Source: an uncultured Clostridia bacterium
GTDB lineage: Bacteria; Bacillota; Clostridia; Christensenellales; UBA1242
Reading direction: 5' to 3'
DNA: 32,790 bases
Assembly: GCA_944360025.1 (NCBI GenBank)
Contig: CALVTF010000003.1
Coordinates: forward strand, 1 to 32,790
In this document: one piece after another, positions 1-32,790 of the stretch
Layout: each line of letters opens with the position of its first letter
Position numbering within the stretch: position 1 is the first letter of the stretch
The notes under the pieces: model-generated
What the model was told of the DNA's origin: nothing
What the model saw: the letters and a program-made list of their open reading frames with translations, nothing else
The model's database searches: none
Position numbers and translations under genes: made by a program

Positions 1-510
1 ACCTGCTACAATAAGTGCTGGCAAAAGACCTTTAAAAGTTTTTATCTTATCATGATTTTCTGATAGATATGATGCTAAAAACAAAATCAAAGCAAATTTC
101 GTAATTTCGGATGGCTGAATGGAAATTCCAAAAAAATTAACCCAACGATTTGCTCCATAACTTTGCACACCAAAGCCCGGAACAAAAACTAATATTAATA
201 AAACTATACAAACGGCTAAAATAATATAGCGAAACTTTTTTAAAATATGATAATCAAAAAATGTGAAAAAAATCATAGCAAAAATACCAAGCACAACACC
301 TAACAGTTGTTTTAAAAGGAAAAAGTATTCATTCCCATAGCGAACACCAGCAGTATAGTAACTAGCGCTGTATACCATCAAACAACCAAAAGCCACCAAA
401 GAAAATGTTAAAAAATACACAAAAAATATTGTTTTATCGAATTTTTGCGTTTTTTTATCACTTTTTATGGAAAAAGCATTTAATATTTTCAATTTTTTAA
501 TTTTGTTCAC
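1..510 (-). CDS. ftsW: FtsW/SpoVE-type SEDS glycosyltransferase, C-terminus cut by window edge
   Basis: SEDS-family membrane protein that polymerises lipid II into glycan at the septum. The frame is open from a GTG at 510-508 to the window edge, giving the N-terminal 170 residues. A lysine-rich cytoplasmic start is followed by several hydrophobic segments. The family signatures VYSASYYT, GANRW and QPSE are visible. I chose the GTG because GAGG lies seven bases upstream; the first ATG in the region runs quickly into a stop. The gene overlaps the end of murD by 14 bases, as in many dcw clusters, which points to translational coupling. The murD-ftsW order argues for FtsW rather than RodA, but a SpoVE-like paralogue in this sporulating lineage cannot be excluded. 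Confidence 0.88.
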   Translation of the reverse strand, partial: MNKIKKLKILNAFSIKSDKKTQKFDKTIFFVYFLTFSLVAFGCLMVYSASYYTAGVRYGNEYFFLLKQLLGVVLGIFAMIFFTFFDYHILKKFRYIILAVCIVLLILVFVPGFGVQSYGANRWVNFFGISIQPSEITKFALILFLASYLSENHDKIKTFKGLLPALIVAG

Positions 511-1786
511 TAATAAACCTCAAAACAATTTCTTTAAATTTTTCTCCACGTTCAGCATATGATGAAAATTCGTCAAAACTTGAGCATGCAGGCGAAAGCA
601 AAACTACATCCCCAATTTTTGCTTCGTGCATAGTAAATATACAAGCATCTTCAAAAGTGGAAAAGTTTTGTCCTACTTTATTATATTTCTTTGCACACTC
701 AAAAATAACCTTACCTTCTTCTCCAAAGGTTACAACTTCCTTTATATCATACTTAAATATTTCATCATATGGATAACCCTTCCCCTGTCCACCTAAAAGA
801 AGAATAATATTTTTGTTTTTAAAAGCAGAAAGCGCATTTATAGTGGAAGCCACATTTGTCGCTTTGCTGTCATCAATAAATGTAATACCTCTATGTTCTC
901 CTACTTTTTCCATACGATGAGAAGCCGGCTTAAAAGATGATATTGCCTTATCATATGCACATATTGGGATTTTATATTGAGACAGGCAAGCAACACTCGC
1001 AAGCACATTTTCTAAATTTTTCTCACCTAAAAGATTCAGTTTGCTTAAATCAAAAATTTTTGTTTTGTTATAAAAAATGCAATTATTTTTGATAAAAACA
1101 CCTTTTTTTATCAAATTTTTTGTAAAATAAACACATTTTTTATTATTTATAAGTTTTTTCGCATTTTCATCATCTAAATTTAAAACATTTACATGAGACA
1201 TTTTAAGAAGTTTACTTTTGACATTTATATATTCTTCCATACTTCCGTGCCTGTCTAAATGGTCTGGCTTTATATTTAAAATTGCCCCAACCTCACATTT
1301 GAAAATTTCTGAACTTTCAAGTTGAAAACTACTTACTTCACAAACAATAAAACTATCTTTGCTTGTTTTTCCATAAAGATTAGTTATAGGAAGTCCAATA
1401 TTTCCACACAAGTAAACTTCTTTCCCAGCCTCTTTTAAAATCTTATATATCAGCATACAAGTGGTTGTTTTCCCATTTGTCCCTGTTACCGCTATTATTT
1501 TTCCTTTTATAAAAACATATCCTAAATCAAGTTCGGAAAGAATTTTTGTCTTATTCTTTTTTAATATCTCGAATTTTTCATTCCCTATAATTTTTACACC
1601 CGGACTCACAACACAGTAATCAAATTTTTCTTTTTCTAAATTTTTTACATATCCAATTTGATTAATGTATTTCATATCTTCGTCATAGAAAAAGACATGG
1701 GCTCCAAGAAGGTTCAAAAGTTTAATAGCACTCCTTCCACTCTCTCCAAGCCCATAAACTAGACATTTTTTATTTTTAAATTTCAT
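497..1786 (-). CDS. murD: UDP-N-acetylmuramoyl-L-alanine--D-glutamate ligase
   Basis: Cytoplasmic Mur ligase that adds D-glutamate to UDP-MurNAc-L-Ala using ATP. The protein has 429 residues, close to the usual 440-450. An N-terminal nucleotide-binding fold (VYGLGESG, residues 10-17) is followed by the ATP loop TGTNGKTTT (101-109), the EVSSFQLE segment, IKPDHLDRH, and the C-terminal-domain motifs DDSKATN and LLSPACSSFDEF that are typical of MurD. The ATG is preceded by GGCGGAG at good spacing. It begins 10 bases after the mraY stop and overlaps ftsW, so it belongs to a murE-mraY-murD-ftsW operon. Confidence 0.97.
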   Translation of the reverse strand: MKFKNKKCLVYGLGESGRSAIKLLNLLGAHVFFYDEDMKYINQIGYVKNLEKEKFDYCVVSPGVKIIGNEKFEILKKNKTKILSELDLGYVFIKGKIIAVTGTNGKTTTCMLIYKILKEAGKEVYLCGNIGLPITNLYGKTSKDSFIVCEVSSFQLESSEIFKCEVGAILNIKPDHLDRHGSMEEYINVKSKLLKMSHVNVLNLDDENAKKLINNKKCVYFTKNLIKKGVFIKNNCIFYNKTKIFDLSKLNLLGEKNLENVLASVACLSQYKIPICAYDKAISSFKPASHRMEKVGEHRGITFIDDSKATNVASTINALSAFKNKNIILLLGGQGKGYPYDEIFKYDIKEVVTFGEEGKVIFECAKKYNKVGQNFSTFEDACIFTMHEAKIGDVVLLSPACSSFDEFSSYAERGEKFKEIVLRFISEQN

Positions 1787-1796
1787 ATTCTCCGCC

Positions 1797-2756
1797 TTAT
1801 ACAGTTAAGTATATGCAAAGCGTTATAAGCGACATAACCAAAGTTATCATAGAATAAGAAAAAACTATTCTATTTTCATGAACACCTTTTTGCTCAAAAT
1901 GGTGATGAAGAGGAGCCATAAGAAAAATTCGTTTGTGAGTTTTTTTGAAATAAATAACTTGCAAAATATCTGAAACGGCAGACAAAACGAACATTATGCC
2001 CATAATTGGCAAGATAAGTTCAAGCGACGAAAGAACGGCTAGTGTTCCAATAAAACCGCCAAGTGCCAAAGAACCTGTATCTCCCATAAAAATTTTGGCG
2101 GGATAGACGTTGAAGCATAAAAAACCTAAAAGTCCCCCGCAAAGTGAAAATGTTATTATTGCAAAATTGTTCATCTCGGCAGAGTCAAATAGTGTTAAAA
2201 TAATTCCAAAAATTAAAAGATATACAAAACTTACACTGCCAGCAAGTCCATCTAAACCATCTGTCAAGTTTACACTATTTGTCGTTGCAAGCAAAACCAG
2301 AATAACAAGAGGAATAATAAAAAATCCTATGTCAAAAGTGAGTCCAAAAAAGTTAAGGCTTGTCCTGCCACTAAAATAAACATAAAGAGCAACAATTAAG
2401 GCTAGTCCAAATTGTCCTATAATTTTTTGATACGGCTTTAGTCCCTCATTATGATGATAGTGAACTTTAATAAAATCGTCTAAAAAACCTAAAAGTGCAT
2501 AACCAAGAGTGACAATTATTAAGAACAAACTCGAAAATCGGCTTTCTGGCAATAAAAAACATAGCCCAGAAACTAAACTCAAAAGAAAAATAATCCCACC
2601 CATTGTTGGCGTGCCTTCTTTTGACTTATGCTTGTCCACATAGTGCAAAATGCTTTGAGAAGCTTTAAACCTTTTGCACATAGAAATCACAAATGGAGCA
2701 ATAAGACAAGAAAATAGAAAACCAACTAAACAACATAAAATATACTTAATTGCCAT
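1797..2756 (-). CDS. mraY: Phospho-N-acetylmuramoyl-pentapeptide-transferase (MraY)
   Basis: Integral membrane enzyme that transfers phospho-MurNAc-pentapeptide from UDP to undecaprenyl phosphate, making lipid I. The 319-residue protein has about ten hydrophobic segments. Family motifs are clear: PTMGG, the aspartate pair in LGFLDDFIKV, NLTDGLDGLAG, FMGDTGSLALGG and APLHHHFE. The ATG overlaps the last 11 bases of murE and has AAAGGAG just upstream, which fits translational coupling. Its place between murE and murD is the standard dcw arrangement, without an intervening murF. Confidence 0.98.
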   Translation of the reverse strand: MAIKYILCCLVGFLFSCLIAPFVISMCKRFKASQSILHYVDKHKSKEGTPTMGGIIFLLSLVSGLCFLLPESRFSSLFLIIVTLGYALLGFLDDFIKVHYHHNEGLKPYQKIIGQFGLALIVALYVYFSGRTSLNFFGLTFDIGFFIIPLVILVLLATTNSVNLTDGLDGLAGSVSFVYLLIFGIILTLFDSAEMNNFAIITFSLCGGLLGFLCFNVYPAKIFMGDTGSLALGGFIGTLAVLSSLELILPIMGIMFVLSAVSDILQVIYFKKTHKRIFLMAPLHHHFEQKGVHENRIVFSYSMITLVMSLITLCIYLTV

Positions 2757-4206
2757 ACTTCTCCTTTATCTCTTTTTTCTTATCGCCATTTATTACCTTA
2801 TAAACCGCGTCAAAATCATTGTAATCAAGTTTTTTATCACCAACTATTTGATATTTTTCACCACCTTTGCCAGCAATAATAATCACGTCATCTTTTTTTG
2901 AGAGGTTAATCATTTTTGAAATTGCACTTTGTCTATCTAGTTCTACAAAATGAGATTTTTTCATTCCTTTTTCAATATCATAGACTATCTTTGCTGGATC
3001 CTCTTTTCTTGGATTATCGTTTGTCAAACATACGTAATCACAAAGCCTTTCCGCAATTGCACCCATTTTAGGTCTTTTATCACTGTCTCTATTTCCACCG
3101 CAACCAAATACGCAATAGAGTTTCCCTTTACATATTTTCTTTGCAGTCGATAAAACATTCTCTAAACCATCTGGAGTGTGAGCAAAATCTATAATAATAT
3201 ACTTGCCTTTATATTTCACAACATTAAATCGACCTTCAACCGGCAAAATATATTCAAGACTTTCCACCGCTTTTTCTAAATCTAGCCCTAAACTTGCAAT
3301 TGTTGCCAAACTTGCTAAAACATTTAAAACGTTATAGTCACCGACCAAGTTTGTCTTAATCATAGAGACAAAATCCAAAATATTGCCATAAAATTCCGTT
3401 CCTTCCAACCCTCCTCTTATTCCAATTGCAAAGACGTCTGCAGGATTATTAAGCCCATATGAAATACAAGGTACTTTGATTTTTTTTAGAAGTTTCCTTC
3501 CACTTTCATCATCAGCGCAAACTACCGCACTTTTTATATGCTCACTTGTAAAAAAAGATAATTTACAATCACGATAGTTTTCCATTGTATCAAAATAATC
3601 TAAATGGTCTTGAGTTATGTTGGTCAAAACTCCCACGTCAAATTTCAGCCCCTCAACTCTTTTTTGACTTATTGCATGTGCAGAAACTTCCATAACAATA
3701 TATTCCACTCCACTTTTTTGCATATCGTAAAAGGATTTTTGCAAAATATCGGCATCTGGCGTGGTCATAGAATAATCAAGAACCCTACCATCAAATTTCA
3801 CACCCATAGTCCCTATTGTTCCAACTTTTTTCCCAAGCCCTTTAAGCGCTTGGGAAATTAAATGTGTTGTCGTTGTTTTTCCGTTTGTTCCTGTAATACC
3901 AATAAGTTTCATCTTTTGGGCTGGGTTATCATAAAAATTGGCACATGCTTTACCAAAAACTAAACGCACGTCTTCAACCAAGCAAAGATTATCAATCGGC
4001 AAACGATTTTCGCTCACCACTAAAGATGCCCCATTTGAGACTGCCTCTTTAGCATTGTTAAGCCCTTTTTCATAAGAGGATGATAGATCAAAAAAAACGT
4101 CTCCAACCTTCACCTCTTTACTATTTTTCCTTATTTCATATATATCTAAATCATTATTAAAATTGTTTAATACCTTAACATTAGATAATAGTTTACTTAC
4201 TTTCAT
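2746..4206 (-). CDS. murE: UDP-MurNAc-tripeptide synthetase, meso-DAP type
   Basis: Cytoplasmic ligase adding the third stem residue. The ATP loop GITGTNGKTTTT lies near residues 103-114, followed by TTPDA, MEVSAHA and ITQDHLDYF. The motif DNPRKEDP at about 397-404 is the signature associated with meso-diaminopimelate rather than lysine, so the wall is probably DAP-type. I set the start at the ATG 4206-4204. An in-frame GTG six bases upstream overlaps the AAGGAG ribosome site and cannot be the start. It heads the murE-mraY-murD-ftsW unit. I see no convincing sigma-A promoter in the 135 bases upstream. Confidence 0.97.
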   Translation of the reverse strand: MKVSKLLSNVKVLNNFNNDLDIYEIRKNSKEVKVGDVFFDLSSSYEKGLNNAKEAVSNGASLVVSENRLPIDNLCLVEDVRLVFGKACANFYDNPAQKMKLIGITGTNGKTTTTHLISQALKGLGKKVGTIGTMGVKFDGRVLDYSMTTPDADILQKSFYDMQKSGVEYIVMEVSAHAISQKRVEGLKFDVGVLTNITQDHLDYFDTMENYRDCKLSFFTSEHIKSAVVCADDESGRKLLKKIKVPCISYGLNNPADVFAIGIRGGLEGTEFYGNILDFVSMIKTNLVGDYNVLNVLASLATIASLGLDLEKAVESLEYILPVEGRFNVVKYKGKYIIIDFAHTPDGLENVLSTAKKICKGKLYCVFGCGGNRDSDKRPKMGAIAERLCDYVCLTNDNPRKEDPAKIVYDIEKGMKKSHFVELDRQSAISKMINLSKKDDVIIIAGKGGEKYQIVGDKKLDYNDFDAVYKVINGDKKKEIKEKYGN

Positions 4207-4290
4207 AAACACTCCTTTTCTATATTTTAATATGTCAAAATATAAATTTTGTTACCAAGACAAAAAAAGATAAAATTTGACAAAATAATT

Positions 4291-4319
4291 TTGAGTTTAA
4301 AGTGTTTTTGTGATATTAT
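4291..4319 (+). promoter_or_regulatory. Promoter of the uridine-kinase-like gene
   Basis: TTGAGT at 4291-4296, a 17-base spacer, then TATTAT at 4314-4319 preceded by TG plus one base, an extended -10. The start would be near 4326, leaving a short leader with AAAGGAA before the ATG at 4342. Confidence 0.65.
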
Positions 4320-4341
4320 TTAAAAAGTAAAAGGAAAGAAT

Positions 4342-5292
4342 ATGAAAAGAATTGAATTTGTAAATAATCCAGCATTACTTTTAAAAGACAAGGTTTCCAT
4401 TGAAAAGTTGAATGATTTAGTCATATCAGATAGAGATTCTCTTATAAAATTTGAAGAGGAAAAATATCATAATCAAGTTGTCGAACTTGTTATTGACTTT
4501 TTGTCTTATGGACATAAGAAAATTATTTTACTTTGCGGACCAACATCAGCAGGGAAAACAACAACTTCCAAAATAATCCAAGAGAAATTAAAAGATTTTG
4601 GTTATAATTCAGTCACAATTTCTCTAGATAACTTTCTTGTTCCATTAAGCGAAAGAAAAGTCTTATCAGACGGAGCACTCGACTATGATAGTTTTGCTAC
4701 AATAAATGTTAAACTTTTTAATGAATTTTTGAAAAACTTGAGAGTCAAAGGCGAAGCAGAAATGCCTATTTATAATTTTGTTAAAAATAGGCCAGAAGAT
4801 TTTACACAAACAATAAAAATCAAACAAAACACCGTTTTAATTGTGGAAGGACTTCATGCTCTAAATCCAGACCTTATGAATTTAAAAGAAAATCGTAATG
4901 CCACATATAAGATTTATATCTCACCTAACGCAAACTTCTATCTTAAAAATAAAATTGTTTTAGAAGCAAAAGAACTTAGACTTATGCGAAGGTGTTTGAG
5001 AGATTACTATAATCGTGGCGCTAGCATTGAGCAAACGTTAAAAACTTGGGAACATACGGTATCAAGTGAAAACTTGTACATTCATCCATATAAGGAAACT
5101 GTAGATTATATAATAAATTCCACACACAGATATGAACTTATGCTCTATGCAAAATATTTAAAGCCGCTTTTAACACAAACTGAAGGTAATAAAGAAATTT
5201 ATCATTTAATAAAGCCACTTGATGCTTCAGAAAAATTAGATAAATCTATAATTCCTGAAAACTCTATGCTTTGGGAATTTATAAACAAATAA
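4342..5292 (+). CDS. Uridine kinase / phosphoribulokinase-family nucleoside kinase
   Basis: A P-loop kinase of the uridine kinase family. Walker A is GPTSAGKTT at residues 66-74, followed by SLDNF, DFDS-like DYDSF, and the strand IVEGLHALNP. The expected role is ATP- or GTP-dependent phosphorylation of uridine/cytidine or a related nucleoside. Many Clostridia carry a longer (about 550 residues) version with TGS and threonyl-tRNA-synthetase-like N-terminal domains. This one has 316 residues and only about 60 before the P-loop, so those domains are absent. It is the only plus-strand gene inside the mur cluster and splits it in two. It has its own promoter and shares a bidirectional terminator with ddl. 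The substrate is not provable from sequence. Confidence 0.8.
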   Translation: MKRIEFVNNPALLLKDKVSIEKLNDLVISDRDSLIKFEEEKYHNQVVELVIDFLSYGHKKIILLCGPTSAGKTTTSKIIQEKLKDFGYNSVTISLDNFLVPLSERKVLSDGALDYDSFATINVKLFNEFLKNLRVKGEAEMPIYNFVKNRPEDFTQTIKIKQNTVLIVEGLHALNPDLMNLKENRNATYKIYISPNANFYLKNKIVLEAKELRLMRRCLRDYYNRGASIEQTLKTWEHTVSSENLYIHPYKETVDYIINSTHRYELMLYAKYLKPLLTQTEGNKEIYHLIKPLDASEKLDKSIIPENSMLWEFINK

Positions 5293-5324
5293 AAATAAAA
5301 TTTTAAAAATAGGCAAAAATTTAT

Positions 5325-5352
5325 AAAAAAATCGCAAAAAATGCGGTTTTTT
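5325..5352. terminator. Bidirectional terminator between the kinase gene and ddl
   Basis: A run of A, the stem TCGCA/TGCGG (one wobble), an A-rich loop and a run of T. It serves both converging genes and sits directly before the ddl stop codon. Confidence 0.75.
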
Positions 5353-5353
5353 A

Positions 5354-6481
5354 TTATTTTTTTCTAGAATTAAAATCTAGTTTTTCAAAAACTTCCAAAG
5401 CCTCACTGTCATAAGCAGAAATATACTGTTCTTTTATTGACCTTTCCATACCTTCTTCAATTAGGCAGATAATCAAATCTTTAAAATTTAAATCCTTGAA
5501 AAGATAAAACGCCATCGAGCCAGGAATGCTATTTAGTTCATTCACATACAGTTTTTTTGTTTTATTATCAAAAATAAAATCAACTCTAACCACTCCATAA
5601 CAGTCGAAGGCTTTATAAACTTTTTCTGTAAGATTTTTAATCTTTAAAATTAAGCCTTTATCTATCTTCTCCTTGTTCTCCACCTTTTCTTCCAAATATT
5701 TGTCTTCAAAGGAAAAAATTTCACCGTCTTTTTGGACGGAAGATACTTGAGAGGTTTTAACTTCACCATTGATATGAACACATGCACAATTATATTCGCA
5801 AAAATCTTCTAAATATTTTTCTGCCAAAATTCTTTTATCAAATTTCGCACAAAACTCTATTCCCTCTTCAAGTTCTCGCTTATTTTTACACACCTTAATT
5901 CCTATCGAACTTCCAAGATTTGAAGGTTTTAAAATAATAGGAAATTTTAATTTAGCATTAAGATTTTTTAAATATTTTTCCTTGTCTTTTCTATAATCCT
6001 TATAGATTATCTCTGAAAAAGGAAGGGTTGGAAAATCTAAGGCAGTCAAAATATCCTTAGTGAAAATTTTATCCATAGTCACCGCACTAGAACGAACATT
6101 GCAACTAGAATATGGAATATGCGAACATTCCAACACTCCTTGCAAACTTCCATCTTCACCAAATCTGCCATGCATACAAAGAAGAGCAAAATCAACAGTT
6201 TGAAATTTTGAATACTTCCCTCTTTTGCGATAGGCTATATAAGGTTTTCCGCTTACGATTGTCAAATCTTTGACTTTTTTTGCCTTTTTATCAAAATCTA
6301 TGTATATACTTGGGTCTTGAATGTTTTCACATGTGTGCCAAACACCATTCCTACCAATATATACCGGAATAACATTATATACCATTTCGTCAATATTTCT
6401 TAATACTTGTAAAGCGGTAATAATTGAAATATCATGCTCCACACTTTTACCGCCAAAAAACACTAAAACATTTTTTTTCAT
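5354..6481 (-). CDS. ddl: D-alanine--D-alanine ligase
   Basis: ATP-grasp ligase making the D-Ala-D-Ala dipeptide used by MurF. The 375-residue protein shows FGGKSVEHDIS (N-terminal substrate glutamate at 15), MHGRFGEDGSLQG (103-115), KPSNLGSSIGI (185-195), and the metal-binding tail DFIF...NELNSIPGS. The omega-loop SFEDKY keeps a tyrosine (residue 262) where E. coli DdlB has Tyr216. Depsipeptide (D-Ala-D-Lac) ligases have Phe or another residue there, so this should be a vancomycin-sensitive-type ligase. AGAGG precedes the ATG. It lies 47 bases downstream of murF and ends that transcription unit. Confidence 0.95.
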   Translation of the reverse strand: MKKNVLVFFGGKSVEHDISIITALQVLRNIDEMVYNVIPVYIGRNGVWHTCENIQDPSIYIDFDKKAKKVKDLTIVSGKPYIAYRKRGKYSKFQTVDFALLCMHGRFGEDGSLQGVLECSHIPYSSCNVRSSAVTMDKIFTKDILTALDFPTLPFSEIIYKDYRKDKEKYLKNLNAKLKFPIILKPSNLGSSIGIKVCKNKRELEEGIEFCAKFDKRILAEKYLEDFCEYNCACVHINGEVKTSQVSSVQKDGEIFSFEDKYLEEKVENKEKIDKGLILKIKNLTEKVYKAFDCYGVVRVDFIFDNKTKKLYVNELNSIPGSMAFYLFKDLNFKDLIICLIEEGMERSIKEQYISAYDSEALEVFEKLDFNSRKK

Positions 6482-6528
6482 AATAACCTCTTTCTTTTAT
6501 ATGAGTCTTTTATGAATTTTGATATATT

Positions 6529-7941
6529 TTATTTATAATTGTCAGGCAAATCATTTTCAAAAAGCACAATATCTCCTTTTTTAACAAGTTTCTTCAAAAT
6601 ATCCTTTTGCTCTTGACGTGTAGTCGCATAGAAAATGTTTTTTCTATTAAAAGATTTATTTAAAAGCCCTTCTGTTAAAGCCGAACTATTCACCTTATTC
6701 ATAATAACAACATAATCACAAACTTTGGCTATTTCTTTTCCTATTTCAAAATTTAACTCAAACTGTTTTTCACCAAGTTCTACCATACCCGGAGTTACTA
6801 AAATTTTGTCTCCACTGAAGGCTGATACAACCTCTAACGCTTCACTAAATCCAACAAAATTACTGTTGTATGAATCATCAATAACATTTGCAAAACCTTT
6901 AATAAGTTCCATCCTATGTGGAACATTTTTAAGTGACATAATTCCTTTTTTTATTTCCAATAAATCCACACCTAAAAGATAAGCAAGAGCCGAAGCCAAG
7001 ACAATATTATCCACATTAACCTTCCCTAGTAAATTAGTGCTACAAGCAAGTGCTTTACCATCAATATGTAATTCAAAAAATGTCTTAAAATCTTTAAATT
7101 TTATGTCCGTTGCATATGCGAAGGAATTTTCGTCCGAAATTAAATATTTTTTCTTTTCACATTTTTCATATAACTTTTTATTAGAAGCACTTTTTGAACT
7201 TATTATCATTAAATTTTTTACATTTTCGCAAATTTCAAATTTGGTCTTTTCCACATTTTCAAGCGTTTTAAAAGTTTCAATGTGACAATTACCAACCGGC
7301 GTCAAAATCCCATAATCCGCACCTACCAATTTACATAAAAAGGCAATGTCACCTTCATACCTTGCTCCCATTTCAACAATAAAAAAATCATCCTTCTCTG
7401 TTAAATTTTCAAGAATTGTCTTACAAATTCCCATTGGCGTGTTGTAACTTTTAGGAGTTGCACAAACTTTGTATTTTTGTGATAAAATTTGAAAAAGAAT
7501 ATTTTTTGTTGTAGTTTTTCCAAAACTACCGGTAATAGCAATTTTTTTACAAGGCATATTTTGAAGTTTTACTTTTGCCTTTTTTATATAACTATTCATA
7601 ATTAATTTTTCAATAGGTAAACATAAATAATGCGCAAGAATTATAAAAAATGGTAAAAGAATAATACCAACAAAAATCATTATTATATAAACATAAAAAT
7701 AATTAAAAAAGTAAAAAATTAGTGAAAATATTAAAAAAATTGATAAAAAAACGCAAAAAATACTTCTTTCTAGCCTTTTTGTAAACTTGATTTTATTTTT
7801 ATCTCCAAAAGCAAAATTGAATTCTAAAACTTTTTTTATGTAATTTTTGACTCTATACCCCTCTAATTGATATGTCTTAAAAAGTTGCAATGAGATAAAA
7901 ATCAAAATGACCGCATATATAAAACCATATAAAAATCCCAT
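6529..7941 (-). CDS. murF: MurF-type ligase with a membrane-anchored N-terminus
   Basis: Predicted to join D-Ala-D-Ala to UDP-MurNAc-tripeptide. The ATP loop TGSFGKTTT is at residues 137-145, followed by VEMGARYEGD, TPVGNCHIETF, the MurF-like PHRMELI and IDDSYNSN. The first 110 residues contain three hydrophobic spans (about 3-24, 59-80, 82-108) in place of the soluble UDP-substrate-binding domain of classic MurF. I set the start at the ATG 7941-7939, where GGAGG lies seven bases upstream; an in-frame TTG directly before it is less likely. The ATG overlaps the stop of the hydrolase gene by one base. MurF is favoured because ddl and murC flank it, but another amide ligase of the Mur superfamily is possible. 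Confidence 0.83.
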   Translation of the reverse strand: MGFLYGFIYAVILIFISLQLFKTYQLEGYRVKNYIKKVLEFNFAFGDKNKIKFTKRLERSIFCVFLSIFLIFSLIFYFFNYFYVYIIMIFVGIILLPFFIILAHYLCLPIEKLIMNSYIKKAKVKLQNMPCKKIAITGSFGKTTTKNILFQILSQKYKVCATPKSYNTPMGICKTILENLTEKDDFFIVEMGARYEGDIAFLCKLVGADYGILTPVGNCHIETFKTLENVEKTKFEICENVKNLMIISSKSASNKKLYEKCEKKKYLISDENSFAYATDIKFKDFKTFFELHIDGKALACSTNLLGKVNVDNIVLASALAYLLGVDLLEIKKGIMSLKNVPHRMELIKGFANVIDDSYNSNFVGFSEALEVVSAFSGDKILVTPGMVELGEKQFELNFEIGKEIAKVCDYVVIMNKVNSSALTEGLLNKSFNRKNIFYATTRQEQKDILKKLVKKGDIVLFENDLPDNYK

Positions 7942-8663
7942 CAAATCTCCTCCAAAAATTCTTTTAAGTAATGTATAAATAAGTAACGATTATCAAGAAA
8001 ACAAAAATGCGAGCCATTCGGAATTATTTTGATTCTACTTTTCTTTATTTTCTTTTTAAATTTTTTAGCCATATATAGAGGTGTAACTTTATCTTTTTCG
8101 CCAAAAACAATTAATGTTTCAGCCTCAATGTTTTCCAAAAAATCATCTAAATTTGTTTTTACAATATTATTAAAAACTTTTCTCATATTATTATCTAGTG
8201 CAAGGTAATCACAACTTCCATATTTTGAAATGTCTAAATGTAATTTTTTTCGTATTTTATAATTTGAAACTTTAATGTAATAAGAAAGTTTTCTTTTCGG
8301 TTTTAACCCCGCACTATCCACAAGTACCAATTTCTTTACTCTTGACTTACAAAAGCATGAAAACAAAATTGAAACACGCCCACCAAAAGAATGACCAATC
8401 AAATTAACTTTATGTATGTTCAAATGTTCACATAAAGATACAACCATTGTGGTATATGTAAATATTGTCCAATCTTTGAGCGTCTTTTCACTTTTTCCAA
8501 AAGGTGGAAAGTCGATAAACAGAGCGGAATTTTTAAGATAATTCTGACAAAAAAACAAAGATTTGTAATCTTGAGCCCAACCATGAAGAAAAACATTGAC
8601 CACATCCGTTTTTCTATCAATGAATCTATAAAAAATTCTACTTCCCTTGTAATTAAATATCAT
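7941..8663 (-). CDS. Alpha/beta-fold hydrolase in the mur operon
   Basis: A compact 240-residue alpha/beta hydrolase with a full catalytic triad in view: nucleophile Ser92 in GHSFGG, Asp191 in FGEKDKVTP and His219 in NGSHF, plus the oxyanion-hole motif HGWA at 27-30. No signal peptide is apparent, so it should be cytoplasmic. It lies between murC and murF and is coupled to murF by a one-base stop/start overlap, suggesting a role linked to cell-wall precursor metabolism. The substrate is unknown; esterase, thioesterase or amidase activity are all possible. The Shine-Dalgarno is weak (GAG before the ATG). Confidence 0.85.
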   Translation of the reverse strand: MIFNYKGSRIFYRFIDRKTDVVNVFLHGWAQDYKSLFFCQNYLKNSALFIDFPPFGKSEKTLKDWTIFTYTTMVVSLCEHLNIHKVNLIGHSFGGRVSILFSCFCKSRVKKLVLVDSAGLKPKRKLSYYIKVSNYKIRKKLHLDISKYGSCDYLALDNNMRKVFNNIVKTNLDDFLENIEAETLIVFGEKDKVTPLYMAKKFKKKIKKSRIKIIPNGSHFCFLDNRYLFIHYLKEFLEEI

Positions 8664-8718
8664 ATTCTCATTTTATGCATTAAGTGTTTTAAAAGTTTAG
8701 GTCTTTTAAATTATATTT

Positions 8719-10128
8719 TCAAAAAATAAAATTATCTTTATAAAGCAAATTAGGCAGATCTCCTGCTCCAATAAAAATTAAAACAGTTTCATTGTTAAAG
8801 TTCTTTAACTTTTTATAAAGAGATTTTAAATCCTCACAATATCTAACATGTTTAATCGTTTCTAAATATGCCTTTAACTCATACGCACTTAAACCATCAA
8901 CTTCTTTTTCTCTCGCTTCATAGGTTTTAAACAAAATAAGATTATCAACTTGCCTAAATACTTTAATAAAGTCTTTCAATAATAATTTTGTTCTTGAATA
9001 GGTGTGAGGTTGAAAAATAAATAAAATTTCTTTACTTTTAAATACTTTTTTTGCAGTGTCGATTGTTTTCTCTATTTCAGTTGGATGATGAGCATAATCC
9101 AAAACTACATTTTTATAACTCTTACAATTAACTTTTTCAAATCTAAGTTTAACCCCTTGAAATTTCTCTATACCTTCAAAAATTATATTATTAGGCAATT
9201 TTAAAAATTTGCAAACTCTGTAAGCCATAATTATATTATCTATATTCACCTCTTCACATATGTTCACGCAAAATTTTTTAATAAAATGATTACTATAATC
9301 AAAACCTAAATTCAATTTGTTACAATATATCTGTTTCAAAATTGGAATTTTAGATATTTTTTCTGATTTTTTTTGGAATTTTCCTCTAATTTTTATACAT
9401 TTTTCATTAGAACCAATATATTTATAAAATTTTTGTTCTTTCAAAAATAAATCAAAACAAAGTTTTCCGTTTTTATCATAGAAGATATTATCACCAAAAT
9501 AACATTCATCTTTCTCAAATACATAACAACTATTTTGCCTAAATTTTTCAAATGATTGAAGTTGATTTTCAAAAGTTTTAAAATAGTCTAAGTGCTCTGG
9601 CTCAATATTTGTGATTACTGAAATTGTAGGTTTGAGAAATAAAAAATTGTCACGATATTCACACGCTTCAGTCACAAAATATTTGTTCTTTCCAATTATA
9701 AAGTTACTTTTCTCTTCTTTTAACATACCACCCAAATGAAGCGTCGGCTCTTCTTTTGCAACTTTGAGTATATTATAAATTAAAGCGGTTGTAGTCGTCT
9801 TTCCGTGTGAGCCCGCTATTGCAATAACATTATTATATTCTTTAGAAATCTGCCCCAAAAGTTCACCTCGCGACAATAGTTTCTTGTGTATTAATTTGGC
9901 ATATTTCAAATCTACATTATCTTCTTTTATAGCAGAAGAATATGTGACTATGTCACATTCTTTCACTTTTTCTAAATTTTTATCTTTAAAAACAGCAATT
10001 TTGTTTTCTTGTAATATTAAATTTTCTGGATTACTATCACTCCCACATACTTCATGCCCTTCATTTTTTAAAAACACTGCAAGTGCACTCATTGAGATTC
10101 CACATATACCAATTAGATAATATTTCAT
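8719..10128 (-). CDS. murC: UDP-N-acetylmuramate--L-alanine ligase
   Basis: First Mur ligase, adding L-Ala to UDP-MurNAc. The 469-residue protein starts with the dinucleotide-type loop GICGISMSALA (7-17). The ATP loop AGSHGKTTTT is at 105-114, then TEACEYRDNF, TNIEPEHLDYF, the MurC hallmark DYAHHPTE, and FQPHTYSRTK. The stretch between about 190 and 270 is lysine-rich and poorly conserved. The start ATG lacks a clear Shine-Dalgarno. Murein and sporulation transcription diverge here: spoVG begins 122 bases away on the other strand. It is first gene of the murC-hydrolase-murF-ddl unit. Confidence 0.96.
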   Translation of the reverse strand: MKYYLIGICGISMSALAVFLKNEGHEVCGSDSNPENLILQENKIAVFKDKNLEKVKECDIVTYSSAIKEDNVDLKYAKLIHKKLLSRGELLGQISKEYNNVIAIAGSHGKTTTTALIYNILKVAKEEPTLHLGGMLKEEKSNFIIGKNKYFVTEACEYRDNFLFLKPTISVITNIEPEHLDYFKTFENQLQSFEKFRQNSCYVFEKDECYFGDNIFYDKNGKLCFDLFLKEQKFYKYIGSNEKCIKIRGKFQKKSEKISKIPILKQIYCNKLNLGFDYSNHFIKKFCVNICEEVNIDNIIMAYRVCKFLKLPNNIIFEGIEKFQGVKLRFEKVNCKSYKNVVLDYAHHPTEIEKTIDTAKKVFKSKEILFIFQPHTYSRTKLLLKDFIKVFRQVDNLILFKTYEAREKEVDGLSAYELKAYLETIKHVRYCEDLKSLYKKLKNFNNETVLIFIGAGDLPNLLYKDNFIF

Positions 10129-10177
10129 AGACTTTTTTATGATTTTAAAAAAATATTTGATAATACTTAAAATTCGT

Positions 10178-10205
10178 TTGCAAAATATTTTTAATATGAT
10201 ATAAT
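10178..10205 (+). promoter_or_regulatory. spoVG promoter
   Basis: TTGCAA at 10178-10183, a 16-base spacer and TATAAT at 10200-10205, with TG plus one base directly before the -10. This is a sigma-A extended -10 promoter. It does not look like the sigma-H promoter that drives spoVG in Bacillus subtilis. Confidence 0.7.
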
Positions 10206-10249
10206 TATCTTGACCGTAATGGTTAATCTAAAAAAGGAAGGTATAAGAG

Positions 10250-10519
10250 GTGAAAATTACAGACATTAGAGTAAGACTTGTAAACAACAACGACAAACTT
10301 AAAGCGGTTGCCTCAATAACAATCGACGACGAACTTGTTGTTCACGACATCAAAGTCATCAATGGTAAGGACGGATATTTCCTTTCAATGCCATCAAGAA
10401 AAACTAACGAAGGAGATTTCAAAGACATTGTTCATCCAATCAAAACTGAAGTTAGAGAAAACTTGAAAGAATTGATCCTTGCTGAATACGAAAAAGCACT
10501 TGCAAGTGAACAAAACTAA
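10250..10519 (+). CDS. spoVG: SpoVG family regulator
   Basis: Small nucleic-acid-binding regulator, 89 residues, the family's usual length. The start KITDIRVRLV, the central GYFLSMPSRK and the following HPI segment are the family's conserved core. SpoVG influences asymmetric septation and sporulation in Bacillus and binds DNA and RNA in several Firmicutes. Translation starts at a GTG (10250) with AGGAAGG eight bases upstream. It is monocistronic, with its own promoter and a strong terminator, and is divergent from murC. Confidence 0.97.
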   Translation: MKITDIRVRLVNNNDKLKAVASITIDDELVVHDIKVINGKDGYFLSMPSRKTNEGDFKDIVHPIKTEVRENLKELILAEYEKALASEQN

Positions 10520-10530
10520 GTGTGAATATC

Positions 10531-10567
10531 AAAAAAAAGTATGCAAAATGCATACTTTTTTATTTTT
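10531..10567 (+). terminator. spoVG terminator
   Basis: Run of A, stem GTATGCA/TGCATAC around a three-base loop, then a long T run. A strong intrinsic terminator. Confidence 0.88.
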
Positions 10568-10620
10568 AACAAACTTTTACAATTAGGCAAAATATTTATA
10601 ATTATCTCTCTAAAAGCCTA

Positions 10621-10649
10621 TTGACAACAGCAATCTTTTATGCTAAAAT
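10621..10649 (+). promoter_or_regulatory. Consensus promoter of the following hypothetical gene
   Basis: A perfect TTGACA at 10621-10626, a 17-base spacer and TAAAAT at 10644-10649 with an upstream TG (extended -10). This is among the best sigma-A promoters in the window. Confidence 0.8.
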
Positions 10650-10673
10650 TAATGTTTGTAAAAGAGGTTAAGA

Positions 10674-11543
10674 ATGAACAAAATTTGTATAATAAGAACA
10701 AAACAAGATTTGATAGATCTTGTAGAATCACAAAAGTCTTTCGACGTTGACATTTTAGAACTTAGTGGACTAGAAAAAATTGACGAAAGCGTGACCACAT
10801 TTGAAACGGAGTTTGGAAAGGTTTATGGTTTAAGCGATATCTTCTTCCCAAATTTAGAAGAAATTTATTATATAAATCCAAAAGGCTCAGTTATCGGAAA
10901 AACTAAACCAATTTTTTCTAATTCCAACTTAAAACATGTTGTATTGAATTGCCAAAAAGTACTTGGAAATGTTTTTTTAGACTGTAAAAATCTAGAAACT
11001 GTTTTACTTGCCGGAACAAAAGAAATGACACAAAAAATGGTAAGCGGATTTGGAAAAGAAATAACAATTGAAATTCCAAATAGTTGCAAACTTTTACATT
11101 TAATTTCTGCTATAGATTATAGACAAAAAATAAATTTGCCTGTTGACATGTCGGAAGGCTATCCTATAGCAAAAAATAATATGGAAATATCATACGTTTG
11201 CAACAATCATATAAACGCGACATGCACTACCAACTGTTTTTATCAAAATTATGGAAAAGAAACATATATGCAAATGATAGCATATGATCCTATGCTCTAT
11301 TATTACCTTCCAGAAAAATATTGCACTCCAGAATTTAATAGTATTGCAAAACTTACAATAGCAAAATTTTATGAAAATCTTGCAAATAACATGCAAAATT
11401 TGACCGAAGACGAAATTAGAAAATACAATCAAGGATTAAACCTAATTAGCCAAAAATTTGAAAGTTTCGAAAATCCAAGAACGGTATTTTCCAAAAATGT
11501 TAACATAATGTTAGAAAAAACAAAAAATCCTTATCAAAAATAA
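10674..11543 (+). CDS. Hypothetical protein with possible leucine-rich (BspA-like) repeat
   Basis: I do not recognise this 289-residue protein as a named family. There is no signal peptide or membrane span. Residues about 55-125 contain phrases such as NLKHVVLNC and FLDCKNLETVLLAG, which resemble one or two degenerate leucine-rich repeats of the BspA/LRR_5 type. The second half is polar, with several cysteines (CNNHINATCTTNC) that could bind metal. AAGAGG lies seven bases before the ATG. It has its own strong promoter, and its last codons form part of a terminator hairpin. Function unknown. Confidence 0.7.
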   Translation: MNKICIIRTKQDLIDLVESQKSFDVDILELSGLEKIDESVTTFETEFGKVYGLSDIFFPNLEEIYYINPKGSVIGKTKPIFSNSNLKHVVLNCQKVLGNVFLDCKNLETVLLAGTKEMTQKMVSGFGKEITIEIPNSCKLLHLISAIDYRQKINLPVDMSEGYPIAKNNMEISYVCNNHINATCTTNCFYQNYGKETYMQMIAYDPMLYYYLPEKYCTPEFNSIAKLTIAKFYENLANNMQNLTEDEIRKYNQGLNLISQKFESFENPRTVFSKNVNIMLEKTKNPYQK

Positions 11544-11552
11544 GGATTTTTT
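11522..11552. terminator. Bidirectional terminator overlapping a stop codon
   Basis: Stem AATCCTTA/TAAGGATT with A-rich and T-rich flanks. The right arm contains the TAA of the plus-strand gene, so the hairpin begins inside the coding sequence. It also lies four bases beyond the ypeB stop and can terminate that operon. Confidence 0.8.
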
Positions 11553-11555
11553 CAT

Positions 11556-13040
11556 TTACATTAATTTAGAACTATCATTTGTCTCAACAACTTTTAAAAT
11601 ATTTTCCTCTTTCCCTGTTTTAGCATTGAAATAAAAGTAATATGTTATCCCCTCTTTTTCGGCTTCATATTCATAACACAAAACTTCTCTATTATAATCA
11701 AGTGGAGCAAGAACAAGGCGTTTTTCTTTTAAAGTAAAACCTGAAGGCAAAGTAACTTCTAAATCTCCTGCACCACCTAACTCACGTGAGGTGTGATTTG
11801 TAAAGTAAGTGATTGCATCATAACCAATAACATTTCCATATTCCATATCCACCTTTACTTTTACAAGTTCAGGGTAAATAATAACATTATCGACTATAGG
11901 TGCAATATTAAAATATGCTTGATTGTTTAATTCTTCTTGCCAAACAATTTTAGCCTTTTCAATTCCATTGCGTTTAGCAAAATCAAGAGCAATTTTTCCA
12001 CCATTTTCCATATCTATATTCTTTATGTCGGAAAGATTTTGTCCACTTACTGTTAAAATATGTCCACCTTGTTTTAAAACTTGAACATATAAATCCTGTG
12101 AATCGGTAGTCATTAATGAGTAATTATAAGTTTCAAATTTCCCATTTGTATCACCTTCATAATTAATACTACTTATATCTTTAAATACTTCCTCTATTTC
12201 TTTAATAGCGTCATCTTTTGTAATTTCGTTTCCGCTAAGACCTTTAACTTCACTGTTAACCACAGAGTCAGAGAATGGTCCATCGTATATCATAGTTGGG
12301 TAATCGACGTCCATAGATTTAATTTGATTAAAATCAACTGTAAAAGAATTAAGGTCTCCATTTGCTTCATTGCTAGAAAGCAAAATACTATAACCGTCTC
12401 TCATATTTTCCGACATTCTATTTAAATTTTGTTTCATACTTATAAGTGTTTCATGTAATTCTTTTAATGTTTCAACGTCATCATCTGAAAGCGTTCCTCC
12501 ATTTGCCACCTTTTCTTCTAAAGTTTGTGTATAACCTGATAGTTGATTAACAAACCTTACACTATCTAAAACATTCTCTCCGGTAAGCGGAAGCATTGAC
12601 ATATTATTTTGCATACTATTCGCTGCATCTGCAATTTCAAGTAAAAGTTTCTTTTGATAAGCAGTATCATTGGAGTTGACAAGTTTGCTTATTTCCATAT
12701 CTGCATTATTGACATTGTCAACTAGGTCATAATAATTTTGTTTATAAATACTTTCAAGTTGAGTGCCATATGTATTTGCCTGTGATTGAGTAACTCCATA
12801 GGCAATTCCAAGTCCCGCTGTTGTTACTGCCAAGATGCTAACTGCGACAGTGAGACCTATTACTGCACTTTTATATTTTTTCATTTTTGCGCGATTTTTC
12901 CTTTCTTGACGTTCTCTATTTCTTCGTTGTTGTCTACTTTCTCTTTGGGTTTGTTCAATTAAATTATTGTTTTTTGCGTTCAAATTAGCATTTTTTTGCA
13001 AATTTTGTGCATTATTTTTTGTTTTTTCGTTATTACTCAT
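11556..13040 (-). CDS. ypeB: Germination protein YpeB
   Basis: Spore protein that stabilises and controls the cortex-lytic enzyme SleB. The 494-residue protein has a single membrane span at about 58-82, a coiled-coil-like middle, and C-terminal PepSY-like repeats around residues 275-440. The first 57 residues are unusually long and made mostly of Asn, Gln, Arg and Lys; in Bacillus the membrane span lies close to the N-terminus. The ATG has a perfect AGGAGGT site. It follows sleB by 10 bases as last gene of the spoIIR-sleB-ypeB operon. Confidence 0.92.
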   Translation of the reverse strand: MSNNEKTKNNAQNLQKNANLNAKNNNLIEQTQRESRQQRRNRERQERKNRAKMKKYKSAVIGLTVAVSILAVTTAGLGIAYGVTQSQANTYGTQLESIYKQNYYDLVDNVNNADMEISKLVNSNDTAYQKKLLLEIADAANSMQNNMSMLPLTGENVLDSVRFVNQLSGYTQTLEEKVANGGTLSDDDVETLKELHETLISMKQNLNRMSENMRDGYSILLSSNEANGDLNSFTVDFNQIKSMDVDYPTMIYDGPFSDSVVNSEVKGLSGNEITKDDAIKEIEEVFKDISSINYEGDTNGKFETYNYSLMTTDSQDLYVQVLKQGGHILTVSGQNLSDIKNIDMENGGKIALDFAKRNGIEKAKIVWQEELNNQAYFNIAPIVDNVIIYPELVKVKVDMEYGNVIGYDAITYFTNHTSRELGGAGDLEVTLPSGFTLKEKRLVLAPLDYNREVLCYEYEAEKEGITYYFYFNAKTGKEENILKVVETNDSSKLM

Positions 13041-13050
13041 TTTTTACCTC

Positions 13051-13734
13051 CTATATTGCAAATACATGCTTCCCAATCGTCACAATTGTTTTTCTTGACC
13101 AAATCCACGAACTTGTTGCAGTCGCTGGATTATAGTAATACAAACTTCCATATGTAGGATCCCATCCATTTAAAGCATCACGCGCAGCATTATAAGCCGT
13201 CTGGTCAGGTTCAAGATTGATTTGTCCATCACTTACTGCGGTGAATGCATATGGTTGATAAATAACGCCCGCAATAGTGTTTGGAAACTTTTCACTTTCT
13301 ACGCGGTTTAAAATTACCGCTGCCACTGCAACTTGTCCAACATAACTTTCTCCTCTAGCCTCTGCATAAACACATTTTGCAAGAAGATATAAATCATTAT
13401 TAGACACAGAATTGTCATCGCTTGCAAGGTAAAATCCAATAGCAGCCGCAGTTTTAGGTCCTACAATACCATCAACGGCAAGCCCATTATTTTGTTGAAA
13501 TTTACGAACAGCACTTCTAGTTTTGCTACCATATATACCATCAACACTTCCTGTATAATATCCCCAATTCTTAAGCCTTTGTTGCACAAGACGGATTTGA
13601 CTTGTAGAAAGCGATGCTGCTGACACACTTTCTGAATGATATGTATGGTATGTACCTATCATAATTGTTGTTATACCTATCCCTGCTACTAAAAAAACCA
13701 AGACAGAGATTATGGCAAAAATTCTTTTTTTCAT
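13051..13734 (-). CDS. sleB: Spore cortex-lytic enzyme SleB
   Basis: Lytic transglycosylase that degrades cortex peptidoglycan during germination. The 227-residue protein has an N-terminal signal or anchor (5-27), a peptidoglycan-binding domain at about 46-100 (VQQRLKNWGYYTG, GIYGSKTRSAVRKFQ, VDGIVGPKT), and the catalytic hydrolase_2 domain from about 113 to the end. The catalytic glutamate is Glu125 in YAEARGES. AGGAGGG lies five bases before the ATG. It is eight bases downstream of spoIIR and 10 bases upstream of its partner ypeB, all on one transcript. Confidence 0.97.
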   Translation of the reverse strand: MKKRIFAIISVLVFLVAGIGITTIMIGTYHTYHSESVSAASLSTSQIRLVQQRLKNWGYYTGSVDGIYGSKTRSAVRKFQQNNGLAVDGIVGPKTAAAIGFYLASDDNSVSNNDLYLLAKCVYAEARGESYVGQVAVAAVILNRVESEKFPNTIAGVIYQPYAFTAVSDGQINLEPDQTAYNAARDALNGWDPTYGSLYYYNPATATSSWIWSRKTIVTIGKHVFAI

Positions 13735-13742
13735 TTTCCCTC

Positions 13743-14267
13743 CTAATTTATGATATTATTTATAATTTCCCAAATTTTTGAAATATAAACATAATTTTCA
13801 GATTTTTTTGTTTCAAGAAAACAAAATGGAGGATAAACCACACACCACCAATTATCACCTTCGCCTGTGCCAAGTGCTAAAATAAGCGCATCATAAAATC
13901 CTTCTTCCAAAACTAAATCGTCATATTCACGAGTTGGAAATTCTTCAAAAGAAATATATGCTTTTGATTTATAGGTAAAGCCATTTGCTAATAAAACGGC
14001 ATCTGCCACACCCTCAATATTTTCTAAATTTGCATTCATAATGCTTTCAGCCTCTTCTTTAGTTTCTGCTTCACTTAAAAGAGGAATGAGGTATTCTACA
14101 ACTTCATCTTTAACAAGATATTTGACATTTTGGTCAACTGCTGAATTTGAATTTGCTCTAATATGGATCCGAAAATATTCACTATCTGCACTTGCAGTTG
14201 TCGTTCCACAAAAAACTAAAATTAAGATGATTGCAATAACGCTTACTGAAGATAAAATATATTTCAT
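13743..14267 (-). CDS. spoIIR: Stage II sporulation protein R
   Basis: Secreted forespore signalling protein that triggers SpoIIGA to process pro-sigma-E in the mother cell. The 174-residue protein starts with a signal segment (about 4-26). The conserved RIHIRANSNSAVDQ follows, and near the C-terminus GEGDNWWCVVYPPFCF, both SpoIIR hallmarks. GAGG lies before the ATG. It is the first gene of an operon with sleB and ypeB. I could not identify a sigma-F or sigma-G promoter in the very AT-rich 144 bases upstream. Confidence 0.95.
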   Translation of the reverse strand: MKYILSSVSVIAIILILVFCGTTTASADSEYFRIHIRANSNSAVDQNVKYLVKDEVVEYLIPLLSEAETKEEAESIMNANLENIEGVADAVLLANGFTYKSKAYISFEEFPTREYDDLVLEEGFYDALILALGTGEGDNWWCVVYPPFCFLETKKSENYVYISKIWEIINNIIN

Positions 14268-14359
14268 AACAACCTCACAGAGTCATTTTTGACGAAAATA
14301 TTAAAAAAAATATAAAAAATTTGTTGATTTTTATTAAATTTTATTGAAAATTATAAAAT

Positions 14360-14391
14360 AAAAAATAAAGACTGAAATTTTCAGCCTTTAT
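14360..14391 (-). terminator. Terminator of the SPOCS gene
   Basis: On the minus strand, stem AAAGGCTGAA/TTCAGTCTTT with one G-T pair and a three-base loop, followed by a T-rich tract. It separates this gene from spoIIR. Confidence 0.8.
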
Positions 14392-14411
14392 ATTTATAAA
14401 CTAAATATTAA

Positions 14412-15932
14412 TCAATTTTTAACTTTTTGAAAATATAAAACAATACTTGTATCTTCTTGAAGAGGAAATGTTATTTCAGGATTTTGAATTTGAACCATTT
14501 CTTCACTTACTCGATATTGCTTTGCTATATCCCAAGAATCTGTTCCACTCTTAGCGTAAACAAGTTCGACACTGCAATCTCGCTCTAGCATTTCACCTTT
14601 TGTTTCCACACTGCTAATAACTGCAGATACTTCTTCACAGTCATATTCCACTCTAACCTTTAACTTCCCATCAAAAAAGAGTTCCCTTCCCTTTTTTGCA
14701 ACAACGTCAACGTCATAAAGTATAGCAGAAACCGAAATATTTGGATTTTCACAAGGCGCTGTGGTTTTATCCGAAACCACAAACGGGACTTCGACAACCA
14801 CAGAATTGTTGGAATTTTCCTCATCATTAAGATAAACTACATTTGCCTTTGCCACACCTTCCACAAAAATTTCACCATTTTGAATATATGCATTAGAAAG
14901 AGAAAGTTCAGTTCCTGCCACAAATAGAACTTTATCAATTCTAGGTTTATCTTCATCAAGCGTTAAGTTTCCATCAATTTTTGTTTCAAAATAATCTGCT
15001 GGCAAACTTTTGGTCATATCAAAAGAAGAGGTGGAAACTTCAAGTTCTTCAGTTTGACTATATAAGTCTTTTATAACAGAAACTTGCTTTTCCTCATATG
15101 CACACACTTTGATAGATACAGGCACATTGATTTTGATGGACACGCCCCTATCTTGTTCGACAACGTCACATTTAACTTGACTATGCTTTACAAATGCTTT
15201 TGCTTCAACTATTGAGTTTTGGCTAACTCCCTCAAGTTCAATTTCTTCCTTAAAATTTTCAGTAACAAAACTAGTTTCGTATCTATCATTTTCAGTGAGA
15301 TAAAGAATTCGATTTACTACCTCTCCCGATACTGAAACAAAATTAACACCACCCTCAACATTTTTTACTGAAACTTGACTTTCACACAAAATTACTTTCC
15401 TAACAGGCTCTTTAATAGAAATTTCACTGTCCATTGTGAAAACTTCACTCGCTTCACCAATAAAAGTGTTGACATATATTTCTTCTTTTTTTGTACAAAT
15501 GTCATCATCAATAGGCATGATACTCTCAACGTCTTGACAGGAAATAATTACTCCACTTTGTCCAACTGTGCAGTTGATTTTAACATTTGAGTTTGTCACG
15601 CTGTCGATAGAATAATTTGTAACTTCGCATTTAATACCAACCTTGTCACCTAAACAAATTGCACCATCCTCAAATTTAGAAGAAAAAGGGCAAGAAGAAT
15701 TGAGAGTGCAAATTTCACCATCAACTGTGGAATATAGTACGCAAATATCAATAGTACCGCTATAATTCACAACACCATTTATCACTTCTGCATTTTCGGC
15801 TTGAGCAGAGTGACATACCGAAAAGATTTTTCCAATTTCATTTTCAAGAGGAATATTACATTCCACATTGAACTCACTTTTAGGCAATCTTTTCTTTTTC
15901 ACAACCTGAAACTTATTTTTTTCAAAAGACAT
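14412..15932 (-). CDS. SPOCS (DUF3794) and LysM spore-coat morphogenesis protein, SipL-like
   Basis: A 506-residue soluble protein built of repeated beta-rich SPOCS segments (roughly 20-130, 140-260 and 290-440) and a C-terminal LysM-like module (about 455-500: DSWDIAKQYRVSEEMVQIQNP). This architecture matches Clostridioides difficile SipL, which binds SpoIVA and tethers the coat to the forespore. The family match is by architecture, so the function is inferred. The start is the ATG at 15932-15930, preceded by GGAGGGG; an upstream in-frame ATG would add 17 hydrophobic residues and has no ribosome site. It is followed by a strong terminator. Confidence 0.88.
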   Translation of the reverse strand: MSFEKNKFQVVKKKRLPKSEFNVECNIPLENEIGKIFSVCHSAQAENAEVINGVVNYSGTIDICVLYSTVDGEICTLNSSCPFSSKFEDGAICLGDKVGIKCEVTNYSIDSVTNSNVKINCTVGQSGVIISCQDVESIMPIDDDICTKKEEIYVNTFIGEASEVFTMDSEISIKEPVRKVILCESQVSVKNVEGGVNFVSVSGEVVNRILYLTENDRYETSFVTENFKEEIELEGVSQNSIVEAKAFVKHSQVKCDVVEQDRGVSIKINVPVSIKVCAYEEKQVSVIKDLYSQTEELEVSTSSFDMTKSLPADYFETKIDGNLTLDEDKPRIDKVLFVAGTELSLSNAYIQNGEIFVEGVAKANVVYLNDEENSNNSVVVEVPFVVSDKTTAPCENPNISVSAILYDVDVVAKKGRELFFDGKLKVRVEYDCEEVSAVISSVETKGEMLERDCSVELVYAKSGTDSWDIAKQYRVSEEMVQIQNPEITFPLQEDTSIVLYFQKVKN

Positions 15933-16073
15933 AACCCCTCCAAAATCAAAAACTATTATAATATACTGATAAAATTTCGCCATTAGAACAAAAAAGTTTA
16001 AAAACCTTCAATTTAGGAAAAAATGAATGTGCGAGATATTAAATTTAGATATATCAAATATAAAGAGGTATTT

Positions 16074-16307
16074 ATGAGAAAAATAATATATGGATTAAAT
16101 GAAGTAAAGGAAAAGATAAAAAACTTAAAAGGACAAAATGTAGAAATGAAAATAAATCGAGGGCGAAAAAAGATAGACACCGTGACAGCCACCATAACTG
16201 ACGTCTATCCAAGCGTGTTTACCATTAAAACCCTTGACGAAAAACTTCAAACTTTTTCTTATTTTGATGTTCTTTGTGGAGATGTTTGTATTAGTGATAA
16301 TTTTTAA
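16074..16307 (+). CDS. veg: Veg family protein
   Basis: Small conserved Firmicutes protein, 77 residues. Family features are LKGQNVEMKINRGRKKI in the first half and YPSVFTIKT followed by the SY(F)D motif in the second. Veg affects biofilm matrix gene control in Bacillus subtilis, but its molecular role is uncertain. I chose the ATG at 16074, which has AAAGAGG five bases upstream; the longer frame from 16023 has no ribosome site. The gene is divergent from the SPOCS gene. Confidence 0.92.
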   Translation: MRKIIYGLNEVKEKIKNLKGQNVEMKINRGRKKIDTVTATITDVYPSVFTIKTLDEKLQTFSYFDVLCGDVCISDNF

Positions 16308-16418
16308 TCTACTTTGCTTATTTCAAACATTTGTACAAATTTAAAACATTTTATAAAGATATATTTTTGTATAATCTATAATTTCACGTTTAAACTTCTA
16401 AAAAATTTTTGTAAACCC

Positions 16419-16447
16419 TTGACTCCCCCCCCCTGCTATGTTATAAT
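16419..16447 (+). promoter_or_regulatory. Promoter with a nine-C homopolymer in its spacer
   Basis: TTGACT at 16419-16424 and TATAAT at 16442-16447, separated by exactly 17 bases. TG plus one base precedes the -10. The spacer begins with a run of nine C (16425-16433), striking in such AT-rich DNA. Slippage in this tract would change the spacing and could switch the promoter. Confidence 0.85.
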
Positions 16448-16471
16448 TAACTTAAGATAAGGAGAATGAGT

Positions 16472-17038
16472 ATGAAAAATTATATAACTTATGATTTAAT
16501 TAACAGCCCATTAAGAAGATGTGGTGGTTATGGAAAAGCCAATGGTTGCACAGATGAACAAACTGCCTTTGGAAATTATCTTTATGCCATTGAACTTTTG
16601 TCAGGAACATACAATCACCCAAACAAAGTATATGCCCAAGGTAAAATTGATATGGCAAAAGAAGTTTTGGAAGATATTGCAAATGCATGTATTGATAAAG
16701 ATAATAAAAAAGTAAATTTTAATGAATTAGATTTCATAAATAGATACCGCAGAGGAAATGGAAATCTATCTAGTATAAGTGGTCTTATCCCTTATGTAAT
16801 CCATTATGTCGCATTAAAACAAGGATTAAATTTTGAATATTCAAACGGCGAAATTTTAGATAATCGTCAAATGTTTAAAGTTCCATCTGTCACAGACGAG
16901 CAAATGATATCTTCGGTTATTTTAACATTAAATAAATATAGAGAAAATATGAGAGAGACAAATCCTAACTTAGCAAATAATCGCGACTATCAACCTATCT
17001 CACTAGATAAATATCTTCAAACAGAGAAACAAATGTAA
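16472..17038 (+). CDS. Hypothetical protein under a poly-C promoter
   Basis: I do not recognise this 188-residue protein. It has no signal peptide and no membrane span. It appears mostly alpha-helical, with an N-terminal RRCGGYGKANGC stretch holding two cysteines, and it ends with a polar tail. The ATG at 16472 fits the GGAG at 16461-16464 (seven-base spacing); an ATG six bases earlier is too close to it. The gene is monocistronic between its own promoter and a strong terminator. The likely variable promoter suggests a product that is useful only part of the time, such as a surface-, phage- or host-related factor, but nothing in the protein shows which. Confidence 0.75.
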   Translation: MKNYITYDLINSPLRRCGGYGKANGCTDEQTAFGNYLYAIELLSGTYNHPNKVYAQGKIDMAKEVLEDIANACIDKDNKKVNFNELDFINRYRRGNGNLSSISGLIPYVIHYVALKQGLNFEYSNGEILDNRQMFKVPSVTDEQMISSVILTLNKYRENMRETNPNLANNRDYQPISLDKYLQTEKQM

Positions 17039-17040
17039 AA

Positions 17041-17070
17041 AATAACTTCCAAACGGAAGTTATTTTTTTA
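17041..17070 (+). terminator. Terminator of the poly-C promoter gene
   Basis: Perfect ten-base stem AATAACTTCC/GGAAGTTATT, loop AAAC, then a T run. Confidence 0.92.
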
Positions 17071-17129
17071 ATTTATTCTATTAAATATCTACAAAATTTT
17101 AATTTAAAATTAATTATAAAAACTTTACT

Positions 17130-17666
17130 CTAATTTAATTTACTTTTTTGTTCTTCAATATACTCTTTTATCTTTTTATAGTTTTCATAAGGTTTTTCAA
17201 TATGTGAAAAGATAAAGGCACTTGCCTGACCATTTATTGGACTTGACATACTGCCAAAACGAAGAGATCCGGTATCTTTATGAACAATTTTATCAAAAAG
17301 TGAAACATAAACATCGATTGCCCCTATCATTTTTATGTCAAGAGATTTATAGTCAATACCAATAATCCCGGTTCTCATAATAACACGTTTGTTTGTATAG
17401 GCATAAAAAGTCTTTTTATACCACATATATGTGAAAATAATTACCAACACTTCAAGCAAAATCAAAATTCCAAATGGCAACAAAAGCCAAATTGCATCTA
17501 ATGGTTCAAACCCTTCTCCTGGCACAAACATACCAATACAGGCAATAGCAACAAAGAAAAGTAGATATAAAAACGAAACAATAACAGTTTTTACAAAAAG
17601 TTTGGTCTTATTAGGTTTAAAAATGTCCACAATTTCTTCATCTTTATCTAAAATTTTATCAAACAT
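17130..17666 (-). CDS. Membrane protein with bacterial PH domain
   Basis: 178 residues with two hydrophobic spans (about 26-48 and 57-82), followed by a bacterial PH-like domain (about 84-165). The domain contains YTNKRVIMRTGIIG, the usual opening strands of the bPH_2/YdbT family, and then the IDVYVSLFDK and GSLRFGS segments. Such proteins sit in the cytoplasmic membrane; their function is mostly unknown. GGAGGA lies before the ATG. The gene has its own promoter, placed right after the ppdK terminator. Confidence 0.82.
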   Translation of the reverse strand: MFDKILDKDEEIVDIFKPNKTKLFVKTVIVSFLYLLFFVAIACIGMFVPGEGFEPLDAIWLLLPFGILILLEVLVIIFTYMWYKKTFYAYTNKRVIMRTGIIGIDYKSLDIKMIGAIDVYVSLFDKIVHKDTGSLRFGSMSSPINGQASAFIFSHIEKPYENYKKIKEYIEEQKSKLN

Positions 17667-17692
17667 ATGTATCCTCCTCTTAATATAGATAT

Positions 17693-17721
17693 ATTATATC
17701 ATATTATTAATATGTATACAA
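17693..17721 (-). promoter_or_regulatory. Promoter of the PH-domain gene
   Basis: On the minus strand TTGTAT (17721-17716), 17 bases, then TATAAT (17698-17693) with an extended TG. The -35 abuts the T run of the ppdK terminator. Confidence 0.65.
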
Positions 17722-17755
17722 ATAAAAAAGTGGATAAATTTACCCACTTTTCATA
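17721..17755 (-). terminator. ppdK terminator
   Basis: On the minus strand, AAAAGTGG and CCACTTTT arms with a further A-T core, followed by a T run. It begins 11 bases after the ppdK stop. Confidence 0.8.
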
Positions 17756-17765
17756 ACTTTTTAAA

Positions 17766-20393
17766 TTAACCTTTTCTTGGATATTTAATGTTTGCTTGTG
17801 CTGCAGCAAGACGAGCGATTGGCACTCTGTATGGAGAGCAAGAAATATAGTTAAGTCCAATTCTGTGGCAGAATTCAACAGATGATGGATCGCCACCGTG
17901 TTCACCACAGATACCAAGTTTAATGTCAGGTCTTGTGCTTCTGCCAAGTTCAGCAGCAATACGAACAAGTTTACCAACACCGTTTTGGTCAAGTTTAGCA
18001 AATGGATCGCTTTCGAAAATCTTCTTTTCGTAGTAAACGTCAAGGAATTTACCAGCGTCATCACGAGAGAATCCATAAGTCATTTGAGTTAGGTCGTTTG
18101 TTCCGAATGAGAAGAATTCAGCATATTTAGCAATTTGGTCAGCAGTGATTGCTGCTCTTGGAATTTCAATCATTGTTCCAACTTTATAGTGCATGTCAAC
18201 TTTCTTTTCAGCCAAAATTTTGTCTGCAGTGTCAGTTACAATGTCTTTTACATACTTAAATTCTTTGCTGTCGCAAGTAAGAGGAATCATAATTTCAGGA
18301 ACAACCTTGAATCCTTCTTCTTTTTCCACTTCAATAGCAGCAGTGATAACCGCTTCTGTTTGCATTCTTGCAATTTCAGGATATGTCACAGCAAGACGAA
18401 GTCCACGATGTCCCATCATTGGGTTGAATTCGTGTAAACTTTCAACAGTTGCTTTCAAACTTTCAAAAGTAAGTCCCATTTCTTTTGCAAGAACTTTAAT
18501 TTCCTCATCTTCATGTGGTAAGAATTCGTGAAGAGGTGGATCCAAGAAACGAATAGTAACTGGACGACCTTGCATAGCCTTGAAGATACCCTTAAAGTCT
18601 TTCTTTTGCATTGGAAGAATTTTCTTTAATGCTTTTTCTCTTTCTTCAGTTGTTGTTGAAACAATCATTTCTCTAACTGCAGGAATTCTGTCTGCTTCAA
18701 AGAACATATGTTCAGTTCTGCAAAGACCAACACCTTCAGCACCGAATGAGAAAGCAACAGAAGCATCACGAGGATTATCGGCATTAGTTCTGATGTTCAA
18801 TTTACGATATTTATCAGCCCATTCCATAATTGTGGCAAATTCGCCAACAATTTTAGCAGATTCAGTAGCGATTTCGCCGTCATAAATCTTACCTGTTGAG
18901 CCATCAAAAGAGATAACATCTCCTTCTTTGTATTTCTTTCCGCCGAGAGTGAAAGATTTTCCGTCATCAGCGAATTTAATTTGTGAACAACCTGCAACAC
19001 AGCAAGTTCCCATACCACGAGCAACAACGGCAGCGTGAGAAGTCATACCGCCTCTTGCTGTCAAGATACCTTGGCTGGCAGCCATACCTTCAATATCTTC
19101 TGGAGAGGTTTCAAGTCTAACCAAAACGACTTTTTCTTTCTTTCCTTGTTCTTTAGCTTTTTCAGCAGTGAAGCAAATTTTACCACTTGCAGCACCTGGA
19201 GAAGCAGGAAGAGCTTCGCCGATTACAGTTGCTTTCTTGACAGCCTTTTCATCAAAAGTTGGGTGAAGAAGAGCATCAAGTTGTTTAGGGTCAAGCATGA
19301 GAAGTGCCTCTTTTTCGGTTCTCTTTCCTTCTTTTACAAGGTCAACGGCGATTTTGAGAGCAGCTTTAGCAGTTCTCTTACCGTTTCTTGTTTGAAGCAT
19401 ATAGAGTTTACCTCTTTCGATAGTAAATTCCATATCTTGCATATCTTTATAGTGATTTTCAAGTTTTGTAGCGATAGCCACAAATTCTTTGTAAACTTCA
19501 GGATTTTGTTCCTCAAGTTTAGCGATAGGTTGAGGAGTTCTAATACCTGCAACGACGTCCTCGCCTTGAGCGTTCATAAGATATTCGCCGTAGAGAGCAT
19601 TTTCACCGGTTGAAGGGTTTCTTGTGAAAGCAACACCTGTTCCGGAATCTTCGCCCATGTTACCGAATACCATTGACTGAACATTTACAGCAGTGCCCCA
19701 GTTGTATGGAATGTCGTGCATTCTACGATATACGTTTGCTCTGTCATTGTCCCAAGATCTAAACACAGCCTTAACTGCTTCAATAAGTTGAACTTTAGGA
19801 TCTTGTGGGAATTCTTGTTTTTGAGCATCTTTATATAATTTCTTAAAGAGTTTAACGATTTCTTTCAAGTCTTCAGCAGTTAAATCTTTATCAAATTTAA
19901 CGCCTTTCTTTTCTTTAATGTCGTCCAAAATTCTTTCATATTTAGACTTGTCTTGTTGCATAACAACGTCGCTGAACATTTGAATGAAACGACGATATGA
20001 GTCATATGCAAAACGTGGGTTGTTTGTAAGTCTTGCAAGACCTTCCACAACTTCGTCGTTAAGACCGAGGTTCAAAATTGTGTCCATCATACCTGGCATA
20101 GAAACTCTAGCACCAGAACGAACAGAAACGAGAAGTGGATTATTTACATCACCAAATTTCTTTCCTGTCATTTTTTCGATTTGAGCAAGTTTTTGATAAA
20201 TTTGAGCCATAATGCCTTCATTTATCATTTTGCCGTCCTCATAATATTTTGTGCAGGCTTCAGTTGTGATAGTGAAACCTTGTGGCACAGGTAAACCGAT
20301 TTTTGTCATTTCAGCAAGGTTAGCACCTTTACCACCGAAGAGTGCTTTGTTGTCACCTTTTGCTTCTTTAAAAAGATAAACGTATTTTTTCAT
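17766..20393 (-). CDS. ppdK: Pyruvate, phosphate dikinase
   Basis: Interconverts pyruvate, ATP and phosphate with PEP, AMP and pyrophosphate. In anaerobes it often works glycolytically or in PEP regeneration. Full length at 875 residues. N-terminal ATP-grasp domain with GGKGANLAEM (20-29), SMPGMMDTILNLG (98-110); swivelling phosphohistidine domain with catalytic His453 in GGMTSHAAVVARG; C-terminal PEP/pyruvate barrel with GLCRTEHMFF, GTMIEIPRA, FFSFGTNDLTQ and the acid Cys829 in GICGEHGGD. AAGGAG lies before the ATG. Its codon use is more selected (GC-richer) than its neighbours, consistent with high expression. It is monocistronic, with an inverted repeat over the promoter. Confidence 0.98.
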   Translation of the reverse strand: MKKYVYLFKEAKGDNKALFGGKGANLAEMTKIGLPVPQGFTITTEACTKYYEDGKMINEGIMAQIYQKLAQIEKMTGKKFGDVNNPLLVSVRSGARVSMPGMMDTILNLGLNDEVVEGLARLTNNPRFAYDSYRRFIQMFSDVVMQQDKSKYERILDDIKEKKGVKFDKDLTAEDLKEIVKLFKKLYKDAQKQEFPQDPKVQLIEAVKAVFRSWDNDRANVYRRMHDIPYNWGTAVNVQSMVFGNMGEDSGTGVAFTRNPSTGENALYGEYLMNAQGEDVVAGIRTPQPIAKLEEQNPEVYKEFVAIATKLENHYKDMQDMEFTIERGKLYMLQTRNGKRTAKAALKIAVDLVKEGKRTEKEALLMLDPKQLDALLHPTFDEKAVKKATVIGEALPASPGAASGKICFTAEKAKEQGKKEKVVLVRLETSPEDIEGMAASQGILTARGGMTSHAAVVARGMGTCCVAGCSQIKFADDGKSFTLGGKKYKEGDVISFDGSTGKIYDGEIATESAKIVGEFATIMEWADKYRKLNIRTNADNPRDASVAFSFGAEGVGLCRTEHMFFEADRIPAVREMIVSTTTEEREKALKKILPMQKKDFKGIFKAMQGRPVTIRFLDPPLHEFLPHEDEEIKVLAKEMGLTFESLKATVESLHEFNPMMGHRGLRLAVTYPEIARMQTEAVITAAIEVEKEEGFKVVPEIMIPLTCDSKEFKYVKDIVTDTADKILAEKKVDMHYKVGTMIEIPRAAITADQIAKYAEFFSFGTNDLTQMTYGFSRDDAGKFLDVYYEKKIFESDPFAKLDQNGVGKLVRIAAELGRSTRPDIKLGICGEHGGDPSSVEFCHRIGLNYISCSPYRVPIARLAAAQANIKYPRKG

Positions 20394-20429
20394 AAAAACT
20401 CCTTATAAACTCCTTTTAGTGTCGAATTA

Positions 20430-20459
20430 ATTATACAAAAAAATATAGTAAAAAGGCAA
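20430..20459 (-). promoter_or_regulatory. ppdK promoter
   Basis: On the minus strand TTGCCT (20459-20454), 18 bases, then TATAAT (20435-20430). The -35 lies in the loop of a long inverted repeat whose left arm fills the spacer. Confidence 0.6.
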
Positions 20460-20480
20460 ACGAATTTACTATATTTTTTT
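20437..20480. repeat. Perfect 16-base inverted repeat over the ppdK promoter
   Basis: Arms 20437-20452 and 20465-20480 (core TATAGTAAA/TTTACTATA with A and T tails) around a 12-base loop. It can be an operator for a dimeric regulator of ppdK. It may also be a bidirectional intrinsic terminator for transcription arriving from engB, because a T run follows the stem on each strand. Confidence 0.8.
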
Positions 20481-20591
20481 AATTTTTTTGTGACATCATC
20501 ACTTTTTATCGCAGTTAAACGATTAAATAATAAATTTTTTAATAATATCTAATTTTTTAAGACTAATTTAAAATAATAAAAAGCCACAACG

Positions 20592-20765
20592 CAAAACATA
20601 AGTTTTGTTCTTCACACAGGCGAATGCGAGTTCTTCACAGTGTCCGTGCCACTTCTTAATACGAAACACAGTTTCGCTCTTCACAACAACGACAGTTGCT
20701 TCTTCACAGTAGCTTCGCCACTTCTTCACGACGACTTAGTCGTCTCTTCACATTGCCTTTGGCAA
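20592..20765 (-). repeat. Array of eight short hairpin units with a conserved linker
   Basis: Directly after the engB stop, on its transcript strand, small stem-loops alternate with the linker TGTGAAGAA or close variants (seven copies). Plus-strand stem positions are 20592-20607, 20618-20630 (barely paired), 20640-20652, 20662-20676, 20687-20698, 20709-20721, 20730-20744 and 20753-20765. Stems have four to six pairs and loops of three or four bases (some longer). Examples are GACGAC/GTCGTC, CGAAAC/GTTTCG and CAAAAC/GTTTTG. Stem sequences differ from unit to unit while the linkers stay the same. This explains most of the 372-base gap between ppdK and engB; the remainder is the ppdK promoter and about 110 featureless AT-rich bases. 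Confidence 0.85.
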
Positions 20766-20766
20766 C

Positions 20767-21345
20767 TCAAATCACTCCCTCAATATAATCTAAAATTTTA
20801 TCTTTTCCAAAAAGCGTTTCGCTTGAGAATGGCAAAATCAGTTCTCTTCGCACTCCTAATGTTTTAGCAATTTTCGACAAATTTTGCGGTATTTTGCTTT
20901 TGGCGAGTTTGTCCACCTTTGTGGCAATGAGCATATATGGAATTTGATAGTGATTTAAAAACTCTATCATCATCTTGTCAAGTTCGCTTGGCTCGTGACG
21001 GCTGTCGACAAGCACAAAAACCGTCTTTAAAAGAGTGGAATTTAAAAGATATTTTTCCATAAGCCCCGCCCAGTTGGCAATGTGCTTTTGTCCTGTTTTT
21101 GCATAGCCATACCCTGGAAGGTCAACAAATTTGAAAGAGTTGTTGATTAAAAAATAGTTTATCATTTTGGTAAGTCCTGGAGTGGAAGAAGTTTTCGCCA
21201 AATTTTTCACACCTGTTAGAGCATTGATAAGAGAGGATTTTCCGACATTACTTCTACCGACAAAAGCAAACTCCAAAAGTTCGTCATTTAAAATATCTTT
21301 TTCATTAACTACACTAGTTAAATATTTTGCACTTACAATTTTCAT
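20767..21345 (-). CDS. engB: Ribosome biogenesis GTPase EngB/YsxC
   Basis: Essential TrmE-Era-type GTPase needed for 50S subunit assembly. The 192-residue protein carries all GTPase motifs: G1 GRSNVGKSS (30-38), G2 region STPGLT, G3 DLPGYGY (75-81), G4 TKVD (142-145) and G5 FSSE. The N-terminus aligns with YsxC of Bacillus, so the ATG at 21345 is credible. It has no Shine-Dalgarno, and a promoter -10 ends six bases before it, so the mRNA is probably leaderless. The stop codon is followed at once by the hairpin array. Confidence 0.96.
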   Translation of the reverse strand: MKIVSAKYLTSVVNEKDILNDELLEFAFVGRSNVGKSSLINALTGVKNLAKTSSTPGLTKMINYFLINNSFKFVDLPGYGYAKTGQKHIANWAGLMEKYLLNSTLLKTVFVLVDSRHEPSELDKMMIEFLNHYQIPYMLIATKVDKLAKSKIPQNLSKIAKTLGVRRELILPFSSETLFGKDKILDYIEGVI

Positions 21346-21351
21346 ATTTTG

Positions 21352-21380
21352 ATTATATCACAAAATTATTTCAAAAACAA
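21352..21380 (-). promoter_or_regulatory. engB promoter, probably giving a leaderless mRNA
   Basis: On the minus strand TTGTTT (21380-21375), 17 bases, TATAAT (21357-21352) with an extended TG. The start ATG begins seven bases after the -10, where transcription should start. Confidence 0.7.
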
Positions 21381-21490
21381 ACTATCTTCAATAGATTATG
21401 AATTTATATGGAAACCATAAGCGATTAGAAAGCATCCACTAAAAAGTATCAACGATACTTAAAAAATTTTAATAATTTTTTGCCAAACAT

Positions 21491-21519
21491 TTGGAGATTT
21501 GAAAAAATGGGTATATAAT
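21491..21519 (+). promoter_or_regulatory. gtrA promoter, probably giving a leaderless mRNA
   Basis: TTGGAG at 21491-21496, 17 bases, TATAAT at 21514-21519. The ATG follows at 21527, about one base from the expected transcription start, and only a weak AGCGG precedes it. Confidence 0.6.
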
Positions 21520-21526
21520 AAGCGGT

Positions 21527-21979
21527 ATGAGAAATTTTATTCAAGTTGTTAAATTCACACTATTTTCCATATCTGCCGGCATAATTCAAATTGGCACTTT
21601 TTCACTGTTTGATTACGTTTTTCACTGGACTTATTGGGTGGCGTATCTAACCTCGCTTGTTCTGTCGGTTATCTGGAACTTTACATTAAATCGCCACTAT
21701 ACCTTTAAAAGTGCGAAAAACATTCCTTGGGCGATGTTCCTTGTTTTCCTATATTATCTTGTTTTTACTCCACTTTCAACTTGGTGGGGACACGCAATGG
21801 AAGTTGCAGGTGTGGAAGATATATTAGTCACCGCCTTCTCAATGATTGTCAACTTTGTCACCGAATTTCTTTATCAAAAGTTTGTGGTATATCACAATGC
21901 TGAAAACACATTAGTAAAATCAGAAGATGAAAAAGCCTTCACACTTATTATGAAAGTTTTGAAAACTGAATTAAAATAA
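21527..21979 (+). CDS. GtrA-family membrane protein
   Basis: Small 150-residue polytopic protein with four predicted membrane spans (about 8-30, 38-56, 66-84, 96-116). The GtrA/DPMS features are present: VKFTLFSISAG near the start, the WNFTLNRHYTFK motif after span two, and NFVTEFLYQKFVVY after span four. Family members help move lipid-linked sugars across the membrane or assist polysaccharide modification; here no glycosyltransferase is adjacent, so the partner is unknown. It is a single-gene unit with a hairpin terminator right after the stop. Confidence 0.92.
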   Translation: MRNFIQVVKFTLFSISAGIIQIGTFSLFDYVFHWTYWVAYLTSLVLSVIWNFTLNRHYTFKSAKNIPWAMFLVFLYYLVFTPLSTWWGHAMEVAGVEDILVTAFSMIVNFVTEFLYQKFVVYHNAENTLVKSEDEKAFTLIMKVLKTELK

Positions 21980-22003
21980 GAGACATTGTCTCTTTTATTT
22001 ATT
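21978..22003 (+). terminator. gtrA terminator
   Basis: Stem AAGAGAC/GTCTCTT, three-base loop, T-rich tail; the stem overlaps the last base or two of the stop codon. Confidence 0.75.
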
Positions 22004-22060
22004 TCGTTTTTGCAAATTTTAATTTTAATAATTTATAATTTAATTTCCTTTTATTAAAAC

Positions 22061-22089
22061 AAAAAACCGCTTCAAAGCGGTCTTTTTTA
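22061..22089. terminator. Bidirectional terminator
   Basis: A run, stem ACCGCTT/AAGCGGT-type hairpin, T run. It serves the minus-strand hypothetical gene, whose stop lies in the T run, and backs up the gtrA terminator. Confidence 0.85.
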
Positions 22090-22650
22090 TCTTTCCCTTT
22101 CGTCATCTCTATCCGGCAATAAAACTTTTGTCAAAACACGGATATTATCAAGTTGTACATCTTTAATTTCACACATTTTTTGATATTGTTCATTTGTTCT
22201 TAAATCTTTTGATGGGTCAGTAAGCCCAACATAGATTATATGCGTTAACCCTTCATCAGTTAGTTCAACTGGAACTGCAAGAACTTCATCAGATGGCAAC
22301 TTGATAAAATTCTTCTTCAATTTGTCAAAAATATCAAAACTTGAAGTTAAAAACAAAGTGTGTAAGAAATTTGACAAGTTGTCATCATTTTTTGCCATAA
22401 CATCTTCCAATTTTTTGATATTGGAAATATGTTCTTTAACTTTTGGAATTTTATCTTCTTTAATATTTTTCACAATTTGTTCAAAAGAAGCACTCTCCCC
22501 GTCATTAACAAACATTTCTCTTGGAACATAGAAAAGGTATTTTGTGAAAGCACTTTTCTTTTTCCACAAATCTTTTTCAATTCCCGGAAAATCTCTTAAA
22601 TCAAAAATGACATCACTAACTTTTTCGTCTTCTGGAATAATAATGTTCAT
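22087..22650 (-). CDS. Hypothetical cytoplasmic protein
   Basis: I do not recognise this 187-residue protein. It is soluble, with no signal or membrane span. A first part (1-60) is followed by a lysine-rich helical region (60-115) and a beta-rich C-terminal part containing LAVPVELTDEGLTHIIYVG and a charged tail. The ATG has AGGAG upstream, and a consensus promoter lies before that. It is a single-gene unit divergent from glmM, with no evident functional link to it. Confidence 0.72.
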   Translation of the reverse strand: MNIIIPEDEKVSDVIFDLRDFPGIEKDLWKKKSAFTKYLFYVPREMFVNDGESASFEQIVKNIKEDKIPKVKEHISNIKKLEDVMAKNDDNLSNFLHTLFLTSSFDIFDKLKKNFIKLPSDEVLAVPVELTDEGLTHIIYVGLTDPSKDLRTNEQYQKMCEIKDVQLDNIRVLTKVLLPDRDDERER

Positions 22651-22669
22651 ATCTTTCTCCTACCTTATA

Positions 22670-22698
22670 ATTTTAAACCAAAATTATATATTTGTCAA
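22670..22698 (-). promoter_or_regulatory. Promoter of the hypothetical gene at 22087-22650
   Basis: On the minus strand a perfect TTGACA (22698-22693), 17 bases, TAAAAT (22675-22670). No extended TG. Confidence 0.75.
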
Positions 22699-22758
22699 TA
22701 CGAAATTTTATTAACTATATTTTGATTTTTATCATATTTAAACAAATAGGAGAAAAAT

Positions 22759-24054
22759 ATGGCAAACTTTTTCGGAACTGACGGAATAAGAGGAATATTC
22801 GGTCAAAATTTAACAATTAATTTGGCTCAAACTGTCGGCAACGCGTTGACACAAAAAACAAAAAACCCAAAAGTTTTAATCGGCTCTGACACTCGCCTTT
22901 CCAGTGCCATTTTGAAATGCTCGCTGGCAAATGGCGTTATGCTTGGTGGCGGAAATGTGGTTGACGTTGGAATTATGCCCACAGCTTCAATTTCCTATCT
23001 CACAAAAGGGAACTTTGACTATGGTGTTATGATTTCGGCGTCACATAATCCCCCTAAATACAACGGCATCAAAATCTTTTTAAAAAATGGACGAAAAATG
23101 AATGACGAAGAGGAAAGTGACCTTGAAAATTACTTTTCTTCCACTTTTGAAAGCGAGCATTATGGCACCTACAAGCAAAAAAATTTGTCGAAAAAATATA
23201 AAGATTTCCTTTTGTCGAATTCGGAATTTAACTTGAGTAAATACACAATTTGCATTGATGCCAGCAATGGTGCTTCTTACAAAATCGCACCTTACGTTTT
23301 TCGCAAACTCGGCGCTCGAGTTTTTACTACTGCATGCAAAAATAAAGGCGAATTAATCAACGAAAAATGTGGCAGTTTAAACATTGAAAACCTGCAAAGC
23401 CTCATTAAAAGAAAAAATGCCGATTTTGGTTTTGCTTTTGACGGAGATGCTGACAGAGTTATTGCGGTAGACTCTAATGGCGAAGTTTTTGACGGCGATA
23501 AAATTCTATACATACTTGCCAAAAAGCTTAAAAGCGAAAACCGGCTTTATGCTAACACTATTGTAGGCACAAGTCACACCAACAGTGGAATTATGACCGC
23601 TTTAAACAAAAACAAAATAAATCTCATAAGGACGGATATTGGCGATAAATATGTTATTGACGCTATGGAAAAAATGAATTTAACTCTTGGTGGCGAGCAG
23701 TCCGGTCATATCATTTTGCGTGATAAAATTAGCACCGGTGACGGACTACTTACTGCGATAATACTCACAAATGCGATTTGCAAAGAAAACAAAACTTTAT
23801 CAGAACTTTTCGATGCCAAACTTTTACCACAAGCAAATATTAATGTTGTTGTTAAAGATAAAATCAAAGTTGTAAACAACGAGGAACTAAAGAAACTCAT
23901 AACGGACATAACTTTCTCAATTTCTCCGGCTGGAAGAGTGCTTGTTCGAGCAAGTGGCACAGAAAACAAAATTAGAATAATGGTAGAGCATCCAAGCCAA
24001 AGCAAAGCCAATAAACTCGCCCGCGAAATAAAATCACTAGTATTAAAAATATAA
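22759..24054 (+). CDS. glmM: Phosphoglucosamine mutase
   Basis: Converts glucosamine-6-phosphate to glucosamine-1-phosphate for UDP-GlcNAc, feeding peptidoglycan synthesis. The 431-residue protein begins with FFGTDGIRG. The active phosphoserine is Ser95 in ISASHNPPKYNG. The metal loop DGDADR is at 228-233, the sugar-binding loop GGEQSGH follows, and the C-terminal phosphate site is RASGTENKIR. These signatures fit GlmM rather than a general phosphomannomutase. AGGAG lies before the ATG, and a strong terminator overlaps the stop codon. Confidence 0.97.
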   Translation: MANFFGTDGIRGIFGQNLTINLAQTVGNALTQKTKNPKVLIGSDTRLSSAILKCSLANGVMLGGGNVVDVGIMPTASISYLTKGNFDYGVMISASHNPPKYNGIKIFLKNGRKMNDEEESDLENYFSSTFESEHYGTYKQKNLSKKYKDFLLSNSEFNLSKYTICIDASNGASYKIAPYVFRKLGARVFTTACKNKGELINEKCGSLNIENLQSLIKRKNADFGFAFDGDADRVIAVDSNGEVFDGDKILYILAKKLKSENRLYANTIVGTSHTNSGIMTALNKNKINLIRTDIGDKYVIDAMEKMNLTLGGEQSGHIILRDKISTGDGLLTAIILTNAICKENKTLSELFDAKLLPQANINVVVKDKIKVVNNEELKKLITDITFSISPAGRVLVRASGTENKIRIMVEHPSQSKANKLAREIKSLVLKI

Positions 24055-24079
24055 CAGGCCTTTGCCTGTTTTTATTTTT
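24054..24079 (+). terminator. glmM terminator
   Basis: Stem ACAGGC/GCCTGT, loop CTTT, T-rich tail, starting in the stop codon. Confidence 0.88.
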
Positions 24080-24129
24080 AAAAGAAAAACAATTTTTCTA
24101 AAAAGTGGTTATTTTTATTCAAAAATCAC

Positions 24130-24158
24130 TTGATTTTAAAATCAGTTTATGCTATATT
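24130..24158 (+). promoter_or_regulatory. tRNA-Glu promoter
   Basis: TTGATT at 24130-24135, 17 bases, TATATT at 24153-24158 with an extended TG. The tRNA starts seven bases after the -10, so its 5' leader would be absent or nearly so. Confidence 0.65.
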
Positions 24159-24164
24159 TGAAAT

Positions 24165-24239
24165 GGTCCTATGGTCAAGCGGTTAAGACGCAGCCCTCTC
24201 ACGGCTGAATCAGGGGTTCGATTCCCCTTAGGATCACCA
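24165..24239 (+). tRNA. tRNA-Glu (anticodon CTC)
   Basis: A 75-base gene with encoded CCA. The acceptor stem is GGTCCTA against TAGGATC (one G-T pair). The anticodon arm is CAGCC, loop CTCTCAC, GGCTG, giving anticodon CTC for GAG codons. The T arm is GGGG, TTCGATT, CCCC. All arms pair properly, so it should be functional. Its 3' end from the T loop onward is repeated at 24529-24549. Confidence 0.96.
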
Positions 24240-24443
24240 AAGAAAAAACTGCACTTTTGCTCGTTTTTGAGTAAACTCAAAAAGCGTCGCTTTGACGCTT
24301 GTTTTTTCTTTTTAGCGACCAAACGAAAACGCACTTCGTTGGCGTTTTGTCGCTACTCATCTAGCGAAGAGTTTTATTCTAAGTGTTTTATTTTGCCTGT
24401 TTTTTTTGTTTTAAAATATGTTAGTAAAGGGGACTCGAACGGG
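24219..24443 (+). repeat. Tandem repeat copy 1: tRNA-Glu 3' end plus downstream hairpins
   Basis: Starts in the T loop of the tRNA and runs through three hairpins to an AT-rich tract and then an inverted T-arm-like sequence (AGGGGACTCGAAC near 24428-24440). The hairpins are TTTTTGAGT/ACTCAAAAA at 24264-24283, AAGCGTC/GACGCTT at 24282-24300, and AGCGAC/GTCGCT at 24314-24354. It is nearly identical to 24529-24751. Reading frames here are not genes; they reflect the tRNA and its repeats. Confidence 0.9.
24282..24313 (+). terminator. tRNA-Glu terminator
   Basis: Stem AAGCGTC/GACGCTT, five-base loop, then a T-rich run. A second copy lies at 24592-24623 within the repeat. Confidence 0.75.
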
Positions 24444-24518
24444 CAGTTAAGAAAAGTTGCCTGTGTGCAAGTTTTCTCTGCCCCGGCGTGATAGCCGCCT
24501 ACCAACAAGGACATACTA
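24419..24518 (-). other. tRNA-like relic interrupted by a long hairpin
   Basis: Read on the minus strand, an acceptor-like TAGTA and TACTA pair encloses a D-arm-like CCT-TGTTGGT-AGG and an anticodon-like stem GGCG/CGCC with a seven-base loop. Then comes a long hairpin (24441-24483, GGGCAG/CTGCCC outer stem plus a ten-pair inner stem), and finally a T-arm 3' half GTTCGAGTCCCC. No proper T stem can form, so it is not a working tRNA. A degenerate tRNA or a repeat-derived structure is the best description. Confidence 0.4.
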
Positions 24519-24528
24519 GACGGCGGAG

Positions 24529-24751
24529 CGATTCCCCTTAGGATCACCAAAGAAAAAACTGCACTTTTGCTCGTTTTTGAGTAAACTCAAAAAGCGTCGC
24601 TTTGACGCTTGTTTTTTCTTTTTAGCGACCAAACGAAAACGCACTTCGTTGGCGTTTTGTCGCTACTCATCTAGCGAAGTGTTTTATTCTAAGTGTTTTA
24701 TTTTGCCTTTTTTATTTTTAAAATATGTTAGCAAAGGGAATCGAACGAGCG
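24529..24751 (+). repeat. Tandem repeat copy 2 with truncated tRNA-Glu 3' end
   Basis: Begins with the last 21 bases of tRNA-Glu without the rest of the gene, then repeats the flank of copy 1 at a 310-base offset, almost without change up to about 24680. It ends in a variant inverted T-arm-like sequence (AAAGGGAATCGAAC near 24733-24746). Confidence 0.9.
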
Positions 24752-24771
24752 AAATTACAAAAACAACTTAT

Positions 24772-24861
24772 GTTTGCGTTTTGTCACAACTTTCTTTGCG
24801 AGGTATATCATTTTAATGATATTTTATTGTGCCTATTTTAATTTTTTTTAATAATATGTAA
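24772..24861 (+). repeat. Degenerate partial repeat copy 3
   Basis: GCGTTTTGTC followed by a TTGCGA-, TTTTATT- and TGCC-like order and an AT tract, matching the 3' half of copies 1 and 2 at reduced identity. The following 24862-24929 is AT-rich with nothing recognisable. Confidence 0.55.
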
Positions 24862-24929
24862 ATTGGTTATAATTTATTAAAGAAAGAAATAAATTTAGTT
24901 AAAAAATTTAAAATATTTTATAATATCAC

Positions 24930-24959
24930 TTGCTTTTAATTTTTGCATTGTGATAAAAT
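24930..24959 (+). promoter_or_regulatory. Promoter of the MarR-family gene
   Basis: TTGCTT at 24930-24935, 18 bases, TAAAAT at 24954-24959 with an extended TG. Confidence 0.6.
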
Positions 24960-24983
24960 ATTGTGTATTGGAGGGATTAGGCA

Positions 24984-25451
24984 TTGAAAACAAAAAATAA
25001 ACTTGACTGCATCTACAAAAATTTTAAATTGATGGTTTATAAAAATGTTTTTAAAGGGTTGAAAGACAGAACTGATGACAGCCTTTCTTCTTCTGACTAT
25101 TTTTGCCTTGAATGTATTTATCTTTTAGATAATCCAACGGTTTCTGAATTTGCCACTTTCCTTGATATTTCCTCTCCTAATGCCACATACAAAGTTAAAC
25201 AACTTATTAAAAAAGGATATATTAAAAAAGAGAAAAGTAAAAAGGACGGAAGAGAATATCGCTTAGTGCCAACAGATAAATTCTATAAATTTTATGGCAG
25301 TAAAGCAAATTACGGCGAGATGATTTTAAACAATATTGAAAAATCACTCGAAAAAGATGAAGTAAAAAAGATGGATAAAGTTTTGGACGTTCTTATTGAT
25401 AAAGTTTTTAAACCATCAAAGAAAAAAAAGAGCGCTCGCAGCACTGTCTAA
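24984..25451 (+). CDS. MarR-family transcriptional regulator
   Basis: A 155-residue winged-helix protein. Helices about 37-60, the recognition region about 62-80 (FLDISSPNATYKVKQLIKKG), and a wing with KSKKDGREYRLVPT match the MarR fold. A lysine-rich C-terminal helix follows. Translation starts at a TTG with GGAGG nine bases upstream; no ATG fits better. It stands alone, and the converging lipoprotein gene shares its terminator. No palindromic operator is obvious near its promoter. Its ligand and targets are unknown. Confidence 0.85.
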   Translation: MKTKNKLDCIYKNFKLMVYKNVFKGLKDRTDDSLSSSDYFCLECIYLLDNPTVSEFATFLDISSPNATYKVKQLIKKGYIKKEKSKKDGREYRLVPTDKFYKFYGSKANYGEMILNNIEKSLEKDEVKKMDKVLDVLIDKVFKPSKKKKSARSTV

Positions 25452-25480
25452 TGTGAAATATTTGCACTTTAAAATTAAAC

Positions 25481-25515
25481 AAAAAAAAGCATCAGAAAAT
25501 TTGATGCTTTTTTTT
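25481..25515. terminator. Bidirectional terminator
   Basis: A run, stem GCATCA/TGATGC, A-rich loop, T run, between the MarR-type gene and the lipoprotein gene. Confidence 0.9.
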
Positions 25516-25532
25516 CATCTTAAGTTTTAAAT

Positions 25533-26639
25533 TTAAACAATTTCTTCAGCGAGATTTGAAGTATTAAAGAAAACTTCCACATTGTCACCATTAAAATCAA
25601 ATGTCACTTCGCCATCTTCTTCAGCACCACGAACGACTGTAAAATTGTTATACCTATAATCTTGAAAATCTTCAACATAATATTGATATGCAACATCCAC
25701 TGTGAATTTATGGTCAGGATTATAATCAAATGTAAAAGTTAATTTCCCATCTTTCAAATCTGCCCAAGTAAAATCTTCAAATTGTGTTGCTGAATATATA
25801 CTACCATAAACATACTCTTCACTCTCATCACTAAAGAAAATGCGGAAATTTTTATCCTTATATTCAGTATACTCAATATCACTTAAATCGACTGTAACCG
25901 AAACTTCCCAAAGGTCATTTGGCGTTGCTTCGCCATAAGGCACGACATTAACTGTTTTAGAAATTATTCTGTCATGCTCTTTCTCTACAACAACTAAAGT
26001 TGTTTCTCCTACTGATACTTGAGTTAAATCAATACTAAAATAACACTCATATATTACTGAATCGTCTGTAGAATTGACACCTGAAATTGCACTAAGTGGA
26101 ATGACAGATTCATTAGTTGAAATTATCTCAACTTCTGACAAATACCCGTCTGTATTATTAATTTTATGATAAATACCTTGTTCACCAAAATCGACTCTAA
26201 AACTTTGTCTAGCAATAAAACTCGAGTCTCCATCTTTTGCTTTTGTTATTGTTGATGGAGCAACTGCCCATGTCATCCCATATTTTGCTTCCAATATTTC
26301 TGGAGCGTCAGTATAGGTTACTGTGACCAAAACGTCCTCTTGTGGCATTTTAAAAGTATATTCTCCATCCTCACCTTTTACACACTCAATTTCATTTGCA
26401 TAAACTTTATCAATTCGAATAAATGGTTCATTTTCAAGTTTAAACGCTGCTATTTCTCCTGCTGTTTGTTTTATTGTCCTACTTGTAAACGAATAGTAAT
26501 CACCTTCCTCATACGTTATTGAGTAAACTTTATTATCATTTTGCGGTTTTCCCTCACCACAAGCGGTTAATGTAAAACCCACAAACAGCATACAAATAAC
26601 ACCAAAAATACCAACTAGAATCTTTTTAGTTTTACTCAT
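25533..26639 (-). CDS. Putative lipoprotein, beta-rich
   Basis: A 368-residue secreted protein with a lysine start, a hydrophobic segment and the lipobox TLTAC, acylated cysteine at residue 27. The exported part begins with a segment resembling bacterial repeat domains (YSITYEEGDYYSFTSR, then KMPQEDVLVTVTY, residues about 37-103). The rest is beta-rich and acidic without a family I recognise. The start is the ATG at 26639-26637, which has GGGGAGGGG upstream; the longer frame has no ribosome site. It is a single-gene unit. It is probably anchored on the outer face of the membrane. Confidence 0.82.
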   Translation of the reverse strand: MSKTKKILVGIFGVICMLFVGFTLTACGEGKPQNDNKVYSITYEEGDYYSFTSRTIKQTAGEIAAFKLENEPFIRIDKVYANEIECVKGEDGEYTFKMPQEDVLVTVTYTDAPEILEAKYGMTWAVAPSTITKAKDGDSSFIARQSFRVDFGEQGIYHKINNTDGYLSEVEIISTNESVIPLSAISGVNSTDDSVIYECYFSIDLTQVSVGETTLVVVEKEHDRIISKTVNVVPYGEATPNDLWEVSVTVDLSDIEYTEYKDKNFRIFFSDESEEYVYGSIYSATQFEDFTWADLKDGKLTFTFDYNPDHKFTVDVAYQYYVEDFQDYRYNNFTVVRGAEEDGEVTFDFNGDNVEVFFNTSNLAEEIV

Positions 26640-26734
26640 ATCCCCTCCCCATTTGTGATATATCATAACTTCATAAAGAATACAAACTATTTTACTAAAT
26701 TCCTTTTATAAAAATTAAACTAAGTTTTAAAAAA

Positions 26735-27829
26735 TCAAGAAAAGGTTTTCACATTCTCCCATGGGAAATTTTTATTTCCAAAATGTCCGTAACAGGCGGT
26801 TTGTTTGTAAATTGGTTTAAGTAAATCTAGTTCTTTTATAATATTTGAAACGCTAAAATTAAAATTATTAAATACTAAATTCTCTATCTCAGCCATAGGC
26901 ACTTTGTTTGTGTCAAAACAGTCAATGTTTATGGCAATAGGCTCTGCAATACCAATAGCAAAACTAAGTGACACTTCGCACCTGTCCGCCAGATTATTTG
27001 CCACAATATTTTTCGCAACATAACGAGCATAATACGCTCCTGATCTATCCACTTTTGTGGCATTTTTCGAACTAAAGCATCCGCCACCAACTCTTGCCAC
27101 ACCTCCATAGGTATCCACAATGATTTTTCGTCCAACACAACCACTGTCAGAAAAACTTCCCCAAATTGTGAATTTTCCACTTGGATTAATTAAAATTTTG
27201 GTGTCCTTAGAACTATATTTTGAATATTTTTCTAAAACTTTATCAACGACATTCTTTTTTATCATTTTCTTTAACTTTTCATAATCTAAGTTTTCAGAAT
27301 GAGAAACACTTACTAATATTGTATGAAAACTTACAGGTTTATCATTTTCATAGACAACTGAAACCTGACTTTTAGCATCAGCGAAGAAAAGACTAGGATT
27401 TTTTTGCCTAAAATTTTCATATTCACGCATTAAATCGTGAGCGACCGTAATCGTAAGTGGCATAAACTCTGGTGTTTCATTTGTTGCATAACCATAAACT
27501 ATGCCCTGATCGTTTGCTTTTAGTTCTTTTTGCACTACTGCTTGACGTATGTCAGGACTTTGTTCGCTTATTTCTTTTATAATTTTAAAATCATTTTTAT
27601 AACCTATTTTCTTTAAAATTTCTTTAGCAATTTGGTCATAATCAATATTTGCTTTTGTTGTTGCCTCGCCATAAATAAAAAGTTTGCCATTTTTTATGGC
27701 ACATTCAACTGCCATTTGGCTATCTTTGTCTTGAGATAAAGCCTCATCCAAAAAAGCATCCGCAATATAGTCACAGGTTTTATCAGGATGCCCTATATTT
27801 ACACTTTCGCATGTTTCTATCTTTTTCAT
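26735..27829 (-). CDS. metK: S-adenosylmethionine synthetase, divergent
   Basis: Makes SAM from methionine and ATP. The protein has 364 residues, shorter than the usual 380-400. Recognisable signatures are ESVNIGHPDK (8-17), NDQGIVYGYATNE, KSQVSVVY, INPSGKF, GRKIIVDTYGG, GGGCFSSKN and TKVDRSGAY. Several normally invariant positions differ: the usual HGGGAFSGKD reads VGGGCFSSKN, and GDAGLTGRK reads SDSGCVGRK. The catalytic His14 and Asp16 are kept. AGGAG lies before the ATG. A SAM riboswitch and terminator precede it, which independently supports the assignment. Confidence 0.93.
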   Translation of the reverse strand: MKKIETCESVNIGHPDKTCDYIADAFLDEALSQDKDSQMAVECAIKNGKLFIYGEATTKANIDYDQIAKEILKKIGYKNDFKIIKEISEQSPDIRQAVVQKELKANDQGIVYGYATNETPEFMPLTITVAHDLMREYENFRQKNPSLFFADAKSQVSVVYENDKPVSFHTILVSVSHSENLDYEKLKKMIKKNVVDKVLEKYSKYSSKDTKILINPSGKFTIWGSFSDSGCVGRKIIVDTYGGVARVGGGCFSSKNATKVDRSGAYYARYVAKNIVANNLADRCEVSLSFAIGIAEPIAINIDCFDTNKVPMAEIENLVFNNFNFSVSNIIKELDLLKPIYKQTACYGHFGNKNFPWENVKTFS

Positions 27830-27924
27830 ATCTACTCCTATTATTTATTATTTCATATCTTAATAAAATTGTCAAAATTATTTCATATATCTCTCCTTTT
27901 AAAAATTAATTTCCAAAAAGAGAG

Positions 27925-27953
27925 CAAAAGAAAAACCATCGTCACCGATGGTT
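27925..27953 (-). terminator. Riboswitch-controlled terminator of metK
   Basis: On the minus strand, stem AACCATCG/CGATGGTT with a four-base loop, then a T-rich run. Its 5' arm can instead pair with the 3' edge of the aptamer (27972-27979 with 27944-27951, eight pairs), forming an antiterminator. Confidence 0.88.
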
Positions 27954-27970
27954 AAAAATTATATTCAAAT

Positions 27971-28051
27971 TCCATCGGTCTGCCTTTAGCACCTTGAAAA
28001 ATCAGGTTGCTGTGTGGTCAAAGGGGCAGTCCCTCGCACACTCTTTATGGA
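27971..28051 (-). promoter_or_regulatory. SAM-I-clan (S-box) riboswitch aptamer upstream of metK
   Basis: On the minus strand the SAM-clan core is clear: GAGGGACTG, then GCAACC, then GGTGCTAAA. P1 pairs TCCAT (28051-28047) with ATGGA (27975-27971). P2 pairs GTGTG with CACAC. P3 is a short CCTGA/TCAAGG hairpin. The P2 loop CTGC (28029-28026) can pair with GCAG (27983-27980), the expected pseudoknot. There is no room for the P4 helix of standard SAM-I. With SAM bound, P1 forms, the antiterminator is broken and transcription should stop. Confidence 0.93.
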
Positions 28052-28058
28052 TAATATC

Positions 28059-28087
28059 ATTATATATTAAATTCAAAGTTTTTGCAA
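28059..28087 (-). promoter_or_regulatory. metK promoter
   Basis: On the minus strand TTGCAA (28087-28082), 17 bases, TATAAT (28064-28059). Transcription would begin near 28052, right at the first base of riboswitch P1. Confidence 0.8.
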
Positions 28088-28124
28088 GTAATTTAAAGAT
28101 TTTTTAGATAAAAGTACGAAAATA

Positions 28125-28319
28125 TTAAAACACATTATTGTCGTTCAAAAGTTTTAAATATTCATCAAAATGATCTTCTCTTATTGGCATAGGCTTTTCA
28201 TCTTGAAAATATATTAAAAGACAAGGTGAAATATTATGATAGGATTTTAAAAATTCAAATCCTGTCGCTTTGCCTTCTTTTATTAATTTCTTAACCTTAG
28301 CATGATAATTAAAATACAT
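28125..28319 (-). CDS. Small conserved-looking protein
   Basis: A 64-residue protein, charged and soluble. It starts MYFNYHAKVKKLI and contains SPCLLIYF followed by PMPIREDHFDEYLKLL, a compact alpha-beta pattern. It resembles short proteins I have seen in Clostridia, but I cannot name a family or function. No Shine-Dalgarno is visible before the ATG, and the promoter is uncertain. The coherent composition and its length support a real gene. Confidence 0.65.
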   Translation of the reverse strand: MYFNYHAKVKKLIKEGKATGFEFLKSYHNISPCLLIYFQDEKPMPIREDHFDEYLKLLNDNNVF

Positions 28320-28439
28320 AAAGATATTTTGAGTGACAGTGCCAAATTTTATGTGAAATATATAACATAAATAACTACAAATTAAACTTTCACATTGCTA
28401 AAACTTTTTTCATATATAACAAGGTATAAGGAGAAAAAT

Positions 28440-28715
28440 ATGCGAAATTTTTATTCACTTGAAAGTTCAAGTGTAAACACTTTAGCTCAACAAACAAGGC
28501 TTGACATAATCGGCGAACTTGATGCCATCATTCAGTATGAAAAACATATCGCTTCATCAACGGATACAACTTATAAAAAAACATTAACAGACATTGTCAA
28601 TGAAGAAAAACTTCATGTCGGTCAACTTTTTGGACTTTTGTTTATGCTGGATCCTACAAGCAAAGAGCAATTTGAAAAAGGACTAAACGAATTCACTCAA
28701 GATATGAGAAAATAA
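28440..28715 (+). CDS. Two-helix ferritin-like protein (EncFtn-like)
   Basis: A 91-residue protein with two main helices. Helix one has Glu26 in GELDAIIQYEKH with Tyr33, Glu34 and His36; helix two has Glu55, Glu56 and His59 in NEEKLH. The distances Glu26-Tyr33 (7), Glu26-Glu56 (30) and Glu56-His59 (3) match the iron site of encapsulated ferritins, which form it across a dimer. A half-rubrerythrin-like family is the alternative. No encapsulin gene or cargo peptide is present here. The likely role is iron storage or oxidative stress protection. AAGGAG lies six bases before the ATG at 28440; the longer frame from 28395 is not supported. Confidence 0.78.
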   Translation: MRNFYSLESSSVNTLAQQTRLDIIGELDAIIQYEKHIASSTDTTYKKTLTDIVNEEKLHVGQLFGLLFMLDPTSKEQFEKGLNEFTQDMRK

Positions 28716-28746
28716 AAAGAATATTCCTACATTCTTTTTATTTTTT
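28714..28746. terminator. Bidirectional terminator
   Basis: Stem AAAAAGAAT/ATTCTTTTT, eight-base loop, T-rich tail, between the ferritin-like gene and the HAD-like gene. Confidence 0.7.
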
Positions 28747-29385
28747 ATATTTTTCGCAATTTAAAAGTCCATTTTCTGTAAAGAAGTCATACATTTGATT
28801 AAAATTCTCTTCTGTAAAATAAAGTGTTTGACAATTTAATTTTTTTGCGGGTTCAATATCGTGAGAGAAACTGTCTCCTATCATCAAAAGTTCTTCTGGA
28901 GAAATATTTTCTTTTTTAATAATTTCTTTTAAAATTGGAGTTTTGGATGAATCTTTGAGTAAAAAGTTTGCTGAATATATCCCATTAAAATATTTTGTGT
29001 CGATTTTATATTTTTCGAAGTAGAATTTTAAATAGTTTTGGTCGGACATTGAAACACAATAAAGTCTATAAATCTCACTTAACTTTTTTAAAAATTCATT
29101 TGAAATAACTTCCACTTTGTTTGGATGAAGATAGATGTTATTGGCTATTGAATCAGAAAGTTTTTTAGGCTCATAACCATTTTGTTTAACTAAAAACGCA
29201 ATAGTGTCATTTTTGACTTTTCCGCCAGACAATTCCATGCTTTCATTTAAAATTCTCTCTGCTTCTTCTTTATCCAAAAAACTTTCCAGTCTTTCCAGCA
29301 TATATTCTTTCAAATTTGTCCAAATATCACCAATGTATAGCGTGTTGAAAAAATAAAAAACAATTATTTTTATCTTTTGTTGCAT
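28738..29385 (-). CDS. HAD-like protein lacking both motif I aspartates
   Basis: A 215-residue protein with the HAD fold order: motif I region IIVFYFFNTLY (7-17), a helical cap, motif II CVSMSDQN, motif III lysine in KTPILKE, and motif IV MIGDSFSHDIEPAKK. In active HAD enzymes motif I reads FDxDxT; here the nucleophile is Tyr11 and the acid/base is Phe13, while motif IV is intact. It is probably a non-catalytic relative. The ATG at 29385 lies four bases after the rpe stop, suggesting coupled translation; an upstream TTG overlapping rpe is the other possible start. Confidence 0.8.
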   Translation of the reverse strand: MQQKIKIIVFYFFNTLYIGDIWTNLKEYMLERLESFLDKEEAERILNESMELSGGKVKNDTIAFLVKQNGYEPKKLSDSIANNIYLHPNKVEVISNEFLKKLSEIYRLYCVSMSDQNYLKFYFEKYKIDTKYFNGIYSANFLLKDSSKTPILKEIIKKENISPEELLMIGDSFSHDIEPAKKLNCQTLYFTEENFNQMYDFFTENGLLNCEKYKK

Positions 29386-29389
29386 TATC

Positions 29390-30058
29390 TTATTCAATTC
29401 CTTTTAAAAATTTAATCGCTTTAATTCTATCTTTTGCCTTATAAACATAGGAACCTGAAACAAGAATATCAACGCCTAAATCTCTCAATTTCTCGGCATT
29501 TTTTTCGTTTACTCCGCCATCAAACTTAATTTTAAAATTTAAGTTGTTGTTCTGTCTAAACTTGTTTATTTCTGCCACTTTATCATAAGTCTCAGGCAAA
29601 GTTTCTTGTCCACTTGAACCCGGATCCACTCCCATAACCAAAATAATATCCACATTATAACTAAACGCACGTATTTCTTTAAATCGTGTGGATGGTTTTA
29701 TGCTTAGCCCAGCCAAAATGGAATTTTTCTTAATATAAGAAATAACTTCCGCTAGCATATCCTTATCATCAAACGCTTCATAGTGGAGAGTTATAATATT
29801 TGCTCCAGCGTCAATGTATTTCGAAACATCATTGGCTGGCTCGTCCACCATTAAATGGCAATCAAGCATGATACCACTTGCACTATTTATTGATTTGACA
29901 ATGTTAAAATCATAGGTATTTTTATTTACAAAATTTTCGTTCATAATATCGCAATGAAGAAAATCAGCATATCCTTGCAATTCTTTGGCATATTCCACAA
30001 TATTTTGATAATCATCAATAGGGTCGGTAGAAACCGCAACGTCAACAACTCTTTTCAT
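29390..30058 (-). CDS. rpe: Ribulose-phosphate 3-epimerase
   Basis: TIM-barrel enzyme interconverting ribulose-5-phosphate and xylulose-5-phosphate. The 222-residue protein keeps the metal-site residues His35 and Asp37 (LHCDIM), His68 (CHLMV) and Asp180 (FDGG). It also has LSIKPST, VMGVDPGSSGQ and SGSYVY for phosphate binding. The N-terminal strand reads VAVSTDP instead of the usual PSILSAD, a modest divergence. AAGGA precedes the ATG. Position after rsgA is typical of Firmicutes. Confidence 0.93.
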   Translation of the reverse strand: MKRVVDVAVSTDPIDDYQNIVEYAKELQGYADFLHCDIMNENFVNKNTYDFNIVKSINSASGIMLDCHLMVDEPANDVSKYIDAGANIITLHYEAFDDKDMLAEVISYIKKNSILAGLSIKPSTRFKEIRAFSYNVDIILVMGVDPGSSGQETLPETYDKVAEINKFRQNNNLNFKIKFDGGVNEKNAEKLRDLGVDILVSGSYVYKAKDRIKAIKFLKGIE

Positions 30059-30141
30059 ATAATTCCTTTTATATGCAAACTTTACTAAATTTACATATCA
30101 AAATTAAATATATTTGTATTCTATCAAATTGTTTTAAAATT

Positions 30142-30978
30142 TCAAAACTTTTTTGCATTTTTTATATTTTCTTGCAAAATTTTATAGTTTTCATACCTTA
30201 ATTTACTTATTTTACCGTTTTTTACAGCCTCACAAACACCGCAGTCTTTTGGCGATAAATGCAGGCAACTTTTATACTTACAATTATGCGAAGGGGCAAT
30301 AAATTCCGGATAATATTTTCTTAGTTCATATTCATCAACATTAAGTAGTCTCTCATCAAGTTTGGAAAAACCCGCTGTGTCCGCGAGATATTTACCTTTT
30401 TCGATCTCATATAACTCAACAAGACGTGTTGTTTGTTTCCCACGTTCCACTTTCTTACTAAAATCACCAATTTGCGTAATTTCACTTTTAAAAATCGCAT
30501 TAATAATCGAGGATTTTCCAACAGCACTTTGCCCAGCAAGTGTGGTTATTCCTTGAATTTCCTTTTTTATTTCAAAAACAGAATTGTCAAAAGTGGAAAT
30601 TATCAGCATTTTTGTGGCTTTTTCATAATTTTTTACCACTTCTTCCACAAATTCCTCTCCCAAATCACTTTTATTGATACATAAAAGAGGTTCAATATCA
30701 TTGAGAGTGCAAAAAATTAAAAGTTTATCAACAAGAAGAAAATCTGGCTTGGGAGTTTTGGCAATAACGATAATCATCTTATCAAGATTAGCAAGTGGCG
30801 GACGAACAAGTAGATTTTTTCGAGGAAGCACTTTTTCAATAACATTACCGCCTACTTCCACCCTGTCGCCAACAAAGATGCCTTGCTCTTTCAAATTACG
30901 TGCAGTGCATATCTCCTTTTTCCCTTCGATTTCCACAGTAAACTTGTCGGCATTTTTCTTTAAAACAAGACCTTTCAA
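30142..30978 (-). CDS. rsgA: Ribosome small subunit GTPase RsgA
   Basis: Circularly permuted GTPase that checks late 30S maturation. The 278-residue protein has an N-terminal OB-fold (about 1-65). G4 NKSD (102-105) precedes G1 GQSAVGKSS (149-157) and G3 DTAGFS, as expected for the permuted order. A C-terminal zinc site is formed by the cysteines and histidine in CKYKSCLHLSPKDCGVC. Translation starts at a TTG with GGAGG six bases upstream and overlaps the rlmN stop by four bases. Confidence 0.96.
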   Translation of the reverse strand: MKGLVLKKNADKFTVEIEGKKEICTARNLKEQGIFVGDRVEVGGNVIEKVLPRKNLLVRPPLANLDKMIIVIAKTPKPDFLLVDKLLIFCTLNDIEPLLCINKSDLGEEFVEEVVKNYEKATKMLIISTFDNSVFEIKKEIQGITTLAGQSAVGKSSIINAIFKSEITQIGDFSKKVERGKQTTRLVELYEIEKGKYLADTAGFSKLDERLLNVDEYELRKYYPEFIAPSHNCKYKSCLHLSPKDCGVCEAVKNGKISKLRYENYKILQENIKNAKKF

Positions 30979-32000
30979 GTTGCACCTCCAAGTTTATTTC
31001 TAAGTTGTCCACAAGCACCTTCAATATCTTCGCCCATTGTGCGTCTGACAGTGGAATTTACTCCTTCTTTTTCTAAAAGAGAGGATAAAAAATATGCTCG
31101 TTTTCTTGAAACACCAATTAAATTTTGTTCTTTTATGGAGTTAAGAGGAATGAAGTTTACAAGACAACTTCGACCTTTCAAAAGTTTTCCTAGTTCCTTG
31201 ATATTTTCTTCACTTGAGTTGACATTTTCAATAAGAGCATATTCAAAAATAACGCGCCTGCCTGTTTTTTCAAAATAGTAATCACAAGCAGTTAAAATAT
31301 CTTTAATTTTATAGGCATTAGCAATAGGCATAATCATTTTTCGTATTTCATCATTTGGTGCATGTAATGAAATTGTGAGCGTAACTTTAAAGCCGTCATC
31401 TGCAAGTTTTTTTATCTTTTCCACAAGTCCACAAGTAGAAAGAGAGATATTTCTTTCGCTAATGTTTAGACCATTTTCGCTTGAAACTAATTTTAAAAAT
31501 TTCGTGACATTTTCATAGTTATCAAGTGGCTCGCCGCAGCCCATTAAAACAACATTTGTCACCTTTCTTTCTTTTTCTGTTCCACCTAAAATTTTGTTGT
31601 ATAAAAGAACTTGAAGAAGAATTTCTCCTGCCGATAAGTTCCTTTTCAAACCACCAATTGTGGATGCACAAAACTTGCATCCCATTCGACAGCCAACTTG
31701 AGTGGACACACAAACAGTGTTGCCATACTTATATGACAAAAGCACACTTTCCACCAAACTTCCGTCCGAAAGTTTGAGAGCCATTTTCTTTGTGCCGTCC
31801 TTACTTTCCAAAAGTTTGACTATCTCCCAATTTGGATAGTCATCTTTAATTTTTTCTTTAATATCTTTAGATAAATTTGAGATTTCGTCAAGCGTTTTTG
31901 CCTTATAGAGAGCATCAAAAATTTGTTTACCGCGAAACTTTGGTAAACCTAAATTTAGTGCATATTCTGTTATCTCTTCTAAAGACAAATCTAACAACAT
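30975..32000 (-). CDS. rlmN: 23S rRNA/tRNA adenine-C2 methyltransferase RlmN
   Basis: Radical SAM enzyme methylating A2503 of 23S rRNA and some tRNAs. The 341-residue protein has the 4Fe-4S motif CRMGCKFC (Cys104, Cys108, Cys111), the GCGEPLDN segment (usually GMGEPL) and the C-terminal catalytic cysteine (about Cys330) in IEGACGQL. Those two cysteine sites are needed for its ping-pong methyl transfer. There is no sign of Cfr-type changes that I can judge by eye. The ATG overlaps the end of fmt by 10 bases and the gene overlaps rsgA by four. Confidence 0.95.
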   Translation of the reverse strand: MLLDLSLEEITEYALNLGLPKFRGKQIFDALYKAKTLDEISNLSKDIKEKIKDDYPNWEIVKLLESKDGTKKMALKLSDGSLVESVLLSYKYGNTVCVSTQVGCRMGCKFCASTIGGLKRNLSAGEILLQVLLYNKILGGTEKERKVTNVVLMGCGEPLDNYENVTKFLKLVSSENGLNISERNISLSTCGLVEKIKKLADDGFKVTLTISLHAPNDEIRKMIMPIANAYKIKDILTACDYYFEKTGRRVIFEYALIENVNSSEENIKELGKLLKGRSCLVNFIPLNSIKEQNLIGVSRKRAYFLSSLLEKEGVNSTVRRTMGEDIEGACGQLRNKLGGAT

Positions 32001-32790
32001 TCATTCACCTTTTTATCTTCTATTTTGTGTCCGTTTAAAAAGTCTTTAACGTCCAAAACTTTACCACCAGAGACTTGACATTTCAAAATTTTGAAGCCTT
32101 TGTCTTTTGCTTTCACAACAAATTCTTTTTTGGATGTGAAGATTTCACCAATTTCTAAATTTTCAAAACCTTCCACCGCTTCCGCTTTATAAACTTTTAT
32201 TCTCTCATCGCCGATATTAAAGAAAGCCACAGGAAATTCGACATAAGCGCGCACTTTGTTCACTAAACTTTCAGCGGTTTCATTAAAATCTAAAAGTCCG
32301 TCCTCTTTTTTTATTAATTTAACAAAAGTGGCTTTGCTGTCATCTTGCTTTTGGAAAATGGCAGTGCCATTTTCTATTTTATCAATCGCATCAAGAAGTA
32401 AGTTTCCGCCAATTTCGGCAAGTCTTGGCATAAGAGAGTTGTAGTCCTCTTCCTTTTCAATTTCCACTTCTTTTTGAAGAATTATATCTCCGTCATCCAT
32501 ACCAACAGCGGTTTGCATTATTGTCACACCTGTCACTTTGTCACCGTTTAAAAGAGCGGACTGTATTGGAGTTCCTCCGCGATATTTCGGTAGCATTGAC
32601 GGATGAACATTTATGCACATTTTAAGGTCTAGCACTTCTTTTGGAAGAATTTTTCCATAAGAAGCGGTCACAAACAAATCACATTTGATTTTTTTGAAAT
32701 CTTCAATATGGTCTTTCAATTTTTCAAATTGATAGACAGGGATGTTCAAAGATTTTGCAATGTTCACAATATTTGGAGATTGCATTTTCT
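31991..32790 (-). CDS. fmt: Methionyl-tRNA formyltransferase, N-terminus cut by window edge
   Basis: Formylates initiator methionyl-tRNA. The frame stays open to the window edge, so the visible 266 residues lack the first 50 or so, including the usual start. An internal ATG at 32785 is not the true start. Catalytic-domain motifs are VTASYGKILP, INVHPSMLPKYRGG and GVTIMQTAVGMDDGDI, followed by the OB-like C-terminal domain that binds the tRNA. It is the first visible gene of the fmt-rlmN-rsgA-rpe series. Confidence 0.95.
   Translation of the reverse strand, partial: KMQSPNIVNIAKSLNIPVYQFEKLKDHIEDFKKIKCDLFVTASYGKILPKEVLDLKMCINVHPSMLPKYRGGTPIQSALLNGDKVTGVTIMQTAVGMDDGDIILQKEVEIEKEEDYNSLMPRLAEIGGNLLLDAIDKIENGTAIFQKQDDSKATFVKLIKKEDGLLDFNETAESLVNKVRAYVEFPVAFFNIGDERIKVYKAEAVEGFENLEIGEIFTSKKEFVVKAKDKGFKILKCQVSGGKVLDVKDFLNGHKIEDKKVNECC

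Follow-up and report, generated by a model that had tools for sequence, protein, structure and literature searches.

The array of small hairpins that directly follows engB in the DNA analyzed here is likely to be one copy of a dispersed, BIME/MITE-like, non-coding intergenic DNA repeat, made of palindromic modules that are gained, lost, and exchanged at linkers that stay constant; the engB array is probably a half-copy of this repeat. Dispersal at several genes, presence or absence at given sites, turnover of modules, and maintenance of palindromes despite their differing sequences were all observed. The window (the whole stretch of 32,790 nucleotides that was analyzed) belongs to the genome of an uncultured Clostridia bacterium, referred to below as G000.

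The array occupies the minus strand from 20766 to 20584, directly past the stop codon of engB (20767-20769), and not the span 20592..20765 given in the preliminary description. The gene was identified as engB by model TIGR03598 (212.9 bits versus a cut-off of 124.45), and the next gene past the array, at 20393-17766, codes for pyruvate phosphate dikinase. On the minus strand, eight short intervals alternate with seven inner linkers, which confirmed the eight-unit hairpin/linker array described behind engB. Inner linkers read GTGAAGA or GTGAAGAA in six out of seven cases and ATTAAGAA in one; the linker is near-constant, as first reported, but instead of a fixed nine-mer it has a core of 7-8 bases with one variant. 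Linker-to-linker spacing is irregular and measures 22-25 nt, rather than the 20-24 bases previously given for the units. The array terminates in GTTGTGG followed by a T-rich stretch, with no linker at the end. Its parts are listed below.

20753..20765, minus strand: hairpin 1, TTGCC-AAA-GGCAA, 5 bp; similar to GGTTACCTTCGGTAAC, the hairpin that ends the sigG copy
20745..20751, minus strand: linker 1, GTGAAGA
20730..20744, minus strand: hairpin 2, GACGAC-TAA-GTCGTC, 6 bp; module type also in the sigG and obg arrays
20722..20729, minus strand: linker 2, GTGAAGAA
20709..20721, minus strand: hairpin 3, GTGGC-GAA-GCTAC, 5 bp including one G-U; module type also in the sigE, sigG, and obg arrays
20700..20707, minus strand: linker 3, GTGAAGAA
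20686..20699, minus strand: hairpin 4, GCAAC-TGTC-GTTGT, 5 bp including one G-U; module type also in the sigE, sigG-convergent, and obg arrays
20678..20684, minus strand: linker 4, GTGAAGA
20685..20751, minus strand: three-module block of 67 nt (linkers 1-3 and hairpins 2-4), missing in genome G065 (alignment with locus L048; ends ambiguous within the linker)
20661..20677, minus strand: hairpin 5, GCGAAAC-TGT-GTTTCGT, 7 bp; the G065 version is GCAAAAC..GTTTTGC
20653..20660, minus strand: linker 5, variant ATTAAGAA
20640..20652, minus strand: interval 6, GTGGCACGGACAC, weak by stem score (3 bp, or 4 if the flanking A and T pair, judged by sequence)
20631..20638, minus strand: linker 6, GTGAAGAA
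20617..20630, minus strand: interval 7, CTCGCATTCGCCTG, weak by stem score (3 pairs)
20608..20615, minus strand: linker 7, GTGAAGAA
20592..20607, minus strand: hairpin 8, CAAAAC-TTAT-GTTTTG, 6 bp; identical in G065
20584..20590, minus strand: closing motif GTTGTGG, common to arrays in the own genome and in relatives

The window also contains a perfect 16-bp inverted repeat with 12 nt between its arms (20437-20480), just upstream of the pyruvate phosphate dikinase gene, a SAM riboswitch (53.7 bits; 27969-28053, minus strand), and a tRNA gene (24165-24236, plus strand).

With G-U pairs allowed, the maximal stems of intervals 1 to 8 comprise 5, 6, 5, 5, 7, 3, 3, and 6 pairs. Six of the eight reach at least five pairs, in agreement with the initial estimate of at least six well-paired stems, and intervals 6 and 7 are weak. 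Both the stem sum and the number of good stems were matched in none of 20,000 per-interval shuffles, and chimeras made from halves of the eight intervals reached the sum in 0.01% and the number in 0.025% of cases (n = 20,000). None of 5,000 random window segments was as good as the array stems. When the whole array was folded as RNA, a z value of -0.89 was obtained (37 out of 200 shuffles were at least as stable), and the minimum-energy fold did not show all eight hairpins.

An open frame of 55 codons crosses the array (20568-20735, minus strand; a start codon was not required), which corresponds to the startless frame of 50-odd codons already noticed. It does not resemble a conserved coding frame, since the linker spacing is irregular and the 67-nt module block differs from G065. 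A coding array was rejected, as the frame has no start and the linkers are 22-25 nt apart. A terminator array was also rejected, no rho-independent terminator (a GC stem with a direct T run) being found in 20350-20950. Rfam searches gave no match at the array, either over the whole window at the gathering score or in 20400-20900 at E ≤ 1, and none in four array loci at E ≤ 1. The sole nearby match was to snR3, inside engB (E 0.11, far under the cut-off), and a known RNA family was rejected.

The check that could have refuted the preliminary description did not do so: it revealed other linker-hairpin loci in the window's own genome and in relatives. Copy number in the own genome is low: arms with the same linker were located on contig 22, after a sigE-like gene and after sigG (the latter with a convergent mirror arm), and on contig 26 after obg, and there is a partial copy on contig 35. 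At engB, the sigE-like gene, sigG, and obg, the array begins a short way past the stop codon. The obg gene was named by the NCBIfam ObgE model (512 bits, cut-off 406) and sigG by NF006071 (375.7 bits versus 372), its score with TIGR02850 being under the cut-off (368.5 versus 457). The name sigE is a best guess, because the best score of the protein is with SigE, yet this score misses the cut-off (322.1 versus 339), whereas the more general SigK model accepts it (267.1 versus 252). By eye, the modules at sigE, sigG, and obg largely follow the order GACGAC / GTGGC / CTCGC / GCAAC / CAG.C and precede GTTGTGG or a variant of it, as if whole arrays had been copied. The engB array appeared by eye to be a mosaic, with hairpins 2-4 belonging to this module set and hairpins 5 and 8 to other types. 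Of the six arms seen in the own genome, five have a CTCGC module; four of these modules were scored, and their stems contain only 2-3 Watson-Crick pairs. An engB-specific regulator was rejected as first choice, given that modules of these types recur behind other genes and that two of those sites are empty in G065.

G065 is the nearest relative sampled (EngB 95% identical), and its engB array equals that of the window minus 67 nt, that is, exactly three modules. Its hairpin 5 carries a single double change (G-C to A-T) as well as wobble changes and changes in the loop, and the 150 nt past GTTGTGG contain three mismatches between the two genomes. Filled and empty sites were compared with relatives at engB, sigE, and sigG. 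The sigE and sigG sites, array-filled in the own genome, are empty in G065, where the flanks in which a target-site duplication was sought are AT-rich and diverged. Five more relatives (G020, G121, G030, G113, and G061) have no array in the stretch downstream of sigG. At engB, G061 (86%, more distant than G065) contains only a hairpin-less GTGAAA..TTGTGG stretch. Thus, the presence of arrays, and the module content of shared arrays, change faster than the flanking DNA. The engB-site array itself may be old and vertically inherited, since the site is common to at least two species and G061 keeps that remaining stretch.

Flank matching yielded 25 array pairs, ten of them between genomes that could be told apart; the other 15 (same-record, coding, or with loci of uncertain host) were left out. 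Hairpins are the same or nearly so in three of the ten pairs (L088-L103, and L108-L150 twice), and whole modules or stems differ in four (window-L048, L077-L090, L081-L155, and L084-L092). The three further differing pairs (L043-L131, L077-L256, and L085-L248) have weaker flanks, 77-85% over 123-311 nt, and may not represent the same site.

Relatives carry a sister form with the structure (AGTGAAG + palindrome)n + AGTTGTGG. Model R1 detected it in nine out of 112 genus genomes, with one match each in G020 and G123 (that of G123 weak); R1 misses the window's own array type, and G000 and G065 score 0. Linker pairs 11-21 nt apart amounted to 134 in G061, 67 in G113, 54 in G105, 20 in G030, and 15 in G000, versus 2, 5, 2, 5, and 2, respectively, for reversed-pattern controls, counts that include chance matches and that in most other genus genomes are near their control. 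Those listed for G061 are spread over several contigs. The exact tail GTGAAGAGTTGTGG was found in six of 101 genus genomes, and its reversed pattern in none. In loci L243, L248, and L256, full copies consist of two arrays facing each other as mirror images across an AT-rich core, and the sigG copy of L009 is also mirrored; such mirror arrays have terminal inverted repeats of the MITE type, of which none was seen in the window copy. Some sister copies begin with two or three direct AGTGAAG/A units. In nine genomes, 87 intervals yielded 30 six-base outer arms, of which a few do not belong to hairpins; 13 of the intervals are common to more than one genome.

Genomes E10__bin241 and E14__bin171 were equated with G105 and G113 from shared units, and matching by sequence pieces recovered 30/30 for G030, 9/10 for G061, and 11/11 for G121. 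G121 matches Candidatus Caccovivens faecavium (11/11 500-base pieces of L093 exact in L120), placed by NCBI in Bacillota, Clostridia. The R1 census detected the sister form in none of 398 phylum genomes, a weak result because no positive control was in the sample and the model does not detect arrays of the type present in the window. An order-wide search for the 14-mer gave three out of 297 genomes, one being the genus member G030. Three other features were noticed at these loci: next to the arrays of L084, L087, L092, L244, and L254, in array-rich genomes, there is a second dispersed repeat (around AGCGACAAAATCGC..GGTCGCTAAAGGAGCAAACAA, with variants); in L248, at about 1140-1220, a hairpin module is apparently inserted in the loop region of another and flanked by repeated GTGAAGGYGAACCG; and the long stretch that separates the facing arrays of L117 contains an open frame of 309 codons, ATP-grasp-like by eye.

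Covariation was analyzed in 59 unique sister-form 17-mers chosen by linker only, with seven pairs and a three-base loop. The alignment kept exact 17-nt intervals (59 out of 100) and dropped those with GTGAA or GTTGTGG; its source loci include 14, within L186-L209, from the named-genome scan described below, whose hosts are not among the matches listed. Compared with shuffles, which ignore the relatedness of the sequences, 95.9% of cells were paired (70.3% in shuffles), double-change cells numbered 117 (34.9), and covariation was 0.759 (0.264), slid-partner controls reaching at most 0.157. Changes on both sides were found in seven of the seven pairs versus 5.8 in shuffles, a value equalled in 77 out of 500 of them. 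For the window's own type (15 unique units, including G065), 40% of units have at least five Watson-Crick pairs versus 3.1% of chimeras, with few informative changes; the strong covariation signal comes from the relatives' sister form. The proposal that structure is kept rather than sequence is right for this sister form, because its stems show strong double changes, and the compensatory changes that had been suggested as a check are strong across them. In the own genome, judged by eye, the stems are mostly module types common to other arrays, and their differences do not reflect a single hairpin diverged by compensatory change.

Selection on the RNA strand predicts that G-U pairs are tolerated and A-C pairs are not. 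In the outer six pairs of 94 out of 99 units, 540 of 564 cells were Watson-Crick, 12 G-U, 8 A-C, and 4 other; the five units omitted had fewer than four Watson-Crick outer pairs, a filter that can favour Watson-Crick cells. Since G-U was not in excess over A-C (p 0.50), RNA-strand selection was not seen. For the evaluation of placement, arms were required to have a stem of five or more pairs, and simple ORFs of at least 80 codons served as genes. Of these arms, 63 out of 70 lie outside ORFs. Among the 55 with an upstream neighbour, 32 have the same orientation as that gene and 23 the opposite one (p 0.28). Co-oriented arms lie closer to the upstream gene (median 48.5 nt versus 138 nt, p 0.0013), 19 of 32 being within 60 nt of it versus 4 of 23 opposite arms; facing and split arms were counted singly here and the arms had been selected by their stems, so these counts depend on pairing and on one another, and they are small. 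The nearness of co-oriented arms may reflect promoter avoidance or a 3' role of the sense strand. The parity of G-U and A-C, together with the presence of both orientations, favours a DNA-level element.

The profile search for transposases covered Y1_Tnp (PF01797) only, and matches were obtained in 12 of 101 genus genomes, but all nine sister-form genomes lacked one; two of these nine, G105 and G113, have a completeness of just 77% and 75%. The nine are counted among the 101 because the genomes were drawn as for two other searches, whose listings contain all of them. A Y1 transposase was not retained as mover of the sister form. Such an enzyme may have had a role in the window's lineage, since G065 has a near-full match (positions 2-121 of 121, 131.5 bits) and shares with G000 a stop-ridden Y1 transposase remnant, alike in score and stops (G000:C21:10069-10254 and G065:C2:133661-133843). 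Scans of viral contigs gave 226 matched places in 146 loci, six of which (in five loci) have one stem of at least five pairs and none two, and phage and plasmid records gave no match to the array. Carriage by phages or plasmids was rejected on these grounds.

A scan of named genomes with GTGAAGN{13,21}GTGAAGAGTTGTGG retrieved 104 stretches; the 80 listed include the array genus, Oscillospiraceae and other Clostridia, and Sulfurovum and other Campylobacterales. Matches in Nostoc, LCP-89, Actinobacteria, Acidobacteria, and Nitrosomonadales were judged by eye to be coding chance matches and were not used. In the Oscillospiraceae/Clostridia and Sulfurovum elements, direct heptamers (GTGAAGA)n end in GTTGTGG, and the stems of the adjoining palindromes differ between copies. 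Heptamer-GTTGTGG-palindrome loci include L137, L139, L181, and L182 in the Oscillospiraceae group, and L115, L149, L174, and L178 in the Sulfurovum group. A mirrored end lay within 260 nt in 7 of the 23 Clostridia rows shown and in 4 of the 14 Sulfurovum rows; the two groups had been picked by title from the matches listed. Unlike the window array, these elements have their heptamers in direct tandem and their palindromes inside GTTGTGG rather than between heptamers. Judging from the shared 14-mer and the layout, they could be true relatives of the array or convergent. No description of the element or its motif was found among the literature matches listed, and the five papers that matched the motif deal, to judge by their titles, with other subjects.

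If the array is a copy of a dispersed repeat, the full element would consist of (GTGAAG(A)(A) + palindrome)n, then GTTGTGG, an AT-rich core, and a second array in mirror orientation. The unit inherited and selected would be the DNA palindrome, as a hairpin or cruciform on single-stranded or supercoiled DNA, and such structures would either be the target of recognition or drive the exchange. New copies would arise by a BIME/MITE-like, non-autonomous process through a putative trans-acting activity, and the length and module content of arrays would then change through recombination or template switching from linker to linker, the linkers serving as the joints of module exchange. The position of the engB copy, immediately after a stop codon, would explain why it is tolerated, and an effect on the end of the engB mRNA, if there is one, would be secondary. 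The array is probably not an engB device.

Several other explanations were considered. In one of them the array is a 3'-UTR RNA element, its transcribed hairpins protecting the end of the engB mRNA or binding a protein, and the RNA fold is what is selected. Consistent with it are the short distance between stop codon and array at the engB, sigE-like, sigG, and obg genes, the shorter distance of co-oriented arms to the gene end, and the covariation of stems. Nevertheless, we consider it unlikely, as arms occur in both orientations (32 v 23), the sites behind sigE and sigG are empty in G065, G-U pairs do not outnumber A-C pairs significantly (12 v 8), Rfam has no match at the array or in the four array loci, and the RNA energy of the whole array is ordinary, with no terminator-like site nearby; a 3'-UTR role is possible but secondary. 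Of the three functions initially suggested, a dispersed palindromic element fits, and a 3'-UTR scaffold or a stability array is not favoured, for the reasons of orientation, empty sites, and base pairing just given; the earlier interpretation as a whole was partly supported.

An array that never moves, and that only grows and shrinks in place by slippage and unequal exchange at its linkers, seems quite unlikely. The same module types in largely the same order occur at three other places of the genome, two of them empty in G065, G061 has its many linker pairs on several contigs, and full copies are mirror-image pairs around a core; what such local tandem expansion would explain is the exact three-module block that distinguishes the window from G065, the near-identity of the linkers, and an engB site common to two species. 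Finally, small intergenic palindromes, mosaic arrays, and short conserved motifs, together with the Y1_Tnp match of G065 and the remnant that it shares with G000, recall the REP/BIME families that are mobilized by REP-associated tyrosine transposases (Y1, RAYT-type). This origin is very improbable, considering the distribution of Y1_Tnp over the genus, a foot that reads AGTGAAG and not GTAG/CGTC, modules arranged head to tail within an arm, and stems that vary instead of staying conserved.

A bolder and rather unlikely reading is a hairpin-cassette system recognized by fold and not by stem sequence. In such a system, palindromic DNA modules would be inserted, deleted, or exchanged by a putative activity wherever the constant linker occurs, and the Oscillospiraceae and Sulfurovum elements would suggest machinery or horizontal spread across phyla. 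If this were true, arrays would carry a changing repertoire of perfect palindromes. The array family separates recognition of the fold from recognition of the sequence in a natural series, and close species pairs differing by whole modules could reveal the birth and remodelling of bacterial palindromic arrays. It also advises caution, in that a single hairpin array behind a gene need not be the regulator of that gene.

Among known systems, the RHE of sponge mitochondria are described as divergent, intergenic, hairpin-forming repeats with a scattered distribution (PMC2800124). The array element shares the divergent, scattered intergenic hairpins, and differs in that RHE reside in organelle genomes. 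We know of no constant linker of the GTGAAG kind in these RHE. Tandem heptamer repeats, TAACTGA in Beggiatoaceae and GGGNATC in Xanthomonas and Nostoc, are presented as intergenic, with a patchy and wide distribution (PMC4679880, PMC4692102). AGTGAAG is likewise a seven-base intergenic unit, directly repeated in places, but palindromic modules sit between the heptamers, and the linkers of the window are 22-25 nt apart. In cyanobacteria, heptamer repeats contain small dispersed repeats.

MITEs are a class of miniature inverted-repeat transposable elements defined by terminal inverted repeats and target-site duplication. Like them, the array element is non-coding, has mirror-image ends around a short AT-rich core, and shows empty and filled sites; unlike them, its ends are arrays of different hairpins and not one terminal repeat, and single arms occur, including that of the window. 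Within a REP/BIME family the palindrome is conserved. REP/BIME are described as small palindromes that form intergenic mosaic arrays with short motifs; they are numerous, have a patchy distribution between species, and frequently lie downstream of coding sequences and as facing pairs (PMC2817692, PMC3733652), BIME units alternating in orientation (PMC2817692). The array element resembles them in its small palindromes, short motifs, intergenic mosaic arrays with many copies, and facing arms in full copies. It differs in its foot, which is AGTGAAG in 59 of 59 sister units (the linker being their selection rule) and GTGAAGA(A)/ATTAAGAA in the window array, instead of GTAG/CGTC, and no Y1 transposase was seen in the nine sister-form genomes. 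To our knowledge, known palindromic repeats conserve the palindrome within a family; in the array element the linker is constant and the palindrome varies yet stays self-complementary on both strands, and modules run head to tail within an arm. The element belongs with the interspersed palindromic mosaic elements, and is unusual among them in that the spacers are conserved and the palindromes vary.
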